Source: a virus. From it: a stretch of DNA of 64,000 nucleotides. This document shows positions 1-64,000 of the stretch, in pieces. Every line of letters begins with the position of its first letter. Position 1 is the first letter of the stretch. A program made the translations under genes and the position numbers. The notes beneath the pieces are model-generated. The model was not told the DNA's origin. It saw nothing but the letters and a program-made list of their open reading frames with translations, and searched no databases. The stretch covers positions 1 through 64,000 of the IMG/VR virus record IMGVR_UViG_3300040801_001530, one strand, 5' to 3'.

Positions 1-815
1 AGCCGTTGGCGGATACTAAAGCCGCGTCAAAAGCGCAAGCACGGGCGGCGCTAGGATTGCCACCGGATGCTTTTATAGTATCGTTTGTGGCGGCTAACCA
101 GCAAACGCACCCCAACTATGCGGTAAGCCGTAAGGGGATAGAGAAGGCGTTAATAGCGTGGCGGCTATTTACAGAACGCCATAAAGAGAAGCTAGGTGAT
201 GCATTACTGTATATGCATACGTATATGCCACCCGATCGCGGCGGCCTTGATATTAGCGCGTTAATCCGCATGTTAGGCTTTAATCCACAACAGGTGCAAT
301 ATACAAGCCCATTCGACTATGAGCGTGGGCTATCGGCTGAATATTTAGCGCTATTATACAATGCTGCCGATGTGCACCTAAACCCCGCTATGGGAGGCGG
401 TTTTGAACTTACGCTAGTAGAGGCGCAAGCGTGCGGGACACCGGTCATTACCACCGACTTTACCGCAATGGCGGAGAATGCGTGGGCGGGGTGGAAGCTA
501 GGCGCTAAAGACCAGCTAGAGTTTTACGACTTAATGTGGTGGCATCCCAATCTGCTATCGTGGCGTATGAACGTCAACCCTAGCAAGATCGTGACTGCAT
601 TAGAGTATGCTGTCAGTAACCGCAATGATAATGCAATATTTGAGCTTGCTATTAATGGCGCTAAGCGATTTGATAAAGATCGCGTTTTAGCGGACTACTG
701 GATGCCGTTACTAAAGCGGATAGAAGATGATATTGCAAAAAGAGCACCAGCGCCAAAAGGCAGCACGGCAACGCCGAAGTTACAACAAGCCAAAGGTGAA
801 GCGCAACAAGCGTAA
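1..815 (+). CDS. Glycosyltransferase, GT4-like, C-terminal part (5' end outside window)
   Basis: The reading frame is open to the left edge, so the gene is cut. A TTG at position 6 is only the first possible start inside the window. The visible 269 residues are the C-terminal Rossmann half of a group 1 (GT-B, GT4) glycosyltransferase. The nucleotide-sugar site appears as GGGFELTLVEAQACGTPVI near residues 130-148, with the usual E-x7-E spacing. The family moves a sugar from a nucleotide donor to an acceptor in the cytoplasm. The acceptor here is unknown; phage DNA, a virion protein or a host glycan are possible. The tail after about residue 245 is Lys/Ala/Gln-rich and low complexity. It lies directly ahead of the head-tail connector gene. 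Two more GT4 genes occur at 50478-53004. Confidence 0.85.
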   Translation, partial: PLADTKAASKAQARAALGLPPDAFIVSFVAANQQTHPNYAVSRKGIEKALIAWRLFTERHKEKLGDALLYMHTYMPPDRGGLDISALIRMLGFNPQQVQYTSPFDYERGLSAEYLALLYNAADVHLNPAMGGGFELTLVEAQACGTPVITTDFTAMAENAWAGWKLGAKDQLEFYDLMWWHPNLLSWRMNVNPSKIVTALEYAVSNRNDNAIFELAINGAKRFDKDRVLADYWMPLLKRIEDDIAKRAPAPKGSTATPKLQQAKGEAQQA

Positions 816-820
816 TATCT

Positions 821-1432
821 ATGACCGATTACTGTACTACCGCCGACGTAAAACTGCAGCTAGGCATACCGCTAGACGACACCACCGACGATGCGCTATT
901 AGCCGGGTATGTAACAAATGCGTCTAGGGATATAGACCATGAATGCGGGCGACAATTCACGGGCGTTTATGATACTCGAACACGCCACGCCATTTACGAT
1001 GTCAAGGGGCAGATTCTGTATCTTGACGAAGACTTAGCGGCTATTGAGGCAGTCATAAATGGTAATGGTGTTACGGTTGCGGGTAGTGATTATGTGACGT
1101 TACCCCCTAACACAGTGCCATTCCATGCCCTAGCCCTAAAGTCTAATAGCAGTATTAGTTGGACGTATAGCGGGGCGGCGGAGGATGCGATCAGTATAAC
1201 GGGGACGTGGGGCTATACGGCGGGGACTACCCCGCCCCACACCATACGTAATGCGGCTATCCATTTGGCGGCATGGTATTACCACAATAAAGATGCCCCC
1301 TTCGCCAATGTTGGCGCGGCAGAGAACGGCCTACAAGGGCCGCCCAATGATATACCCGACCACATAGCACGCAAACTTACGCGGTACAAAAAGATGCGTA
1401 TTACCACCGTAGACAGACGGGCGGGTTACTGA
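821..1432 (+). CDS. Head-tail connector (gp6/gp15-like adaptor)
   Basis: 203 residues. The N-terminal stretch (TTADVKLQLGIPLDDTTDD) followed by helices and a C-terminal helix ending in an Arg/Lys-rich tail is typical of the HK97 gp6 / SPP1 gp15 adaptor family, which forms a ring under the portal. The central part is beta-rich and longer than in the smallest members. The stop overlaps the next start (TGATG at 1430-1434), implying coupled translation. Position just before the tail genes supports the role. The call rests on pattern and order, not on a catalytic motif. Confidence 0.65.
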   Translation: MTDYCTTADVKLQLGIPLDDTTDDALLAGYVTNASRDIDHECGRQFTGVYDTRTRHAIYDVKGQILYLDEDLAAIEAVINGNGVTVAGSDYVTLPPNTVPFHALALKSNSSISWTYSGAAEDAISITGTWGYTAGTTPPHTIRNAAIHLAAWYYHNKDAPFANVGAAENGLQGPPNDIPDHIARKLTRYKKMRITTVDRRAGY

Positions 1433-1905
1433 TGTCTTCAACCATTACCGAGATCAAAGACCGGCTTGGCACAATCCTGGAGAATATTACTAGCACGGAG
1501 TCTGGCTTTGTAGCACCACGTATGGTTAAAACTGGTAGCGCTAGACAGCTAGTTACCCCCGCGCTACTCATTTTTACAGATAGCGCCAACAATGAGCTAG
1601 TGAGCGAAGACGTGATGCAATCCCGGCGTGTTTATCGCGTGCATTTGCTATATAAAAGCATGGCGCAAGGCACCGAGTTACAGATAGAGCGTGCTTGTGA
1701 CCCATATTTTAACGCAGTCTGGCGTGCTATCAGCACAAACCCCACCCTAAGCTATCCCGACAATACTACCCCTCTGCCGGGCGTTTTTGACGCATTTGTG
1801 CGCAGTGACTCAGGGTTTGCCGAGATTATATTCGATGATAAGCCATTTGGCGGCATCACCTTTAATATCGAAGTTGCCACGTTGTACGAATTGGAGCGCA
1901 CGTAA
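1432..1905 (+). CDS. Putative tail terminator / neck protein
   Basis: 157 residues, soluble, no membrane segment. It begins with a helix (ITEIKDRLGTILENI) followed by alternating strands (YRVHLLYKS, GFAEIIFDDK, ITFNIEVATLYE), the pattern of small tail-terminator or neck proteins that cap the tail tube. It sits between the connector and the major tail protein, the usual place for this function. The stop overlaps the next start (TAATG). Family membership is inferred from order and predicted fold only. Confidence 0.45.
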   Translation: MSSTITEIKDRLGTILENITSTESGFVAPRMVKTGSARQLVTPALLIFTDSANNELVSEDVMQSRRVYRVHLLYKSMAQGTELQIERACDPYFNAVWRAISTNPTLSYPDNTTPLPGVFDAFVRSDSGFAEIIFDDKPFGGITFNIEVATLYELERT

Positions 1906-2099
1906 TGCGTTTATATATTGTGAAGATTGAATCTTTAGAGTATCCAACATGGGCTATAGAGTTATCCGGCGCGGGATACGAGGCCACACTAGGCAACGCA
2001 GAGACATACGACGCACCCGCACACATAGAGGCGAAGGCTTTAGAATTAGTAAATCTGATTAAGGAGTGGAGTAATGGCAACAGCACAGAAGATTGCTAG
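1905..2099 (+). CDS. Small hypothetical protein in tail operon
   Basis: 64 residues, acidic, starting at an ATG that overlaps the previous stop, with GGAG upstream. Its 3' end overlaps the start of the major tail gene by 26 bp. No domain is recognised. The tight coupling on both sides is the main reason to call it real; it might be a small tail assembly factor. Confidence 0.55.
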   Translation: MRLYIVKIESLEYPTWAIELSGAGYEATLGNAETYDAPAHIEAKALELVNLIKEWSNGNSTEDC

Positions 2100-2913
2100 T
2101 GCTAGCGGTTTACGCCGCGTTCAAGCGTACCGTCTAGACACTAATAACTTGCCGATAGATGACACAACCGGTACCACGGGCTATAGCGGCAACCGTATTA
2201 CAGGTGTAAACAGCTACACGCCTACCATACCAGACCCACAGCCTATTGTACACGTTGGCGATGATAGACCCTATGCGCAAGACCATTTGCCAGCTACAGG
2301 TATGCCCACCGCTACTATTACAAGTAGTAAGACAAACTTAGAGCTTGATGCCGAATTTAGTAATACAAAAGTGCGGACATTGGGCGAGGCACAAATATTA
2401 AGCGAATTTACCAACAAACTAGGCAATGAACGCGATCAGGGTCTTATTGTTTATCGTCAAGCCCTTAACACCGATCCCTCTAGCAGTACATTTGGAGCGC
2501 GCCATTGGGTACACTATATCTATACAAAAACCCGTGTGGTGCCTAAAGGCGGTAGCGCAGACCAGGGGGCCGCTGATCCCAACGAGTATAATGTTATTCC
2601 TACAAAAACCACAAAAGCGTTATGGGGCCAGGCGCTTACTGAGACTGATGATGGGGCAACGGAACATGTATTCCAACGCCTTATTAGTGAATATCCAACC
2701 ATGTTAGAGGGGTACCAATTTACCGCCACAGGTAGCGTATTGGCCACAAACTGGACACCAGTTAGTACCGCCAAAACAGTTGTATTCCAGGATGGCACTG
2801 CATTAACTGTTAGCGCGGTGGATACAAGCGGCAAAACGATAACGCTCGATAGCAACGCTGGTACTAGTACGCCAGTAATCGCGCTATATGAGACTAGTGA
2901 TAGCATAGGCTAA
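2074..2913 (+). CDS. Major tail (tube) protein
   Basis: 279 residues preceded by a strong AAGGAG site. Rich in Thr, Ser and Gly with many short strands, as expected for a siphovirus tube subunit. The N-terminal part contains a long loop, followed by a strand-rich core. The C-terminal 75 residues (from about GSVLATNWTPVSTAKTVVF) look like a separate small beta domain, as is common on tail tubes for surface decoration. It lies between the neck gene and the frameshifted chaperone pair, exactly where the tube gene sits in HK97- and lambda-like phages. Function is inferred from order and composition. Confidence 0.7.
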   Translation: MATAQKIASASGLRRVQAYRLDTNNLPIDDTTGTTGYSGNRITGVNSYTPTIPDPQPIVHVGDDRPYAQDHLPATGMPTATITSSKTNLELDAEFSNTKVRTLGEAQILSEFTNKLGNERDQGLIVYRQALNTDPSSSTFGARHWVHYIYTKTRVVPKGGSADQGAADPNEYNVIPTKTTKALWGQALTETDDGATEHVFQRLISEYPTMLEGYQFTATGSVLATNWTPVSTAKTVVFQDGTALTVSAVDTSGKTITLDSNAGTSTPVIALYETSDSIG

Positions 2914-2917
2914 TTAT

Positions 2918-3376
2918 ATGACGTGGCATCTAGAGTACCGTAGCGCTACCCATGCATATCGGATTCGTGTGGGTAGCTTGACCAATGCGCAGGGCATAGC
3001 GCTAGATGCGCTTAGCACCGAGATTAGCAACCGTGCCGAGTTCGCAAACATAAAAGGCAATTTAGCGCTAGCGCTTAAACTCAACAACGTCGGGCGTTAT
3101 CCTGCTATCAAATATGGCACGCAGATGCTTGAGATTGCACCCATACAGCCTAGCCCCGACGGTGACGACACAACACTAGGGGCCTGGCGCACGGTAGAAG
3201 TTAGCAAGGCCGATGGGCTAGCGCTTACTGAACAAGAGTTCTGGGATTTAGACGAAGCGTTAACTATGACATGGTATCGGGCGATTATGGAGGCTAACCC
3301 CCACCGTAACTTAGCACCGGATGCTATAAAAAAATTCCTGCGGCAAGTCGCAATGCCTACCAGCAACAATACATAG
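2918..3376 (+). CDS. Tail assembly chaperone, short form (gpG-like)
   Basis: 152 residues, alpha-rich, acidic. It lies between the tail tube and tape measure genes, where lambda G/T-type chaperones sit. These bind the tape measure protein and recruit tube subunits and are absent from mature tails. The zero-frame product ends at TAG 3374-3376. Near its end the codons ATA AAA AAA TTC contain the slippery heptamer A-AAA-AAA at 3328-3334. A -1 slip there leads into the next reading frame without a stop. Confidence 0.7.
   Translation: MTWHLEYRSATHAYRIRVGSLTNAQGIALDALSTEISNRAEFANIKGNLALALKLNNVGRYPAIKYGTQMLEIAPIQPSPDGDDTTLGAWRTVEVSKADGLALTEQEFWDLDEALTMTWYRAIMEANPHRNLAPDAIKKFLRQVAMPTSNNT
3328..3334 (+). 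promoter_or_regulatory. Programmed -1 ribosomal frameshift site (A AAA AAA)
   Basis: Seven consecutive A residues in phase as A-AAA-AAA, 40 bp before the zero-frame stop, between the two tail chaperone frames. No in-frame stop occurs in the -1 frame from here to 3721. Confidence 0.75.
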
Positions 3377-3723
3377 ACGCCTATGAGGTGCGCCAACAAT
3401 CTCGGTATATGGCGCTCTTACGCTGGCTTGCCAACCGCGCACAAAGAGACAGCGCCGAGGATGCAAAATACGACTTAGACCAAATGCCCTTACCGCACGG
3501 CACCGAGGCGGATTTTTTACGCGCCAAGTCTATGTATGCGCTAATGAAGTCGTTAGATTGGCAGTATCTACCTAATAGTGGCGGCCTATTAGAGCAAGAC
3601 GAATTATTAATGCATAATATACTACTAATAAATGATTGGGAGCATACATTTAGGGCACAAGACGAAGCCAATAAAGCGCTCGGCGAGAGCGGATTAATAG
3701 AGAGTATGAGCGATGGCAACTAA
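3335..3723 (+). CDS. Tail assembly chaperone, frameshift extension (gpT-like)
   Basis: The -1 frame relative to the gene starting at 2918 is open from the slippery site through to 3723. A free-standing start would have to be the GTG at 3388, which has no good ribosome site. The more likely product is therefore a G-T fusion made by a -1 shift on the seven A residues at 3328-3334. The extension is helical and acidic (LLEQDELLMHNILLINDWEH). Its last codons overlap the tape measure start at 3713. The order G, frameshifted T, tape measure is conserved across long-tailed phages. Confidence 0.72.
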
Positions 3724-6109
3724 TATAGAGACACGGGCCGTGCTCAAATTTGCCGTTGACCGTGCGATGCTAAATAAGGCCATCCGGGCAAATAGCGACT
3801 TAGAGCAGTCTATTGTTGATATTCGTGAAGCAGCGGATCGCCAAGCACAGGCCGCACAAGCTACGCTAGATGTTATGGAGAAGGTAGCGACTATTGGCAC
3901 TAGTATTTTTAATGCTAGCGCCCAAGCGGCTGAGCAGTATGCACAAAGTGCCGAGGCCGCTACAGCTACTAGCGAGCGCTGGCTATCAACCAACCAACGC
4001 ATAGCAGATGCGCAAACGGTATTAGCCGAGAAGCAGGCAAATGCCCTATTACCTTATCGTGATGCATTAGCCTCTGTGCTAGAACTTACCTCCGAATTAC
4101 CAGACGAGGTAATTACCTTTGGTGTTAATGCCGGGGCTGTATTATCCGCTATTGGGACGGTTGGTACTATCGGTGCACAAATTACGCGCTTTGCATCTGA
4201 GGTTCGCATACTGGGCACCTATGTGCAGACATTAGGTCTACAGCAAGGTGCTACACGTGCTGCTGTTGGCGTGGGCGCTATAGGTGTTGGCACTGTGGCG
4301 GGTATCGGGGCCGTGCAGGCAATTGGGCGTGCTACGGGGGATGAGCGATTAGCACAATACGGGTTTGATGATTTATTTGAGACGTTACGCGATAGCCTCG
4401 GCGCTATTGGGGCGCTATTTATTAGAGCCGCACGCGACTGGGCTAAGATACTAGTAGATACAAATAGCATTATGGCACTACTAGCTATCAAAGTTGAGGA
4501 GGCAGGCGACTCGTTTGTGCGTGCTATCATGCGTGCATATTATAGCATTCTAGAGGGTATAGGCAGCCTTAGTGCCGACACCGGCCTAGGCGTAAAGATT
4601 GATCTAGGTGACATACTAGGTATTGATGTTGAAGAAGCACGGCAGCGTATTGATGAATTAACTGAGAGCACTAAGGATTACGGCGCGGCGGCTGAAGAAG
4701 TTGGTAAGCGCAATGAAGAATTAAAGGCCCGGATTGATGCTAATACTATGGGTCTGACCGAAGGGCTTTTAGACCTACTTGGCATCACAGAACGTGAGGC
4801 CAGGCGCATTGCGGCGGATTTAGAAGCCGACTTTGAACAAAAATATGATGTTGCGCGGGCGGTCTACAATTATCTAGAGGCGTCCGATAAGGCTATTATG
4901 GCTTTTAATGATAGCCAACTAGAGGCTACCAAAGAACACCACAGCGAACTAGAGAACCTAGCCGAAGAATACCATACTAGCCAAGAAGAAGCCTTAGCGG
5001 AGCATAATACTAGCCTGCAAGAACTAGCAGCGGAGTACCAACAGGCGCGGCAAGATAATGAGGCAGCACATAATAAAAAACTAGCGGGCTTGCGTGATAA
5101 CTATGAAGATGCTACCACTAAAGCCGCAGCCGAGTTTAATAAGAGCCGCCAAAAGGTTATAGATGACTATAACGCTGCGGAACTAAAGCGCATAGAGGAG
5201 TTTAATCGCGCTAGAGAACGTGCCGACGCAGACCACCGTGATCGCTTACGTGACGCGGCTGGTCGCCTAGACGCTATAGCCGTGCTCAATGAGCTACGCT
5301 CATACAAAAAAGACCAGTCTCGCGCTAAAGAAGACTTTGACAACACTACCAAAGAGCGGCGCAACGCGCGACAAGAACAGTTAAAAGACTTACAGGCCAG
5401 CTACGTAGAGCAAAAACAAGCGCGTGATAATCAATACAAAGAGGCACTGGCAGACCAGCGGCAAGCCTACAGTGAGCAACAAGCGGCTACTACACAGGCA
5501 TATAATGCGCAAGTCGCCACGCAAAAACAAGCATATAATGAGATGAGAACAGCACAAGACATCGCCTATCACGAGGAGTTAAATAGCCTCAAAACGCAAT
5601 TTAACGAACGTCAACAGGCGCAAGAACGCCAATTCAGGCAGGAGCTTGAACTACAAGATCAGGCGTTCCAAGAACGTCTAAAAGCTATGATGGGCTTTGA
5701 GGATGAGACAACCGCATTTTTAAGGCGCAACCTAGATGGGTATAACGATTTTGCACAAGCCATTATCGATAATATCATGTTAATAGAGGCAGAACGCTCT
5801 AAGCTCGCGCCTGAGATTGTGTACACGCCTAGCACTACACCAAGCCGCGCTAGCGGCGGTTATTTAAATGCGGGGATGTTTAAGGGGCACCCTAATGAGT
5901 ATGTGCTTAACCGGCAAACCACAGGCGTTTTAGAGCGCCTAACCGGCGGGATCCTCACACAACAAAGCGTGCAAAACATCGCTAATAATAGCCGCAGCGT
6001 TACGGTGGGCGCATTAAATATTAATGGTGACATCGGCGGCTATACACCGCAACAAATCAAGGTGCTAGCGCAACAGGGGCTAGTAGAGTTGTTGGGGGAG
6101 ATGGGATAA
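3713..6109 (+). CDS. Tail tape measure protein
   Basis: 798 residues. Residues 1-330 hold helices and hydrophobic Gly/Ala/Val stretches (about 135-205) typical of tape measure proteins. Residues about 400-660 are a continuous charged coiled coil with recurrent Q-A-Y-N/Q-E-x motifs. The C-terminus is a small Gly-rich domain. The family sets tail length, is packed inside the tube and helps DNA entry. By the usual rule of about 0.15 nm per residue, the tail would be near 120 nm. The start overlaps the chaperone frame and the stop overlaps the next gene (TAATG). No peptidoglycan hydrolase motif was noticed. Confidence 0.88.
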   Translation: MATNIETRAVLKFAVDRAMLNKAIRANSDLEQSIVDIREAADRQAQAAQATLDVMEKVATIGTSIFNASAQAAEQYAQSAEAATATSERWLSTNQRIADAQTVLAEKQANALLPYRDALASVLELTSELPDEVITFGVNAGAVLSAIGTVGTIGAQITRFASEVRILGTYVQTLGLQQGATRAAVGVGAIGVGTVAGIGAVQAIGRATGDERLAQYGFDDLFETLRDSLGAIGALFIRAARDWAKILVDTNSIMALLAIKVEEAGDSFVRAIMRAYYSILEGIGSLSADTGLGVKIDLGDILGIDVEEARQRIDELTESTKDYGAAAEEVGKRNEELKARIDANTMGLTEGLLDLLGITEREARRIAADLEADFEQKYDVARAVYNYLEASDKAIMAFNDSQLEATKEHHSELENLAEEYHTSQEEALAEHNTSLQELAAEYQQARQDNEAAHNKKLAGLRDNYEDATTKAAAEFNKSRQKVIDDYNAAELKRIEEFNRARERADADHRDRLRDAAGRLDAIAVLNELRSYKKDQSRAKEDFDNTTKERRNARQEQLKDLQASYVEQKQARDNQYKEALADQRQAYSEQQAATTQAYNAQVATQKQAYNEMRTAQDIAYHEELNSLKTQFNERQQAQERQFRQELELQDQAFQERLKAMMGFEDETTAFLRRNLDGYNDFAQAIIDNIMLIEAERSKLAPEIVYTPSTTPSRASGGYLNAGMFKGHPNEYVLNRQTTGVLERLTGGILTQQSVQNIANNSRSVTVGALNINGDIGGYTPQQIKVLAQQGLVELLGEMG

Positions 6110-6495
6110 TGAGCACCTATCAATTTGCGGCGGGCTATGATAATGCTGGTAGCCTGGTTAAAGTATCGATACAACCCAACAGCCCCGGCGTTTTTGCTGG
6201 TATCCGACGCACAGCCGGTAACGGTCTAGTATATGAAGATGGTTTTTTAAATAGTGTTTGGAATTTTGGCTTTTTGCGTGCAAGCGGCAGACAGGTTTAT
6301 AGCGATTTACTGACGGAGCTAGGGTTGGATAGCGCGGTATCGGTTGAGTGTACTATTAAGATGCCAAACAACGTGCGCGTATTTACAAATTATAATGCGG
6401 TACTAATAAGGCCGGATGTCGGGCGTGCTATTGATTGGACATTAGGCGCACTTATTAATGTGCAATTTGAGCTTATCCGTATGAGTGCATTATGA
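6109..6495 (+). CDS. Distal tail-like protein
   Basis: 128 residues, beta-rich, directly after the tape measure and overlapping the following tail protein by 4 bp (ATGA). Position and size match small distal tail or tail-tip hub proteins. No motif is diagnostic, so the role rests on order alone. Confidence 0.5.
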   Translation: MSTYQFAAGYDNAGSLVKVSIQPNSPGVFAGIRRTAGNGLVYEDGFLNSVWNFGFLRASGRQVYSDLLTELGLDSAVSVECTIKMPNNVRVFTNYNAVLIRPDVGRAIDWTLGALINVQFELIRMSAL

Positions 6496-9400
6496 GCCTT
6501 GATACTACCAAATGGCGTACCCATCCCCAACGTGCAAACGGCTACCTATATATCCATAAGCCCGATGTTGTTTGGGAGACTACGATAGACCAAACAACAT
6601 TTAGTTATCCGATTGTATCTATAGCACATAGTGGCACTATATCCGGCGACCGTTCTAACGCCGGTGCCGATCAGACTATCAAGGTATCTTCTAGTGGTGG
6701 AATATTTAAGGGCTATATTAGGGCACGTTTTGCGCCTAATGCTAGTACGGTCTCAATTAATGCCACAAGTCAAGCGGATATAGACTTTGCTAACGGTGAT
6801 GTGTTAGAGTTTTTAAGCGAGTATCGCTTGTGGACGCGGATCCCACGTATTGAAGACGACGGGACTATTAAAAAAGACTACACTATTACTTATCCCGGTT
6901 ATACTAGCGAACCGCCACCGGTGCCAAATGCGGGCGGCTACTATGCACAATTCGTGGATGGTAGCGGTAAAATTACAGTAGACTTTGACGCTTCTAGCTC
7001 ATTCACCATGACTGGTAACAGTATTAGCTATTTTTGGGATTTTGAGGATGGGACGCCCGGCACATCGAATAGCGCAACGGTTAATGGGGTATCATTCCCT
7101 GCGGGGGCGCGGTGGGTACGGTTACAGGTTGAAGATCTAGGTAGTGGGCGGTCTATTAATGCACGTACGCTAGTTGTGGGCATAGACAACAGCACAGTTA
7201 GCGCGATACCCGCGCAATTATTGAGCCACACACAAACAGTAGCCGATGGCAATAATGTGCAGTTTGGCGTTGCCAGCGGGGACATAGGGCGTATCACAGA
7301 CATACCCGACGGTGCCATCGTAATCTATTTTGAGGATGAGCATTACGGGGAGAATAATGAGAGTTTGACGGGTGAGTCTGGCCGAGAACATGTAAAATTT
7401 ATCGGCTACATAGACGCTGTTAAAACGGGTATACAGGCTAATCAGGCTGAAGATGTGATATTGGAGTGCATCGGGCCGTTAGGCGCTTTAAAACGTCTGC
7501 CAGCGTACCCACAGGTGTTAGAGTATGTAGATACCTCCACTAGCTGGCTAGAGTATGATATAGCGCTAAATTGGTGGTTATTCACACATTACCTACTGTA
7601 TTGGCATAGCACATTTATTAATATATTTGACATAGAGCGTCCTAGCCATTATAACCAATACCCTGTCGTGCGCCTTGAGAGTGTTGGTGGCACGCTCTAT
7701 GACCAGATGCAAGACATAGCTAAGGCGGTTGGTGGCAATGTTACGGCAAACCGCAATGGGCGCTTATTGTTCCGCAAGTGGCCTGTTATGCTATCTAGTG
7801 CAGACCGTGCTGCTTTAACACCATCTGTACAGCTAACAACTGATGATTGGTTTGGGCAAATCGCTATTAATGAGCGACATAGTAATAAGACAGGTTGGCT
7901 GCGCTCTAGTGCTATTGTGGCAAGCAATACCGCTATAGTACCGGTTCTAGCTATCGCGCCGGGTGCTGCGCCGGGACAAGGCCGAGATCAACAGACTTTG
8001 ACACGTCAATTGGTAGCAAGTCAGGCGGAGCTTAACCAGCGTACAGGCGCTTATTACGCTTATCTAAACCGCAACATACAAAACCTGCGCGTTAATGTAC
8101 TGAACAGGGGCAACGTAGCCGATGCGGCAAATCAAGACTTTATACAACTATTTGCTGACAGTGCAAGCAATCGGCGCGGCTTGCAGTTTGGCTCATCTGA
8201 TTACTTTGTGGTTACGCAAGTCGATATTAGCCAAGACCCGCTAACGGGTGTTGGTGCCGAGGTTTGGACATTAGAGCCGATACCCGCTTATGTGGATGGG
8301 GTGACCATTGACATACCCAGCGACGGTACAGACTATAATAGCCAACCCCCCCCATCATGGGTTCCTATCCCGTTTGAGGATGTCGCAGAACCAGATTTTG
8401 TAGACGACGATATACCTACTGGTACCACAGGCATAGCATTAGCCTGGAACAATCCGCTAGCCTACACGGCAACGCGGGAGGCACCGGGGTGGTCAAGCAT
8501 TTGGGCACCGGGCACAGGATTCGATGCCGTACGGTCTGTAGTAGGGGATGAATATACTAGTTTTTATCAGACAGGCGCGGGTGCAGCAGGTGCCTATGGC
8601 CTAACAGGAACAAATTTATACTATTGCCCAGATGTTACCGCAGGAAGCCCCGCATTTACAAATAAACAAGCATTACTGAGTTACAATCTGCTACGCTTAC
8701 CACGCGGGGTAAACGGTGGCATCATGGCATATGGTGGTGGCACCTCGTTTATTATTAGTAATACATTCGATTTAGTGGACGAGTGGTCTTTTAACAGCAC
8801 GACGGCGGCGGAGACTGATGGTAGTTTTGCCACAGACGCTAATAAGTCGTATCGTGTAAAGGTGCGAGGTGACTGGCTATATGATAGCCCTAGCCGTGCA
8901 GATGGTCAATATAACAGCCTATTAGGCGATTTTACAGACGCATCACGCAGTAATAACATTAGCATTAATTCAACAGCCAATGCGGCTGATAACACAACCT
9001 ATAATGCAGCCGAGGAAGAATTTATATACTACATTAAAAATTCTGCGGGCAACTGGACAGAAGTTAATATACTGCAAGGCGTAGACAGTGGTGATTATTA
9101 CGTAAAGAGTGACAAAACACAAGCCACTATTGAGATTATCATTTTTTTAATGAAGGAGAGCACGGTCAGGGAAGTTGCGTTTGATTATTGGTTTGATAAC
9201 CCGGCGAGCCTACTATGTGCCACTGGTATTAACTACCAAATCAATAACCAGACCGTAGCTGGAGCCAATATATCACGATGGGCGAACGAGGATATTAATA
9301 TATGCTCCCTCGATGAGAATGAGTGGTATAGTGTTACAGAAGCAGACACAGGGCCTGATACTAATGTTGGCCGTGTGCGCTTATATATTGCTCTTAAAGC

Positions 9401-10346
9401 ACCTACCACATCTAGTGGGGCTATACGGCTTAAAAATATCAGTATAACAACCGATACCGATACGCATGTTTATGAGTGGACACGGAGCGGTAATGGCGAT
9501 GTGTTTGGGGTTGGTGTTGTAGACGCGACTACATATGTTGATAATGTCGGTTATGGATACGTGGAGCTTTATGAGATAACCTCGACACTATTTGAGGCTG
9601 GTAATTTATTAGCATATAGTAGTGATCGCGGGGATACCATCGGCACACAAAAGTTCGGCAGTGGGCTAACATCAACCGGCGGGATGGATTGCGACGATTT
9701 TAACCTCGGCATAGCGGCGTGTGTAGGCGGTACGGCAGGTATAACCACCCTTTACTATACAACTAGCTATGATGGTAGCGTACTACCTATAAGTGGTGTG
9801 CAGCCAAGCGGCTTATTAGGTACTAGCGAGTATAATCTAGTACGTATACCTTACCGCATATTTAATGGTAAGACCCGCAATGATGACCCTCTAGCGCTAA
9901 ATATCTTGTGGGGCGCTAACGCGGCCGTGCTTGATGAGACACTATGGTATGGTAGGTTAAATACCGCGTCGGGTACCATGTCCAATATAACCGCTATCAC
10001 CCCCGCTATAGGCACGGTTACTTATCGTGTTGCGGATGGCAACAGCGAACAAGCTGAAGTCAATGGATTTAGCCCTGCTGTAATGGCTGGCATGTTCACC
10101 CCCGTTAATGGAAGCGGTAATTACCTGCTAACCACAACCGACACGGGGCAAAACTGGACAAGTCACGGCACCTATGACTATAACTTTTTGAGGTGGGGCG
10201 CGTCGGGCAATAAAACGTTTTGGTTAGCTGGTAGCGCGGGGTTGGGCTATAGCCCCGATCGCGGGGTAACGGTAGAGGATAGGACAGGCGATTATATAAG
10301 CGTGGGCACGCCTTCGGCGGCACGGGGGGTATTTACCATTGGCTGA
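6492..10346 (+). CDS. Large tail tip protein with PKD domain
   Basis: 1284 residues. About residues 140-235 form a PKD-type Ig-like domain, with the sequence YFWDFEDGTPGTSNSA followed by WVRLQVEDLGSGRSINARTLVV. The flanking parts (about 235-620) look like a tail-hub or baseplate region, including a segment with LYDQMQDIAKAVGGNVTANR, as in central tail hub proteins. The C-terminal 600 residues are strand-rich and repetitive with many Thr/Ser/Gly, like a host-contact or beta-propeller-like module. PKD domains usually mediate protein or glycan contact outside the cell. It overlaps the next gene by 8 bp. Confidence 0.7.
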   Translation: MSLDTTKWRTHPQRANGYLYIHKPDVVWETTIDQTTFSYPIVSIAHSGTISGDRSNAGADQTIKVSSSGGIFKGYIRARFAPNASTVSINATSQADIDFANGDVLEFLSEYRLWTRIPRIEDDGTIKKDYTITYPGYTSEPPPVPNAGGYYAQFVDGSGKITVDFDASSSFTMTGNSISYFWDFEDGTPGTSNSATVNGVSFPAGARWVRLQVEDLGSGRSINARTLVVGIDNSTVSAIPAQLLSHTQTVADGNNVQFGVASGDIGRITDIPDGAIVIYFEDEHYGENNESLTGESGREHVKFIGYIDAVKTGIQANQAEDVILECIGPLGALKRLPAYPQVLEYVDTSTSWLEYDIALNWWLFTHYLLYWHSTFINIFDIERPSHYNQYPVVRLESVGGTLYDQMQDIAKAVGGNVTANRNGRLLFRKWPVMLSSADRAALTPSVQLTTDDWFGQIAINERHSNKTGWLRSSAIVASNTAIVPVLAIAPGAAPGQGRDQQTLTRQLVASQAELNQRTGAYYAYLNRNIQNLRVNVLNRGNVADAANQDFIQLFADSASNRRGLQFGSSDYFVVTQVDISQDPLTGVGAEVWTLEPIPAYVDGVTIDIPSDGTDYNSQPPPSWVPIPFEDVAEPDFVDDDIPTGTTGIALAWNNPLAYTATREAPGWSSIWAPGTGFDAVRSVVGDEYTSFYQTGAGAAGAYGLTGTNLYYCPDVTAGSPAFTNKQALLSYNLLRLPRGVNGGIMAYGGGTSFIISNTFDLVDEWSFNSTTAAETDGSFATDANKSYRVKVRGDWLYDSPSRADGQYNSLLGDFTDASRSNNISINSTANAADNTTYNAAEEEFIYYIKNSAGNWTEVNILQGVDSGDYYVKSDKTQATIEIIIFLMKESTVREVAFDYWFDNPASLLCATGINYQINNQTVAGANISRWANEDINICSLDENEWYSVTEADTGPDTNVGRVRLYIALKAPTTSSGAIRLKNISITTDTDTHVYEWTRSGNGDVFGVGVVDATTYVDNVGYGYVELYEITSTLFEAGNLLAYSSDRGDTIGTQKFGSGLTSTGGMDCDDFNLGIAACVGGTAGITTLYYTTSYDGSVLPISGVQPSGLLGTSEYNLVRIPYRIFNGKTRNDDPLALNILWGANAAVLDETLWYGRLNTASGTMSNITAITPAIGTVTYRVADGNSEQAEVNGFSPAVMAGMFTPVNGSGNYLLTTTDTGQNWTSHGTYDYNFLRWGASGNKTFWLAGSAGLGYSPDRGVTVEDRTGDYISVGTPSAARGVFTIG

Positions 10347-13032
10347 CATAAATGATATTAAAAGTAAGGCCCAGCGTGCATTAAGAGCATCGTTACAAGG
10401 TGACGCACAGCGACGTGAATATTACGCAAAATTAGGCGACGGTAGCGGCAACGTAGACACAGGCCGCGCTAATTATGTTTTTGCGCGTGTAAGTATGCCT
10501 GATGGTATCACTGTAAGCGAGGTGTTATGTGTTCGTCTAACCCCTGTGAATGATCTGCCTGTTAGAATAGCTACAAATACCGATGACCAACTAGAGGTAA
10601 TGTCGTTTGACCCCACACAAATAGCCTCGTATTATGGTGATGACAGACCACCAGGCGGTGGCGGCCCGCATGGTTGGACACACCAGCGCCTCGCTATAGA
10701 CCCGGTACAATTAGGTCGGTTACAGGTGCGTGATCTGCTCACAACCCCCACAGACCCAGCTAGTACATCGGTTTATATCGATCCCTATTTTTACCGTACC
10801 GACGCGGGTTATCAATATTGGCAAGGCGGTACGGTAGACCTATCCGCCTACATACCTGGCACGCTTTACCAACACAGGCCATTGCTTATTGGCATAGATG
10901 GCAATACTAACACAGCACAGGTGTTAAGCGGTTCGGTAGAGCTTTACCCCGGTATGGCGGACACAATAAACCCATTTACAGGTGAACATGCTGCCCGCAT
11001 TATACCCCCCGACGATTTTATAGAGAGTGCGGGCGTTAGGGTTCGGTATGGCCAAACGCAAATACAGGGCTATGATCTATTCCTAGATGCTAGGCAATGG
11101 AGTGCATTTAGTTACGGCGGTGGTGTTAACACATTCTTAGCGTTAGAAGATACGCCTAGCGCTTATGGCGGTAACGCGGGGCAATTTGTAGCGGTAAATA
11201 GCGCCGAAGACGGTCTAGTATTCTCTAACTCGCAGCCTGTTATTAGCGCGGGTGTTAGCTTTTTTGCGACACCAACGGGCCGATTCACGTTGCGGGATGA
11301 CGAATACTATAATGAGCGTACCGACGCTGGACTAAGCGGCATTATCTCTATCACAGCCTCTAGCCAAGAAGGCGGTTTTGCGCCCAACTTTGTGCGCTCA
11401 ACAGATGGTAACCCGTGGCGAAGTGCAAACACCAGTCCGCCCCATTGGATAGAGTACCAATTTATAACTGCTAAAGATATGGCGTTAGCATATTATCGAG
11501 CGGGAGCGTACCTAAATCCAAGCGGTGTCGCAAAAGATTTTAAGATACAGTATTATGATGGTGGTTGGATAGACGCATATAGCATAAGCAGCAATACGAG
11601 TGGCATTCTCTCGCCCGTGCTATCGGGGGATAGCTCAACACGTTGGCGGATGTATGTAACCGGTGTTGTAAGCGGCAATCAAGTAGAGGTGGAGAGGTTA
11701 GGATTATACACGCAAGATACGCTGCCACTGTTAGCACAATCTTTTACGGTTCCTAGCTCAATTAAGCTGGAGACAGTACAACTGCGTCTAAAGCGCGTGG
11801 GGAATCCCGTAGGTAATATACAAGCTAGTATATATAGTAATATTACAGAGACATCTAGACCAGATATGGTAATTACTAACGGTGACTTTGACGCTATTAG
11901 CGCTAGCGCGGTAGATACTAGTTATGAAGATATAAGTTTTACAACTAATTCACAACCGACGCTAGCGGGATCGACCCGCTATTGGCTGGTTCTGTCAGGC
12001 GATTACACGTTTGACAAAGACAATGCAATACAATGGGGTTATGCGGCTGGCTCACCTTATGATGAGTTATTAAAAGTGTACAACGGCACGACGTGGTACG
12101 ACTGGACAAATGGTTATGGGGATATTCAGCTAGACGCGCCTATATCATTCTGTTATGCGGTTAACCCCAATAATGCTAATAGTATAGATAGCATTGTAGA
12201 CTTCCCTGATATAGAGTTTTTTGTAGACGCCGACAACGGCACGCGGCAAACGATTAGCAACCAGACCGTGCAAACGCTTGCCGGTGGCACAGGCATAGAT
12301 ACCGCTAACAGCGTATCGGGCACTACCACATTTAGTTTAACAAATACAGGCGTAACGTTCGCTGCCGACAGTGGTACTAATCAGACAATAAACTTAGGTA
12401 ATACGTTTAACATTCTAGGCGGTAACGGTATTGACACAGCTATGAGTGCTGATACTGTTACAATTGATAATGTAGGCGTTTACCAGTTTGCGGGCAACAC
12501 AGGCACCGCGTTTAATGTAACACAGGGTGGCACGATTAATGTAACTGGTACCGCCTTTATGAGCGTGGAGGCCATACCGCCAAATACATTGCAAATCGCA
12601 CTCGAAGAACCGGCATATGGAACATTATATGTGCAGAACGAGACGCCTACAGCACAAACCGGCATAGGTACATCATTTACTACGGTCACAGGTTTTGAAG
12701 GCGAAGGCGAATCTAACGGTGTTACACTAAGTGCCGCTAACGATAATATTACAGTGAGTAGTGATGGGGTTTATATGATAGGCGCTCAAACTTCTTTTAG
12801 CGGCTCTAATAATGTAACCTATACCATGCGGATCTATGTAAACGGTACCGGGCAAATAGCCTGTTTTAGGCGCAAGCTAGGGGCGAGTGGCGATGTCGGC
12901 AGCGCTTCTATCGCATTTACCCCGTTGGTACTGTCTGCTAATGATGTAATAGACCTGCGTGTTAAGGCGGATAGCGCTGGCCAAAATATTAGTATGTATT
13001 CTGGCCAGCTTAGCGTGTATAAGATTGTTTAA
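10339..13032 (+). CDS. Tail fibre / receptor-binding protein with C1q-like end
   Basis: 897 residues. The N-terminal 300 residues probably attach to the tail. The middle (about 330-460) resembles a discoidin-like sugar-binding fold (SSQEGGFAPNF, WIEYQF, RWRMYVTG). Residues about 640-760 are repeated short strands (GTGIDTANSVSG, GGNGIDTAMSADT), like a trimeric fibre shaft. The last 125 residues (from TGIGTSFTTVTGF to SGQLSVYKIV) fit a C1q/TNF-like jelly roll, common at phage fibre tips. Expected at the tail end, binding host surface glycans. Domain calls are by eye. Confidence 0.68.
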   Translation: MADINDIKSKAQRALRASLQGDAQRREYYAKLGDGSGNVDTGRANYVFARVSMPDGITVSEVLCVRLTPVNDLPVRIATNTDDQLEVMSFDPTQIASYYGDDRPPGGGGPHGWTHQRLAIDPVQLGRLQVRDLLTTPTDPASTSVYIDPYFYRTDAGYQYWQGGTVDLSAYIPGTLYQHRPLLIGIDGNTNTAQVLSGSVELYPGMADTINPFTGEHAARIIPPDDFIESAGVRVRYGQTQIQGYDLFLDARQWSAFSYGGGVNTFLALEDTPSAYGGNAGQFVAVNSAEDGLVFSNSQPVISAGVSFFATPTGRFTLRDDEYYNERTDAGLSGIISITASSQEGGFAPNFVRSTDGNPWRSANTSPPHWIEYQFITAKDMALAYYRAGAYLNPSGVAKDFKIQYYDGGWIDAYSISSNTSGILSPVLSGDSSTRWRMYVTGVVSGNQVEVERLGLYTQDTLPLLAQSFTVPSSIKLETVQLRLKRVGNPVGNIQASIYSNITETSRPDMVITNGDFDAISASAVDTSYEDISFTTNSQPTLAGSTRYWLVLSGDYTFDKDNAIQWGYAAGSPYDELLKVYNGTTWYDWTNGYGDIQLDAPISFCYAVNPNNANSIDSIVDFPDIEFFVDADNGTRQTISNQTVQTLAGGTGIDTANSVSGTTTFSLTNTGVTFAADSGTNQTINLGNTFNILGGNGIDTAMSADTVTIDNVGVYQFAGNTGTAFNVTQGGTINVTGTAFMSVEAIPPNTLQIALEEPAYGTLYVQNETPTAQTGIGTSFTTVTGFEGEGESNGVTLSAANDNITVSSDGVYMIGAQTSFSGSNNVTYTMRIYVNGTGQIACFRRKLGASGDVGSASIAFTPLVLSANDVIDLRVKADSAGQNISMYSGQLSVYKIV

Positions 13033-13072
13033 TTGCCATGCATGTTATACTAATAATAAACAGAGTGACAAA

Positions 13073-13687
13073 ATGTCTCCAACTGATGTACTAGACATAG
13101 CTAATGGTGATTATGGCACTACCGCGCTGTTAGCGATAATAATTTTAACTTGGATGGGGGGGCGAGTCGCACTCGCTACTATTGGCGCTTTAATCGGCAA
13201 GGATGCTAACCAGAAGGAAGAACTAGCTATGCAGGATGGTACCGAGCGGCAATGGGCAACTACAATTAAAGGGCTGACACAAGTCATCCAGGACACTATT
13301 ACTGGCCTGCAACGTGTTACAGATGTGCAACAGGAGCTAGTAACAAATATAAAATCGCTTAATGTGCAGTCAGCCCAGCATAGCCAGTTCACAACCGAAT
13401 TAGCCCAGTCTATTAAAGTCATTGCAGAATATACGAGTTCTTTGGCAGCTAAAAGCGACCAGACATTGGACAATACCGCACGTGCATTACAGCGTGTAGA
13501 TGAGATAAAATCTGAGTTGGCAAAAATTAAGGGATTAGTAGAGGCTGTAGAGATGCGGATAACTTCGCAAGACATACCTGTAGAAGCAATAGAGCGGATC
13601 GAGGCTGCACAGATGGCAATCCTTGCTAGGCTAAACGATTATTTAGCGGGGCTAACCACAGAACCGATAGGGGAGAATGCTAAATAA
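13073..13687 (+). CDS. Membrane-anchored coiled-coil protein, possible holin/spanin-like
   Basis: 204 residues from the ATG at 13073. An upstream in-frame start would overlap the fibre gene deeply and is unlikely. One hydrophobic segment lies at about residues 18-38 (ALLAIIILTWMGGRVALATI), followed by about 160 residues of soluble helix with heptad-like spacing. One membrane anchor plus a long helix is seen in some holins, spanins and tail-associated membrane proteins. No endolysin is visible nearby, so a lysis role is only a guess. Confidence 0.6.
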   Translation: MSPTDVLDIANGDYGTTALLAIIILTWMGGRVALATIGALIGKDANQKEELAMQDGTERQWATTIKGLTQVIQDTITGLQRVTDVQQELVTNIKSLNVQSAQHSQFTTELAQSIKVIAEYTSSLAAKSDQTLDNTARALQRVDEIKSELAKIKGLVEAVEMRITSQDIPVEAIERIEAAQMAILARLNDYLAGLTTEPIGENAK

Positions 13688-14058
13688 TGGCAATAGGACA
13701 GCATGATAAAAGCAAGGTGTTTTTACATACCGCTGCTACCAGCAACGGTAATGGCACCACACTAGATGTGCTACAGGCCGCGCAAATGCGGTTGCATGTA
13801 GTGGTTACAGGCACATTTGATGGTACCATTACATTCCAAGAGTCGCTAGACGACTACAACGCTACTAGCCTAGATTGGGTCGAGGTGGCTTTGATTGAGT
13901 TAAGCGACTGGGCAACCGCTAGCAGTACATTTACCGGAAGTGATAACAAGGGCTACTTGTACCCTGCCCGCGCTGCACGGGCCTTTAGAGCAGTGATTAG
14001 CGAGCAATCAACAGGCACGGTAGATGTAACAGCCATCCGTTTTAAGTCGGGGATGTAA
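13687..14058 (+). CDS. Small beta-rich virion-type protein
   Basis: 123 residues. The start overlaps the previous stop (TAATG). Strand-rich composition (LHVVVTGTFDGTITFQES, VDVTAIRFKSG) resembles small decoration or fibre-tip proteins in phage structural operons. No family can be named. Confidence 0.6.
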   Translation: MAIGQHDKSKVFLHTAATSNGNGTTLDVLQAAQMRLHVVVTGTFDGTITFQESLDDYNATSLDWVEVALIELSDWATASSTFTGSDNKGYLYPARAARAFRAVISEQSTGTVDVTAIRFKSGM

Positions 14059-14063
14059 TATTA

Positions 14064-14810
14064 ATGGCTAACTTATTTGTGGCCGCTAAAATACCGCGTA
14101 TAAGCGCTAGGCATCCAGCGCTTGCTCTCTTTGGCGCAGACTTAATCGCATTGTATAGTGCTAAATATTCTCGAATGTTTGAGGAATCGTCTGGGCCGGG
14201 CACACCCGTAGCCGATGGCAGCCCGATTGGATGGCTTGAGGATTTAAGCGCCAATGCATACCATCTGATCCAGACCACGACCGCCAACAAGCCGACGCTG
14301 GACGCAAACAATGCCAGTTTTGGCGGAGCAGTAGTATGGGATTTTAGCGGCAATGACTTCTGGCAAAAAGATTTTGCGACAAGCTACACGCAACCTAATA
14401 CGATTATTGGCGTTTTTAGAGTCTCTGACTTAACATCTGCGCGATACATCATAGATGGCAATGATAGCATCAATCGGAATGTATTTTTTACAACAGCTGA
14501 CGCTTACACTTTTTTTAGCGGCAGCTCAGTAGGGGGCGGCACACCAGACACAGATACACATGTATTCGTTGCAACTAATGGCTCATTATCCAAGGTTTGG
14601 CTAGATGGCACATTAATTATCAACACTAATGCGGGATCACACTCAATCAATGGTGTGACATCTGGGGCGCGTTACACGGGAGACGGAGGCGTGATCGGGA
14701 AGATTGCTGAATTATGTATCATTAATCGAGCCATCACCACGGCAGAACACAACGCTATGCTCGCATGGTTCAAAGATACTTATGGCATAAATTATGAGGT
14801 GGTTGCATAA
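14064..14810 (+). CDS. LamG/concanavalin-like domain protein, likely adhesin
   Basis: 248 residues. The order of strands and the motifs AVVWDFSGNDFWQK, HVFVATNGSLSKVWLDG and GKIAELCIINRAITTAEHN are typical of LamG/concanavalin A-like jelly rolls, which bind sugars. The last motif is the usual end of such domains in virion proteins. It follows the fibre and is translationally coupled to the next gene (TAATG). It probably adds a second host- or matrix-binding module to the tail. Confidence 0.68.
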   Translation: MANLFVAAKIPRISARHPALALFGADLIALYSAKYSRMFEESSGPGTPVADGSPIGWLEDLSANAYHLIQTTTANKPTLDANNASFGGAVVWDFSGNDFWQKDFATSYTQPNTIIGVFRVSDLTSARYIIDGNDSINRNVFFTTADAYTFFSGSSVGGGTPDTDTHVFVATNGSLSKVWLDGTLIINTNAGSHSINGVTSGARYTGDGGVIGKIAELCIINRAITTAEHNAMLAWFKDTYGINYEVVA

Positions 14811-15562
14811 TGCGCTGGCCGTATCGTTTATATGCATTCTTGGTGCACGATTACGATAACACTAGCGTCGCATATGCATTTGGTGAACGCTTAGCACGCG
14901 CTGGAAGCGGTGAGACGCCGCATAGCGAGGCAGCGACGTTTGATAAATCCCCAGCCATGTTTGGCGCTAATAATTCTGGCCTATACACTATTAACATGCC
15001 AGTTAAAGACTCTATGTGGCGTGCTATTGTAGATACGTTCCCGAATAACGGCGCGTTTGCTGTTGTATCACGACCCACACCAACAGTAGTTGTCTCCTCC
15101 TTTGCTAAAATAGGTGCGGTCTTATCATGGCAAGAGGCGTTAGAGATAATCAAAAATGATTTTGGTGTGGATGTCCCCACAGTACCCATAGAGGCAGCGA
15201 GGCTAAATTTTAACTACTACGATCGTGGTCGTGATACTGTACAGATAAGCGGCATAATAGATACTGCGCACAACACTGCAACCATACAACGTCATAGCGG
15301 GACATTAAATATAGCTGGTAAAAACGCAGTTGCCCCTACCAGCCGCCACGAACGCCTACAAGAACTTATAGAGGCTGGGTGGTGTGTTATCACCCCCAAC
15401 GTTATAGACGGGCTAGAGAGAGCCGCTATGCATGTCTGTGGTACGCATACATGCGAACTGTATTATAAAACTCCGTGCGGTTTGCGCACGATAGAGCACC
15501 CCCCATATAGCATATTATATGTACCAAATACATTTACATTATTAGCTGAACGGAGCAAATAA
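14810..15562 (+). CDS. Hypothetical protein of the tail region
   Basis: 250 residues, soluble, no signal peptide. Four Cys residues lie in the C-terminal third (GWCVITP, HVCGTHTCELYYKTPCG), a possible metal or disulfide cluster. I do not recognise the family. It is coupled to the LamG-type gene upstream and followed four bases later by the next gene. It may be a tail-associated accessory protein. Confidence 0.6.
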   Translation: MRWPYRLYAFLVHDYDNTSVAYAFGERLARAGSGETPHSEAATFDKSPAMFGANNSGLYTINMPVKDSMWRAIVDTFPNNGAFAVVSRPTPTVVVSSFAKIGAVLSWQEALEIIKNDFGVDVPTVPIEAARLNFNYYDRGRDTVQISGIIDTAHNTATIQRHSGTLNIAGKNAVAPTSRHERLQELIEAGWCVITPNVIDGLERAAMHVCGTHTCELYYKTPCGLRTIEHPPYSILYVPNTFTLLAERSK

Positions 15563-15565
15563 CTA

Positions 15566-15865
15566 ATGGCAGTACCTACCTACTTAACAATCAACACTAG
15601 TAAATCGCTAGGCGCACGCACACGACAGTTTATTGATTTATTAGAGCAAGCGCAAAATGAGTCGGCTGCTCTATACAATATCCTGACTACACAGCGCTAT
15701 CTAGATGAGCAAAGCCAGTGGCAATACGACGTAGTAGCCAACGAGTTTGGCGTAACAGGACAAACAGCGGTGCCCGCGCAAGACTTGTGGAACCTTATTA
15801 GTGGTGTAAATACATTGTTGCAAGATAACGGTATAGACAGCGCCTTAGCGCGTTTAGGAGGTTAG
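15566..15865 (+). CDS. Hypothetical small protein
   Basis: 99 residues, mainly helical, with a Gln/Leu/Ala-rich composition. Located three bases after the previous stop and two bases before the next start region, so it belongs to the same late operon. No known domain seen. Confidence 0.6.
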   Translation: MAVPTYLTINTSKSLGARTRQFIDLLEQAQNESAALYNILTTQRYLDEQSQWQYDVVANEFGVTGQTAVPAQDLWNLISGVNTLLQDNGIDSALARLGG

Positions 15866-15867
15866 TT

Positions 15868-16122
15868 ATGGAATTGGATGTAATGGTAGCATTGGTTATT
15901 GCGGCAGGGGCGCTGGTAGGCTGGGGACTAACCGCCTACTGGGCTATCAAGGGGCAAGTTAATAGCTATCCCCCGGCTGTTATTGATTTTGTCGAGCAAC
16001 TTTTGCAACTGGTAGAGGCCGTGGCAAAATCCACCGAGGGCAAAGCGGACGATCGCACCGTCGAGCTTTTGCGCGAGGCAGCGGGCACAATTTTTGGCAC
16101 TGAAGACAAGCCCACAGGGTAA
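15868..16122 (+). CDS. Small membrane protein, possible holin
   Basis: 84 residues. One N-terminal hydrophobic segment at about residues 5-27 (VMVALVIAAGALVGWGLTAYWA) is followed by an amphipathic helix and a charged tail. AGGAGG lies just upstream. It is the last gene of the rightward tail operon, next to a terminator, a usual place for a holin. The size and single-span layout fit small holin-like proteins, but no homology was established. Confidence 0.6.
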   Translation: MELDVMVALVIAAGALVGWGLTAYWAIKGQVNSYPPAVIDFVEQLLQLVEAVAKSTEGKADDRTVELLREAAGTIFGTEDKPTG

Positions 16123-16127
16123 ATAAA

Positions 16128-16148
16128 AAACCGGGTTTAACCCGGCTT
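16128..16148. terminator. Terminator between converging operons
   Basis: CCGGG-TTTAA-CCCGG is flanked by an A-run on the left and T-rich sequence on the right. It lies between the rightward tail operon and leftward genes and may act in both directions. Confidence 0.7.
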
Positions 16149-16194
16149 ATTAAGTATATTATAGTCAAGGCGGGGATAATTCCCCGCTCTTTTG

Positions 16195-16590
16195 TTATGC
16201 AACCTGTTGGGCAGCGGCGGGGCGAACAAACTCCGCGCCGTGTTTGGCTTCGATAGCCGCCACGCTATCGGCATGGCCAAATGCCTCTAGCATCATTTTG
16301 GCGTCTACAGCCTTCCAACCGTAGTAATTTGCCGTGGCGGTGTCGCCGTGGTCTGTGGCGGCACAAAAAAGCGCCGTGTACCAGGCGAAGGCTTGCAAGC
16401 GCCGCCAGATAAACTCGGCGTCTAGCTCGATATGGATGGTATAATCGGCACTTGAGAGCACATTGTAGGCCGCGCCGAACATATCTAGCTCGGCTAACTC
16501 TTGCGTGTAGTAGGTTAAGCGGACTCGACTCTTCGCGATTACCGCATTGCGTAAGCCTTGTACCAGTTGGATAACCATTGAATTTTGCAT
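16195..16590 (-). CDS. Hypothetical protein
   Basis: 131 residues, helical, soluble, unrecognised. Start chosen at the ATG with AGGAGAG seven bases upstream. It has its own promoter (16631-16659) of the dispersed small-gene type, with a GTTC-N7-GTTC site further upstream. It is the last gene before the terminator at 16131. Confidence 0.65.
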   Translation of the reverse strand: MQNSMVIQLVQGLRNAVIAKSRVRLTYYTQELAELDMFGAAYNVLSSADYTIHIELDAEFIWRRLQAFAWYTALFCAATDHGDTATANYYGWKAVDAKMMLEAFGHADSVAAIEAKHGAEFVRPAAAQQVA

Positions 16591-16630
16591 TATACTCTCC
16601 TGTAAAGTGTTCTTGCTTGACTATGCTTTA

Positions 16631-16659
16631 ATCATAGCATAGCCCCACAGCCTTTGCAA
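16631..16659 (-). promoter_or_regulatory. Small-gene promoter (TTGCAA-N17-TATGAT)
   Basis: On the minus strand -35 TTGCAA (16654-16659), 17-bp spacer, -10 TATGAT (16631-16636), then the conserved CATAGTCAAGCAAG leader and an AGGAG site before the gene ending at 16195. Confidence 0.75.
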
Positions 16660-16695
16660 GTGTTCGCCCCGTCTATCGCCTAACTCTAATCTGAT

Positions 16696-16710
16696 GTTCT
16701 AAATATGTTC
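16696..16710. promoter_or_regulatory. GTTC-N7-GTTC site
   Basis: GTTC-TAAATAT-GTTC preceded by CTCTAATCTGAT. One of a set of similar elements upstream of small-gene promoters; see 17893, 38298 and 58017. The spacing equals that of the alphaproteobacterial LexA direct repeat. Confidence 0.55.
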
Positions 16711-16721
16711 TAAAAAACAAA

Positions 16722-16744
16722 AACCCCGCTTTGTGGGCGGGGTT
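16722..16744 (-). terminator. Terminator of the 16780 gene
   Basis: On the minus strand AACCCCGC-CCACAAA-GCGGGGTT followed by T-rich sequence. The same hairpin occurs at 22957-22982 on the plus strand, a sign of dispersed cassette duplication. Confidence 0.8.
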
Positions 16745-16779
16745 GTCTGGGCTATTCGGTTGTGTGTGGGGATGGGCTG

Positions 16780-17361
16780 CTAGCAAATGCCATAGAGGGC
16801 TTCGAAGTCGGTGTCATCATAGGCTGCCACTAACTCTAGCGCTTGCCGTTTGGGGATATAGGCGATACCGCCCAATAGCGCGCCGTTATCATCAACCACA
16901 TAACTAATATCTGTGCAATGAATTACGGCGGTGGTGTTGCCCACATAGACCTCAGCCTTAATGTGGCCATGATTACTATACCAACGCACCAACGCAGGCA
17001 CGCCGTAAACTTGGCAATGGGTGGTAGGCTTTGTGAAGTATTCATCCCGCAAAACCGATTGCTTAGCCTCGCGTACCTTTTGAGTAAGGGCTTCAATGAT
17101 GGCTTCGCGCTCTTGGCACAAGTCACCATAAACCTGCCCCCAAAATTGGTTATAGGCATTGCTTACGTAATCTTCGTTAATCATGTGAGCGTCGGCGTAA
17201 TCGTCGGTGTACCAAGCAATGTCGCTGCTAACCTTATCCTCAATATCAAGTGTAGACAATTCAGCCAAAATCTCGCGGGGGTGGCTAACAAGCCAATTAA
17301 ATGAGCCATTCTCATCGGTTAGGGTGTAACTGCGGGTTGTGGGGTTATAACGTGCGCTCAT
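16780..17361 (-). CDS. Hypothetical protein with shared N- and C-terminal tags
   Basis: 193 residues, unrecognised. The start (YNPTTRSYTLTDENGSFNW) resembles the starts of the proteins at 58962 (YNQTTKSYTAKDGSDNW) and 28496 (YNANTGSYS). The end (YDDTDFEALYGIC) nearly equals that of the 36862 gene (YNDTDFEALFGIC). It has its own promoter at about 17407 and terminator at 16722. It appears to be a chimera built from exchangeable ends. The internal two thirds has many acidic and aromatic residues. Confidence 0.7.
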   Translation of the reverse strand: MSARYNPTTRSYTLTDENGSFNWLVSHPREILAELSTLDIEDKVSSDIAWYTDDYADAHMINEDYVSNAYNQFWGQVYGDLCQEREAIIEALTQKVREAKQSVLRDEYFTKPTTHCQVYGVPALVRWYSNHGHIKAEVYVGNTTAVIHCTDISYVVDDNGALLGGIAYIPKRQALELVAAYDDTDFEALYGIC

Positions 17362-17392
17362 GGTTAGTTCTCCTTATTAGATTGTTCCTCGC

Positions 17393-17412
17393 TTGACTAT
17401 GATACTAGCATA
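17393..17412 (-). promoter_or_regulatory. Small-gene promoter cassette (-10 TATGCT)
   Basis: The minus strand reads TATGCT (17407-17412) then AGTATCATAGTCAAGCGAGG and an AAGGAG site, matching the dispersed cassette. The -35 is weak. Confidence 0.65.
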
Positions 17413-17431
17413 ACACGGTTAAGGATAAAAA

Positions 17432-17456
17432 ACACCCCCTAAATTTTAGGGGGTGT
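17432..17456 (-). terminator. Terminator of the 17476 gene
   Basis: ACACCCCCTAAA paired with TTTTAGGGGGTGT; on the minus strand it is followed by T6. It lies just upstream of the next cassette promoter. Confidence 0.78.
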
Positions 17457-17475
17457 CTAACTATACTTTAGCGGC

Positions 17476-17802
17476 TTACGACTCTAGCAACCACACACTA
17501 CCGATTGCATCCGTCAATGCTTGCCGTGCCTCGGCGGTGTCACTAGGCAATGCAAACTTATATGTGTTTGCGCCCCACTCATATTTTGCACTCCAAACAA
17601 TATTCACGTAATAACCATAGCGCCGCTGCCTGTCGGGTTTTACACGCGGCCCGCTCGCCGTTTGCACAATTACATAGTCTTCGGGGTTGTACTTGCCGGG
17701 GCGATACCACCCCCGCGTAATGAACATCCCGCGCAACCCTGCCGGGCCGTGTTCTGTTCTCAATTGCGCCGCCACGGGCAGCAAAGATTTGTAATAGTTC
17801 AT
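17476..17802 (-). CDS. Hypothetical basic protein
   Basis: 108 residues, rich in Tyr, Arg and Trp, with a core of RGWYRPGKYNPEDYVIVQ and YGYYVNIVWSAKYEWGANTYKF. Fold unknown; the alternating strands suggest a small beta protein. Start supported by AAAGGAG. It has its own TTGACA promoter at 17839-17867 and a terminator at 17432. Confidence 0.65.
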   Translation of the reverse strand: MNYYKSLLPVAAQLRTEHGPAGLRGMFITRGWYRPGKYNPEDYVIVQTASGPRVKPDRQRRYGYYVNIVWSAKYEWGANTYKFALPSDTAEARQALTDAIGSVWLLES

Positions 17803-17838
17803 TGTTGGCTATCTCCTTTTTTAACAGACGTTAGATGC

Positions 17839-17867
17839 ATCGTAGCATAACGCTAAGTTGGTGTCAA
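17839..17867 (-). promoter_or_regulatory. Promoter TTGACA-N17-TACGAT
   Basis: On the minus strand -35 TTGACA (17862-17867) and -10 TACGAT (17839-17844) with exact 17-bp spacing, upstream of the 17802 start. Confidence 0.8.
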
Positions 17868-17892
17868 TTAGAATTTATAAAATTCATAAAGC

Positions 17893-17907
17893 GTTCTAGC
17901 CATGTTC
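17893..17907. promoter_or_regulatory. GTTC-N7-GTTC site
   Basis: GTTC-TAGCCAT-GTTC, about 26 bp upstream of the -35 at 17867 and touching the stop codon of the zinc-finger gene. Confidence 0.5.
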
Positions 17908-18356
17908 TAATGTGTTGTATCCCTCTGCAATGCCATTAGACTATTTAAAAAGTTCTGGCCACTGTTGCCACCCTCGGCCTTTTTAACTGTAATCCCCCCG
18001 CCCGTGTCTTCGGGCGTATGATATGCACGCGGGGGGCCTGATACCGTGTGTGCTGGTAGAGGCGTGCTAATGCGCTGTCCGCTCTCTAGCATTTGCGCTA
18101 ACTTATCATTAATTGCGCGTAATAATTCAATAATAGAGTCATCTGTTCCAAGTGACGTGTCGCCCCGTACCGTAACAGGTTGCGTAACATTTGTTACGGT
18201 ACTTGTTACGGTACGCTTGTTACGGTTACTTTTACGCGCTGTACCACCGTGCCGAAGGCGATACGCTTCTTGCTTGCACGCATCACTACAGTATTTAGCG
18301 CGTTTTGTCTCGGCCTCAAATCTAGCACCACATGTGGTGCATTCTACAGTAACCAT
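17907..18356 (-). CDS. Zinc-finger protein, possible DNA-binding regulator
   Basis: 149 residues. The N-terminal 32 residues form a small zinc ribbon with four Cys (CTTCGARFEAETKRAKYCSD then CKQEAYRLR), a motif of DNA-associated FCS/MYND-like fingers in phages. A Thr/Val-rich repeat stretch (about 48-66) is encoded by iteron-like DNA repeats at 18168-18227. The C-terminal part is Pro/Gly-rich. Start ATG follows AGGAGGG. Its product may bind DNA, perhaps these repeats, but that is inference. Confidence 0.65.
   Translation of the reverse strand: MVTVECTTCGARFEAETKRAKYCSDACKQEAYRLRHGGTARKSNRNKRTVTSTVTNVTQPVTVRGDTSLGTDDSIIELLRAINDKLAQMLESGQRISTPLPAHTVSGPPRAYHTPEDTGGGITVKKAEGGNSGQNFLNSLMALQRDTTH
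18168..18227. repeat. Iteron-like TGTTACGGTA cluster inside the zinc-finger gene
   Basis: Three direct copies of TGTTACGGTA/T at 18192, 18204 and 18218 and two inverted relatives at 18168 (TACCGTAACA) and 18182 (GCGTAACA), within 60 bp. Confidence 0.7.
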
Positions 18357-18403
18357 TAGACCCTCCTATTTAGATTATTCCGGTTGACGATAATGGTAAA
18401 TAT

Positions 18404-18434
18404 GATGGGTGGGGGGGGGGAACCACCCCCCACC
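18404..18434 (-). terminator. G/C-run hairpin, possible terminator
   Basis: A run of about 11 G, then AACC, then a C-run forms a long hairpin (GGTGGGGG with CCCCCCACC). It lies after the 18439 gene. No T-tract follows on the minus strand, so termination is uncertain. Confidence 0.4.
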
Positions 18435-18438
18435 GGCA

Positions 18439-18654
18439 CTACGATTCGGATGTTAGTAAATGCCAAGGATAGCGTTTAATCGCCCACGCCACTAAGGCTT
18501 GCTCTACTACGTAACGGTCATGCAATGGCCTATCACGCAGCCATCGGCTTATCAGCCGAGCACGGTCTTCGTGTGTGTGCACGGCTAGTAATGCATCCCC
18601 TAACCCCGCTTCTACGATTACCTCCATCATAGTCGCAACTTTGCCGCTTACCAT
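18439..18654 (-). CDS. Small hypothetical protein
   Basis: 71 residues, helical and charged (HEDRARLISRWLRDRPLHDRYV). It overlaps the upstream gene by 7 bp, so it is part of the operon running down from the SF1 helicase and Rad52 genes. Family unknown. Confidence 0.6.
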   Translation of the reverse strand: MVSGKVATMMEVIVEAGLGDALLAVHTHEDRARLISRWLRDRPLHDRYVVEQALVAWAIKRYPWHLLTSES

Positions 18655-18926
18655 TCTCTATCCCCCGGATCATAGCAACTAATAGCACGCTTACAACCAT
18701 TATGCTGTTGCTCATAAATTAACATGATCGGCGTAGGTAGTACACACGTGCACTTATTGTAAAAATTAATACCGCTAGTTGACTCGACACCCGCCAGATC
18801 GAGTAGGTGAACTGTCAAACTAGGCCCGATGTGAACACCCACCGCACTTGCCGCAAAACCATCATATAAAAACTCGCTAATTTGAACTTCGTACAATTTT
18901 GGGGCGTTCTGCTGCTTCTTAGTCAT
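18648..18926 (-). CDS. Small hypothetical protein in recombination operon
   Basis: 92 residues from the ATG at 18926, which overlaps the end of the Rad52-like gene. The longer form to 18947 would overlap more. It contains several Cys (CTCVLP, NGCKRAISCYD). No known domain. It is translationally coupled to the annealing protein and may assist it. Confidence 0.6.
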   Translation of the reverse strand: MTKKQQNAPKLYEVQISEFLYDGFAASAVGVHIGPSLTVHLLDLAGVESTSGINFYNKCTCVLPTPIMLIYEQQHNGCKRAISCYDPGDREW

Positions 18927-20064
18927 ATGGTTTACCTTCCACCTCAAGCTGATTACGTAATTGTGCTAATTCCCGCCCGGCGTCGCGTGCAGATAATCCT
19001 GTTAGACTTTGCACATTATATTTACTTAATAATGTTTGTGTGTATTGTTGACCGCCATCCTCATAGATAGTAGCCGCGTTTGTCATTAATGCGTTAAGCA
19101 CATCAGGCACTACTAGCGCCGTGCCCGGTGCGTTATGTCCGTTAGCCGCTTCTTTGGTATCAGTAAACGCTGGCCATTTATTAATAAGGCCTTGCAGAAT
19201 ATTGGCGGGTAAATCGATTAGTGCGGCATATTGTTGCCCTGTTTGCCCGCTCGCCCATGCCAGTTGCGCCGCCACCTTTTGCTCATACTCATCTTCTGTA
19301 TATTGCGCCAAACCCCGGCGTCGGTGCTCGTCTACCATCGCCTGCGTTGTTAGCGCGGGCGCGTGGGCAATCGACGTAACTTTAGCTTGTGTGTCCTGTG
19401 TTGGTGTGGGTGGGCTAGCCTGGCTGGGCTGTGCTCGCGGCTTACCGACGCGCTGGTCTTGCAGACGGTAAATAAACTGCTTGCGCTCTTTTGGATCCTT
19501 AATACTCATGAACTCTTTTACGCGGTCATCAGCCCGCTTAAAATCACCACCGGTCGCTTTGCCATCCCAATAGGTGGTTAAGAATAGATGACGCTCCCAC
19601 GACGGGATAGCATCCGGCAACCATCGGGGCGTAACCACGGTGTTATAGATGTCATTCGCCCCGCAAATATTACCCATGCTAGCGGCCCGCCGGATACTAT
19701 CAGTAAAACCGCCTTTAACGCCTTCCTCGTTGCCGGTGTCTTCACCCACATTTGTAAGCCGGATTAGTACCCCGTCTAGCCCACGAATGACAATAGTAAG
19801 GTAATGCCCAACTGGCATAGGCTGGGCAAAACCCTTAACGGTTGAGTAAGCCCGCTCATGCTCTACCCACCAATTACCCAACCCTAACACAGTGTTAAGA
19901 CGGTCTACGATGTCTCGTGTGTCAATGTAGGGAGCCATCATATGCGCCTCGGTGGGCTTGCCTTTGTCTTTTGTGCTAATCGGCACATATTTAAGCCGTG
20001 TCGGGTCTATACGCTTTTGTAATGCCGCTACCACATCGGGCGGCAAGTGTTGTGTAAGTGACAT
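18919..20064 (-). CDS. Rad52/22-type single-strand annealing protein
   Basis: 381 residues. The N-terminal 160 residues match the Rad52/Rad22 annealing fold: APYIDTRDIVDRLNTVLG, NWWVEHERAYSTVKG, and the Gly/Asp-rich GEDTGNEEGVKGGFTDSIRRAAS, followed by the WLPDA segment. Such proteins form rings that anneal complementary single strands during phage recombination and replication. The C-terminal half is Ala/Gln/Pro-rich with a helical end and may bind partner proteins. Start ATG follows AAGGAGG. It is flanked by an SF1 helicase gene (20076) and small genes, a typical recombination cassette. No exonuclease partner is seen next to it. Confidence 0.88.
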   Translation of the reverse strand: MSLTQHLPPDVVAALQKRIDPTRLKYVPISTKDKGKPTEAHMMAPYIDTRDIVDRLNTVLGLGNWWVEHERAYSTVKGFAQPMPVGHYLTIVIRGLDGVLIRLTNVGEDTGNEEGVKGGFTDSIRRAASMGNICGANDIYNTVVTPRWLPDAIPSWERHLFLTTYWDGKATGGDFKRADDRVKEFMSIKDPKERKQFIYRLQDQRVGKPRAQPSQASPPTPTQDTQAKVTSIAHAPALTTQAMVDEHRRRGLAQYTEDEYEQKVAAQLAWASGQTGQQYAALIDLPANILQGLINKWPAFTDTKEAANGHNAPGTALVVPDVLNALMTNAATIYEDGGQQYTQTLLSKYNVQSLTGLSARDAGRELAQLRNQLEVEGKPYD

Positions 20065-20075
20065 GTCTAACCTCC

Positions 20076-21914
20076 TTAGATATGCAGATATTTAGCGCGT
20101 TGGCGTGCAATAAACGCTTGTTGGCGGATCTGGATACCGTCGGCGCTCATTAACCGTTTAGGCCACCATTGCATTAAATGCTTTAGCTCTACGTTAACGG
20201 TATCCTCAAACCCGAAGCCCCCATCGCCATACGCCCAATAGACAAACTCATGTGAGTCTATCTCCGGTACCATCGGGTAATCATAACCCCAATCGGCACC
20301 TTCAGCCTCGTAAAAGTCACTGCTATCATAGCGCGGCCCGGCCAACGGGGTGGGGGGGTGGTCTACATAGTATAGCATAGATTTACCCCGCGTGATAGCT
20401 ACAAAAATCAGGTTTAGCTCCTCTTGCCGTTGCCACGGCAACATATCAGGATAGTCTAGCGGCATAGACTCGGTGTCAATGAGTACCACATTAGCAGCCT
20501 CTAACCCTTTGGCGCGATGGATAGAGCTAAGCGTAATTCGCGCCTTCGATTTATCGTTAAAAAGCGCTTTGATTTGTGCCTCTAGCGCTCTGGCATCGGG
20601 CGCTTCAAATGCATTGTGGCACGTAATGAGCGCGTTAATCTGGTCGCGATAGGCATCTATGATGCTTTGGGATGTATCCGACTCCGCCATGCGCTTTGTC
20701 TGCTCAATCTCATAAGCACGGGCGTATGTCTCAAACTTAGCATAATCGAATGTGGGACTAGTGGCACCAAATGGCGTGCTAGGATAGCGGTGCTTTTGGA
20801 TAGCGCGGAGGTGCTTTACTAATCCGCTAGCAATATCTTTGCCAAGCACGCGGCATGGTATCCGCTTGGCTAGCAACTGATGAGCCAGCGCTAGCATCGG
20901 GGCGTTGCGCCGTGACACAATTAGCGTGTTATCTGACCACGTGCCGATATTATCGAGTAGCCAGGCTTCGGTAATGGTGCGAATACCACCGGCTGCGGCA
21001 TTAGGCGCGGCTTGCAAGTCAGCTACTAGACGTTTAGCCTCCTCGACATGTGCCACGGGGCAACGGTAAGTAATGGGTTGGCTAAACACCTGTGCATCTA
21101 ATAGTTTAATCAGCTTGTCAAACGCGCCGCTATCGGCACCGGCAAACCCATAAATACTTTGGTTAGGGTCTCCAACAGCGATAACGCGGCCCGTTGGCTT
21201 ACATGAGCGGCGGAGCACCTCTAGCTTAAGGGTGTCTAAATCCTGCGCCTCGTCTACTAGCACAAAATCGTACTGCGGGAATGTAAGGTTATCCGCTACA
21301 GGTATATAGAGTTGCTCAATAAAAAGCAGGGGATGCTGCCAATAGCTATCAAGCGCTAACTTATGCGACTCTTCCACCACAATCGGGGCCATGCGTAGCA
21401 TATCGGCATGGGTGGGCAAGCCGTAATAGCGCGCCGTAGCGGCTACGGCTTCGGGCTTATCAAGCGGTGTTAGTGTATATCGCAACATGTCGGCTAATGT
21501 CGCCATATGCTTAGCCATCTCGGCCCGCGCCCAATCCTTTTTATAGTGGTGCTGGTCAAGCAACCGTGTAATAATATCTGATTGCTTAAATCGTTGCACT
21601 TGGCTAGCTAGGTTGAATTTTGCTTCGGGATAGCCAGCCCGTAAAACGCTATAGGCGTGGCTATGGATGGTAGACAGCTTTAGGCGTTTACCCTTAATAT
21701 GCTCTTTTAGCATATCATCACCCTTAAGCTCGGCTACAATCGAGTTATTAAACGCAAACATGGCGATAGATGCCTCAGTAGCGCTTGCGATCTGTTCCAC
21801 CATGCGCTTAAGCAAAAATGACTTACCGGAGCCGGGGCCAGCCATAATGGCCCCGTGCCCCGTACCGCTGGCCACAAAATCTAGTATGGCCTGCTGATAC
21901 CGATTTAGCGACAT
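20076..21914 (-). CDS. UvrD/Rep-like superfamily 1 helicase
   Basis: 612 residues. Q motif (NRYQQAILDF) at about 4-13, Walker A GPGSGKS at about 26-32, Walker B LVDEAQD at about 215-221, motif III (VGDPNQSIYGFAGA), motif IV region (ITYRCP) and motifs V/VI (SSIHRAKGLEAANVVLIDT, LIFVAITRGKSMLY) are all present. SF1A helicases of this type move 3'-5' on single strands and act in recombination and fork repair. The stop lies 12 bp before the Rad52-like start, so the two are probably made together. The start overlaps the preceding gene's stop. Confidence 0.93.
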   Translation of the reverse strand: MSLNRYQQAILDFVASGTGHGAIMAGPGSGKSFLLKRMVEQIASATEASIAMFAFNNSIVAELKGDDMLKEHIKGKRLKLSTIHSHAYSVLRAGYPEAKFNLASQVQRFKQSDIITRLLDQHHYKKDWARAEMAKHMATLADMLRYTLTPLDKPEAVAATARYYGLPTHADMLRMAPIVVEESHKLALDSYWQHPLLFIEQLYIPVADNLTFPQYDFVLVDEAQDLDTLKLEVLRRSCKPTGRVIAVGDPNQSIYGFAGADSGAFDKLIKLLDAQVFSQPITYRCPVAHVEEAKRLVADLQAAPNAAAGGIRTITEAWLLDNIGTWSDNTLIVSRRNAPMLALAHQLLAKRIPCRVLGKDIASGLVKHLRAIQKHRYPSTPFGATSPTFDYAKFETYARAYEIEQTKRMAESDTSQSIIDAYRDQINALITCHNAFEAPDARALEAQIKALFNDKSKARITLSSIHRAKGLEAANVVLIDTESMPLDYPDMLPWQRQEELNLIFVAITRGKSMLYYVDHPPTPLAGPRYDSSDFYEAEGADWGYDYPMVPEIDSHEFVYWAYGDGGFGFEDTVNVELKHLMQWWPKRLMSADGIQIRQQAFIARQRAKYLHI

Positions 21915-22183
21915 TAGTTATCCCCCTCTACGATAATCTCGATAAGTTGGATAGCCGCTTCCATCTCGTTAACTGCGTGTTCTAATGCATCAATAATGCC
22001 TGCATCTAAGTTGTGTGCGATAGCCGCCTTTAGACACGACTTAACTACTGATTTAGCCGCAATGGTTGCGCCGTGCGTTTGGTCGTATGCTTTAAATGCC
22101 ACACGGGCGGCCTCTACCGTGGCTTCGATAGCTTGGCTTGTATGCGTATCGGTAATCAATTGTTGGATCTGCTTAGCGTCCAA
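21914..22183 (-). CDS. Small helical protein upstream of the helicase
   Basis: 89 residues, almost entirely helical and Ala-rich, starting at a TTG six bases after AAGGAG. It overlaps the helicase start by one base. No domain recognised. Heads the leftward recombination operon. Confidence 0.55.
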   Translation of the reverse strand: MDAKQIQQLITDTHTSQAIEATVEAARVAFKAYDQTHGATIAAKSVVKSCLKAAIAHNLDAGIIDALEHAVNEMEAAIQLIEIIVEGDN

Positions 22184-22253
22184 AGTAGACTCCTTTGTTC
22201 CATAAATTAACGTGTAGCCTCTAGGCTACGCTAATACCCTGTTATTGTCAATA

Positions 22254-22283
22254 GAACAAAAGTTAGAACACCAGATTAGAGTT
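22254..22283 (+). promoter_or_regulatory. GTTC-type upstream element
   Basis: Two GAAC cores separated by 8 bp, followed by ACCAGATTAGAG: the reverse complement of the conserved CTCTAATCTGGTGTTCTA element. It precedes the 22305 promoter by about 20 bp. Confidence 0.5.
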
Positions 22284-22293
22284 TTATTTTATC

Positions 22294-22333
22294 GCCCCGC
22301 TGGCTTGCCTGTGGGGCTTTTTTGCGGTATACT
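22294..22333 (+). promoter_or_regulatory. Combined hairpin-terminator and promoter
   Basis: Hairpin GCCCCGC...GTGGGGC followed by T6 (22318-22323). -35 TTGCCT (22305-22310) lies in the loop, a 17-bp spacer runs through the descending stem and T-tract, and -10 TATACT is at 22328-22333. It drives the small gene at 22377. Confidence 0.75.
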
Positions 22334-22376
22334 TAAAGCATAGTCAATCAAGGAACAATCCAACAAGGAGCGCAAG

Positions 22377-22538
22377 ATGTTTAAGTTTGAGATGAACGGT
22401 AACGAATACCAGACCGACGAACAAACCATCAAGGTCTTACGGCAGGCTGTGGCAATTTACAAGGAGACAGGTAGCGCGAGTATGGTGGCCGCCGTAATGG
22501 CATTAGGGCTAAAAGCCGGGCGTATTGTCAAATTGTAG
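22377..22538 (+). CDS. Small orphan protein (53 aa)
   Basis: ATG 22377 to TAG 22538, preceded by AACAAGGAG and the cassette promoter. The product begins MFKFEMNGNEYQTDEQTI and is helical after that, with a C-terminal AVMALGLKAGRIVKL. It may be a small HTH-like peptide, but no family is recognised. Followed by its own terminator at 22555. Confidence 0.7.
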   Translation: MFKFEMNGNEYQTDEQTIKVLRQAVAIYKETGSASMVAAVMALGLKAGRIVKL

Positions 22539-22554
22539 TCCCGCCCACAGCCCG

Positions 22555-22584
22555 ACACCCCCTAAAAACTAGGGGGTGTATTTT
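22555..22584 (+). terminator. Terminator of the 22377 gene
   Basis: ACACCCCCTA-AAAAC-TAGGGGGTGT followed by ATTTT. The same hairpin type stands before the 37230 cassette on the other strand. Confidence 0.8.
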
Positions 22585-22598
22585 ACCCCAAAACGCGG

Positions 22599-22655
22599 TA
22601 TACTAGTATCATAGTCAAGGGAGGCAACAAGCCCCCCGATAACCAACAAGGAGAG
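22599..22655 (+). promoter_or_regulatory. Small-gene promoter cassette
   Basis: -10 TATACT (22599-22604), then AGTATCATAGTCAAGGGAGG, a CCCCCCG block and AACAAGGAG. Nearly identical, base for base, to the minus-strand cassette at 37175-37235. Confidence 0.7.
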
Positions 22656-22660
22656 CTAAA

Positions 22661-22930
22661 ATGAGTAACCAAATGATTAACGAGATTAAAAAAGCGGCGC
22701 AACAAAACGCGGTGTCAAAAATCCAAAGCCTGACAGGCTACACTATTTACCACATGGCCGACAACAGCGCGATCGCTATCAAAAATATGACTGTGAAGGT
22801 TCACCCGGCCAACGCGCAAGGCACCTGGGTTGAGTTGAGCGGCCTAACGCACAGCATGGTCAAGCACTATCAAGCGAACACCCGTCAATGGTGCACGGCA
22901 TTGGGCAATGGTCACACTGTCATCAGCTAG
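22661..22930 (+). CDS. Small orphan protein
   Basis: 89 residues from the ATG with AAGGAG seven bases upstream. Begins with a helix (INEIKKAAQQNAVSKIQSL) and then strands. Unrecognised. Single-gene cassette with its own promoter and a terminator at 22957. Confidence 0.72.
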   Translation: MSNQMINEIKKAAQQNAVSKIQSLTGYTIYHMADNSAIAIKNMTVKVHPANAQGTWVELSGLTHSMVKHYQANTRQWCTALGNGHTVIS

Positions 22931-22956
22931 CTCCACACAACCTAAGTAACCCCAAA

Positions 22957-22982
22957 AACCCCGCCCACAAAGCGGGGTTTTT
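22957..22982 (+). terminator. Terminator of the 22661 gene
   Basis: AACCCCGC-CCACAAA-GCGGGGTT followed by TTTGTTTG; same hairpin as at 16722 on the other strand. Confidence 0.85.
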
Positions 22983-23021
22983 GTTTGCCTAATGCTAGCG
23001 CGTTGGGGGAGGGCGGGGAAT

Positions 23022-23057
23022 AAAAAAGCCCCAGGCTAGTCAGACCTAGGGCGGGGC
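23022..23057 (-). terminator. Terminator of the leftward replication operon
   Basis: On the minus strand GCCCCGCCCTAGG pairs with CCTGGGGC, followed by T6. It lies downstream of the 23160 gene. Bases 23058-23159 hold no gene I can support. Confidence 0.75.
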
Positions 23058-23159
23058 ACAGCAGCGGCAACCTTTAGGCGTTGCAACCATTCTACACACC
23101 ACTCATGCAACAGGAGATGAGTACATCATACCATGCTTGTTATTCGCTGTCAACACCTG

Positions 23160-23474
23160 CTAATTGTTGGAATAACGACCACATAACAACTGTGTTGGCG
23201 TTTTGGGCGCGGCAAGGGCTTGCCGCTCAGCATGGCTATAGAGCGCGTCTAGCGCGTTGGTTGCAATATCCGCCGTTGCCATCGCGCCGAGATACCAACC
23301 AACACCAAAAGCCTTAGCGGGGTCATCCTCTACCATTTTTAGGGCCTGTACACGCATAAGCGGATTAGGATCCTTATCCTCCCGTCCTGACATCCCTACA
23401 GCAACAAGCGCAAGCAAGAGGCGCTCCTCGGTTGTCAATCCTGGCATATCTGTAGCGTTTAGTCTGTTATTCAT
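23160..23474 (-). CDS. Small hypothetical protein in replication operon
   Basis: 104 residues, helical, acidic in the centre (EDKDPNPLMRVQALKMVEDDP). It overlaps the stop of the methyltransferase gene by 4 bp, so it is the last gene of the leftward replication operon. Family unknown. Confidence 0.62.
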   Translation of the reverse strand: MNNRLNATDMPGLTTEERLLLALVAVGMSGREDKDPNPLMRVQALKMVEDDPAKAFGVGWYLGAMATADIATNALDALYSHAERQALAAPKTPTQLLCGRYSNN

Positions 23475-24388
23475 TCTATATCCTTTAGCCTCTTAAATAG
23501 AGGCAATTCTTCTTGATAATCACTTATCCATAAAACCTCGGTGCGTTGCTGATTAGCTAAAACATTGCCCGCACCTTGTAGGTTACTAGCACGTGTTCGC
23601 CCTGATACATTGGTAGTAACGCTAAACTCTATGCGTTGCCACCCTGCGGCCTCTAGAGGCTCATAAATCGCGTTTGGATAGCCCGACACTACGCTATGCC
23701 CTTTAAGCGCTAGAATCGCCTCTACTAGTGCCGTGTGTGCCTCTATGGTCATGTTGTGGTGGTAGAACTTCTGTGTACTATCCCATGTAGTGGGTACATA
23801 CGGCGGGTCGATATAAAATAATGTGTCGGGCGTATCATAGCGTGCTAGGATTTTTTGCCATGTATCGTGCTCAATTTGCACACGCTGTAAGCGCTGGTGG
23901 ATAGCTGGCAATCGCTCAACCGCTTTTAACCATTTTGAGTTTGCGCTTGACATCCCCGCATGAGACTCAGCCACGCTAAACGGATAGCCTCCGCCCCATT
24001 TGCCCCCGAAGGACTGATACGCGACATAATACCATCTTATCACACGTTCTATAATATCGCAATCCTCTAGGACGTTGCCTTCGGCATATGCCACTTTTGC
24101 CTCGGTGCGATATTCGTTATAGAGTTGGCGTGATACCGGCAACAGGCTAACGCGGCGCTCAAACTCACTATAGAGCACCGGATCAGATAGCACTTTAAAT
24201 AGCTCATATAAGCGGCTATCTAGGTCGTTATACGTCTCAATCGGAGCTGGGGGCTTAGCCAACATGATGCTAGCCCCGCCGCCAAACGGCTCGACATAAT
24301 GCCGATGGGGGATGTCTACTAAGTAAGGCATGATTTTTGTAACCATCAACCCTTTACCGCCTACCCACGTAATCGGGCTTCTAGGCAT
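23471..24388 (-). CDS. D12-class N6-adenine DNA methyltransferase (Dam-like)
   Basis: 305 residues from the ATG at 24388, which overlaps the helicase stop (TGATG). Motifs are WVGGKG near the N-terminus, YVEPFGGGAS (SAM binding), and YIDPPY (catalytic) near residue 200, in the order of the alpha-group (Dam, D12) enzymes. These transfer a methyl group from SAM to N6 of adenine in a short target. In a phage this usually protects DNA from host restriction. The length is slightly above E. coli Dam. Target sequence cannot be read from the protein; GATC is one possibility. Two further methyltransferase genes lie at 44098 and 45849. Confidence 0.92.
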   Translation of the reverse strand: MPRSPITWVGGKGLMVTKIMPYLVDIPHRHYVEPFGGGASIMLAKPPAPIETYNDLDSRLYELFKVLSDPVLYSEFERRVSLLPVSRQLYNEYRTEAKVAYAEGNVLEDCDIIERVIRWYYVAYQSFGGKWGGGYPFSVAESHAGMSSANSKWLKAVERLPAIHQRLQRVQIEHDTWQKILARYDTPDTLFYIDPPYVPTTWDSTQKFYHHNMTIEAHTALVEAILALKGHSVVSGYPNAIYEPLEAAGWQRIEFSVTTNVSGRTRASNLQGAGNVLANQQRTEVLWISDYQEELPLFKRLKDIE

Positions 24389-25773
24389 CACACGCCCTCC
24401 GGTGCTATATCGTAATACCATTGCTCCACGCTAGAGTAATACACAGGCACCTTACGCGGGTACCCGTTGCGGTTATGGGTAATCGCCAGGATACGTACGC
24501 CCGACTCGGCGGGGTCAAACTCTACGGTTTTATTCCGCCCGTCTTCGTCTTTGATAACCATATCTCTAGTATACCCTCCGGCCTCATTTTGCATCTTGAC
24601 AACCACTTCCGACCATTGTTCTATTTTTTGTGACTCATACACTGAGCCATCTACGTTCAGTTGTGCGGCTGTTAATATTGCTACTTGCATATCTCTAGCA
24701 ATATCCTTAATGCCTAGCATAACATCCCCCACTACAGCATAGCGATTTTGGCCCCGTATCCGCTGATCGGGATGCATAATTTGAGTGTAGTCGATAACTA
24801 CCAAGTCAACCGTGCCATGCTCGTTAGTGACGCGCTTTAGGCTAGCGCGTATGTCACTAGGGGTAGCACTGTCTCTATCATAGATAATATGCATCTTTTT
24901 AGCAACCTCGGCGTAGCTTTTGGCTAGTGTGATGTCCGCCGAAGACGCCGGGTCTAGCTTATCAAGTACAGGCTGTTGCAAGGTTGTCTCCATTTGCAAA
25001 ATACGCCTAAACATTTGCTGGCTTGTCATCTCCCGTGTAACTACTAACACCCGCTTACCCATTCGTGCAGCGTTAATAGCCCATTGCATCATTACGCGGG
25101 TCTTACCCCACTTTGTAACTGCCCCAATTACAAACAATTGCGCCGGTTGGATACCACCGCCAACCGCTCTATCAAAATCTTTTAGTCCCATCCCGATAAA
25201 TTCGGGGCTACCATTCTCTAGCCACTCAACCAGCGCCTGCGCCTCCTCGGCGTGGGTAGTATAGGTGGCTCTAATATCCGTAGATGCGATGTCATTAACC
25301 GCTAAGCTAGCCTCCTTAAATACCTCGTTAATATCGCGCTCTTTATCATTTGCTAATTTTGCGATAGCGCTAGCCGCCTCTAATAGCTTGCGCCGTAACG
25401 CCATACGGTGCACGATATGACCATAAACCTCTGCGTGTAGCGCGGTGGGGTTAGTATTAATAAGTAGTACTAGATAGTTAGAACCACCTATCTCATCTAG
25501 TGCGGTAAGCGCGGCATTGGAGCCTGGCATGGTCTTTAGCTCCTCAGCTACGGATATATTATCAATATCCTCGCCACGGCTATGCAGGCGTTGCATAGCA
25601 TTAAAAATAATGCCATGCTTTACTAAAAAAAACGAGTCAGGGCTTAAAAATTCTAAGCGCTCAATTGGCGGCTTGCTATCTAGCGTGCCGATTAGCACCG
25701 CGCCTAATACAGCCCGCTCGGCCTCTATGCTATGCGGCCCTGTAAAAACAACGGCTTGGTTGTTATCATCCAT
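24388..25773 (-). CDS. DnaB-like replicative helicase
   Basis: 461 residues from the ATG at 25773, which has GGAGG eight bases upstream; a TTG at 25788 would be the alternative. The N-terminal domain (SIEAERAVLGAVLIG) and linker are those of DnaB. The RecA-like core has Walker A with an unusual TKWGKT, Walker B VDLVVIDYTQIM, and the arginine-finger segment near the C-terminus (THNRNG). DnaB helicases form hexamers that unwind forks 5'-3'. With the initiator upstream and no phage polymerase, it probably recruits the host replisome. Confidence 0.92.
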   Translation of the reverse strand: MDDNNQAVVFTGPHSIEAERAVLGAVLIGTLDSKPPIERLEFLSPDSFFLVKHGIIFNAMQRLHSRGEDIDNISVAEELKTMPGSNAALTALDEIGGSNYLVLLINTNPTALHAEVYGHIVHRMALRRKLLEAASAIAKLANDKERDINEVFKEASLAVNDIASTDIRATYTTHAEEAQALVEWLENGSPEFIGMGLKDFDRAVGGGIQPAQLFVIGAVTKWGKTRVMMQWAINAARMGKRVLVVTREMTSQQMFRRILQMETTLQQPVLDKLDPASSADITLAKSYAEVAKKMHIIYDRDSATPSDIRASLKRVTNEHGTVDLVVIDYTQIMHPDQRIRGQNRYAVVGDVMLGIKDIARDMQVAILTAAQLNVDGSVYESQKIEQWSEVVVKMQNEAGGYTRDMVIKDEDGRNKTVEFDPAESGVRILAITHNRNGYPRKVPVYYSSVEQWYYDIAPEGV

Positions 25774-26833
25774 TATTATTGCCTCCAACGGGAACCTTTA
25801 CCCATTTACCATCTACGAATTTGTCCACCAGCACGGCGGGTGCGGGGGCTTCTAGTGCCTCTAGTGGCTTGCTCTCTCCTGACATCGCGCCGCCGTTTAG
25901 GCTCATAAAACCTTGCTCAATCTCATCTAGCCTCGCTTCGGTTTGCTCATTATACCACATGATAAAATTGCCCCACTGATTGAGCACCTCGGATGGCTTA
26001 GGCGGGCGATAAGCGCCGGTCTTATCACGCCATACATAGGCTACACTATCCCGGCTAGCGGCCTTAGCCCACCAATAATAGAAGGCCCACAACTGGCGGG
26101 TAGGGCGTTTGGCGTCCCAAGACTCTAACGCGGTTAGTTTGTTAAGTTCTTTTTTGACATACCCACGGCTTACAGTTAGCATATCATCTGTGGATAGACG
26201 CGGGTAACAGATACGCCCTAATAACTCATACGCCGGGCTAATCGTGGCCTTTTTGCGTTTACGTTTAGGCTTTGGCATATAGGGTGTTAGGTCAACCATT
26301 GTCCTGCAATCGTCTGGATAAAGATATAGGGTAGGGGGTGCGGCAGGCGTAGCCGCCGCTTCTTTTAGTTTAGTATTATTATCTTTGTATTCTTCGGGTA
26401 TCACAGATGATACCCCCCCCCTATCATCCCTGATAGGGGTATCACAGATGATACCCCCCCCATTATCAAGATCGTAAAGGCGTTTGCACTCGTACATTAA
26501 ACCGCTAAAATCATAGTGGCTTGTTTTGCCCTGCGTACCGCGCCGTGTGACCACCACCATTTTTTGCCCTCGGCTGTTTTGTTTAGCCTCTAGGCTTTGT
26601 ACATATCGCCTAACCGTCTGTTTTGTGACACCCATCATGGCAGCGATACTATTAAGCGATGGTTCCGGGCCACGGCTGTTAGGGGTATCGTAGTGGAAGC
26701 TAATAATATGTTCCATAACAGTATACTCTTGATAGGTTATGCCAGCACGGCTATAGTACCAACGTATAATATTAGGCATCATAGTAAAACCGGCGTCTAA
26801 TACACCGTTGCCCCAGGTATGTGATACTCTCAT
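25766..26833 (-). CDS. Replication initiator with winged-helix domain
   Basis: 355 residues. Residues about 20-110 form a winged helix-turn-helix of the lambda O / RepA type (ITYQEYTVMEHIISFHYD, SLNSIAAMMGVTKQTVRRYVQSLE). The C-terminal part is basic then helical (WDAKRPTRQLWAFYYWWAKA) and may bind the helicase encoded next. The gene holds three TATCA-N4-TGATA palindromes and an AT-rich stretch, a likely origin (see 26360-26461). The start ATG follows AAGGGGC. Its stop overlaps the helicase start, which supports a paired initiator-helicase loader role. Confidence 0.82.
   Translation of the reverse strand: MRVSHTWGNGVLDAGFTMMPNIIRWYYSRAGITYQEYTVMEHIISFHYDTPNSRGPEPSLNSIAAMMGVTKQTVRRYVQSLEAKQNSRGQKMVVVTRRGTQGKTSHYDFSGLMYECKRLYDLDNGGGIICDTPIRDDRGGVSSVIPEEYKDNNTKLKEAAATPAAPPTLYLYPDDCRTMVDLTPYMPKPKRKRKKATISPAYELLGRICYPRLSTDDMLTVSRGYVKKELNKLTALESWDAKRPTRQLWAFYYWWAKAASRDSVAYVWRDKTGAYRPPKPSEVLNQWGNFIMWYNEQTEARLDEIEQGFMSLNGGAMSGESKPLEALEAPAPAVLVDKFVDGKWVKVPVGGNNNG
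26360..26461. other. Putative replication origin inside the initiator gene
   Basis: Three palindromes of form TATCA-N4-TGATA at 26399-26412, 26422-26435 and 26440-26453. The two outer ones are extended to GGTATCACAGATGATACC, each followed by a C-run. An AT-rich stretch (26360-26395) lies beside them. Iterons plus AT-rich DNA within the initiator gene is the lambda ori arrangement. Confidence 0.6.
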
Positions 26834-26847
26834 CTTATGCCCCTTGT

Positions 26848-27393
26848 TTAAATACCACGGCGCAAGCGCTGGGCTTGTTTGTCTTCATAGTGTGCAATAA
26901 TTGCACTGTTGGGGATCTCTTTAAACGGTATGTATTTAAAAGACGCCCGCGCTCGACCGTCTTTGTTACGGTTCGCATACCATCGCGCCCGCCCCTGTGC
27001 GGTTGCTAACACTAGCGCGGGCCAATCCACAATGACAAAGTGGTCAAAATGTTCTCTATTACTATCCTCATAGGCACAAAAATAGATTTGTGGTGCTAGG
27101 CTAAACCAGTCGCCAGGCTCCCCTGTATGTTGGTTTTGCTGGTACTCTACCGTTAACGTTTTATATTTTGCATACCGATTACTTAGGAACTTCTCCTGCG
27201 CATATAATACCATGCCCCCCGGCATAGTCAGGCGTACATCTACGCCAAACTCTCTATCAAGCACAGCTAGGGGGCTATCGTCGTCAAATCTGGTAATGGC
27301 CTGCGCGTCAAGAATCAGTCTATAGATGTCATCCGCCGCATAGCGGAGCCTTAGTTCCTGTTGTCGTCGGGGGTCATTGCTAAAGGTGCTCAA
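26848..27393 (-). CDS. Hypothetical, possible PD-(D/E)XK-type protein
   Basis: 181 residues from a TTG start with AGGAG ten bases upstream. The segment VDVRLTMPGGMVLYAQEKFLS has a D then EK spacing seen in PD-(D/E)XK nucleases, and TLTVEYQQN and QIYFCAYEDS follow, as in an alpha/beta core. I do not have enough evidence to call it a nuclease. It lies between the 27380 gene and the initiator in one leftward operon. Confidence 0.5.
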   Translation of the reverse strand: MSTFSNDPRRQQELRLRYAADDIYRLILDAQAITRFDDDSPLAVLDREFGVDVRLTMPGGMVLYAQEKFLSNRYAKYKTLTVEYQQNQHTGEPGDWFSLAPQIYFCAYEDSNREHFDHFVIVDWPALVLATAQGRARWYANRNKDGRARASFKYIPFKEIPNSAIIAHYEDKQAQRLRRGI

Positions 27394-27901
27394 TGATATT
27401 ACTCTCCTCTACCCATACTACCTTAGTAGTAGCATGTTTAGTGGCTTCGTCGTATACGTAGCCCATATACAATACCCGTCGCCGTGCCAAATCGATTATA
27501 TAGTAGCGGCTCGTCTGTACGGTGGTGATCTTGTGTTGGTTAACAGCCGCCGGTGGCCAGTAGGCATAGGCATCTTTAAGCACACCCCGCGCCCTTACAA
27601 TAGTCTTAGGCGCTAGCAGCTTAGGTGGTTGCTCAAACAATACGACGGTATGCGGGTCTTCTGTTGTATCCGCCTCCCAATATGTATCGGTATAGTCTAT
27701 AAGCGGATTAATACCGGCCTCCGCTAGTTTTTGGCGGATATATTCGGCACCGTGTTCCATCGATATAGCCTCGCCCGTGTAGCTGTTTTGTCCCGGCACA
27801 ACATCGATGCCATTAAATGTGCTATATGATAGCATCGGACGTTCTTTATGATAAGTCTGTGGGGGCACCGCCGCCCCTGTGGTTGGTTCGTATAGTTGCA
27901 T
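27380..27901 (-). CDS. Hypothetical first gene of the leftward operon
   Basis: 173 residues, unrecognised. Start ATG follows AGGAG by nine bases. It is the first gene after the divergent promoters at 27944-28005, so it is likely early. Contains an acidic centre and a strand-rich C-terminal half. Confidence 0.65.
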   Translation of the reverse strand: MQLYEPTTGAAVPPQTYHKERPMLSYSTFNGIDVVPGQNSYTGEAISMEHGAEYIRQKLAEAGINPLIDYTDTYWEADTTEDPHTVVLFEQPPKLLAPKTIVRARGVLKDAYAYWPPAAVNQHKITTVQTSRYYIIDLARRRVLYMGYVYDEATKHATTKVVWVEESNIIEHL

Positions 27902-27943
27902 GTTTATCTCCTAGCTAGTTTGTAGGCGCAATAGAATATCCCT

Positions 27944-27973
27944 AGCCTACCACAGCCCTGCGGCCCCTGTCAA
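27944..27973 (-). promoter_or_regulatory. Leftward operon promoter
   Basis: Minus strand TTGACA (27968-27973), 18-bp spacer, TAGGCT (27944-27949), upstream of the start at 27901. Confidence 0.7.
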
Positions 27974-27976
27974 GCC

Positions 27977-28005
27977 TTGACAGCAAGCTGCCTAGTGGTT
28001 ATCAT
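27977..28005 (+). promoter_or_regulatory. Rightward promoter
   Basis: TTGACA (27977-27982), 17-bp spacer, TATCAT (28000-28005), upstream of the 28035 gene. It faces away from the leftward promoter, with the two -35 boxes only 3 bp apart: an early divergent control region. Confidence 0.75.
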
Positions 28006-28034
28006 AGAGCTAAACAATAACGAAGGTAATAACG

Positions 28035-28454
28035 ATGCATAAAACTTTTTTAGAACGCGATACGCTTAATGAATTGGCACAAGCACAACCGGGCAAACCG
28101 CGCTTCGATGCATTGCACAACTGGTTAGAGGCTAATCGGGGGAGAGCACGGCGCAATAACATATACACCATAACATGCCTTTTGTGTTTTGACGTGAAGC
28201 ATTGCCCTACAGATGCCACCATGACGCACATTATAGCCAATGCCTATAGCGCCGATCCGTATAACATGAACGGTGAATTATTTGCCAGAGAGGCACCCAG
28301 CCCTTACAGTACACTTAGCCGATACGATACCGACGTACCGGACAATCCACTCAATGCAGAGTATGTTTATAAACTTACACGTGATGAGTTAGCATGGTTT
28401 TACTGGCAGTTTAAGCCGTATTTTTACAGAGGTATTACATGGATTATTACATAG
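28035..28454 (+). CDS. Hypothetical protein, first rightward gene
   Basis: 139 residues, unrecognised, soluble, with two Cys near residues 50-57 (CLLCFDVKHC region) that might bind metal. Driven by the promoter at 27977. Start ATG has GAAGG upstream. Confidence 0.65.
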   Translation: MHKTFLERDTLNELAQAQPGKPRFDALHNWLEANRGRARRNNIYTITCLLCFDVKHCPTDATMTHIIANAYSADPYNMNGELFAREAPSPYSTLSRYDTDVPDNPLNAEYVYKLTRDELAWFYWQFKPYFYRGITWIIT

Positions 28455-28495
28455 TTGCATAGTGATGTATAATATTAATAGGGGAGTATTGTATA

Positions 28496-29167
28496 ATGCC
28501 TTTATCGTATAACGCTAACACCGGCTCTTATAGCCAGCGTTGGCATTCAGACCATGATAGGAATGTAATAGAGCGTGATGTTGTTAGGAGCGCTATACAT
28601 TTAGTTGATAGCGTAGCTTGTGACCCGGAGCTTAGCTTTGCTAATACCGACGGTATGACTTATACAGTAGACAGGCCGGTCGAGCGTGAAGCCTTGCGCG
28701 GTTTGCGGCGTGGTAATAAGTCGCCTGAAGACTTGCACGGCAACGTATACAGGCCATTTACCGTACTGTTTGCGGAGAGGGCGTTAGAGTGTGCGCTAGT
28801 ACTAGCCGATAATAGCGGTAACGATAGCTATAGCCTTACTTATGTACCACCGCTTGATGAGTACGGCGTGGGCTACCAGCTAACTAGCCGTGTACCTTAC
28901 CGCGATCCTGCTTATATCGCTGCCGCTATGCTGTATGATGGCTATGATTTTGCGCCTAGTGTGGTTGCCGAGGCACAGCGCGTCGTCAACCTAGCCAAGG
29001 GCAAAAAACGGTTTAAAACACACCATACAAGCCTATTAGTTAGCATACTCTCTAACAACTCCGGTAGTATTATTGATATAGCGCGGTCTAATGGCATTGA
29101 GATAGATCGTATTAATGAGTGGCTAGCGACGTTTAGTACTATTCGTGGCATACTATCCGGTAAATAG
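28496..29167 (+). CDS. Hypothetical protein with YNxxTxSY start
   Basis: 223 residues, unrecognised. Its first residues (LSYNANTGSYSQRWHSD) recall the N-terminal tags of the 16780 and 58962 proteins. The C-terminal part is helical (SILSNNSGSIIDIARSNGIEIDRINEW). A GGGGAG site precedes the ATG. It is 12 bp from the FkbM gene. Confidence 0.6.
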   Translation: MPLSYNANTGSYSQRWHSDHDRNVIERDVVRSAIHLVDSVACDPELSFANTDGMTYTVDRPVEREALRGLRRGNKSPEDLHGNVYRPFTVLFAERALECALVLADNSGNDSYSLTYVPPLDEYGVGYQLTSRVPYRDPAYIAAAMLYDGYDFAPSVVAEAQRVVNLAKGKKRFKTHHTSLLVSILSNNSGSIIDIARSNGIEIDRINEWLATFSTIRGILSGK

Positions 29168-29179
29168 AGAGGCAGTTTA

Positions 29180-30172
29180 ATGACTGTTGCTAAGTACGAC
29201 ACTAAGGATATTGTAGAGTGGGTTACTATCCCCGCCAATGCCGCATTAGGTTATGATAGTTTTGAGTTAGCGATTAATAAGGCGGCGCGTGACTGCGCTA
29301 CGGCGTCGTTACGTGCGGGGCAACCCATCCCCGATGCCCCTATTAAGGTGGCTCTTGAATTGCTTAAGCCGGGTGATGTTGCCCTAGACGTGGGCGCTTT
29401 TGTGGGCGCTTTTGCGCTGCGCGCCGCCGCTAAGGGGTGCGGGGTAATCGCGTTTGAACCGGATCCACTTAATGCTATGTTGTTACGTACTAGTATCGAG
29501 CGTAACGGCTGGGAAGAGTATGTTAGCGTGATAGAGGCCGCAGCCGATTATGTCGAAGGCCGGTCTATAATGTATGATACAGGCCCGTTTGGATATATTG
29601 GCCCAACAACCGACACTAGCGGCGTGCGTACTGTTGCGATAGATGATATATTAACGCGGTTTACAACATACCGTACAAACAACCGTGCAACGCCAAAAGT
29701 TATCAAGATTGATGTTGAAGGCGGCGAGTTAAATGTATTACGTGGTATGAGTAACCTGCTAAATAGCCCATTAGCGCCGGTTGTCATATGGGAAGGTAAT
29801 ACCTTGACCTTGCGCCGTGCTGAGATAAATCCTATGGTTGTTAAGAGACATTTGTCAGAATTTGGTTATACTAGTGATATGCTATACGGTGACAAGCGGG
29901 TGTTTGTAGAGGTGACGGAGCCGCAAATTGTGGTTAATGTGGATTATGTCAGTCTCCGCTATTGGCATGTGCTCTTATATTCTGATGTGTTGCCAGAACG
30001 CAAGCACGGTTACACGCGGGAGCAAATGATTGAGCGTGTAGCTAAAGATATACAGGCCGCCGGGGAGGGTGCATTACGGATGCTATACATCGCACGCAAT
30101 GATATGCCCCCCTGGCTATTGTTTGCACCTGAAGTGGTTGATGCGTTTGATAAACGTAAGGGGGATATATAA
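29180..30172 (+). CDS. FkbM-family methyltransferase
   Basis: 330 residues. SAM-binding motif I is VALDVGAFVGAFALRAAAKG at about 70-89, followed by the acidic GVIAFEPDP loop and the FkbM signature KVIKIDVEGGELNVLRGM near 175-192. FkbM enzymes methylate hydroxyl groups of sugars or polyketides. With glycosyltransferases elsewhere in the genome, a glycan substrate is plausible. The C-terminal 80 residues are extra compared with minimal members. It is flanked by a nuclease-like gene three bases downstream. Confidence 0.85.
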   Translation: MTVAKYDTKDIVEWVTIPANAALGYDSFELAINKAARDCATASLRAGQPIPDAPIKVALELLKPGDVALDVGAFVGAFALRAAAKGCGVIAFEPDPLNAMLLRTSIERNGWEEYVSVIEAAADYVEGRSIMYDTGPFGYIGPTTDTSGVRTVAIDDILTRFTTYRTNNRATPKVIKIDVEGGELNVLRGMSNLLNSPLAPVVIWEGNTLTLRRAEINPMVVKRHLSEFGYTSDMLYGDKRVFVEVTEPQIVVNVDYVSLRYWHVLLYSDVLPERKHGYTREQMIERVAKDIQAAGEGALRMLYIARNDMPPWLLFAPEVVDAFDKRKGDI

Positions 30173-30174
30173 TA

Positions 30175-30684
30175 ATGGGCTTACATCGCTACAACCCTAA
30201 ACGTGATAAGAATGAGCTAGAGATAATAGCGGCGTTAGAGAAGGTGGGCGCTAGCGTTAGGCGTGTATCTGGCGAAGACTTGCCCGATTTGTGGGTGGGC
30301 TATAACGGGCGTGATTATCATATAGAGGTAAAAACGCGGCGCGGGCGTCTAACGAATGGGCAAGCGGAACTAATCCGCACGTGGCGGGGCGGGCAAATCA
30401 AAGTTGCATGGTCTATTGAGGATGCTTTACGGATCCTGGGCTTTACATGTCGTAAGGCACACTCTATAGAGCACGCGCAAGCCGAGGCCGTGATGATAGA
30501 TAAGGTTAATGCTAAGCGTGCACTAATGCGGGGTGCTGGTGTCCTAGCTGCTACAGGGCATGACGAGGAAGCGAACCGGGCGCTTAATCCTATGTATTTA
30601 GTGCTGTATCTAGACGTGTTGCCTATGCCTACAATTGTCTCAAGTGAACACGAATTAAATGAGGTATTGAATGGATTACGATAA
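30175..30684 (+). CDS. VRR-NUC / PD-(D/E)XK-like nuclease
   Basis: 169 residues. The core reads LPDLWVGYNGRDYHIEVKTRRGRLTNGQAEL: the D...EVK triad followed by Gln seven to nine residues later, as in VRR-NUC and Holliday-junction-type nucleases. The N-terminal helix has the KNELEIIAALEKVGASV pattern of the same fold. It could cut branched or damaged DNA before packaging. It is overlapped by the next gene. Catalytic residues are intact. The last 70 residues are outside the core and of unknown role. Confidence 0.8.
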   Translation: MGLHRYNPKRDKNELEIIAALEKVGASVRRVSGEDLPDLWVGYNGRDYHIEVKTRRGRLTNGQAELIRTWRGGQIKVAWSIEDALRILGFTCRKAHSIEHAQAEAVMIDKVNAKRALMRGAGVLAATGHDEEANRALNPMYLVLYLDVLPMPTIVSSEHELNEVLNGLR

Positions 30685-31531
30685 AAGTCTAGTCGATTTT
30701 GTGCGGGAGCGTGGGCTTGCCACCGTATTTTTAAATACGCCGGGGGAATGGGTAAGTGTGGGGCGCTTTGCACGCCAGATGTCCGACGCTACCCCCTGGC
30801 TAGTTGGCGATCTGGTAGTATATGCACAAGACCATTTAGCGCTCGATACAGTTACAGGCGTGGTAGTATCCGCTAATGACGCTAGCGATTACGTGCAAGC
30901 AGGCGGGGATAAGGCGTGCTACAGGCTATTAGACTATGCTGATATTTTAGAGTTGTGGGCCGCCAACTTCCACCACCTCTACACCGAGCAGACCTTACGC
31001 CTATATGCACGTGTTTGCCGAGCGTGGCCCTTAGCGCGCCGTGTGTATGACTTGCCATTTGGCCATTATGAGCGGGTTACACGCCAGCATATCGCACAAG
31101 ACACACGCGACATATTGTTAGCACGTATTAACGCCGAGCGTTATGGTATCGACAACAACACCATTAGCACATACCTTAACAGCGAAGGCGGGGCTACAGC
31201 ATTAACCAATATTGTTAACACGCAACGCAACGCGGGGGTAGCTGCTATGCAACATGTGCCACGGTCGGAGCTTGACCGTCGCATTAAAGCGCTAGAGACT
31301 AGTGGCGACGTAGAGCAAATGGCTAAGAGTGCGGTTAGTCAATATCCGGTTAAGGATATGTCTTACCATCTTAGCCACGCGGGCGATTTAGCCGCTATGC
31401 AGGACGGTATTATGCGGGCGTTACGGGATGTTGTGACGGTTGATAGTGCCGACGGTAGCCTGCGAGGAAGTGGAGATAACGGTAAGCGGCAGCTATACGC
31501 TGTTGTAAAGGTTTATGTAATCGATGGCTAG
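30671..31531 (+). CDS. Hypothetical protein before terminase
   Basis: 286 residues. It overlaps its neighbours on both sides, so translation is coupled. The centre is helical and charged (HYERVTRQHIAQDTRDILLARINAER), and the C-terminal part is helical. I cannot assign a family. The position between a branched-DNA nuclease and terminase suggests a packaging or replication role, unproven. Confidence 0.6.
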   Translation: MDYDKSLVDFVRERGLATVFLNTPGEWVSVGRFARQMSDATPWLVGDLVVYAQDHLALDTVTGVVVSANDASDYVQAGGDKACYRLLDYADILELWAANFHHLYTEQTLRLYARVCRAWPLARRVYDLPFGHYERVTRQHIAQDTRDILLARINAERYGIDNNTISTYLNSEGGATALTNIVNTQRNAGVAAMQHVPRSELDRRIKALETSGDVEQMAKSAVSQYPVKDMSYHLSHAGDLAAMQDGIMRALRDVVTVDSADGSLRGSGDNGKRQLYAVVKVYVIDG

Positions 31532-32183
31532 CTGGACACGTGAAGAGCGAGCACTAGCATTGGCAATTGTCGAGCGCGAAGGCGGCGAGGTGACTCGCCG
31601 CGCTCTTGATATGGTAGAGGCTGCGGTGGGTAAAAGGCCGGGCCGCCGCTCGATATTCAGGTGGCGTAATGATATAGCAACGGCAACAGAAGCCCCACCA
31701 TTAGAGCCGATACCCCGCGCTATACCAACAGATACACCCCCCGTGCCAACAGACCGTGCCATAGTGCCAACCGTGCCATCCCCCGTGCCAACACAAAATG
31801 ACACACCCACTAAAATAGCCCCCCCATCCCCACCCCCTAAGCCTCGCGTGACACGTCAAGAAGTGCAAGCTGCCCACACTGACATTGCATATATGTTTGA
31901 GCTAGCCGCTACAAAAATGTTAGAGCGTCTGCTAGACGAAGATGCCGATCTTATTGGTAAGACCAACAACGTTTGGACGCTGGTTAAGTCTGCCGCTACT
32001 GCGCTAGATAAGTCGCGTCTAGTGCACGGTATGCCGACGCAAATTATGGGGGTGATTACAGTAGTAGAGCAAATCTATAATACAGCTAATGTGCACGGTA
32101 TAGATCCTGTAATAATCTTTGAGAATGTCTTAGAGGAGCTAAATGCAATCCCCGCAACAGCAACTAGCCCAGACGATAGCTAA
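31524..32183 (+). CDS. terS: Putative small terminase subunit
   Basis: 219 residues. An N-terminal helical DNA-binding-like region (about 5-50, ALALAIVEREGGEVTRRALD, RPGRRSIFRWR) is followed by a Pro/Thr-rich linker (about 55-115) and a helical C-terminal oligomerisation region. Immediately upstream of, and overlapping by 41 bp, the large terminase. The three-part layout matches small terminases, which bind phage DNA and load the motor. The assignment is positional plus layout. Confidence 0.6.
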   Translation: MASWTREERALALAIVEREGGEVTRRALDMVEAAVGKRPGRRSIFRWRNDIATATEAPPLEPIPRAIPTDTPPVPTDRAIVPTVPSPVPTQNDTPTKIAPPSPPPKPRVTRQEVQAAHTDIAYMFELAATKMLERLLDEDADLIGKTNNVWTLVKSAATALDKSRLVHGMPTQIMGVITVVEQIYNTANVHGIDPVIIFENVLEELNAIPATATSPDDS

Positions 32184-33588
32184 GAATGCTGTGGGTAAAG
32201 CAAGCGCCGCCCCCCGCCAGCTAGGATTCACACAATTTAAGCGCCAAATATACCCTAACTATCAACACTACCCCCACATGCAATTGATAGATGCTAAGTT
32301 AACCGACGTGGCAAAGCACCTATTAACACGCGGGGCGGATGGTATCGACCGGCTTATAATCTCTATGCCGCCCCGGCATGGCAAGACGCTAACGGTATCT
32401 AGGCTATTCCCCGCATGGCTTATTGGTCAAGCGGTGGCTAGAGGGGTAGAGAGTGCGCGATTGATACTTACCAGCTACGGCGCAACGTTAGCGGATGACA
32501 ATAGTCGATTTGTGCGTAACGTCATACGGGATGATAGATACACCGCGCTTTATCCTAAAGTAATATTAAGCGGTGATAAGACATCGGCTTCGCGTTGGGA
32601 TATAAAGGACGCTAACGCGGGGTGTGTTGCGGCTGGTGTCGGGGGTGGGCTAACGGGGCATGGGGGCAACCTTATCCTGATAGACGACCCGATTAAGGAC
32701 AGGGCCGAGGCCGAGTCGCAAACAATACGCCAGCGCCTAATAGATTGGTATAACGACGTATTGCTAACACGTTTGCAGCCGGGTGGGGCTATTATATTAA
32801 TAATGACCCGTTGGCATACTGCCGACTTAGCCGGGTACCTGTTAGATGATAATACTGACAATTGGCATTATTTACGCCTACCAGCTTACGCCGAAGACAA
32901 CGACCCGCTAGACCGCACACCGGGGCAAACACTAGAGGGCATATTTACACCGGAGGAGTTTGCTAGGCGTAAGGCGCAAATGGGTAGCTATGGGTTTGCG
33001 GCGCTTTACCAACAAGACCCGATGCAAAGTCAGGGCCGATTATTCGACACGGTTATGATAGAGACTAAGGATACAGATCCACCAGCCTCTGCGATGGTGC
33101 GGTTTTGGGATCTGGCTATTACCGCTAAGGCGCGTGCATCCTATACCGTGGGGCTTAAGATGGGTTATGTTAATGACGGTAGGTATCATATCTACCATAT
33201 ATGGAGGGATCAGCGGGAATATCCAGACGTTAAGCGGGCTATTAAACAAATGGCTAGTGTAGATGGCAAAGGAACACACATCGTTATAGAGGCGGAGAAG
33301 GCCGGTCAAGCCGCATTACAAGAGTTATTGCGCGATAGAGACTTAGCCGGATATTCGATACAAATTAGGGTACCAAAAGGTGATAAATACAGCCGTGCGG
33401 GGCCGGTCGCCGAGCGTGTTAACGCGGGATTGATTAGCATAAGCGCGGGGCCGCACGTGCGGGCGTTTTTAGATGAGCTATCTGTCTATAGTGGTGGGGC
33501 GGCGGTTAACGATCAGGTGGACGCGCTAAGTGGTGCCTATACTGAATTAGACGCGGGTAAGTGGCCTTCCAAGTGGTTTTTTAGATGA
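32143..33588 (+). CDS. terL: Terminase large subunit
   Basis: 481 residues. ATPase motifs: Walker A MPPRHGKT near residue 75, Walker B LILIDDP near 180 and the coupling motif region IILIMTRWH. The nuclease half begins VRFWDLAITAKA and continues with HIVIEAEKAG and an NDQVDALSGA segment, as in RNaseH-fold terminases. The protein cuts concatemers and drives DNA into the head through the portal. Length is typical. The portal fusion starts 29 bp downstream. Confidence 0.95.
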   Translation: MQSPQQQLAQTIAKNAVGKASAAPRQLGFTQFKRQIYPNYQHYPHMQLIDAKLTDVAKHLLTRGADGIDRLIISMPPRHGKTLTVSRLFPAWLIGQAVARGVESARLILTSYGATLADDNSRFVRNVIRDDRYTALYPKVILSGDKTSASRWDIKDANAGCVAAGVGGGLTGHGGNLILIDDPIKDRAEAESQTIRQRLIDWYNDVLLTRLQPGGAIILIMTRWHTADLAGYLLDDNTDNWHYLRLPAYAEDNDPLDRTPGQTLEGIFTPEEFARRKAQMGSYGFAALYQQDPMQSQGRLFDTVMIETKDTDPPASAMVRFWDLAITAKARASYTVGLKMGYVNDGRYHIYHIWRDQREYPDVKRAIKQMASVDGKGTHIVIEAEKAGQAALQELLRDRDLAGYSIQIRVPKGDKYSRAGPVAERVNAGLISISAGPHVRAFLDELSVYSGGAAVNDQVDALSGAYTELDAGKWPSKWFFR

Positions 33589-33616
33589 TTAAAATTAATA
33601 TTATTGAGGGGTAGAG

Positions 33617-36600
33617 ATGAGCAACAAACGGACGTTAAGAGCGTATGAGCTGCGCCAACAAGGCTATTCGCAAGCGGCTATAGCGCAACAGTTAGGGGTA
33701 TCGCAAGCGACGATTAGCCGTGATTTACGCGGGGTAAAGGCCGCTATAGCGGATGGGCAAGCCACGGGGCCGCCGATAAGCACACAACCCCGCACGATTT
33801 GGCCAGACGAACGGCGGCAACGCCAGCTAGGCACCTATATAGGGCCTCTGCGGCGGGGTGATATTAAGGCGCTTAGTATTCCCGGTATCGAGAAGGGTTA
33901 CGATTATGTCTCCTTCCACGCAATGGGGGACTATGACAAGCTGCTAGGCTTTGCAAATGACACCACGTTAGCGCGTGCCTATAACCTATCTATTTGGGCT
34001 TACCGTTGCATAGAGGTTTTTGCTAGCTCATTGGCGGGGGTCGATAGGGTAGCGCACAAAGCCGATGGGGAACTGTACGAGTTAGATCACTGGCTTAGTC
34101 AGTTGGTGGGTATTGCGGCTAATAATACCTTCGCACGGTGGGCGGCAGATCGGCGTGTATTCGGTACCGCTTACGGGATGCTAGAGCAACAGCCCCACGG
34201 CGGCTACCAGCTAGTACGCATTAATCCACAGCTTATTACGCCACTACCGGCGGAGCGCGGGCAAGGCATAGCCGCCTTTAGTTGGCGGGTTAACGGTGTT
34301 GAGGTGGCACGGCTTACCCCGCAAGACTTGCTTTATATGCCGATGTTCAACCCTGAAGACGACTTCTCTAACCGCGCCCGTTTTGGTGGCATAGCATCCC
34401 CATTAGCGCGTGCATTAAGCGCGGTCGAAGCCGACGAGGTACAATGGGCTTATGTATTATCGTTCTTTGTTAATGACGCTATGCCCGCGTTTGTGCTAGA
34501 GACGGAGCAGCCTGTCATGGCAAGAGAACAAATAGCCGAGTTGCAGTTGGGTTTTGAGCGTGATTTTAAGGGGATAGAGAATAAGCACAAGCCCTTCGTA
34601 GCACATAGTGGGCTAGGCATTAAAGAATTAGGTAGCCCTATGAAGGATCTGATAATCCCTGAGTTGCAAGAAGTCACGGTGCGGCGTATTGCGGCGGCTA
34701 TCGGGGTGCCGTTAACGCTGGCGATGGGCACCGACGCGGCCAACTTCGCCACAATGAAGGAGCAGCATACTACATTTTATACCGTTAGTGTGTTGCCAGA
34801 ACTTAATGCGATACTATCCGACTTGAATAGCCAACTATTACCGCGCCTGCGTGTAGAGCGTGGGGCACGGGTTGAGGCAGACCGGGGCAGCATTGAGGTA
34901 TTACAAGAAGATAGGGTCGAGATTACTAGCCGCACCACCGCCGAGTGGCAAGCTGGGCTGCTTACCTTAGCCGAGGCGCGGGCACGGCTGGGCCTACAAC
35001 CGCTAGACCGTGATTATATGATGGTCGCAGGCCAGTGGGTAGAGGTATCAGCTATTGAGGCGGGGCAATTACCGGAGCCACCGATGCCAGGCGGCGGCGG
35101 TTTTGCGGGATTACTTAGTGACATCCCCGACGATGATAGCGCTAGGCTAGATATAAAAGAGGATGCACGCGGCGCTAGCGTGCTGTTGCGGATAGCCAAC
35201 CGTGCCGATCTGATTAGCCTCCAGCGTAAGCTAAAGGGACAAGCGGGCGGGGCAGGCCGTTGGGTAGAGCCAAACGATTTACACATTACATTAGCCATCG
35301 CGCCCGATGTTAGCGACAGTCAGTTAGAGCAATTGCGGGCCTGTATCGAGACGTTAGACTATGAGCCGCTAGCGCTAGCGCTAGGCAGTCTACGCACTTT
35401 TGACACACTAGGCGAGTATGCGCTACACTTTAGAATCCGTACAAACCCTGCACTAACCGACTTGCAAGCGCAGGTATATAACCTCTTTGAACGCTGTGGT
35501 ATCGAGACGGTAAGCCACAGCCAACCGGCGCAATACATCCCGCATATTACATTAGGCTATCTACCAGACAAGCAACGCACATTGCGCTATGATAACCGCC
35601 TAACGATTGAGACGGGGCCGCTAGTACTATCGGTTGAAGAAGGTGATGGGTACCGGGACGTTATCAGCATTAAAGCCGCCTACCACGCGGCTAGGCGCGA
35701 TTTAGTAAACTGGCATAAGAAGGTGCGCAACCGGGGCGTTAAAGCCGCTTTTAAGAGTGATGCTATACCCCCCGGTATATTTGCCCATATCCGTATGGAG
35801 TTGGCTACATTAGCCCCAGGCGACGATGCTAAGCCCATTTTTGCACATTGGTTGGACGCGCTTAAAGCACAGCCCGATGATTTACCCGAAGACATCCCCA
35901 CCTATCAAGAATTTAGCCGTTATTGGGCTGGTGTGGATGATAGCTTTGATGACATAGCCAAAGCCTTCGCTAGTTATCTAGATGAGCAACGCGAGCGGAT
36001 CCTAGCCCAATTACGGGCGGGTAAAAAACCTGATAAGTTTTTTGGCGATGCTAGCGAATTAATCGCCATGCTAGCCGGGACGGTAGAGGAGCCGGGGCCT
36101 TTGGCTAACGTGTTGCTAGCAGGGTATGCCAGGGGTAACGATATACTAGAGGGTCGTATAGCCCCCACGCGGCGTATAAAGGCCGAAGACGACGATAACC
36201 CCGCGTGGGACGTGGTAATGCCGGAGGCGGTCGATTGGGCACTAGAGTATGCCGCTAGTCTGGTGTCGGGTGTCAATGACCGCACGCAGCGTGCTATACA
36301 GGATACGCTAGCCGGATGGGTCGAGGTGGGAGGTAGCTTTAGCGATCTGGCGTTAGCGCTAGAGGATAATCTGCTGCAGTTGGATATGCCGCCGGGATGG
36401 TCGGGGGCGCGGGCGCGATGGGCTACCAGCCCGCAGCGGGCGGCGCTTATCGCCCAAACTGAGAGCACCAACATATTTGCCGAGGGGTCTAGGCAACGGT
36501 GGAAGGCGGCGGACGTTAAGCAGGTCAAGTGGCGAACGGCTAGAGATGAGCTAGTCTGCCCGCTTTGCCGCGCCCTACACAATCAGACCGGGGACATTGA

Positions 36601-36706
36601 CAAGGGGATATACTACAACGGGCCGCATAAGGTGGGCAACCGTACCTATTACACCCCCGCTGCACATCCTAACTGCCGCTGCTTTTTAGCGCCGGTCGCT
36701 AATTAG
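33617..36706 (+). CDS. Portal fused to HTH, 2H phosphoesterase and MuF domains
   Basis: 1029 residues, no stop or frame break. Residues 6-42 are a helix-turn-helix (YSQAAIAQQLGVSQATISRD). About 85-485 is an HK97-type portal with IWAYRCIEV and the IPELQEVTVRRIAAAIGVP segment. About 520-688 is a 2H phosphoesterase: the paired H-x-T motifs LHITLAI (H556) and IPHITLGY (H643) are intact. About 690-870 is a helical linker. About 930-1029 is a MuF minor-head domain ending with CPLCRALH and HPNCRC. Portal and MuF form the DNA gate. The 2H fold includes RNA ligase/cyclic phosphodiesterases and the anti-CBASS protein Acb1. A role in degrading nucleotide signals at infection is inference. The start follows GAGGGG. 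Confidence 0.88.
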   Translation: MSNKRTLRAYELRQQGYSQAAIAQQLGVSQATISRDLRGVKAAIADGQATGPPISTQPRTIWPDERRQRQLGTYIGPLRRGDIKALSIPGIEKGYDYVSFHAMGDYDKLLGFANDTTLARAYNLSIWAYRCIEVFASSLAGVDRVAHKADGELYELDHWLSQLVGIAANNTFARWAADRRVFGTAYGMLEQQPHGGYQLVRINPQLITPLPAERGQGIAAFSWRVNGVEVARLTPQDLLYMPMFNPEDDFSNRARFGGIASPLARALSAVEADEVQWAYVLSFFVNDAMPAFVLETEQPVMAREQIAELQLGFERDFKGIENKHKPFVAHSGLGIKELGSPMKDLIIPELQEVTVRRIAAAIGVPLTLAMGTDAANFATMKEQHTTFYTVSVLPELNAILSDLNSQLLPRLRVERGARVEADRGSIEVLQEDRVEITSRTTAEWQAGLLTLAEARARLGLQPLDRDYMMVAGQWVEVSAIEAGQLPEPPMPGGGGFAGLLSDIPDDDSARLDIKEDARGASVLLRIANRADLISLQRKLKGQAGGAGRWVEPNDLHITLAIAPDVSDSQLEQLRACIETLDYEPLALALGSLRTFDTLGEYALHFRIRTNPALTDLQAQVYNLFERCGIETVSHSQPAQYIPHITLGYLPDKQRTLRYDNRLTIETGPLVLSVEEGDGYRDVISIKAAYHAARRDLVNWHKKVRNRGVKAAFKSDAIPPGIFAHIRMELATLAPGDDAKPIFAHWLDALKAQPDDLPEDIPTYQEFSRYWAGVDDSFDDIAKAFASYLDEQRERILAQLRAGKKPDKFFGDASELIAMLAGTVEEPGPLANVLLAGYARGNDILEGRIAPTRRIKAEDDDNPAWDVVMPEAVDWALEYAASLVSGVNDRTQRAIQDTLAGWVEVGGSFSDLALALEDNLLQLDMPPGWSGARARWATSPQRAALIAQTESTNIFAEGSRQRWKAADVKQVKWRTARDELVCPLCRALHNQTGDIDKGIYYNGPHKVGNRTYYTPAAHPNCRCFLAPVAN

Positions 36707-36809
36707 GTGGCGGAGTAATAGTAATTCTTAATTATAAACATGTGTGGGCGCTATAAGGCTAACGATATTAGACACTAACATATAAAACAGCGCCAGCTAG
36801 GCAAACAAA

Positions 36810-36833
36810 AACCCCGCTCAATCGGGCGGGGTT
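36810..36833 (-). terminator. Terminator of the 36862 gene
   Basis: AACCCCGC...GCGGGGTT followed on the plus side by GTCTGGG(t)TATTC(t)GTTGTG, almost the same flank as at 16745. Bases 36707-36809 hold no gene I can support. Confidence 0.75.
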
Positions 36834-36861
36834 GTCTGGGTTATTCTGTTGTGGGGGGGGG

Positions 36862-37173
36862 CTAGCAAATGCCAAACAGGGCTTCGAAGTCGGTGTCGTT
36901 GTAAGCGCTTGCGATTGTATGCTGCGCTTCTTCGGTTAATTCGGCGGTATGTTTAGTTGCCTCTCCACGCACAAATATTGCATCTGGGAAGTGTAGCTTT
37001 ACACGCTCGCAAGCCTCTAAGAACGACCATTTGTGATAGTGCCCAAAACTTGCGGCATAAATTGGCTTTGTCGGCCTAAAATTTGTGTACCCAATAACCT
37101 GTGGGTTCCAACCGCGTTTTGGTTCCTGCCTGCTTGCCCACGTAAGCCTAAAATCCCTGTTATGATTACTCAT
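36862..37173 (-). CDS. Small orphan protein sharing a C-terminal tag
   Basis: 103 residues. The end YNDTDFEALFGIC is nearly the same as that of the 16780 protein, and the DNA downstream is similar as well. The N-terminal part (HNRDFRLTWASRQEPKRGW) is unlike it. The start ATG follows AAGGAG in the cassette leader with promoter -10 at 37230. Unknown function. Confidence 0.68.
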   Translation of the reverse strand: MSNHNRDFRLTWASRQEPKRGWNPQVIGYTNFRPTKPIYAASFGHYHKWSFLEACERVKLHFPDAIFVRGEATKHTAELTEEAQHTIASAYNDTDFEALFGIC

Positions 37174-37174
37174 C

Positions 37175-37235
37175 TTAGTTCTCCTTGTTGGTTATCGGGG
37201 GGCTTGTCGCCTCCCTTGACTATGATACTAGTATA
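37175..37235 (-). promoter_or_regulatory. Small-gene promoter cassette, near copy of the 22599 unit
   Basis: Minus strand TATACT (37230-37235), AGTATCATAGTCAAGGGAGG, a C-run block, AACAAGGAG. Nearly identical to 22599-22655 over the whole leader. Confidence 0.72.
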
Positions 37236-37253
37236 CCGTGTTTTGGGGTAAAA

Positions 37254-37280
37254 TACACCCCCTAGTTTTTAGGGGGTGTG
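37254..37280 (-). terminator. Terminator of the 37288 gene
   Basis: ACACCCCCTA with TAGGGGGTGT around a TTTTT-like loop; same hairpin as at 22555. Confidence 0.8.
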
Positions 37281-37287
37281 TGTTGTG

Positions 37288-37620
37288 CTATTCGGGGATA
37301 ATCTCAACCTCTAGCGTGATGTCTGGATTGATAAGCGCGCCGTGTTGCGCCAAATTGGCTAAGACTTCGGGCAATTCCTTAACTTTTGTCGAATAGTGGC
37401 CGGATACTGTCGAGAATTGCCCACCCTTGCGCACCCACGCTTGATACAATTTGGGGCTGCGATCTTTTTTAAAGAACATCCGCCCTAGATTGTGGCTGTC
37501 TTCTTGCCACACAACCGCTACAACTGTATAGCTATCTTGGTAGCGTTCACCTACTTTGTACTCAAATGCGTATGGTACATTGCCCGTGTATCGCGTGGCT
37601 TTAAAGGTTGGGTTACTCAT
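37288..37620 (-). CDS. Small orphan protein
   Basis: 110 residues from the ATG at 37620, which follows AACAAGGAG. The longer frame to 37677 runs into the promoter, so it is rejected. Strand-rich with many Tyr/Val (YTVVAVVWQED). Unknown function. Single-gene cassette. Confidence 0.7.
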   Translation of the reverse strand: MSNPTFKATRYTGNVPYAFEYKVGERYQDSYTVVAVVWQEDSHNLGRMFFKKDRSPKLYQAWVRKGGQFSTVSGHYSTKVKELPEVLANLAQHGALINPDITLEVEIIPE

Positions 37621-37665
37621 GTCTTGCGCTCCTTGTTGGATTGTTCCTTGCTTGACTATGATACT

Positions 37666-37704
37666 AGTATAGCGCAAAAAAGCCCCGCAGGCAAGCCTGC
37701 GGGG
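37666..37704 (-). promoter_or_regulatory. Combined hairpin-terminator and promoter
   Basis: Minus strand: GCCCCGCAGG...CCTGCGGGGC hairpin and T6. -35 TTGCCT (37689-37694) lies at the hairpin apex, 17-bp spacer, -10 TATACT (37666-37671). Same layout as 22294-22333. Confidence 0.78.
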
Positions 37705-37715
37705 CGATAAAATAA

Positions 37716-37733
37716 AACTCTAATCTAGTGTTC
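37716..37733 (-). promoter_or_regulatory. CTCTAATCTAGTGTTCTA element
   Basis: One copy of the conserved upstream element, about 22 bp upstream of the -35 at 37694, overlapping the end of the 37733 gene. Confidence 0.5.
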
Positions 37734-38191
37734 TAATTTTGTACTACAGCTAAATAGCGCTTGTAGTCCTCCTCCCCACCCTCAACATGCACACTAATAA
37801 GGTTCTCATCCCAAAACTTCTGCCACGCCTCTCGGTGTTTGCGGTTGTTGTAGAGGTTAAGCGCACGAGTCAAGTGTGCTTTGCGGTCGCTCATGCCATC
37901 AACCGGGATAGGCTGCGGGTATTTACCAATGCACAAAAGTTTAATAAACCCTTTGGCATATTGGTAAGCCTGTTGCCAGGCCGCGTCGGTGGCAAACTCT
38001 CCGACCGCGCTAAATTCTTGCACGGTATCGTGCATAATACCCCAACCGCCGTTAGGCTTGGCACGCCACAGCGCAACGCTGCTGCGATATTCCACCGCAC
38101 CGGCGCTATTAGTTACCCAATAGATAGCGATGCTAAGGCGGTGGTGGATATTTAGGGCAAAGGTTTGAATGGTGTGATCGTGCCAAAACAT
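37733..38191 (-). CDS. Hypothetical protein
   Basis: 152 residues, helical with many Trp and Tyr (GWGIMHDTVQEF, AWQQAYQYAKGF). Start ATG follows AAGGAG. No family known. Own promoter at 38232-38261. Confidence 0.68.
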   Translation of the reverse strand: MFWHDHTIQTFALNIHHRLSIAIYWVTNSAGAVEYRSSVALWRAKPNGGWGIMHDTVQEFSAVGEFATDAAWQQAYQYAKGFIKLLCIGKYPQPIPVDGMSDRKAHLTRALNLYNNRKHREAWQKFWDENLISVHVEGGEEDYKRYLAVVQN

Positions 38192-38231
38192 GGGGCTAAC
38201 TCCTTGTTGATTGTTCCTTGACTATGGCTAA

Positions 38232-38261
38232 AGCATATCACGCGGGGTTAGCTAGTGTCAA
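38232..38261 (-). promoter_or_regulatory. Promoter TTGACA-N18-TATGCT
   Basis: Minus strand -35 (38256-38261) and -10 (38232-38237), followed by the CATAGTCAAGGAAC leader. Confidence 0.78.
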
Positions 38262-38297
38262 GAACTATTTGTCTAGCTTCCAATTCTCTAATCTAGC

Positions 38298-38312
38298 GTT
38301 CTATATGCGTTC
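38298..38312. promoter_or_regulatory. GTTC-N7-GTTC site between divergent promoters
   Basis: GTTC-TATATGC-GTTC preceded by CTCTAATCTAGC. It lies 36 bp from the leftward -35 and 12 bp from the rightward -35. Confidence 0.55.
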
Positions 38313-38324
38313 TATGGCTAGCGT

Positions 38325-38353
38325 TTGACACATCACGCCAAAACGGTTACACT
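38325..38353 (+). promoter_or_regulatory. Promoter TTGACA-N17-TACACT
   Basis: -35 at 38325-38330 and -10 at 38348-38353, upstream of the 38388 gene. Confidence 0.82.
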
Positions 38354-38387
38354 AGACCTATAACATAAACAATAGAGGGATTACAAA

Positions 38388-39245
38388 ATGTCTAATTTAC
38401 CGTTGCCTATGCCGGAGAATCCTGTTTATCGTGTTGTGTCATTCGGCGGCGGCGTGCAATCACACACAATAATGGCGCTAGATGTACTAGAAGGGCGTCC
38501 TAGCCCCTATGCCGCCTATGTTATGGCTGATGTGGGGCACGATAGTGAACACCCCGACACGGTTGAATATATTGAGCGATATACAAAACCATTTGCGGCT
38601 AAGCATGGCATTAACCTTGTATTTGCTCAAAAAACAACACGGGGGATCGGCCCGGAGACGTTGCTAAGTTTTGCGTACCGCACCGAGCGTAGCATTCCGT
38701 TGCCTATGTATCTTATGCCAAACGGCGCGCCGGGTAACCGCACTTGCACAACCGACTTTAAGGTAAAAGTGGTGGATAAGTGGATCAAAACCACGTTAGG
38801 TAATGTGCAAGCTATTGTGGCGTTGGGCTTTACTGTAGATGAGTTGCGGCGGGCGCGTGTAATCCGATGGGATAACAAATACGGTAAGCGCAATTTAGGA
38901 TTTTGGAAGCGCTTTGAATATCCGCTAATCGACCGGCGGCTATCCCGCTCGCATTGCGCTACAGTTTTGGCTAAGGTGGGGTTACCATTGCCACCCCGAT
39001 CGGCCTGTTGGTTTTGCCCCTTCCAAAAAAGAGAACAATGGCAAGCGTTGCGGGATACACACCCCGATTTGTGGCAGGCCGCTATTAAGTTAGAGCGGGC
39101 TATGAATGATAAGCGGCGGATGCTAGGACGGGATGATATGTATTTACACCGAGATTTAAAGCCACTCGATGCAATCCCGCCTTTGCAAGCTACTCTATTT
39201 GATGACGAAGACATCGGGTGTAATGATAGCTCATGCTTTACATAG
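38388..39245 (+). CDS. PAPS-reductase-like ATP-pyrophosphatase family protein
   Basis: 285 residues. N-terminal P-loop VVSFGGGVQSHTIMAL (about 16-31) replaces the SGGKDS form, and the family's Cys pairs are CTTDFK (about 125) and CWFCPF (about 207-212), a likely Fe-S or metal site. The fold activates sulfate or thiol groups with ATP: PAPS reductase, DndC-type phosphorothioation and related RNA thiolation. Phages often carry such genes with unknown targets. A link to the sulfotransferase at 54213 is tempting but unproven. It has its own promoter and lies between small orphan cassettes. Confidence 0.82.
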   Translation: MSNLPLPMPENPVYRVVSFGGGVQSHTIMALDVLEGRPSPYAAYVMADVGHDSEHPDTVEYIERYTKPFAAKHGINLVFAQKTTRGIGPETLLSFAYRTERSIPLPMYLMPNGAPGNRTCTTDFKVKVVDKWIKTTLGNVQAIVALGFTVDELRRARVIRWDNKYGKRNLGFWKRFEYPLIDRRLSRSHCATVLAKVGLPLPPRSACWFCPFQKREQWQALRDTHPDLWQAAIKLERAMNDKRRMLGRDDMYLHRDLKPLDAIPPLQATLFDDEDIGCNDSSCFT

Positions 39246-39257
39246 GCACCCTAAAAA

Positions 39258-39280
39258 TTAGGGGGCACAAAGCCCCCTAA
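39258..39280 (+). terminator. Terminator hairpin before the 39287 promoter
   Basis: TTAGGGGGC-ACAAA-GCCCCCTAA; the same hairpin stands at 57307-57329 in the opposite orientation. Confidence 0.75.
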
Positions 39281-39286
39281 ACGTGC

Positions 39287-39330
39287 TATACTAGTATCAT
39301 AGTCAAGCAAGGAATAATCTAACAAGGAGC
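39287..39330 (+). promoter_or_regulatory. Small-gene promoter cassette
   Basis: TGC-TATACT (39287-39292; extended -10), AGTATCATAGTCAAGCAAGG, AACAAGGAG. Nearly identical to the cassette at 57252-57300. Confidence 0.72.
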
Positions 39331-39335
39331 CTTTA

Positions 39336-39575
39336 ATGTACCGCTTTACAGTAACAAAACGCATGACAGCCAGCACCGAGTCGCCTATGCTTTGGGCGCG
39401 CCGGGGCAATACGTCCCAAAAACGCGAAGCGGCTAAGTTCATTGCCCACGCGACAGGGCAAAGCGCGGCACACTGGCACCGGTTGCTTGTAACACGCGGG
39501 GAGACGCGCATTGTAGACGGGCCGATTACGGTTTATGTCTGGTATGATGATAAGCCCGACTCCTATTATGCCTAA
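39336..39575 (+). CDS. Small orphan protein
   Basis: 79 residues, basic, with an RFTVTKRMTAS start. Single-gene cassette with its own promoter and terminator. Family unknown. Confidence 0.68.
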   Translation: MYRFTVTKRMTASTESPMLWARRGNTSQKREAAKFIAHATGQSAAHWHRLLVTRGETRIVDGPITVYVWYDDKPDSYYA

Positions 39576-39598
39576 GCCAAGCGAGGCCGCCTAACACA

Positions 39599-39632
39599 AA
39601 AGCCCCACGGCGTAACAACCGTGGGGCTTTGT
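39599..39632. terminator. Terminator after the 39336 gene
   Basis: GCCCCACGG-cgtaacaa-CCGTGGGGC followed by TTTGTCTT, with AAAA on the other side, so it may also stop the leftward tRNA transcript. Bases 39633-39718 hold no gene I can support. Confidence 0.8.
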
Positions 39633-39718
39633 CTTACTATCATCGCGCTCTAAATACAGCGCACACATTTTATCAATTGCCCCTTACACGCTGGTAAGCA
39701 TGGGGGCTAAAATGTATG

Positions 39719-39791
39719 TTGGCCTGACTGGACTCGAACCAGCAACCTACACTTTATGAGAGTGCTGCGCTAACCATTGCGCCACAGGCCA
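39719..39791 (-). tRNA. tRNA with CAT anticodon (Met, or AUA-reading Ile2)
   Basis: Perfect 7-bp acceptor stem TGGCCTG/CAGGCCA, 5-bp anticodon stem, loop CTCATAA, T-arm GCTGG-TTCGAGT-CCAGT. No CCA encoded. CAT may be Met, or Ile2 if a host lysidine synthase acts; the latter would read ATA, a codon very common in this genome. Confidence 0.9.
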
Positions 39792-39793
39792 GT

Positions 39794-39874
39794 TGCCCCG
39801 ATAGGAGTCGAACCTACACGGCTAATGCCAGCCGCTTCTAAAACGGCTGCGTCTACCAGTTCCGCCACGGGGCA
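39794..39874 (-). tRNA. tRNA-Leu (TAG)
   Basis: Class II tRNA with long variable arm. Acceptor TGCCCCG/CGGGGCA, anticodon loop TTTAGAA, T-arm with GGTTCGA. Reads CTA, abundant in the phage genes. Confidence 0.9.
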
Positions 39875-39877
39875 ATG

Positions 39878-39915
39878 AGGCGATAACTAAGTTTGTCCGC
39901 TTTAGTCTATCGCCA
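39878..39915 (-). other. Long hairpin between the tRNA-Leu genes
   Basis: GGCGATA...TATCGCC (7 bp) with inner ACTAA...TTAGT. It resembles an acceptor stem with the rest lost, or a processing signal. No tRNA can be drawn in it. Confidence 0.4.
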
Positions 39916-39917
39916 GT

Positions 39918-40000
39918 AGGCTTAGTGGGAGTCGAACCCACACGGGAATTACCCCAACGGTTTTTAAGACCGTCGTGTCTACCAATTCCACCATAAGCCC
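39918..40000 (-). tRNA. tRNA-Leu (TAA)
   Basis: Class II tRNA, acceptor GGGCTTA/TAAGCCT with one G-T pair, anticodon stem ACGGT/ACCGT, loop CTTAAAA, T-arm with GGTTCGA. Reads TTA. Confidence 0.88.
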
Positions 40001-40006
40001 ATAAGT

Positions 40007-40075
40007 AGGGCGTGCCGGTTGCGATTCGGCATCTCCCGCGCCAACGCGGGTGCTTTTACATTAAGCTAACGCCCT
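40007..40075 (-). tRNA. tRNA-like gene with shortened anticodon loop
   Basis: Perfect acceptor AGGGCGT/ACGCCCT and D-arm GCTT/AAGC. The anticodon stem CCCGC/GCGGG encloses only six bases (GTTGGC), so no normal anticodon can be read; TGG or GGC are closest. The T-loop is ATCGCAA instead of TTCNANN. Either a decayed tRNA or a mimic. Confidence 0.5.
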
Positions 40076-40200
40076 CGCCGGTATTTTATAGCGCCCCGCT
40101 GCGTCGGCGCTTATTAATAACACCCCGTCGGGTTTTACCGTCGTCACGGCAAAGGGTTGTGTTTGTGTATCTATAAAAGGGCAAACAACCTCTATCTGAA
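40076..40200 (-). other. Possible short ORF between two tRNA-like genes
   Basis: The minus frame ending in the 5' end of the 40007 tRNA-like gene reads VVCPFIDTQTQPFAV then KPDGVLLISADAAGRYKIPA. It looks protein-like, but I find no good start codon; an AAGGGG lies seven bases before an ATA. Left as uncertain. Confidence 0.25.
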
Positions 40201-40208
40201 GCCCCTTA

Positions 40209-40276
40209 AAGCATTGTCGGGATTGAACCGACCACCTCCGCATAGAGCGGCGTAATCACCAGATTACTTAATGCCT
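40209..40276 (-). tRNA. tRNA-like gene with very short anticodon arm
   Basis: Acceptor AGGCATT/AATGCTT (one G-T), D-arm GTAA/TTAC, perfect T-arm GTCGG-TTCAATC-CCGAC. The anticodon arm is CCGC-TCTAT-GCGG, four pairs and five loop bases. Forcing a seven-base loop would give CTA, an amber-reading anticodon, with a mispaired stem. Confidence 0.55.
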
Positions 40277-40328
40277 TCGTAAAGCATCGACACGCCCCAT
40301 ATGTGAGGCTATGTTTATATACAAAACA

Positions 40329-40357
40329 ACTATATCACATCCCGGCGGACTTGTCAA
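40329..40357 (-). promoter_or_regulatory. tRNA array promoter inside the iscB 3' end
   Basis: Minus strand TTGACA (40352-40357), 17-bp spacer, TATAGT (40329-40334): a near-consensus promoter overlapping the last codons of iscB and facing the tRNAs. Confidence 0.82.
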
Positions 40358-41690
40358 GGGCTGTGTCATGTTTAACAACGATATGCCCTATAGAGCGCTG
40401 TAGAACGGTGCAAGCGCTAGGGGATGCGCTGTGTCGTTGCCCGCGTCTATCTGTGATGCTAAACCCGCCCTTAGCACGCCAACTGGTAACAAACCCCGTG
40501 AATGTGGTACCATCGCGCTTAATCACCCTGACAAAATCACGTGCTCTAATTCCATCTCTCGTTTTTGCGCGGGCCTTCGGCTTTGCGCGGGGGAACCCGA
40601 ATTTATCCGGTTTGCACGCTTGCCTGCTGCCACGGGCTTTGGCAATAATCAACTTAGGCACGATAGAGCGCGGTATAATAATCTTTGAGCCTATCGCCCC
40701 CACGCAGGCCGCGTCTATCCAATGGTCTTTAGGATACCCGGCTAAGGTACGATTATATTTAGTAAGCGCCCCCGTGCCCAACTCTACGATTAGCCCCGAT
40801 GCCTCTAGCCGTTCCCGTAACACAATGCGTGTAGCATTTACAGCCGCCATATCCCGCATAGATAGCCCCCGCTGTGCTTTTGCTTGCAGCGCGGGGTGTC
40901 CAAACTCGTCTGCGGTATTATTACCCTTGCGCTGGTTGCATGGCCCGCAGGCTATTGCTAGATTATCAATCCGATTAGAGCCACCGCGCGATTTAGGGAC
41001 AATATGCTCAATCTGTAGGGGTACGTTTGCGGCACCGCAATAGGCGCACTTCCTACCCCACTTCTCTAACAGATATTCCCTAACCTCGTACCCCGCTAGT
41101 GTGCCCTGCTGGTATTCCACACCACTAATTGCAGGGTTGGCCATTAGTTGAGTATCAAACTTAACATCCTCTAGCGCGTTGTGCTCATAGCCTGTATAAC
41201 GCCATACACGCTCCGCCCAAACCATAGTATTATCCAAGCGGCTACGCATAGAGGGCGCAAGCCAACCCTTCGGCACCATGCGACGGTAGGTGATTTTACC
41301 TGCCCGCTTATTTGCGCCTAGCACCTCACCAGCACGGGGCCGCCACGGGCGATAGCGCAGGTTAGCTGTACGGCGGCGGCGACGGTATCCGCTACGATCT
41401 TTTAAATGCTTGACCACTACACTAGCCCGGTGTTCGAGATTTGCGCCCCATACGACAGTAGGCCCGCGCTTAAAATCAGCTACCAACGCTATACCCGTTG
41501 TTTTGCTGCCGGGATCTATTTTGTATTGCATGGCTTGCTTATGGCCGCCTTCGTGGTCTTTTAATATGATGGTAAATGGCGTGTGGCGATAAACCGCCGC
41601 CTTACCATCACGCAACAGCTTACGCGCCCGTGCCGGTTGACATGGCATTAAGGGCTGCTTATGTTTGTCTAGTACAAAAACACGGCTCAT
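40335..41690 (-). CDS. iscB: IscB RNA-guided HNH/RuvC nuclease
   Basis: 451 residues with every IscB part in order: PLMP domain (PLMP at 13-16), RuvC-I DPGSKTTGIAL (D59), Arg-rich bridge helix (about 98-120), RuvC-II region (EDVKFD, probably E174), HNH with CAYCG (215-219), EHIVPKSRGG (H229) and CGPCNQRKG, RuvC-III KDHWIDAAC (H323, D326), and a basic C-terminal target-recognition domain. No catalytic residue is missing. IscB is the Cas9 ancestor: it uses a structured RNA with a 5' guide to cut both DNA strands beside a short flanking motif. The RNA and a mini-CRISPR lie directly upstream. No TnpA transposase is present, so it is not an active IS200/605 unit here. Confidence 0.95.
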   Translation of the reverse strand: MSRVFVLDKHKQPLMPCQPARARKLLRDGKAAVYRHTPFTIILKDHEGGHKQAMQYKIDPGSKTTGIALVADFKRGPTVVWGANLEHRASVVVKHLKDRSGYRRRRRTANLRYRPWRPRAGEVLGANKRAGKITYRRMVPKGWLAPSMRSRLDNTMVWAERVWRYTGYEHNALEDVKFDTQLMANPAISGVEYQQGTLAGYEVREYLLEKWGRKCAYCGAANVPLQIEHIVPKSRGGSNRIDNLAIACGPCNQRKGNNTADEFGHPALQAKAQRGLSMRDMAAVNATRIVLRERLEASGLIVELGTGALTKYNRTLAGYPKDHWIDAACVGAIGSKIIIPRSIVPKLIIAKARGSRQACKPDKFGFPRAKPKARAKTRDGIRARDFVRVIKRDGTTFTGFVTSWRAKGGFSITDRRGQRHSASPSACTVLQRSIGHIVVKHDTALDKSAGM

Positions 41691-41719
41691 AGCCTACCCT
41701 TCTATGTGATTGGTGTATA

Positions 41720-41760
41720 TTACAAAAATGCCGTAGAGTTGCGTAACCCCACGGCATTTT
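41720..41760 (-). terminator. Hairpin ending the guide RNA, before iscB
   Basis: Minus strand AAAATGCCGT pairs with ACGGCATTTT (10 bp) and is followed by T-rich DNA. It separates the non-coding RNA from the iscB start 30 bp on. The loop side GCCGTGGGGTTACGCAAC resembles the CRISPR repeat. Confidence 0.7.
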
Positions 41761-42070
41761 GTGCCACTGTAAAATGGCCACTCCTAGCCGCTTACGCGGC
41801 ATCGGGTAAAGGTCTCCTTGGCAATGTTATGCACGGTTTATCGCTAACAGCACTTCGCTAAGCGGGTTACGATGTTTAACTGTTGAGCCGTATTTTACCC
41901 AGACTGGAGAAGCATCCGGGGATACCTATATATTCGCACATAACGTAGGCTATTTAGCGTTTATGGCGCTATTCGCCTTAGCCGGGATGCAGTGGTATTG
42001 TAAACGTTTTGGGGTTACAATACCCCCACGGCGTGGGGCCGCTCTGCAACAAACGCGATACCATAAATGA
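41720..42070 (-). ncRNA. Predicted omega RNA with guide, repeat and anti-repeat
   Basis: Read on the minus strand: 20-nt spacer 1 (42051-42070), the final 37-nt repeat (42014-42050), a nine-base linker, then an anti-repeat (41988-42003) and a structured scaffold to the hairpin at 41720. Repeat end GGTATTGTAA pairs perfectly with TTACAATACC, and repeat start TGCAG with CTGCA; the repeat's own CCCCACG/CGTGGGG stem stays as a side arm. Further stems: GCATCC/GGATGC, GGCTA/TAGCC, GGCG/CGCC, GCCGC-GTAA-GCGGC. Position upstream of iscB and the 5' guide are those of omega RNAs. Confidence 0.78.
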
Positions 42071-42184
42071 GTTACAATACCCCCACGGCGTGGGGCCGCT
42101 CTGCAACTTTAGCAAATCGAGCTTTGCCCTTATCGTTTGAGGATTACAATACCCCCCCCACACGGCGTAGGGCCACGCTAGAAC
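42014..42184 (-). CRISPR. Mini-CRISPR associated with iscB
   Basis: Two identical 37-bp repeats (42014-42050 and 42071-42107), which start GTTACAATACCCCC and end GCTCTGCAAC as read on the plus strand, each with a CCCCACG-G-CGTGGGG stem. A third diverged copy lies at 42142-42184. Spacers are 20 bp (42051-42070) and about 34 bp (42108-42141). No cas1, cas2 or other cas gene is visible. The unequal spacers and the degenerate promoter-side repeat are unusual. Confidence 0.85.
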
Positions 42185-42190
42185 ACACTA

Positions 42191-42219
42191 AGTGTATCAT
42201 GCATCACGTCTCTTGTCAA
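42191..42219 (-). promoter_or_regulatory. Promoter of the mini-CRISPR / omega RNA / iscB unit
   Basis: Minus strand TTGACA (42214-42219), 17-bp spacer, TACACT (42191-42196). A start site would fall at about 42184, the outer edge of the degenerate repeat. Confidence 0.8.
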
Positions 42220-42241
42220 GGGTTAGATTATATGGTAAACT
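42213..42241 (+). promoter_or_regulatory. Rightward promoter sharing the -35 with the iscB unit
   Basis: TTGTCA (42213-42218), 17-bp spacer, TAAACT (42236-42241), for the 42276 gene. Its -35 overlaps five bases of the leftward one, so the two cannot easily be bound together. Confidence 0.7.
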
Positions 42242-42275
42242 TTTAGCATATCTAAAGGATAAGGAAGCGAACAAG

Positions 42276-42752
42276 ATGTTATTTAAACCTGAATTAGTGG
42301 CTAAGGTATTAGAAGGCCAAAAGACGCAAACGCGGCGGCTTTGGCGCGAAGGCGATATGGCAATAAAAGCGGGGCTGCTTTACGAACAGACAGAAGACAG
42401 CCCTATTAAATTTGTTCGTCGCGTAACTAAGTCTGGCAAAACCCGTATGCATCGGGCTGTTAAATCTGACTACGCACTCCAGCCGGGGCGGGGTAAGCCA
42501 GGCGTGGCACGTATCCGTCTAGATGCCATCCGCTTAGAACACTTGCAAGACATCACACAGCAAGACGCGCAAGCCGAGGGCTTTGCCGGTGTTGACGAGT
42601 TTAAAAGCTATTGGGATATGATTAACAACCGCGCTGGTGTGCGATGGGTTGATAACCCTAGGGTGTGGGTTTTGGATTTTACGGTAGTAGAGCGTGCCGC
42701 CGAGGATGTGCTAGCGGCGCTTGCGCATAATCTGGCGGAGCGTAATGAATGA
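42276..42752 (+). CDS. ASCH/PUA-like domain protein
   Basis: 158 residues from the ATG at 42276; the longer frame begins inside the iscB promoter. The opening FKPELVAKVLEGQKTQTRRLW is the signature of phage ASCH-domain proteins, a PUA-like fold thought to bind RNA or modified bases. Further strands (GVARIRLDAIRLEHLQDI, WVLDFTVV) complete the barrel. Exact role unknown. Four-base overlap with the next gene. Confidence 0.82.
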   Translation: MLFKPELVAKVLEGQKTQTRRLWREGDMAIKAGLLYEQTEDSPIKFVRRVTKSGKTRMHRAVKSDYALQPGRGKPGVARIRLDAIRLEHLQDITQQDAQAEGFAGVDEFKSYWDMINNRAGVRWVDNPRVWVLDFTVVERAAEDVLAALAHNLAERNE

Positions 42753-43246
42753 GGATGTTAACTATGGATGATAAAAAACAGTGTGCACGGTGCGGGGAAG
42801 TCTTGCCGCTTACCGATTACCACGTAACGCGGGCGGCGGATGGTAAGCTATATGCATACTGTCGCGCTTGCCATCGTGAATACCAGCGCGTCTGGCGGCA
42901 AAAGCGGCGGATACAAAGCCGGATTTTAGACAAGATGCAAATAACCAGCGCCGATGGGCCTAGCTTTGCCGCCGGTGCCGAGTGTGCGGCGGGGGTAGCA
43001 AGCGATATGATGGTAGAGCAAAGTGCATCATACAATGCGCTAGTAACGCGGGTTTGTGACGCGCTATCTACAGTAAATAAGATGCGTATGGAGGCATACG
43101 CGGCGCTTGATGTGTCGGAGCGGTTAGACCCTGAAGGGTATGAGGCGGCTGTAATGGCTAGCCCAGCATATCAGGCTTATGACATGGTATATAACTTGGT
43201 ACTAAAAGTGTTACAAGATAGTTACCCAGGAGGGGATGATGAGTAA
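42749..43246 (+). CDS. Zinc-ribbon protein, endonuclease VII-like N-terminus
   Basis: 165 residues. CARCGEVLPLTDYHV and CRACHREYQRVWRQKRR form a four-Cys ribbon followed by a basic helix, as at the start of endonuclease VII/HNH proteins (compare the 44774 protein). The rest is helical and has no HNH core. It may be a DNA-binding remnant or regulator. The alternative start ATG at 42764 has its own AGGATG. Confidence 0.6.
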   Translation: MRMLTMDDKKQCARCGEVLPLTDYHVTRAADGKLYAYCRACHREYQRVWRQKRRIQSRILDKMQITSADGPSFAAGAECAAGVASDMMVEQSASYNALVTRVCDALSTVNKMRMEAYAALDVSERLDPEGYEAAVMASPAYQAYDMVYNLVLKVLQDSYPGGDDE

Positions 43247-43565
43247 GAAGGCAACTAAAAAGGCACGGGAACTATGGCCCGATCGGGTTGGCTATCTAGG
43301 CGATAGCAACGTATACACGGCGGCTATGTTGTGGGGGCGTGCCTCTATGGGCTGGCTATCGTGCGAAGAATTAGCGGTGATAGATATGTTATTACGCACG
43401 TTACCAAGTAACGAGCATGATAACCTACTATTCGATATACAGCAAATGCGCACAGGTGTTTATTATCGGCCTAGCTTCGATGATATACAAACCCGCTACC
43501 AAGCCATTATTGACGGGGCTAACCCGCCCCCATTCGATTATAGCGGCGGTAATAATGCCGATTGA
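43236..43565 (+). CDS. Hypothetical protein
   Basis: 109 residues, helical, unrecognised (WLSCEELAVIDMLLRTL). Start preceded by AGGAGGGG. Overlaps both neighbours, so it is part of the rightward operon. Confidence 0.6.
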   Translation: MMSKKATKKARELWPDRVGYLGDSNVYTAAMLWGRASMGWLSCEELAVIDMLLRTLPSNEHDNLLFDIQQMRTGVYYRPSFDDIQTRYQAIIDGANPPPFDYSGGNNAD

Positions 43566-43884
43566 TTATAGCCAATACTGTAGGGACTGGCGCACGTTTA
43601 GCCGCGTTATGCGTTTTGTGATAGCGGGCAACCGGTGCGAGTGGTGCGGGGCTGTGAATTACGAACCACACCCCGACACCGGCTCTAAAGTGATTCTAAC
43701 CGTGGCACATATTGACCACGACAAGACCAACAACACCCCCAAAAACCTACGTGCTTTGTGCCAACGTTGCCACCTTAGCCATGATAGAGAACACCATGCC
43801 CACAGTCGGGCGGCAAATCGGCGTAAGGCGCTGGAGGATGCGGGGCAATTGAGATTAATAGAGGTGGAGGGCACTAATGAGTAG
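43555..43884 (+). CDS. HNH endonuclease
   Basis: 109 residues from the ATG at 43555. HNH motif: CEWCGAVN, then TVAHIDHDKTNNTPKNLRALCQRCH, with the paired Cys zinc sites and catalytic His present. Small free-standing HNH enzymes of this kind occur in phages as packaging nucleases or homing enzymes. It overlaps the previous gene by 11 bp. Confidence 0.85.
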   Translation: MPIDYSQYCRDWRTFSRVMRFVIAGNRCEWCGAVNYEPHPDTGSKVILTVAHIDHDKTNNTPKNLRALCQRCHLSHDREHHAHSRAANRRKALEDAGQLRLIEVEGTNE

Positions 43885-44098
43885 CAAGCCGTTTGGGCAT
43901 TTTGAGTGTGACGGTGCAAAGTACTTTTATATCCGGCTTGGCAGCCGCTTGTATCTGGTAGAGCGTGGCGAGCGCGGGGTGCATTTTATGGCGGTGGGCG
44001 AAGCCGAGTCTGGCGGTGGATTTTTAGCGCCGGATGAGTGCCCCGATCCGCCAACCCCGCCGGGCAAGCCGGGTTGGACGGGGTTAAACAAGCCATAA
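43877..44098 (+). CDS. Hypothetical protein
   Basis: 73 residues. Starts FGHFECDGAKYFYIRLGSRLY and ends Pro-rich (PDPPTPPGKPGW). The stop overlaps the methyltransferase start (TAATG). Unknown family. Confidence 0.6.
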   Translation: MSSKPFGHFECDGAKYFYIRLGSRLYLVERGERGVHFMAVGEAESGGGFLAPDECPDPPTPPGKPGWTGLNKP

Positions 44099-44766
44099 TG
44101 GGTGGATTACGGTTACTTGACTTGTTTTGCGGGGCTGGCGGCTGTGCTGGCGGCTGTGCTGTCGGCTACCATCGGGCGGGGTTTGCTGAGGTTGTGGGGG
44201 TGGACATCGCCCCGCAGCCTAATTACCCTTTTACGTTTGTATTAGGTGACGCGCTAGAGTATGTTAGCAAGCATGGGCACACATTCGACATGATACACGC
44301 TAGCCCACCATGCCAAGCGTACTCTATCACATGCCACATACACGGCAAAAGTAAGAGCTACCCCGACTTAATAGGTGCAACACGTGCGGCGTTACGTGCC
44401 ACGGGTAAGCCGTATGTTATCGAGAATGTGCCAGGATCGCCGCTTGTAAATCCGGTTAAGTTGCGCGGTGATATGTTTGGGCTTCGTGTGCTTAGAGAAC
44501 GATGGTTCGAGACTAACCCTTGGCTACTATCTCCCCCGATGCCACCGCGCCCCAAAGACGCATACACTAACGTAAGCCGTGGGTATTCGTCTTTTAGTGC
44601 GGGGGCTACTTATATTTGCGTAGCTGGCCATAATTTTAGCCGCGCCGACGGGGCTAAGGCTATGGCCATAGATTGGATGCAAGCACGCGACGAGCTAGCG
44701 CAAGCAATACCGCCCGCTTACACGGAATATATAGGTAAGCAAATGATAAGAGTAATAGCAGAATAG
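44098..44766 (+). CDS. C5-cytosine DNA methyltransferase
   Basis: 222 residues from the ATG at 44098. Motif I LLDLFCGAGG, motif IV ASPPCQAYS with the catalytic Cys, and motif VI VIENVPG are clear. It is shorter than usual (about 300-400 residues); the target-recognition region between motifs VIII and IX is largely lacking. It may have relaxed specificity or reduced activity. Predicted to protect phage DNA from restriction or to mark it. It overlaps the preceding stop and is followed by an HNH gene. Confidence 0.82.
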   Translation: MGGLRLLDLFCGAGGCAGGCAVGYHRAGFAEVVGVDIAPQPNYPFTFVLGDALEYVSKHGHTFDMIHASPPCQAYSITCHIHGKSKSYPDLIGATRAALRATGKPYVIENVPGSPLVNPVKLRGDMFGLRVLRERWFETNPWLLSPPMPPRPKDAYTNVSRGYSSFSAGATYICVAGHNFSRADGAKAMAIDWMQARDELAQAIPPAYTEYIGKQMIRVIAE

Positions 44767-44773
44767 GTGTGAT

Positions 44774-45586
44774 ATGTGTGAGACAACTAAGGTATGCGCA
44801 AAGTGCGGTAAAGAGAAGCCGTTAAGTGAATTTTATCGGCAGGCAGCCTGTAGTGATGGCTGTGGGTCTTATTGTAAGGAATGTACCCGCGAATACGAGC
44901 GGGAACGTTACGCCAATGACCCGGAATACCAGGAACGCAAGCGGGAACGCAATCGAGAATACAACCGGGTGCGCTATGCCAATGACCCGGAATACCAGGA
45001 ACGCAAGCGGGAACGTAATCGGGAACGCCGGGCCAATGACCCGGAATACCGGGAACGCGAGCGGGAACGCTATGCCAATGACCCAGAATACCGGGAACGC
45101 AAGCGGGAACGCGAGCGGGTGCGCTATGCCAATGACCCGGAATACCGGGAACGTAAGCGGGAATACAAGCGGGAACGCTGGGCCAATGACCCGGAATACC
45201 GGGAACGTCACCGGGAATACAGGCGGGCACGTCGCGCTAAAAACCACGGCCTACCGTTTGCGTGGGGCACCGAAGACAGCCAGCGGGCACTAGACTATTG
45301 GCATGGGCGCTGCGCTTATTGTGGGGAGCCGTTAGCTGATTTATTTGGCGATGTCGTGCCACACATGGATCACTATATTCCCATCTCATACGCGGGCGAA
45401 GACAACCCCGGCACGGTACCGGAGAACATGTTACCGACGTGCTCTGAATGTAACTTAAGTAAAAACGCCGCTATGCCCGAAGAGTGGGTAGAACGCACAT
45501 TCGGTAAGCGCAAGGCCAAAGGGATTATTAAGCGCATACTAGAATACTTTGAGTGGGTAGAGGATACCATGCTAGATGCGGATTAG
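44774..45586 (+). CDS. HNH endonuclease with expanded ANDPEY repeat arm
   Basis: 270 residues. N-terminal zinc ribbon CAKCGKEKPLSEFY...CKECTREYER (about 8-45). Then six copies of a repeat with core ANDPEY followed by charged RER/KRE runs (about 45-155), a likely long helix. C-terminal HNH core: CAYCGEPL, HMDHYIPIS and CSECNLSKN (about 185-240). Repeat number may vary by slippage. Similar ribbon-coil-HNH proteins act as homing or packaging nucleases. The repetitive DNA also leaves false long frames open on both strands. Confidence 0.85.
   Translation: MCETTKVCAKCGKEKPLSEFYRQAACSDGCGSYCKECTREYERERYANDPEYQERKRERNREYNRVRYANDPEYQERKRERNRERRANDPEYRERERERYANDPEYRERKRERERVRYANDPEYRERKREYKRERWANDPEYRERHREYRRARRAKNHGLPFAWGTEDSQRALDYWHGRCAYCGEPLADLFGDVVPHMDHYIPISYAGEDNPGTVPENMLPTCSECNLSKNAAMPEEWVERTFGKRKAKGIIKRILEYFEWVEDTMLDAD
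44911..45230 (+). repeat. Tandem repeat encoding ANDPEY units
   Basis: Six imperfect units of about 42-63 bp sharing GCCAATGACCCGGAATACC and charged-residue codons. Confidence 0.85.
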
Positions 45587-45628
45587 GTAAACATAATAGA
45601 ACTTATCACGAGTTATGAAGGTAGGTAA

Positions 45629-45709
45629 ATGATGCTACAACTAACACCGGATAGCGTACACTGTATAGATGGTCTGGCTTTACTCAATGCATTACCAACC
45701 GAATCGTAG
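45629..45709 (+). pseudogene. Short remnant of a DNA methyltransferase start
   Basis: An ATG frame of 26 residues (MMLQLTPDSVHCIDGLALLNALPTES) ends at TAG. The pattern 'DSVHCIDGLALLNALPTES' is like the first segment of N4/N6 methyltransferases before DLIVTDPPY, but the DPPY half does not follow. Likely the broken 5' end of such a gene. Confidence 0.4.
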
Positions 45710-45783
45710 GGGCTAAAGGCTAATAGAATTAGCCACATATGTCTATAGTTAAGGGCTACTACTATATCCGCACGTTTTAGCGT

Positions 45784-45812
45784 TTGCATCCCGTATGTGT
45801 TTGTGTTATTAT
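45784..45812 (+). promoter_or_regulatory. Promoter TTGCAT-N17-TATTAT
   Basis: -35 at 45784, -10 at 45807; transcription from about 45819 rules out the in-frame ATG at 45795 as start of the next gene. The rest of 45587-45783 holds only the remnant at 45629. Confidence 0.65.
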
Positions 45813-45848
45813 AAGGGAATATGGTATCTAAGCAAAACAGGCTGTCTA

Positions 45849-46460
45849 ATGTATGATATTATCTATGCGGATCCACCCTGGCTTTATCGCGTATGGTCTG
45901 ATAAAGGCACAGGGCGTAGCGCGGAGCAACACTATAGCACCATGAGCCTAGAGGCGCTTAAGCTCGTACCAGTGGCACGGCTAGCTAACCCTAACAGTGT
46001 ATTACTGATGTGGGTAACGTGGCCTAATCTAGTAGAGGCGTTAGAGGTGGGGGCGGCGTGGGGCTTTGCATATAAAACGTGTGCCTTCGATTGGCTTAAG
46101 CGCACATCTACAAACGCAACTTGGCATATAGGATTAGGACACTACACGCGGGCTAATTCGGAGCCGTGCCTGCTGTTTACGCACGGCAAGCCCCTAACGA
46201 GGCACAATAAAGGGGTTAGGCAACTGATAGCGGATGACAACGGTACATTACTAGCCCCGCTTGTTGCGCCCATTGCTAGGCACTCTAAAAAGCCCCTAGA
46301 AGCCTATGACAGAATTGATAAGTTGTGGCCTAACGCTAGCAAGGTAGAGTTATTTGCACGCCAGCGGCGCGTTGGGTGGACTAGTCTAGGTAATGAGATA
46401 GATGGCAAGGATATTAGCCAGGCGATAGAAGATTTAATATTAGTGCAAGATAGCGTATAA
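45849..46460 (+). CDS. MT-A70-like N6-adenine methyltransferase
   Basis: 203 residues from the ATG at 45849. It opens YDIIYADPPWLYRVWSDKG, the catalytic DPPW of the MT-A70 family (beta-class), followed by STMSLEALKLVPV and LLMWVTWPNL, and ends with RRVGWTSLGNEIDG. The family methylates adenine N6 in DNA or RNA; phage members usually act on DNA. It follows a likely promoter and a methyltransferase remnant. Target not readable. Confidence 0.88.
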   Translation: MYDIIYADPPWLYRVWSDKGTGRSAEQHYSTMSLEALKLVPVARLANPNSVLLMWVTWPNLVEALEVGAAWGFAYKTCAFDWLKRTSTNATWHIGLGHYTRANSEPCLLFTHGKPLTRHNKGVRQLIADDNGTLLAPLVAPIARHSKKPLEAYDRIDKLWPNASKVELFARQRRVGWTSLGNEIDGKDISQAIEDLILVQDSV

Positions 46461-46471
46461 GGTGCGGTGCG

Positions 46472-46690
46472 ATGTTCGTTTACGTTTTGGAGTATCGTTA
46501 TGAGGGGCGCGGGCATATGATAGGCGTCTATACCGATATTGAGCTAGCTAAGCAGGCAGGGCGTGTTTGGTCGGGATGCGATGATATGCCGGAGTGGGAC
46601 ATGTACAACGAAGATATTTATTGGGGTTATGAACATAACGACGAGGTAGAGTTAACCATTACACGTGTACTATTAAACAAAACGCTATAG
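46472..46690 (+). CDS. Small hypothetical protein
   Basis: 72 residues, strand-rich with many Tyr/Trp (VYVLEYRYEGRGHMIGVYT). It starts 11 bp after the methyltransferase. Unknown family; may be a small phage regulator. Confidence 0.6.
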   Translation: MFVYVLEYRYEGRGHMIGVYTDIELAKQAGRVWSGCDDMPEWDMYNEDIYWGYEHNDEVELTITRVLLNKTL

Positions 46691-46703
46691 GGGGGGGCTT
46701 GAT

Positions 46704-46931
46704 TTGGATAACCTAAATGCGAATGATGTTATTAACAAGCTATTAAACGGGCAAGAGACTACACTAAGCGAAGATGAGCGTGCAACGCTTATAGACTACA
46801 TTAGCGGTATGGCTAATATGAGTGACGAAGTAGATATAACATTCTATACAACAGACGAGGGTAAGACCATCACAGGTGTTACTATCACAGTAATATGGGG
46901 TGATGAGACTGCAGGCGGGTTCCTACAATGA
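46704..46931 (+). CDS. Small acidic hypothetical protein
   Basis: 75 residues from a TTG with GGGGGG upstream. Acidic and Thr-rich; helix then strands. No domain recognised. Confidence 0.5.
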   Translation: MDNLNANDVINKLLNGQETTLSEDERATLIDYISGMANMSDEVDITFYTTDEGKTITGVTITVIWGDETAGGFLQ

Positions 46932-47050
46932 CAATGGGAGCTTTAAGCGTTGTGGGTGTCCTAGTCATGGGCTTTGTGGTGATACCCGGCGTGGTTTGTG
47001 TGCTGGCCATATCCGATTATCTCAAGTTAAGGGGTGTGTGTAATGTCTGA
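46928..47050 (+). CDS. Small membrane peptide (40 aa)
   Basis: ATG overlaps the previous stop (AATGA). The product is one hydrophobic span (LSVVGVLVMGFVVIPGVVCV) with a short basic tail. It overlaps the next start by 8 bp. Such peptides are common in phages; the role is unknown. Confidence 0.55.
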   Translation: MTMGALSVVGVLVMGFVVIPGVVCVLAISDYLKLRGVCNV

Positions 47051-47309
47051 TTTGCCGATACAGTTTGTTAAGGACTATCACAAGGGCTGGTTATATCGAC
47101 TCCGTGATATTGTTCGCTTTGTTGGCCTAATCCCAGCGTGGCCTATGTTGGTACTGTTATGGCTCATGCTAGACGACACAGATAATTACTTAGCTGCTGA
47201 AGACGCGGTTATCTGGTGCGTGGGATTTATCTATGTTTGTATGGCCGCTATTATGTGCTTCATAATTCCATTAACCCTTTTGGCGGCATGGTTGGGTAGT
47301 CTTCTGTAG
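47043..47309 (+). CDS. Two-span membrane protein
   Basis: 88 residues from the ATG with AAGGGG upstream. Hydrophobic segments at about residues 28-46 and 55-80. It could be a holin or membrane exclusion factor. Coupled to the 40-residue membrane peptide. Confidence 0.6.
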   Translation: MSDLPIQFVKDYHKGWLYRLRDIVRFVGLIPAWPMLVLLWLMLDDTDNYLAAEDAVIWCVGFIYVCMAAIMCFIIPLTLLAAWLGSLL

Positions 47310-47356
47310 GTGGTTGAGGGCCGCAAGCCCTTTAATAATAACCGGGAGGTATATAT

Positions 47357-48601
47357 ATGGACGCTAACGAATACCAACGACAGGCGTTAAGCACAGCTAA
47401 CACCGATGCGGATATAGTTAATTGGATACTAGGCTTGACGGGCGAAGTAGGCGAAGTGGCTAATATCGCTAAAAAACAATTGTACCATGACAAGACACCG
47501 GGGTCTAATGCTTATCTAGATGAGCTAGGCGACGTGTTATGGTATCTATCGGTGCTAGCATATCAGCTCGACCTTGATTTAAGTGACATCATGCGTTATA
47601 ATTTAAACAAACTCGCTAAGAGGCACCCCGGCGGATTTAAGACATATGCTAACCGGGGTGATAGAGAGGATATAAGTAAGGTGGATACCGAGGCGCTTTT
47701 ATTACGCATCGGGTGTGATGAGACAAAGAGCGGTAAAACTATGTGGCGTTGCGTGATGGATGACGGGGCTACGATTAATATTTTTGAGCGTCAAGTCGCC
47801 CAAATGCCGGAGCGCCTGCGTAATGAATTGCAGCATATGGTATTTGGCGGCGCTATAGCATTAGCGCCAGGCGTGCCGGTAACATATGCTACTAACGAAC
47901 GTGGCTATAAGGTTCTTACGACATTGGGTATCGACTGCGATAATTCATTTATAATGCATATCCCCAATATACTGGATATTGACAGACAAGTAGCACATAT
48001 GTGTATGCATAAGCGGGCTAAGGCGTTATGGGAGACAGCTAACAAAGAGAGCGGCAAGCGGATTGTGGCCTTCGACACCGAGACAACCGGCTTGGCGCGT
48101 GACGACGTTATTGTACAGATCGGTGTTGTGGACAATGGGCATAATGTTGTCTTAGAGCAGCTTATTAACCCCGGCAAGGTATTAGGTAGCCGGATGATGA
48201 AGCCGGTATTAGGCACTAAATCAGCTAGTGATGTGCACGGGATTACATACGAAGCACTTAAGAGTAAACCTAGTTGGGGTATGGTGGCACAAGCTATCAA
48301 GCGTGCTTTTGAGGGTGCGCAACTAGTGGCTTACAATGCCGCGTTTGATAACAAGATGTTAATACAGTCAGGCTATGACAAACCACTTAACACGATCTGT
48401 ATTATGGAGATGTTTGCCGCCTATGCGGGCGTATGGCAAAAGGAACTGCAGCGCTGGCGCTGGCATAGCTTAGAGGCTGCTTGTAGGGCGTTAGGGATTG
48501 AGCCACGCGAAGCGCACGACGCTACACAAGATGCACATATGACAATTAGTGTGCTAGAGGCGATGGCTAAGGGGGTAGAGGTAGATCATGCCAAACTTTA
48601 A
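47357..48601 (+). CDS. MazG-DnaQ exonuclease fusion
   Basis: 414 residues. About 1-100 is a MazG-like pyrophosphohydrolase: EYQRQALSTA, then LTGEVGEVANIAKK and LDELGDVLWYLSVLA. About 233-405 is a DEDDh 3'-5' exonuclease of DnaQ type: VAFDTETTGLARDD, HGITYEALK, VAYNAAFDNKML and HDATQDAHM. A middle region of 130 residues is unassigned. MazG removes unusual or alarmone-type nucleotides; DnaQ degrades or proofreads DNA. The AAGG-rich leader carries an RBS. It is unusual to find both in one chain. Confidence 0.88.
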   Translation: MDANEYQRQALSTANTDADIVNWILGLTGEVGEVANIAKKQLYHDKTPGSNAYLDELGDVLWYLSVLAYQLDLDLSDIMRYNLNKLAKRHPGGFKTYANRGDREDISKVDTEALLLRIGCDETKSGKTMWRCVMDDGATINIFERQVAQMPERLRNELQHMVFGGAIALAPGVPVTYATNERGYKVLTTLGIDCDNSFIMHIPNILDIDRQVAHMCMHKRAKALWETANKESGKRIVAFDTETTGLARDDVIVQIGVVDNGHNVVLEQLINPGKVLGSRMMKPVLGTKSASDVHGITYEALKSKPSWGMVAQAIKRAFEGAQLVAYNAAFDNKMLIQSGYDKPLNTICIMEMFAAYAGVWQKELQRWRWHSLEAACRALGIEPREAHDATQDAHMTISVLEAMAKGVEVDHAKL

Positions 48602-48827
48602 AAAGAATCTAATGAGAAGCGGCTATTTAAAACTGTGGCGAACGCAACCATTAACAACGGTAATTGTAAGTGTTGTGGCGGCATTAGTTGGTGTTATGGC
48701 AGCACAACTATTATCAGCCGCTTCTACCAACGCGCTTGTTATTTTAGTAGGTTGCCCTATCGCATGTCTGATTAACCTATTATGGATTTGTATTAATGAT
48801 ATGGGTGATGGCGATGAATCTATTTAA
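48588..48827 (+). CDS. Two-span membrane protein
   Basis: 79 residues. Hydrophobic segments at about 20-45 and 47-68. Start overlaps the MazG-DnaQ gene by 14 bp. Function unknown. Confidence 0.6.
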   Translation: MPNFKKNLMRSGYLKLWRTQPLTTVIVSVVAALVGVMAAQLLSAASTNALVILVGCPIACLINLLWICINDMGDGDESI

Positions 48828-48948
48828 CGCTAGAGAGTTGTACAAAGACGGGTTTAACCAAGACGGGGGCGCACTGACAGCACGCATACTAAAGATTATG
48901 ACGGATATTGCTAAAACGGAGGGGACAGATGCGCGGCTTATTCGTTGA
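48814..48948 (+). CDS. Small hypothetical protein (44 aa)
   Basis: MNLFNARELYKDGFNQDGGA and a helical tail. It overlaps both neighbours by 14-20 bp in a tight operon. Too short to recognise. Confidence 0.45.
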   Translation: MNLFNARELYKDGFNQDGGALTARILKIMTDIAKTEGTDARLIR

Positions 48949-49201
48949 GGTTTTTGGTGACGCAAGACTAAAGCAATACACCCGCGCTAAGGAGTCGGCA
49001 AAAGCGGCTGGTGCTGATGAGTTTGACGCCGGGGCGCGTTTTGCCGTGGCTGTGATTGAAGCCGCATTTGTCCGCGCTGGGCTTTACAAGATACCAGATG
49101 TATATGAGGATGAGGATACAATTAACTTGGAGCAAGATACGACACCGAACAATACCACTAATGTTTTACGTATATGTAATGAGGATAAGGGGGATGGATG
49201 A
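48929..49201 (+). CDS. Small hypothetical protein
   Basis: 90 residues from the ATG with GGAGGGG five bases upstream, preferred to the TTG at 48908. Helical first half and acidic, Thr/Asn-rich end. Overlaps the Ntn-hydrolase gene by 4 bp. Confidence 0.55.
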   Translation: MRGLFVEVFGDARLKQYTRAKESAKAAGADEFDAGARFAVAVIEAAFVRAGLYKIPDVYEDEDTINLEQDTTPNNTTNVLRICNEDKGDG

Positions 49202-49884
49202 CTACAGTTGTAGGCTTAGCCGATAAGAACGGGGTATATATCGGGGCTGATAGTGGTGTACAAGTTAGCACCGTGCAATATGTGGTGGATAATCCTAAGA
49301 TACTTGTATATGACGGTTTAATCCTAGCAGGCGCTGGGAACCTATCGGTTATCCAACTCATTAAGCATAACTATAGCTGGCTATCCGTAGCAAGTAAGCG
49401 GCACAACTACGAGACCGATTTAGACTTCCTAATATCCGCTTTAGCGGGTTCGTTGCGTAATATGCTAGCCACCGAGAATAGTGACATGCAAGGCGAGCAT
49501 GGGTTGTGCCAGCTACTAATTGCCTATAATCATCGTCTCTATTACATGGCTGAAGATTATGCGATTTTAGAGCCGGCAAGCGGTATGGCAGCTATTGGGT
49601 CTGGCTGCGAGTATGCGTTAGGCGCATTGTACGCTAGTAAAGGCAAAAACTCGCAGGCTAGAATAGAGACCGCGCTAGAGGCGGCGGCTAATTATGATGT
49701 ATACACGCGGGGGCCATTTACAATAAAAGCACAACGCAAGTCGGCGGCAGAGACTGATAAGCCTATTGATGAAGCGCATACAGCAAAGTTTGTATCATGG
49801 GTCTACGAACCGGGCGCTTCACCTGCGATATTACCGCCTGCGCCAACGCAACCGGAGGGTAGCGATGGCACAAGTACAAGTTGA
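49198..49884 (+). CDS. HslV/proteasome-like Ntn hydrolase
   Basis: 228 residues. It begins M-TTVVGLADKNGVYIGADSG: removal of Met would expose the nucleophilic Thr as in HslV and proteasome beta subunits. GADS holds the conserved Asp, and PKI at about 33-34 supplies the Lys. The following strands and the late GSGCEYALGAL segment fit the fold. Family members are self-processed peptidases. It could act on phage or host proteins; no ATPase partner is seen nearby. The gene overlaps the next one by 20 bp. Confidence 0.78.
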   Translation: MTTVVGLADKNGVYIGADSGVQVSTVQYVVDNPKILVYDGLILAGAGNLSVIQLIKHNYSWLSVASKRHNYETDLDFLISALAGSLRNMLATENSDMQGEHGLCQLLIAYNHRLYYMAEDYAILEPASGMAAIGSGCEYALGALYASKGKNSQARIETALEAAANYDVYTRGPFTIKAQRKSAAETDKPIDEAHTAKFVSWVYEPGASPAILPPAPTQPEGSDGTSTS

Positions 49885-50485
49885 TTTAAGTGAATATGAG
49901 GAGCTTACAGCACGTTTAGAGCGCCTACCTCGTGCTATGCAAGGGGTTATACTAACACGGGCTGCTAATGCTGTGGGGGTAGCGCTAGACGATGTGGCAA
50001 AGGGGGTTGCCTATCCGCCAGATAGGCGGCCTATACCGATGTCACGGTGGGCAACAGCCAAGCAAAAACGGTGGTGGTGGTACACCGTGCACGCAATTGC
50101 TAAAGGTGAGAAGTCTAGTAATGTGTTGCCAGGCTATCGCATCGGCTATAAACAGGTGCGTAGCATAAAGACACAAAACACGATTAAGGTACTCGATATT
50201 AGAGGATTTTATAGGCGCTCTAATACACTTATAAAGTCGCTTACTTACGTTGTCGAAGTGGCGGCTAATGCTGTTAGCGGCGCTGTAACCTTGCTCTATG
50301 GCACTGCTATTAAATATGCTAAATACGTCATAGGCGGGGCGGATGAGCAAGCGCAATATCACGCGGGTAATTGGTTGCCACTAGTTGGTTTAATAGAACG
50401 CTATAACCCAGTTTTAGCACGCGAGTATACTAAAGCGGTTGATAAATCGCTAACTGAATATCTAGAGGGTGGTACAAATGATTGA
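49865..50485 (+). CDS. HK97 gp10-like minor virion protein
   Basis: 206 residues from the ATG at 49865, the start overlapping the Ntn gene. The N-terminal part (EELTARLERLPRAMQGVILTRAANAV) and long basic middle match the HK97 gp10 family of head-tail joining/tail completion proteins. This gene usually sits beside the connector and tail genes; here it lies far away in the accessory block. No transmembrane segment. A diverged copy near the connector genes was not seen. Confidence 0.55.
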   Translation: MAQVQVDLSEYEELTARLERLPRAMQGVILTRAANAVGVALDDVAKGVAYPPDRRPIPMSRWATAKQKRWWWYTVHAIAKGEKSSNVLPGYRIGYKQVRSIKTQNTIKVLDIRGFYRRSNTLIKSLTYVVEVAANAVSGAVTLLYGTAIKYAKYVIGGADEQAQYHAGNWLPLVGLIERYNPVLAREYTKAVDKSLTEYLEGGTND

Positions 50486-51680
50486 GACACATAAGCCTAA
50501 ACGGGTAATCATAGATTGCCGGTGGGCTAAGGCGGGGCGTACCATAACCGAGCGCGGTATCGGGCAATACTCATGGGCTGTTATTGAGGCGCTGGTAGAA
50601 TACGCGCCACACAATGAGTACATTGTGCTAATTGAACGCGATACAGATTTATCACCATACATCGGACACCTGTATGATAAGCTACAGATAGCTGCGGTAC
50701 CACCTGTGAATGTGGGTGTAATAAACGATAGTAATAGGCTAGCTTATCAAGCGCAGTTTAACCGCGCATTAGCTGGCATTAAGGCCGACGTGTACCTAAA
50801 CACCGCGCCGGCGCCTCACTACCAGAATGAGACATTTTTAAATGTAGATATGCCTAGCGTGGTTATCTGGTACGATCTAATCCCCAACATTTACAAAGCA
50901 GCCTTTAATCCCGGTAAAGACTACTATCTCGGTGTGCTATTTGCTAAACATGCCGACGCACAAGTATATATATCAGACAGCGCCGCCAACGATGCTTATA
51001 ATATTGGCTTTGATACGGCGAGGGGGCACATTGCCTACCCCGTTGTGCGTAATATGGTTAAGGGAGACCCCGATACTACCGATTTAGAAGCCTTGGGTTT
51101 GCCAGCCGGTAACTGGTTGCTTACAGTATCGGGGCTAGGTATCCATAAGCGGCTAGAGTGGTTAATAGAGCAATGCGGTATGTTGCCTGATGAGATTAAA
51201 AACCGCTATCCTCTTATCGTTGTGTGTGACCTATCTAAGTTCCAAATTGAGCAGCTATCGAGACTAGCCGCCGAGGTTGGCGCTAATGTGCACTTTACGG
51301 GTCATATTACCGACGCGCAACTAAATGCGTTGTACCACTCTGCGTGGGGGTACATACATGCTAGCGAGTATGAGGGCTTCGGTATTCCAGTGGCGGAGGC
51401 GCTGGCTTGCGGTCTGCCATGCTTAATTGCTAATGCGGCTTCGTTGCCAGAAGCAGGCGGGGACGTTGCTCGCTATTTTGAGCATGATACCCCCAGCGAG
51501 CTTGGTAACTTCCAAGAGGCCGCAATTGAGTTTTTGACCATGCCAGCTAGCACATTAGAGGATATGGGACAGCGCGGCAAGCAGCACGTCGCAAAATTTA
51601 ACAAGCAAAACCTTGCAGCCTCTATAGCGGCTGCGTTAGATAGCGCGATTGAGAGGTATAACGATGGCATCCCGTTTTAA
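50478..51680 (+). CDS. Glycosyltransferase, GT4 family
   Basis: 400 residues from the ATG at 50478. GT-B enzyme with the nucleotide-sugar site HASEYEGFGIPVAEALACGLP near residues 295-315, preceded by HFTGHITDAQLNALYH. The N-terminal half binds the acceptor, unknown here. It is directly followed by a second GT4 gene with a 17-bp overlap. With the sulfotransferase and epimerase downstream, it likely builds or alters a glycan on the virion, DNA or host surface. Confidence 0.9.
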   Translation: MIETHKPKRVIIDCRWAKAGRTITERGIGQYSWAVIEALVEYAPHNEYIVLIERDTDLSPYIGHLYDKLQIAAVPPVNVGVINDSNRLAYQAQFNRALAGIKADVYLNTAPAPHYQNETFLNVDMPSVVIWYDLIPNIYKAAFNPGKDYYLGVLFAKHADAQVYISDSAANDAYNIGFDTARGHIAYPVVRNMVKGDPDTTDLEALGLPAGNWLLTVSGLGIHKRLEWLIEQCGMLPDEIKNRYPLIVVCDLSKFQIEQLSRLAAEVGANVHFTGHITDAQLNALYHSAWGYIHASEYEGFGIPVAEALACGLPCLIANAASLPEAGGDVARYFEHDTPSELGNFQEAAIEFLTMPASTLEDMGQRGKQHVAKFNKQNLAASIAAALDSAIERYNDGIPF

Positions 51681-53004
51681 CCAGCGCATAGCAATGTATT
51701 CTCCGCTCCCGCCTGTACCGTCAGGTATTAGCGACTATACGTTTGAATTAGCGCAAGCTATGATAGATCGCGGGGTAGAGTTAGATTTATTCCTAGACGA
51801 CGGGTATACGCCGGAGACGTATGTGATAGACGGGCTTCGTGCCCGTATCCATCACTACGGCGCTTACCGTCGCAAAGCGGCTATTAAGCCATATGATGCA
51901 AATATTATACAGTTTGGCAATAACCCGGCACATTGGTATATGTACCACGAGATGCAACGCCTAAGCACGCCTACGATTACGGTTATACATGATGTGCCGT
52001 GGTCGCCAACATTTATTAACGTACACGCTAAACGCGGTACGCTTGATGATGCTAGGGAGATTATAGCGGGCCTGTATCCGCCGGGGTTTGACGACGATAC
52101 GCTGGAGACGTTTGACGCGGCGCTAGATGCCTACCTAACAGGTGATAACGCGCTATTAAATCGTTGGATTAAACAAAATCCACTGCTAGACAATGTGCTG
52201 ATTAATTCAGACGCGCTAATTGTACATAACGACAGTGCAGGTGCTGATATTGTAGCCGCATATGGTGATGCGTACCGTTTACCGCCCGTGCATATCGTAG
52301 AGGCGGCAACCCGTCCTAATCTACATACAAAAGAGGCCGCTAGGGCGCTACATAGGCCGTTAGAGCGGTTTAAATTCGTTGTCGGGGCTGTTGGGCATAT
52401 AAGCCGCAATAAGCGCTATAAGGTGCTGATTGAGGCGTTTAAGGTGCTATTAAAATACGCCCCTGATAGTTTATTACTATTGGTCGGGCCGCACAACGAC
52501 GAACAATACCGGCAAGAGTTACTAGCCTTAACTGATGATATTAAGGGTAATGTATCCTATACCGGTATGCGGACTATATCAGAAGGATTTGAGACGCTAG
52601 TAGCCGCGTGCGACGTGGGGGTGCAGTTGCGCACCGATGATATGGGAGCCACCAGCGCCGCTATTAGCCGCTTTATGTCTGCAGGCAGACCGTGCATTAT
52701 TAGTGATGTCCCGGCGTGGCGTGGCTATCCCGATAACGTATGCTACAAAGTGCCACATAGCACGGGCAAAGTGGTTCCGTTGCCCGACGGTTGGCTACAC
52801 CCCGATCCTGAGATAAACGCTATCGCTAGCCAACTATTGGTGTGGTATCGCTACCCAGACCAGCTAGGCGAGGCGGCTAGCGAGGTTAAAATGTGGTATA
52901 ATAATGGCCACGATTTAGACAACATGGTAACGCAATATATGCATGTTATCAAAGAGGTTATTGAGCGCGATAACGAATTAAAGGAGTTAGTTAGTTATGG
53001 GTAA
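51664..53004 (+). CDS. Second glycosyltransferase, GT4-like
   Basis: 446 residues from the ATG at 51664. N-terminal PLPPVPSGISDYTFELAQAM is typical of GT4 enzymes, and the donor domain includes VGAVGHISRNKRYKVLIEAF and the later SAAISRFMSAGRPCIISD. The usual E-x7-E is altered (AISRFMSAG), so donor binding may differ. Overlaps both neighbours. Confidence 0.86.
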   Translation: MASRFNQRIAMYSPLPPVPSGISDYTFELAQAMIDRGVELDLFLDDGYTPETYVIDGLRARIHHYGAYRRKAAIKPYDANIIQFGNNPAHWYMYHEMQRLSTPTITVIHDVPWSPTFINVHAKRGTLDDAREIIAGLYPPGFDDDTLETFDAALDAYLTGDNALLNRWIKQNPLLDNVLINSDALIVHNDSAGADIVAAYGDAYRLPPVHIVEAATRPNLHTKEAARALHRPLERFKFVVGAVGHISRNKRYKVLIEAFKVLLKYAPDSLLLLVGPHNDEQYRQELLALTDDIKGNVSYTGMRTISEGFETLVAACDVGVQLRTDDMGATSAAISRFMSAGRPCIISDVPAWRGYPDNVCYKVPHSTGKVVPLPDGWLHPDPEINAIASQLLVWYRYPDQLGEAASEVKMWYNNGHDLDNMVTQYMHVIKEVIERDNELKELVSYG

Positions 53005-53395
53005 ACGTGCGCAGCACACTAGTAACATACTAATGCTATGTGAGCAGGGTCTTACTACCGAGCAAATTAGCAAAGAGCTAGGCTTGGCTAAATCAACCAT
53101 TAACGAGTATAAGCGTGCGGCGCAGGGCGGCCCTAACAAAAACCAGCTAGCGCAAGCACGGGCGGAACGATGCACCGAGGCTGTACGGTTGCATGGGGAA
53201 GGTATGACAATAGAAGGTATTGCTAATAATTTAGGTGTTAGCGTGTATACTATTAAGCGCTATTTGCAAGAGGCGCAGCGTACTAGCCCAGCCGTGTCGC
53301 CGCGCTTAATGGATAGCCTGCAAGGGTTTGGGCGTGCACGTTTTGCAGCTGCATACCAAATGCTAATCGATGCAGGCTATATGGAGGCTGACTAA
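52997..53395 (+). CDS. Tandem helix-turn-helix protein
   Basis: 132 residues. Two HTH units: LTTEQISKELGLAKSTINEYK and MTIEGIANNLGVSVYTIKRYL. It sits in the middle of the glycan operon, coupled to the genes on both sides, and may control it or serve as a DNA-binding packaging factor. The first HTH resembles that on the portal fusion. Confidence 0.72.
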   Translation: MGKRAQHTSNILMLCEQGLTTEQISKELGLAKSTINEYKRAAQGGPNKNQLAQARAERCTEAVRLHGEGMTIEGIANNLGVSVYTIKRYLQEAQRTSPAVSPRLMDSLQGFGRARFAAAYQMLIDAGYMEAD

Positions 53396-54216
53396 TGGGT
53401 TATGTCAATGTGGCACGCCCAATTATTACAGGGGCATGGTGTGATGTCCCGCCCGGCATAAAAGAGTGGCCTTGTTATAACCACTCAATCCACAAAAACG
53501 AACTAGCAGCATGGTTTGAGGCACAGCCCAGCGTAGCACACTATGAGGGCACCAGCATAGTTGATACACTCATAAAGGCGGGGATCCTTGACGTTACGCA
53601 TTATCAGTATACTTACTACAACACGCCGTGGGGTGGGCTGTGGCTTGACAGTGATAATCAAAACAACCAACGGTCTAGGGTGGTCGCCGATGCGGTCGCC
53701 GGTCGTGGCTACATGTCACAAATAGACACGGCGCGGCTAGAGTATGCTGTCATTAACGATAATGCGGGCAACTACGGTGCTTCGGCGTTGTATTACAAGT
53801 ATATAAACCCGCGATTAAGTATTATACAAGTAGGGACTAAAGAGCGGCTGGCCTTAAATTTACGGCATAAGCCTGGGGTCTATTTATCACTAAGAAGCAA
53901 TGCTGGTATTACGGCGCTAACAACACTATTAGAGTGGCCTCGTATCGACCTTTTACAGGTAGACGGTGATGGGTTATCTTTGTTGCACTGGTTGCACGGC
54001 AACAAGGATGAGATTAACGACGGTGCTTTAGATATACTTAACAAAACCCGTGTCGTTGTCGGTACCGTGCCGTGTGACGCTGCCGAGGCGCGTGTAGAGG
54101 CTGCGCTTAAAGCGGGCTACAATGCGCAACTATGGCCAAATGCCCAAACGCCTACGTCGCTCATTACGCCATTTAGTTACTCTGATTACTATATAGAGTT
54201 AGAGGCGGGTATATGA
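53395..54216 (+). CDS. Hypothetical, FkbM-like fold suspected
   Basis: 273 residues. The segment WPRIDLLQVDGDGLSLLHWL recalls the FkbM IDVEG motif, and other parts fit a Rossmann fold, but a clear SAM loop is missing. It may be a degenerate methyltransferase or sugar-processing protein. In the glycan operon. Confidence 0.5.
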   Translation: MGYVNVARPIITGAWCDVPPGIKEWPCYNHSIHKNELAAWFEAQPSVAHYEGTSIVDTLIKAGILDVTHYQYTYYNTPWGGLWLDSDNQNNQRSRVVADAVAGRGYMSQIDTARLEYAVINDNAGNYGASALYYKYINPRLSIIQVGTKERLALNLRHKPGVYLSLRSNAGITALTTLLEWPRIDLLQVDGDGLSLLHWLHGNKDEINDGALDILNKTRVVVGTVPCDAAEARVEAALKAGYNAQLWPNAQTPTSLITPFSYSDYYIELEAGI

Positions 54217-54977
54217 GATGCTACGATAGCACAAAACCGTTACTTTTTAGCCATATTCATAAGGCTGGTGGTAATAGCGTCCTCTATGCGCTAAGTAAGC
54301 TATTCGATCATCGTGCTATATCGAGTGGTAATCGCACCATGACGCTAGGCTTAATAAATAGTCTGCGTGGCTATCGCTTGGCACATGGCCATTACCCGCC
54401 GAGCATAGCGGCGGGGTGGCCCGGCGCGCAATACATCACCATGCTTAGAGAGCCTATTAGCCGTGCACACTCACAATATCAGTGGATGCGTACACAGGCT
54501 AATGACGCAGCACATCCCGACGCTAGTACGATGGATATTAAGACGTTTTTATCTAAGAGCGTCTATGCTGGTATGTGCTCTAACCACATGACCCGATTCC
54601 TAGCATCTAGGGTAGCGTTTACCCCCGACGGTGCTTTAGCGCGGGTGGAGACTGATGACGATATGCTAGGCGTGGCTAAGTCGGTACTAGATAGCGCGCT
54701 TTGGGTTGGCGTCTTAGAGCGTTTGCCACAAAGTACTGTCCTATTGCGTGCTGTCATGCGCCAACCGACACTAGCCATAGGTCATATTAATAAGGCACCT
54801 AACATATATCATGCGCTAGATAGTGAGACGTTAAGCTACATAGCATCTTACAACCAAATGGATATAGCATTATACACTTATGCTAATAATCTGCTACAAC
54901 AACGCTATGAGGCGCTAGCGCACCATTACTCGCCTGATGAGTTAGCTATTTTGCATAAAGGGGTAGCGTTTGAGTAA
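54213..54977 (+). CDS. Sulfotransferase family protein
   Basis: 254 residues. The PAPS 5'-phosphosulfate loop is FSHIHKAGGNS near residue 13, and the 3'-phosphate site is TMLREPISRAHSQYQ near 78-92, both in the order of carbohydrate sulfotransferases (family 2). It moves sulfate from PAPS to a sugar hydroxyl. Genes for two GT4 enzymes and a CDP-paratose-like epimerase flank it, which points to a sulfated glycan. A phage PAPS-reductase-like gene is at 38388. Confidence 0.85.
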   Translation: MRCYDSTKPLLFSHIHKAGGNSVLYALSKLFDHRAISSGNRTMTLGLINSLRGYRLAHGHYPPSIAAGWPGAQYITMLREPISRAHSQYQWMRTQANDAAHPDASTMDIKTFLSKSVYAGMCSNHMTRFLASRVAFTPDGALARVETDDDMLGVAKSVLDSALWVGVLERLPQSTVLLRAVMRQPTLAIGHINKAPNIYHALDSETLSYIASYNQMDIALYTYANNLLQQRYEALAHHYSPDELAILHKGVAFE

Positions 54978-55455
54978 TATAATCGCTTATACGGGGGTTG
55001 TTGTAGTCCCTAAGCTATATGCAAGATCGTCACCCGCTATTACCGGCGGTAATGTCACTAGGCTATTAGATAACGGGGACATATTACGCCTGCGTGCCGG
55101 TGAGGATGCAAGCGTGGCATGGGGAGGCTATGATTGGCGGCTGCTAGATAACGGTAGCGAATGGGTGGCCACTAACACCGATGGTATGACAAGTGTATTT
55201 GTTAAGCTAACGGCGGTATATGAGCCAGACGCATTACCATCTACAGGTGAATTTATTGTTATTATGCGTGTTAAGGCTGGGCATACTATCAATCATGCGC
55301 CTACCCTAGGCGTTAACGGATACGTAGACTGGTACACTAGCGATATGCCAACAGGGCAAGATCGTTGGGTGATGAGCGTTAACCCCGACGTTATCACAGT
55401 AGTAAGCACGGGGTATGTACACAATATTAGCACAGATAAGGAGCGTGATGCTTGA
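54970..55455 (+). CDS. Hypothetical protein, SH3-like N-terminus possible
   Basis: 161 residues from a TTG. Strand-rich with VYARSS, LRAGEDASVAWGGYDWRLLDNGSEWV. No certain family. The stop overlaps the epimerase start. Confidence 0.5.
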   Translation: MSNIIAYTGVVVVPKLYARSSPAITGGNVTRLLDNGDILRLRAGEDASVAWGGYDWRLLDNGSEWVATNTDGMTSVFVKLTAVYEPDALPSTGEFIVIMRVKAGHTINHAPTLGVNGYVDWYTSDMPTGQDRWVMSVNPDVITVVSTGYVHNISTDKERDA

Positions 55456-56552
55456 TAAAAGATAACGTAATAATTACCGGCGGGGCAGGCTTTATAGGTA
55501 CCAACCTGGCGTTATCAGCTATTAAAAAGGGGTACCGTGTAATCATATTCGATAATCTATCACGTGCCGGTTCCGATAATAACCTAAACGCCATATTACC
55601 ACACCAACATAACGTAGGCGAGTTACACCGCGCTGCCGATAGAGGCCAGCTTGTAAAGGGTGATATACGCTCTAAGCACGATGTAAAGCGCCTTCTAGAG
55701 GCGTATGGGAGCCGATGCTATGCGGTGTTCCATTTGGCGGCTCAAACGGCGGTAACTACCTCTTTAGTATATCCAGAACAAGACTTCGAACAAAACGCCT
55801 GGGGGACGTTTAATATTCTCAATCACTTACGCCAGATCGCGCCGGAGGTGCCGTTTATCTATGCTAGTACAAATAAGGTCTATGGTGCGTTAGATTGGCC
55901 TGTAGAGCGTGCTAGACTGGGTAACTACTATTGGAAGCAAGGCGCGGCCAATCCGCTAGAGGAGGCTATTAGCGAATTGCAACCCCTAGACCCCGCTACA
56001 CCCTACGGGGTATCTAAAGCTTGCGGTGGGCAATACGTGCTAGATTTTGCGCAGTCTTACGGTATTAGAGCGGTGGATATGCGTCAAAGTTGCATCTATG
56101 GGCCGTATCAGTATGGTGCGGAGGCGCAAGGTTGGCTAGCCTGGCTAACGATCGCGGCGGTGTATGATTTACCTATTACTGTGTTTGGTAGTGGGTTACA
56201 AAAGCGCGATGTGCTTTGGGTTGAGGATTTAGTAGCCGCGTATTGGGCGGCGGTCGAGAATATCGATAAGGCTGCAGGCCAGACATACAACATCGGGGGC
56301 GGTTGGCATAATACCCTATCGGTTTTGCAGTTGCTTGAGTTATTAAGCAAAAAACTCGGTAAGGTTATCCCGGCGGCAAACTCGGCGGCTAGACCATCCG
56401 ACCAAAAGATATATGTAAGTGACATCCGCAAGGCTAAGCGTGATTTAGGGTGGGAGCCTACTGTGGCACCTGATGTGGGGGTAGACAGGCTAGTAAGATG
56501 GGTGCAAGGCAACCGTAACCTATTCGTAAAGGCTGGTGTATTAAACACCTAA
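55452..56552 (+). CDS. NAD-dependent epimerase, CDP-paratose 2-epimerase-like
   Basis: 366 residues. Rossmann loop ITGGAGFIGTNLA at about 8-20, catalytic YGVSK near 188-192, and the STNKVYG stretch near 138 typical of CDP-paratose/tyvelose epimerases. It converts one nucleotide sugar to another for glycan building. Last gene of the operon, ending at the terminator 56578. A TTG start is used if the overlap is right. Confidence 0.88.
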   Translation: MIKDNVIITGGAGFIGTNLALSAIKKGYRVIIFDNLSRAGSDNNLNAILPHQHNVGELHRAADRGQLVKGDIRSKHDVKRLLEAYGSRCYAVFHLAAQTAVTTSLVYPEQDFEQNAWGTFNILNHLRQIAPEVPFIYASTNKVYGALDWPVERARLGNYYWKQGAANPLEEAISELQPLDPATPYGVSKACGGQYVLDFAQSYGIRAVDMRQSCIYGPYQYGAEAQGWLAWLTIAAVYDLPITVFGSGLQKRDVLWVEDLVAAYWAAVENIDKAAGQTYNIGGGWHNTLSVLQLLELLSKKLGKVIPAANSAARPSDQKIYVSDIRKAKRDLGWEPTVAPDVGVDRLVRWVQGNRNLFVKAGVLNT

Positions 56553-56573
56553 GCCCACTGCTAGTGTAAAGAT

Positions 56574-56600
56574 AAAAGCCCCGGCGGGATACCGGGGCTT
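56574..56600. terminator. Terminator of the glycan operon
   Basis: GCCCCGG-cgggata-CCGGGGC followed by TTGGTG, and an A-run before it; it also faces the leftward 56610 gene. Confidence 0.75.
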
Positions 56601-56609
56601 GGTGTGTGG

Positions 56610-56927
56610 CTACAGGCATTTATAGGGCGATCGAACGCCTTCCACTAAAAACCGTGCGTTACCGATTTTTGAGTAGCCAAACATTCGGCGGGCGCAGGCC
56701 CGCGCTGCGGTCTCGCTTTTGTAAACTGATGCCGTGCCATAGAATGGGCCAAACCAGTTTTTATATTGATATTGCCCAGGTCGGTAGGTAGCTACACCAA
56801 ATACTACCTTGCCGGTACGTATATCCTGCACGCGCCAGACATTTGGTTGTTGCGGCGTTGCGTGCAAATTATAAGTCATGTGTGTAAGGTTCTCGACTTG
56901 GATAGTTTGGCCATTTGCGTTCTTCAT
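56610..56927 (-). CDS. Small orphan protein
   Basis: 105 residues from the ATG at 56927, which follows AAGGAG; the longer frame to 57005 overlaps the next gene. Contains YKNWFGPFYGTASVYKSETAA. Unknown function. Confidence 0.62.
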   Translation of the reverse strand: MKNANGQTIQVENLTHMTYNLHATPQQPNVWRVQDIRTGKVVFGVATYRPGQYQYKNWFGPFYGTASVYKSETAARACARRMFGYSKIGNARFLVEGVRSPYKCL

Positions 56928-56991
56928 GTTTAGTTCTCCTTGTGTGTTTTGGGGGCTAGGCTTTATTGCCCGCCCCCTTTTTATTATTTGG

Positions 56992-57249
56992 TTATTGGTT
57001 GACAATCGCTAAGAGTTCGGTCATGGTGATCCGATGCGCCAGATAAGCCCATGTGGCTTCGGGGTATACGGTAAACTTATGCATGGCTTCCATTGTACGG
57101 AGGGCGGCGGCGCGGGCGTTGCGTATATCCTCGGCTGTAATGTTTGTGGGGTATGCTGTCTGGCGACCGTATTTGCTCATAACGTAAGCGCGGCGGTCAT
57201 CTTGGGGCAGGTATTGGGTTAAATTGACTTGCGGTTTACTGTTGAACAT
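56992..57249 (-). CDS. Small orphan protein
   Basis: 85 residues, helical (EDIRNARAAALRTMEAMH). Start follows GAGGAG in the dispersed cassette leader. Unknown. Confidence 0.65.
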   Translation of the reverse strand: MFNSKPQVNLTQYLPQDDRRAYVMSKYGRQTAYPTNITAEDIRNARAAALRTMEAMHKFTVYPEATWAYLAHRITMTELLAIVNQ

Positions 57250-57251
57250 GA

Positions 57252-57300
57252 GTTTAACTCCTCGTTAGATTATTCCTTGCTTGACTATGATACTAGTATA
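57252..57300 (-). promoter_or_regulatory. Small-gene promoter cassette
   Basis: Minus strand TGC-TATACT (57295-57300), AGTATCATAGTCAAGCAAGG, GAGGAG. Near copy of 39287-39330, together with the hairpin behind it. Confidence 0.72.
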
Positions 57301-57306
57301 GCACGT

Positions 57307-57329
57307 TTAGGGGGCTTTGTGCCCCCTAA
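57307..57329 (-). terminator. Terminator hairpin before the 57295 promoter
   Basis: TTAGGGGGC/GCCCCCTAA around five bases; matches 39258-39280. Confidence 0.75.
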
Positions 57330-57332
57330 TTT

Positions 57333-57917
57333 TTAGGGGGTGCGTGTATCACCAGCAAAACTAAATGGCTCTAAGCCTGCGGGGCAGCGGGCGGCGGGTT
57401 GGAATACGGTAATAATACAGCCCGGCCCCCATGTCCCCCTGTAACACAATTCTTGGTATCGCCAAGCATCTGCCAGCACTTCGCGCCCGTATAGCGTCAT
57501 ATCGATAAGCGCCGATTTGCCACTAGTACCAATGACCTTAACCGTAATACGGCTATTGTCGGCATAGATTAGCGTGTAGATGTGCGCCGCGCGCCCGGTG
57601 TTGTAATAGTTGGCTAACCGCGCATAAACCACCCGCTTAGCCTTATCAAATAACCTCGCAACCTGTTTTTTAACGCCGCGTTCTATAACGTGTTGTGTCT
57701 CAAAATGATACACGTACACAGTATAGCACAATTCGTTATAGGCGTCGTCAAATGTGGCGAATGTCTTACTAGGCTGAATGTTAGCATGATGCATAAGCCA
57801 TTGGTTGCCATCGCGCTCGATATAGTAAACATGGCCTTCGTAGCATGTAAAGCGCCATTTATTAAGCCATTGCCCATATTTATCTTGCATCCTACCGTGC
57901 TCTTTGATAAGTGGCAT
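57333..57917 (-). CDS. Hypothetical cassette protein
   Basis: 194 residues, strand- and Tyr/Trp-rich (WRFTCYEGHVYYIERDGNQWLM, HIYTLIYADNSRITVKVIG). Start follows GAGGAG. Promoter with -10 at 57963. No family known. Confidence 0.65.
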   Translation of the reverse strand: MPLIKEHGRMQDKYGQWLNKWRFTCYEGHVYYIERDGNQWLMHHANIQPSKTFATFDDAYNELCYTVYVYHFETQHVIERGVKKQVARLFDKAKRVVYARLANYYNTGRAAHIYTLIYADNSRITVKVIGTSGKSALIDMTLYGREVLADAWRYQELCYRGTWGPGCIITVFQPAARCPAGLEPFSFAGDTRTP

Positions 57918-57962
57918 GTTTTTAGCTCCTCGTTGGGTTGATTTTTACTTGACTATGATACT

Positions 57963-58000
57963 AGTATAGCAAAACCCCGCACATTATACAAGCGCGGGGT
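57963..58000 (-). promoter_or_regulatory. Combined hairpin-terminator and promoter
   Basis: Minus strand: -35 TTGTAT (57986-57991) in the loop of an AACCCCGC/GCGGGGTT hairpin, 17-bp spacer, -10 TATACT (57963-57968). Same design as 22294, 37666 and 60392. Confidence 0.72.
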
Positions 58001-58016
58001 TATTTTTTAATCTGGT

Positions 58017-58031
58017 GTTCTATTCGTGTTC
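58017..58031. promoter_or_regulatory. GTTC-N7-GTTC site
   Basis: GTTC-TATTCGT-GTTC preceded by TTTAATCTGGT, upstream of the 57986 promoter. Confidence 0.55.
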
Positions 58032-58037
58032 TAACGC

Positions 58038-58448
58038 CTACGGCTTCGCGTGTGGCAACGGTACCGGCTCAAAGATCGTAAACCTATCGGGTTGCATCCG
58101 TTTAGCGTAATCAGGCACACGCCCGAATCCTGGCACCGGGATAGCGGCGACCACATCCGGCGCGTATGCGCGGGCGGCTAGGATACTACCCAGGATGATA
58201 GCGTCGGGCCACAGCGACCGTATATGGTCTACTAGCGAACGGCCATAGGGGGTGGGGATAAAGGCCGATGAGCAGAACTTAACGCCGCCGGGGCCACGCC
58301 CGACTTCGATTGATGTGGCCTCAGCCTCTAAACGTTTGCCACAGGGGGGAACACTAAACCATATACTATCTTTGTCGCCAAAATCGTAAGGGTGCCCCGT
58401 GACATTTACAAAGGTAATTCCATCTACTGTTGTATGTTCCAATGCCAT
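58038..58448 (-). CDS. Hypothetical protein
   Basis: 136 residues, Pro- and Val-rich (VVAAIPVPGFGRVP), unrecognised. It starts one base after the stop of the 58450 gene, so it is co-translated with it. Confidence 0.6.
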   Translation of the reverse strand: MALEHTTVDGITFVNVTGHPYDFGDKDSIWFSVPPCGKRLEAEATSIEVGRGPGGVKFCSSAFIPTPYGRSLVDHIRSLWPDAIILGSILAARAYAPDVVAAIPVPGFGRVPDYAKRMQPDRFTIFEPVPLPHAKP

Positions 58449-58449
58449 T

Positions 58450-58710
58450 TTAATCTACACCGTGGATAATACTACTACTAAAGCCACCGTCTTTGTCTAT
58501 CATATCATAGCCGATTGAGCCATCAGGCTGCGCGGTTACATCCAACGTGCGCAAATCGCCACACCAATGCCCCACCTCGGCAAGATGCAACAACGCGCTA
58601 GATGCACTATCAAAGTTATAGAGTGTGACGCGGCACAAACTCACGGTATCAGTAACGACCCACGGCTTTAGACCGTCTTCGATTAAATCGTGCTCATAGT
58701 AAATATGCAT
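58450..58710 (-). CDS. Hypothetical protein
   Basis: 86 residues from the ATG at 58710, which has GGAG upstream. The longer frame to 58821 starts inside the promoter's -35 and is rejected. Acidic, strand-rich. Unknown. Confidence 0.62.
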   Translation of the reverse strand: MHIYYEHDLIEDGLKPWVVTDTVSLCRVTLYNFDSASSALLHLAEVGHWCGDLRTLDVTAQPDGSIGYDMIDKDGGFSSSIIHGVD

Positions 58711-58792
58711 AGAGTTCTCCAAACGTTGCCGGTATGCAAAAGAGTAACGCGGGGGCCTCCCGGTATTATCCCCCACGCTAAAAGATGCGTCT

Positions 58793-58821
58793 AATATATC
58801 ATGGCATATCATGTGTGTCAA
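58793..58821 (-). promoter_or_regulatory. Promoter TTGACA-N17-TATATT
   Basis: Minus strand -35 58816-58821, -10 58793-58798, for the 58710 gene. Just beyond it is an inverted TGTTCTA...TAGAACA at 58829-58847. Confidence 0.78.
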
Positions 58822-58872
58822 GTCAGCATGTTCTAATCAATAGAACATAAGATGAGTATTTTAGCTAAACGC

Positions 58873-58901
58873 TTGCACGCGATGGCAATATATGATATAC
58901 T
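58873..58901 (+). promoter_or_regulatory. Promoter TTGCAC-N17-TATACT
   Basis: -35 58873-58878, -10 58896-58901, for the 58962 gene. The leader has an unusual CCCCGCGCGGGGGGG run. Confidence 0.72.
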
Positions 58902-58961
58902 TTTAGCATCGAATGAATACCCTCCCCGCGCGGGGGGGCAGGCGAATAAAGGCGAATAAAA

Positions 58962-59489
58962 ATGTACAACCAGACAACAAAAAGTTACACCGCAAAAGAT
59001 GGCAGCGACAACTGGATCGCAGAACCCAAACCGGAACCAGCTATCACGTTAAAGCAAATGAGTATCGTGCTCAATGCTTATGAAGAAGAATTTGAGCGGA
59101 TAGTAGGTTTACTAGTTGCAGTGTTACAAAATAAAGCTGCTACACTTGTAGACTGCTCCCCCAAGGAATATGCAAGCATGTTCCTTAAGGGTATGATTAG
59201 CAAAGACGCAGGTGCCCGCGCTAAAGCATTGAAGTACAACAGCGTCTTTGTGCACGCACGTTATGGTGTGCTGCACAAAGGGCAGCCAACATATGGTATG
59301 CCCATTCCAGCGGGGAAGACCCCGCATTGTGCACAGATCAACACAACCGGCCTACGTGTAGATATTGAGGCAAAATCCACAGGCAATATATATCACCGAG
59401 CTTATTGTTACAGAGTAGCAGTAACAAAGCCCGATACCATCGCCCGTGCTATATGCTTTAATAAACTCCCACATAAGCATTGTGGCTAG
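58962..59489 (+). CDS. Hypothetical protein with YNxxTxSYT start
   Basis: 175 residues. First residues YNQTTKSYTAKDGSDNW match the N-terminal tag of the 16780 protein. Helical middle; contains four Cys in the last third. Promoter at 58873. Its 3' end overlaps an opposing frame (59352-59735). Confidence 0.62.
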   Translation: MYNQTTKSYTAKDGSDNWIAEPKPEPAITLKQMSIVLNAYEEEFERIVGLLVAVLQNKAATLVDCSPKEYASMFLKGMISKDAGARAKALKYNSVFVHARYGVLHKGQPTYGMPIPAGKTPHCAQINTTGLRVDIEAKSTGNIYHRAYCYRVAVTKPDTIARAICFNKLPHKHCG

Positions 59490-59735
59490 ATATTGTGGGA
59501 GTGTTAGTTCGCAAATGACAGAAGACAATTTTGTCGGTACAGGGAATTGTGCAACAATCGCATTAACTTGCTCTTGCGCCAACCCTGGCACTTGCGCACG
59601 CTCAGTAAGTTGTTTACGACGATAAAACGCTGTCACGTTGGAGTTATTCTTTTGTGCTGGGTCATGGTGGGATACTGGTGTAATAAATGTAGCAACGAAT
59701 GTAATACGGCGTGATTCTGGTGTAATATGATACAT
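59352..59735 (-). CDS. Hypothetical protein, antisense-overlapping
   Basis: 127 residues. Strong AAGGAGG before ATG 59735, which overlaps the preceding stop (TAATG). The last 138 bp overlap the end of the plus-strand 58962 gene, so one of the two 3' ends may be non-functional. Family unknown. Confidence 0.45.
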   Translation of the reverse strand: MYHITPESRRITFVATFITPVSHHDPAQKNNSNVTAFYRRKQLTERAQVPGLAQEQVNAIVAQFPVPTKLSSVICELTLPQYLATMLMWEFIKAYSTGDGIGLCYCYSVTISSVIYIACGFCLNIYT

Positions 59736-60109
59736 TATGCCTCCTTTTGGGCAATAAATAATGCTAATGTAAACTCATCAGTTAGGCGATATGGCACAAT
59801 AATACGCTCGTATTGGATTAATTCCATTAACGTTAGGTTATGTCCCTTAATCTTATTAGCTAATAGAAGATTATCAGCAATAACCACCTTGCTTATTCCC
59901 ATGCTATAAATCTGCTCTACTTTATCCAATACATCAAGGAGCTTGGTATGGTCAATAGTTAATACGCGCTCTATATTACCATCAACTACAAGAATTAATG
60001 CTGTGACAAATAGTACATCGGTTTTTGTGCGCTGGACACTCAGCAGCACGGCGCAAATGGAAGAGTGGGTAGCTACTGGCGTATGGCCCGATGGCACTTC
60101 GATTATCAA
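59735..60109 (-). CDS. Hypothetical protein, unclear start
   Basis: 124 residues, plausible alpha/beta protein (DVLFVTALILVVDGNIERVL, DKVEQIYSMGISKVVIADN). No RBS at the first ATG; a GTG nearer 60050 would avoid overlap with the plus-strand gene. Coupled to the 59352 gene. Confidence 0.45.
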   Translation of the reverse strand: MIIEVPSGHTPVATHSSICAVLLSVQRTKTDVLFVTALILVVDGNIERVLTIDHTKLLDVLDKVEQIYSMGISKVVIADNLLLANKIKGHNLTLMELIQYERIIVPYRLTDEFTLALFIAQKEA

Positions 60110-60356
60110 AGTACCGCTTGATGAGAATTTGCGCTGGTATCTGCTGCGCTACTTCCAAAACCATGACGAACCAAAAAGAACAGGTATGTTTGCGCCTGCA
60201 AGCAGCTTTTATATTGGCGTGTTTGACAAAGAGCCATCAGCACTGGACGCACGCAAATACCTTATGCGCATCCTGAACGCATGTGAGTGTTGCAAAGAGT
60301 GCGAAGGCGAACAGTACAAGCCAGGTGGTGCGTGCGACACCACCTATCTGTTCTAA
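60057..60356 (+). CDS. Hypothetical protein with Cys cluster
   Basis: 99 residues from the ATG at 60057. Ends with CECCKECEGEQYKPGGAC, a likely metal site. No RBS or promoter is visible, and upstream frame continues only as antisense to the 59735 gene. It may be the intact end of a gene disrupted by inserted DNA at 59490-60056. Confidence 0.45.
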   Translation: MEEWVATGVWPDGTSIIKVPLDENLRWYLLRYFQNHDEPKRTGMFAPASSFYIGVFDKEPSALDARKYLMRILNACECCKECEGEQYKPGGACDTTYLF

Positions 60357-60378
60357 ATTAGAACACCAGATTAGAGCT
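60350..60378 (+). promoter_or_regulatory. Inverted GTTC element
   Basis: GTTC-TAAATTA-GAAC followed by ACCAGATTAGAG: one more copy of the upstream element, overlapping the stop of the 60057 gene. Confidence 0.5.
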
Positions 60379-60391
60379 TAAAATTATTATG

Positions 60392-60429
60392 GCCCCACAC
60401 TTGACCGTGGGGCTTTTTTGCTTTATACT
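60392..60429 (+). promoter_or_regulatory. Combined hairpin-terminator and promoter
   Basis: GCCCCAC/GTGGGGC hairpin plus T6; -35 TTGACC (60401-60406) in the loop, 17-bp spacer, -10 TATACT (60424-60429). Confidence 0.8.
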
Positions 60430-60471
60430 TGTATCATAGTCAAGCAAGCAAACATCTACGGAGAGAATAAA

Positions 60472-60636
60472 ATGCGTACAGTTTATATCAATCGACAGCA
60501 CGATTTAGAGTGGGAATGTCCCCAAAAAACACGCACTTGGCAGGAATACCGTAAGCTACTTGTACAAGTCCTGGCTTTAAGTCAGGACGCATCTTGGGCC
60601 AATTACAAGAGTTTTTTGGCCTACTTCGCTAACTAA
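60472..60636 (+). CDS. Small orphan protein (54 aa)
   Basis: MRTVYINRQHDLEWECPQKT and a helical tail. Start after GGAGAG. A single-gene cassette with promoter and terminator. Unknown. Confidence 0.65.
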   Translation: MRTVYINRQHDLEWECPQKTRTWQEYRKLLVQVLALSQDASWANYKSFLAYFAN

Positions 60637-60657
60637 ATATCTAAGCAAGATCAAGCT

Positions 60658-60690
60658 AAAAGCCCTACAGTCAAGTGTGGGGTTTTTTGT
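60658..60690 (+). terminator. Terminator of the 60472 gene
   Basis: AGCCCTACA-gtcaag-TGTGGGGT followed by T6. A run of about 12 C follows. Confidence 0.7.
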
Positions 60691-60712
60691 TTTACCCCCC
60701 CCCCCGCCCTAT

Positions 60713-60742
60713 TTGACATATGTATTATAATAATAATAGGAT
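60713..60742 (+). promoter_or_regulatory. Capsid operon promoter
   Basis: TTGACA (60713-60718), 18-bp AT-rich spacer, TAGGAT (60737-60742), then an AT-rich leader with repeated ACTTATTA. Confidence 0.6.
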
Positions 60743-60786
60743 AACTTACTTATTATACTTATTACTTATTATTTAGGTGCATATGT

Positions 60787-63636
60787 ATGCCAAAACCAGC
60801 CCCCCAGACCATTATTAACATATATAATGCCACAGCACAGCCTGAACCCAACAACACTAAGGCTGTGCCTGTGCGTTACGAGCATATTGATTTTAAACCT
60901 ACCCAAACAATGGCCGATAACGCTAAGCGCGGGCTTGAGTTGCGCAAAGAGCACGAGCGCGGCGGTACCGAGGTTGGCGTCCAACGGGCGCGCAACATCT
61001 CTAACCGTGACAACATAAGCCCCGACGTGGTTAAGGCCATGCATAGCTTTTTTAGCCGCCATGAGGTTAATAAACAAGCTGATGGGTGGGGCGACCGTGC
61101 CGAGCCTAGCGCGGGATATATCCCCTGGCTACTGTGGGGCGGTGACGAAGGCCAAACGTGGGCACGGGCTAGAGTAGAGCAAATGCGGGCGGCGGATGAC
61201 AGCGCCAAAGCGGGTGGCTATACAAAGCCTTATCAGACCGATAGCCCTAGCCTACCTGATTATGTGCAACGCCTAAGCGACAATGAGCGCCAACGGTGGG
61301 TGTCAACCTTTAATAACGCACTAGAGGAGACTGGTAACGAGTCTAGCGCGTTTGCTATAGCAAATAGTGCTATAAAAAGTATCACCCAGGCCGCAGATAG
61401 CCCCGTCACGTTGCCAAAGCCAGGCGGGGGTATCAAGGCACTAGGCAGCGCACCAAACACCATAGGCGGCTATTTAGTGCGCTGGGGTAGCCCCAACGAT
61501 AGGGACAGCGAAGGTGAATATTTTACCCCCCGTGTTGACTTTATGCGTGATGTCTACCCTATTGATATACCAGTTTACTATGAGCATAGTATTGTAGATG
61601 ACGCAGGCTCGCCTACCACTGATGATACAAAATGGGCAAATACCCGCAAAACATTGGTAGGCAAGATTACGGACATTAGACAAGATGATACCGGGCTATG
61701 GGTAGAGGCCACGCTAGATACTAATGCAATGGCACGGGAAGCGTTAGAGGCGATTACAGCGGGGCATATGTTCTGGTCTTCTGGGACAGCGCCCCACCTA
61801 GCCCGACGCACTGAGGATAGTGAGATTACTACATGGCCTATTATAGACGCTAGCATAACCGCAACACCAGCGGAGCCACACGGCACGGCCATATATCAAA
61901 TTAAGAGCGATTTTGGCGCTGAAGGTGCTTGGGAGATGCTATTGAGAGCATATAGCACAGATAGCGCTAACAATAATAGTAAAGTTAAACACAATATAAG
62001 AGAGGTCGAGATGGATCCCAAACAAAAAACGCCCCCCACCGGGGACGGGGCAGCCGATCCGCAGCCCAAACCACGTTTTAGCGATATGCTTGAGATGAGC
62101 GCTTTAGAGCGGACACAAACTTATGCAACCGCTATTAAGTCGCTGTGGCCTAATATCCAACGCATGATCAGCGCTATCGAAGCCGATATTAAAGCGGCAG
62201 GCAAAGAGGGGCCTGAATATACCAAGGCCATTGATGAGCAGTTACAAGTCGAATTAACCGACATGGCTAAACGCCTTGCTAGCATGGTCACAGGCGACAC
62301 CGTAGAGGATGCATTACGCGCACTTACCGAGCATGTAATGCTTAAACTTACGGCTAGTATGCAGGCTGAAGAAGCCCCAGCGGCTATGCCCGACGCCGAT
62401 AAGATGAGCGACGAAGACGAAGACGCTAATAAAATGTATGACGACAAGATGATAACAGAAGACGGTGATGATATTATTAAGGGTACAGCTAAACGTGGTG
62501 CTAAGAGCCGTATGCCAGCGCCGCTCTATGGGGCTTATTTGACCGCGCCAACAGCTACTAGTGCGGCAAGCAGCACCTATAGCGCACCTAACCTTAATAT
62601 CAAGAGTAATAAGCGCTATTCGATTACTGACCATGTGCGGGCGATGTATGCTGCGCGTAACGGAGATGCCAGCACGCTTGCACGCCAAAAACGTGCAACC
62701 TACAAGAGCTATTTGTCTAAGTATGGCCAGGACTGGACTATTAAGGCACTTGGCTCTAATCCGCTTACTATCGGCGGCTTCACGATTGACGCCGAGCAGT
62801 CTAGCGAGATTATTGGCGGTCTGTATGACGAGAATGTGATCTTAAGTGAGAGTGCGACCGATAGTTGGGCGCGGCGTATGCCGATGGTTAACAACCAACT
62901 ACTCATGCCACGTGTTAATACGCCGATTAGTGCCGGTTTTGTTGGTGAGAATCAAGAGACCGACGAAGACACCGCTCTAGACTTTGGTCTAGAACAAATG
63001 AATGCGGTTAAGTTGTACAGTATGATTCGTGTGCCACGCGAGTATTTAGCCGATAGTAGCGTTAATGTTGACAGCTTCTTACAAGAAGAGATGACAGCGG
63101 CGCTACAACAAGAGATGTTGCGCGGCATTTTAGAGGGTACTGGCGGGGTCGAGCCTGTAGGTTTAGCCACCCGTGGCATTAGCACGAGCTTAAGTGACGC
63201 AGCGCCTACCGTTAACGATTTAACTAGTATGCTGCGCCGTATGAACCAGGCCAAGGTAGGCGTTAAGCCTAGCAAAAAGGCTGGTTGGTTGATGGATCCC
63301 CGCGAGGCCGAGACTATCCGCTTGTTAGAGGATACCGAAGGCAATTATGTCTGGACGGGGCACGACGGGCAAGGCTTAGCGCTTAGCGAAGGCTTAGTCC
63401 CAGGCCGGTTGCTTGGATTACCTGTTAAGCAAACAAATCAAATATCCGATAATAAAATCATTGTGGCGAATTGGCGCGACGTGATGGTAGCTATTCGTGA
63501 AGACATCGAATTACAGCTTACCGAAGAACGTTACTGGGAGTACGACCAAATCGCTTACCGCGTTATTATGCGGATTGCCGTTGGTGTGGCCTATCCTGAC
63601 TCGGTGCAGATTTTGACCGACGTCGGCACGGCATAA
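60787..63636 (+). CDS. Capsid polyprotein: ChaB-like, protease, scaffold, major capsid
   Basis: 949 residues in one frame. About 40-135 is a conserved head-associated module (ISPDVVKAMHSFFSRHEVNK, GYIPWLLWGGD). About 155-200 is ChaB-like (LPDYVQRLSDNERQRWVSTF). About 225-370 is an HK97-type prohead protease with H267 (YYEHS) and the WSSG Ser (331/332). About 380-600 is an acidic, helical scaffold-like part. About 610-949 is the HK97-fold capsid, with the E-loop and VPREYLADSS segment. Normally these are separate genes. The protease probably cuts itself and the scaffold away during head maturation. Start ATG has AGGTG upstream; the strong promoter is at 60713. Confidence 0.88.
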   Translation: MPKPAPQTIINIYNATAQPEPNNTKAVPVRYEHIDFKPTQTMADNAKRGLELRKEHERGGTEVGVQRARNISNRDNISPDVVKAMHSFFSRHEVNKQADGWGDRAEPSAGYIPWLLWGGDEGQTWARARVEQMRAADDSAKAGGYTKPYQTDSPSLPDYVQRLSDNERQRWVSTFNNALEETGNESSAFAIANSAIKSITQAADSPVTLPKPGGGIKALGSAPNTIGGYLVRWGSPNDRDSEGEYFTPRVDFMRDVYPIDIPVYYEHSIVDDAGSPTTDDTKWANTRKTLVGKITDIRQDDTGLWVEATLDTNAMAREALEAITAGHMFWSSGTAPHLARRTEDSEITTWPIIDASITATPAEPHGTAIYQIKSDFGAEGAWEMLLRAYSTDSANNNSKVKHNIREVEMDPKQKTPPTGDGAADPQPKPRFSDMLEMSALERTQTYATAIKSLWPNIQRMISAIEADIKAAGKEGPEYTKAIDEQLQVELTDMAKRLASMVTGDTVEDALRALTEHVMLKLTASMQAEEAPAAMPDADKMSDEDEDANKMYDDKMITEDGDDIIKGTAKRGAKSRMPAPLYGAYLTAPTATSAASSTYSAPNLNIKSNKRYSITDHVRAMYAARNGDASTLARQKRATYKSYLSKYGQDWTIKALGSNPLTIGGFTIDAEQSSEIIGGLYDENVILSESATDSWARRMPMVNNQLLMPRVNTPISAGFVGENQETDEDTALDFGLEQMNAVKLYSMIRVPREYLADSSVNVDSFLQEEMTAALQQEMLRGILEGTGGVEPVGLATRGISTSLSDAAPTVNDLTSMLRRMNQAKVGVKPSKKAGWLMDPREAETIRLLEDTEGNYVWTGHDGQGLALSEGLVPGRLLGLPVKQTNQISDNKIIVANWRDVMVAIREDIELQLTEERYWEYDQIAYRVIMRIAVGVAYPDSVQILTDVGTA

Positions 63637-63650
63637 GGAGAGAGATAATA

Positions 63651-64000
63651 ATGCCTGTTTTTAATAAAGACCTACAAAGTGTTGTCGCATTCCGGCCCGC
63701 GATCGCGGCGGGTACCTATGCCGATAGCGCTCAATATTCTACGATCTACGATATTACCGAATATGGCCACGCCACGTTTATTGTAAACGCCGCATCTAGT
63801 ATGGGTGGTAACGTGGTTTGCGCGATTGAGGAGAATAGCTCTAGTAGCTCTAGTGGCACTACAGCTAGTACAGATCGTGACGGTGATGCTATTACTGGTA
63901 CCCTTACCGCTGGTACGGATGATGGGCGCGTAGGTGTGCTTAGTATCCATTCCTCCGATCTTGGTAGTGGCAACCGTTACGTTATGCTTAAAGTTACCCC
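63651..64000 (+). CDS. Head protein following capsid (3' end outside window)
   Basis: Starts MPVFNKDLQSVVAFRPAIAA after AAGGAG and is open to the right edge (116 residues seen). Strand-rich with a Ser/Thr/Gly stretch. Position suggests a decoration or head-completion protein. Family not recognised. Confidence 0.65.
   Translation, partial: MPVFNKDLQSVVAFRPAIAAGTYADSAQYSTIYDITEYGHATFIVNAASSMGGNVVCAIEENSSSSSSGTTASTDRDGDAITGTLTAGTDDGRVGVLSIHSSDLGSGNRYVMLKVT

What the first reader, a model, noticed from the sequence alone, without database searches (positions are those of the whole stretch)
40335..42219. Phage-borne IscB with its own mini-CRISPR and a fused guide RNA
The IscB is complete, with all RuvC and HNH catalytic residues. 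Upstream on the same strand are two identical 37-bp repeats, a degenerate third, and 20- and about 34-bp spacers. The final repeat is followed after nine bases by an anti-repeat (GGTATTGTAA pairs with TTACAATACC; TGCAG with CTGCA), then a structured scaffold and a terminator. So spacer 1, repeat, anti-repeat and scaffold form one natural single-guide RNA. CRISPR-associated IscBs are known but rare in cellular genomes (Altae-Tran et al. 2021). A phage copy with exchangeable spacers would be a possible weapon against competing phages or host elements. Target and activity are inference.
Basis: partly seen in the sequence, partly recalled or inferred. Interest (0 to 1): 0.95.

Follow-up and report, generated by a model that had tools for sequence, protein, structure and literature searches.

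The report
Phage RNA-guided nuclease with mini-CRISPR array
A virus of bacteria carries a small Cas9-like DNA cutter whose guide RNA has been turned into a tiny CRISPR array, so that its target could be changed; two other viral genomes show a similar arrangement built from unrelated repeats, which makes this a natural example of how CRISPR-Cas9 may have begun.

Summary
The record is a phage (terminase, portal, capsid, tape measure) with an intact IscB (NF040563, E 5e-113). On the same strand lie a promoter-like site, a decayed repeat (84% identical, 5-nt insertion), a 35-nt spacer, a 37-nt repeat, a 20-nt spacer, an identical repeat, a 9-nt loop, an anti-repeat and an omega-RNA scaffold (Rfam HEARO, E 7e-13). 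The repeat is the 5' "guide adaptor" part of the omega RNA: one strand of its basal stem, a whole hairpin, and one arm of the second hairpin; the anti-repeat is the rest. So the array was probably made from the omega RNA itself. Two other viral contigs show arrays upstream of IscB with unrelated repeat sequences (3 of 83 distinct viral upstream regions, 0 of 50 others); one (L035) has exactly the same anatomy. A tree of 122 IscBs puts them in at least two separate places. No Cas1, Cas2 or Y1 transposase gene lies in the record. No credible spacer target was found in phages, plasmids or IMG/VR, so 'weapon against rivals' stays inference. Viral IscBs and CRISPR-associated IscBs were both known; the combination, recurring in viruses without an adaptation module, is the new part.

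The parts
42191..42219 (-). Promoter-like site TTGACA-17-TACACT with TG before the -10; start predicted about 42185, at the first base of the first repeat
   Evidence: 10 of 12 matches; consensus match only
42143..42184 (-). Degenerate first repeat R0, 84% identical to R1 with a 5-nt insertion; its stem strand GTTCTAG no longer fits the anti-repeat CTGCA
42108..42142 (-). Spacer 1, 35 nt, CCTCAAACGATAAGGGCAAAGCTCGATTTGCTAAA
   Evidence: no target found
42071..42107 (-). Repeat R1, 37 nt, GTTGCAGAGCGGCCCCACGCCGTGGGGGTATTGTAAC
42051..42070 (-). Spacer 2, 20 nt, TCATTTATGGTATCGCGTTT: the guide of the predicted single-guide omega RNA
42014..42050 (-). Repeat R2, identical to R1: 5' strand of the omega basal stem, complete hairpin A (CCCCACGCCGTGGGG), 5' arm of hairpin B
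42005..42013 (-). Nine-base loop between R2 and anti-repeat
41985..42004 (-). Anti-repeat: 3' arm of hairpin B (TTTACAATACC) and 3' strand of basal stem (CTGCATC)
41806..42044 (-). Omega RNA scaffold, full-length match to Rfam HEARO RF02033 (model 1-211)
41725..41760 (-). Terminator-like inverted repeat AAAATGCCGTGGGGTT/AACTCTACGGCATTTT before the ORF
   Evidence: not listed
40335..41690 (-). IscB, 451 aa; RuvC D59, E174, H323, D326 and HNH H229, N252 all present; a stretch of about 16 residues near 119-134 is absent from its relatives

Best explanation
A phage-encoded, CRISPR-associated IscB. A promoter drives one transcript: decayed repeat, spacer 1, repeat, spacer 2, repeat, anti-repeat, scaffold. 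The last spacer, last repeat and scaffold form a one-piece guide (omega) RNA that loads IscB and directs it to cut double-stranded DNA matching the 20-nt spacer 2. Spacer 1 could be used if its repeat, identical to the last one, pairs with the anti-repeat instead (in cis over a loop, or as a separate piece after cleavage). The repeat arose from the omega RNA's own guide-adaptor half, rather than from a host CRISPR locus. Duplication of that half uncouples the guide from the DNA next to the insertion, so the target can be changed. The likely benefit is cutting of competing mobile elements in the same cell. Shown: protein, repeats, scaffold homology, matching anatomy in a second virus, array-bearing IscBs in separate branches. 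Inferred: expression, cutting, target, use of spacer 1, benefit, origin of the repeat.
For: IscB equivalog match and invariant catalytic residues. HEARO match covering repeat, anti-repeat and scaffold. Predicted fold gives basal stem, hairpin A and hairpin B with the repeat ending in the hairpin B loop. Relatives without arrays fold into the same two-hairpin adaptor. L035: three repeats with a different sequence but the same break point, HEARO 129 bits. L153: another array and HEARO match. Three changes of the array label on the tree, at least two forced by starred branches. Promoter-like site at the first repeat. The six spacers of the three arrays are unrelated.
Against: No spacer target found, so use as a guide is not shown. 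No RNA data. No close relative of the phage found to show spacer turnover. Spacer lengths 35 and 20 are irregular, and the decayed repeat sits at the promoter side, the reverse of ordinary CRISPR growth. L059 shows that the adaptor can be duplicated without a spacer, so duplication alone does not prove function. Energy-based tests of the RNA are weak.
Confidence: 0.66

Rival explanations
1. An ordinary one-guide omega RNA and IscB (spacer 2 only); the extra repeats and spacer 1 are duplication debris without function.
For: First repeat decayed; irregular spacers; L059 has a spacerless 31-nt tandem duplication of the same adaptor; no target for spacer 1.
Against: R1 and R2 are 37/37 identical with unrelated spacers, which plain tandem duplication does not give; L035 and L153 show the same kind of array in other branches; the promoter-like site lies at the first repeat.
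Confidence: 0.2
2. Homing nuclease: the guide matches the empty allele of related phages and IscB copies itself into that site.
For: IscB lies beside tRNA genes in a cargo region; the L035 element directly follows a terminase-like ORF that appears to stop after its ATPase part, a common place for homing elements (own knowledge).
Against: With an array the guide is no longer the flanking DNA; no spacer matches its own flanks or another phage; no empty allele was available.
Confidence: 0.09
3. A virus-borne mini-array for the host's CRISPR-Cas system, as in archaeal viruses, next to IscB by chance.
For: Mini-arrays with one or two spacers against related viruses are known in viruses (PMC11656645, PMC6858448).
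Against: The last repeat is an integral part of the HEARO structure and pairs with the scaffold; two other viruses show arrays at the same place.
Confidence: 0.05

Closest known systems
CRISPR-associated IscB (Altae-Tran et al. 2021, Science 374:57; own knowledge, paper not held)
   Same: IscB with a CRISPR array upstream, last spacer and repeat fused to the omega scaffold
   Different: Found here on phage genomes, in separate branches of the IscB tree, with no adaptation genes in the record
Viral HEARO/IscB systems (PMC9755519)
   Same: IscB with HEARO RNA on phage genomes; that paper classes over 16% of HEARO fragments as viral or prophage-derived
   [quoted passage not shown] this one has an array
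Model of omega RNA becoming crRNA and tracrRNA (PMC9581776)
   [quoted passage not shown] this is the part repeated here
   Different: Here the two halves are still one RNA and the protein is still a small IscB
Virus-borne CRISPR mini-arrays (PMC6858448, PMC11656645)
   Same: One or two spacers on a virus, possible inter-virus competition
   Different: Those use host Cas proteins and host-identical repeats; this carries its own nuclease and scaffold
Cas9d, type II-D Cas9 (PMC9755519)
   Same: RuvC-HNH effector with array and anti-repeat
   Different: Larger protein with REC domain, separate tracrRNA, sometimes adaptation genes

Membership tests
IscB (RNA-guided OMEGA nuclease) | PLMP start, split RuvC with inserted HNH, all catalytic residues | tested here: met
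   NF040563 E 5.3e-113 above cut-off; RRXRR and HNH domains; invariant residues
IscB (RNA-guided OMEGA nuclease) | HEARO/omega RNA just upstream on the same strand | tested here: met
   RF02033 full-length, E 6.9e-13 but below gathering score
IscB (RNA-guided OMEGA nuclease) | RNA-guided cutting of double-stranded DNA | not testable with these tools
   needs biochemistry
IS200/IS605 transposon | Y1 transposase gene | tested here: not met
   no PF01797 in the record
CRISPR-associated IscB | Direct repeats with unique spacers upstream of IscB | tested here: met
CRISPR-associated IscB | Anti-repeat fused to scaffold next to the last repeat | tested here: met
CRISPR-associated IscB | Spacers matching foreign DNA | tested here: inconclusive
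   no credible target
Type II CRISPR-Cas | Cas9, Cas1 and Cas2 | tested here: not met
   IscB far below Cas9 cut-offs; no Cas1 or Cas2
Virus-borne mini-array | Repeat identical to the host's CRISPR repeat | not tested
   host unknown

The most novel reading that the evidence does not exclude
Phages are a place where the step from omega RNA to CRISPR array happens again and again: the guide-adaptor half of the omega RNA is duplicated at a fixed break point, without Cas1 or Cas2, giving a reprogrammable nuclease with exchangeable guides for contests between mobile elements.
Probability: 0.35. Interest if true: 0.85.

Novelty: new variant of a known kind. Interest (0 to 1): 0.68.

Why it matters
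How the single guide of an OMEGA nuclease became the multi-guide array of CRISPR-Cas9 is an open question. These loci look like living intermediates: still one RNA, still a small IscB, but with a repeated guide module. Separate cases in different viruses give a testable rule for the break point, and candidate compact nucleases with natural single-guide RNAs.

Tried and rejected
Spacer targets: blastn of the array in phages and plasmids gave only chance-level matches (E 2 or worse). Exact scans of IMG/VR: an 18-nt piece of spacer 2 hits one contig, L023 (19 of 20 overall, a small gene in a tail-gene region), about what chance gives in a collection of tens of billions of bases (my estimate of its size), so not claimed; a 19-nt piece of spacer 1 hits nothing. 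L035 spacer 1 hits only itself. A 25-nt piece of the repeat occurs in no other viral contig. Terminase search for close phage relatives: none. Structure prediction was too poor to use (pLDDT 46.5). The L136 repeat (cellular) and the L141 type I-E-like array are not omega-linked.

Full report
What is there. The window is 64,000 of 64,579 bases of one virus record. It carries a terminase, a portal with a head-morphogenesis end, a capsid protein and a tape-measure protein, so it is a tailed phage. On the minus strand, 40335-41690 encodes a 451-residue protein that matches the NCBI equivalog model for IscB with 377 bits against a cut-off of 175 and solved IscB structures (TbaIscB, E 4e-38; OgeuIscB, E 8e-23). 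In an alignment with ten relatives at 46-52% identity, the RuvC residues D59, E174, H323, D326 and the HNH residues H229 and N252 are present throughout (the roles are assigned from knowledge of the family).

The array. Upstream of IscB, two 37-nt repeats are identical and a third is 84% identical with a 5-nt insertion; the spacers are 35 and 20 nt. A segment score of 37 compares with a best of 13.6 among shuffled upstream regions. A sigma-70-like promoter match ends six bases before the decayed repeat. The first repeat therefore sits at the predicted start of the transcript.

The RNA. Rfam's HEARO family, the omega RNA of IscB, matches 42044-41806 over its full length at E 6.9e-13, under the curated threshold but far from chance. 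No second copy lies in the window. The predicted local fold has a basal stem and a long hairpin B, with a short hairpin between them (hairpin A, CCCCACGCCGTGGGG by homology; two registers are possible); the repeat ends in the loop of hairpin B. The ten-base perfect complement is matched or exceeded in 11 of 5000 shuffles. Total folding energy is not unusual, as can be expected for a pseudoknotted RNA, so I lean on homology.

Relatives. From three viral scans and one genome scan plus follow-up searches I obtained 133 distinct IscB upstream regions, 83 of them viral. Three carry arrays, all viral: the window, L035 (a 20-kb phage contig with DNA polymerase, recombinase and terminase-like genes) and L153 (a 4-kb contig, viral status less sure). 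L035 has repeats of unrelated sequence with the same anatomy: GTCTAA pairs with TTAGAC, hairpin A is AGTTGAGCCTCAACT, and hairpin B is CCATTAC/GTAATGG with the repeat ending in its loop. L153 has a continuous repeat:anti-repeat duplex, closer to Cas9 crRNA:tracrRNA. Their scaffolds match HEARO with 129 and 85 bits. Relatives without arrays, including several nearest the window's IscB, keep the same two-hairpin adaptor with other sequences. The window's IscB falls in an all-viral group of seven (SH-aLRT 95), apart from L035 and L153; the array label needs three changes on the tree, at least two forced by starred branches. Gain and loss cannot be told apart from these counts.

Meaning. The repeat is the half of the omega RNA that a structural study of IsrB proposed to have become the CRISPR array (PMC9581776). 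I infer that the array was made from the phage's own omega RNA by duplication of that half with a new guide. This frees the guide from the insertion site. The result is a one-piece guide RNA for spacer 2; spacer 1 could be used by swapping pairing partners, since its repeat is identical. No Cas1, Cas2 or Y1 transposase is in the record, so new spacers would have to come by recombination or from the host.

Limits. No target is known. The search was exact in IMG/VR, sensitive only in phages and plasmids, and bacterial genomes and metagenomes could not be scanned for spacers under the caps. The host is unknown. The function as a weapon is plausible by analogy with viral mini-arrays (PMC11656645) but is not shown. 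The paper that first described CRISPR-associated IscB was not held, so statements about it are from memory. A large survey of HEARO nucleases calls them not CRISPR-associated and over 16% viral or prophage-derived (PMC9755519).

Verdict. A real and unusual feature: a phage example of CRISPR-associated IscB, with parallels in other viruses found here. New variant of a known kind.

Noticed in passing
L035 2609-2795 and 1598-2614 (IMGVR_UViG_3300009034_000237): A second phage contig has three 37-41 nt repeats, spacers and anti-repeat before IscB; the element directly follows a terminase-like ORF that matches only part of the terminase profile, as if interrupted.
   Followed up: partly
L153 1380-1580 (IMGVR_UViG_3300025673_000206): A third array upstream of IscB with a continuous repeat:anti-repeat duplex resembling crRNA:tracrRNA; contig only 4 kb.
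   Followed up: partly
L059, about 320-250 bases upstream of IscB: A spacerless 31-nt tandem duplication of the omega guide adaptor, next to a second upstream scaffold copy: a possible early step towards an array.
   Followed up: no
window 40207-40277 (-) and 28496-30172 (+): tRNA-like gene with CUA anticodon (called tRNA-Pyl by ARAGORN, not matched by Rfam), and two ORFs separated by one in-frame TAG that stays open for 334 codons: possible amber read-through.
   Followed up: partly
window 38388-39245 (+): PAPS-reductase-like gene that also matches SspD of phosphorothioate DNA modification systems.
   Followed up: no
window 44774-45586 (+): HNH protein with a stretch of tandem NDPEYRER-type repeats.
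   Followed up: no
window 40335-41690 (-), residues about 119-134 of IscB: About 16 extra residues just before the GWLAPS motif, absent in ten relatives; REC-like inserts of other IscBs are said to lie near this linker region (PMC13180657).
   Followed up: no
L141 (cellular, order of G008): An IscB lies near a type I-E-like CRISPR array with 61-nt spacing; unrelated to its omega RNA.
   Followed up: no
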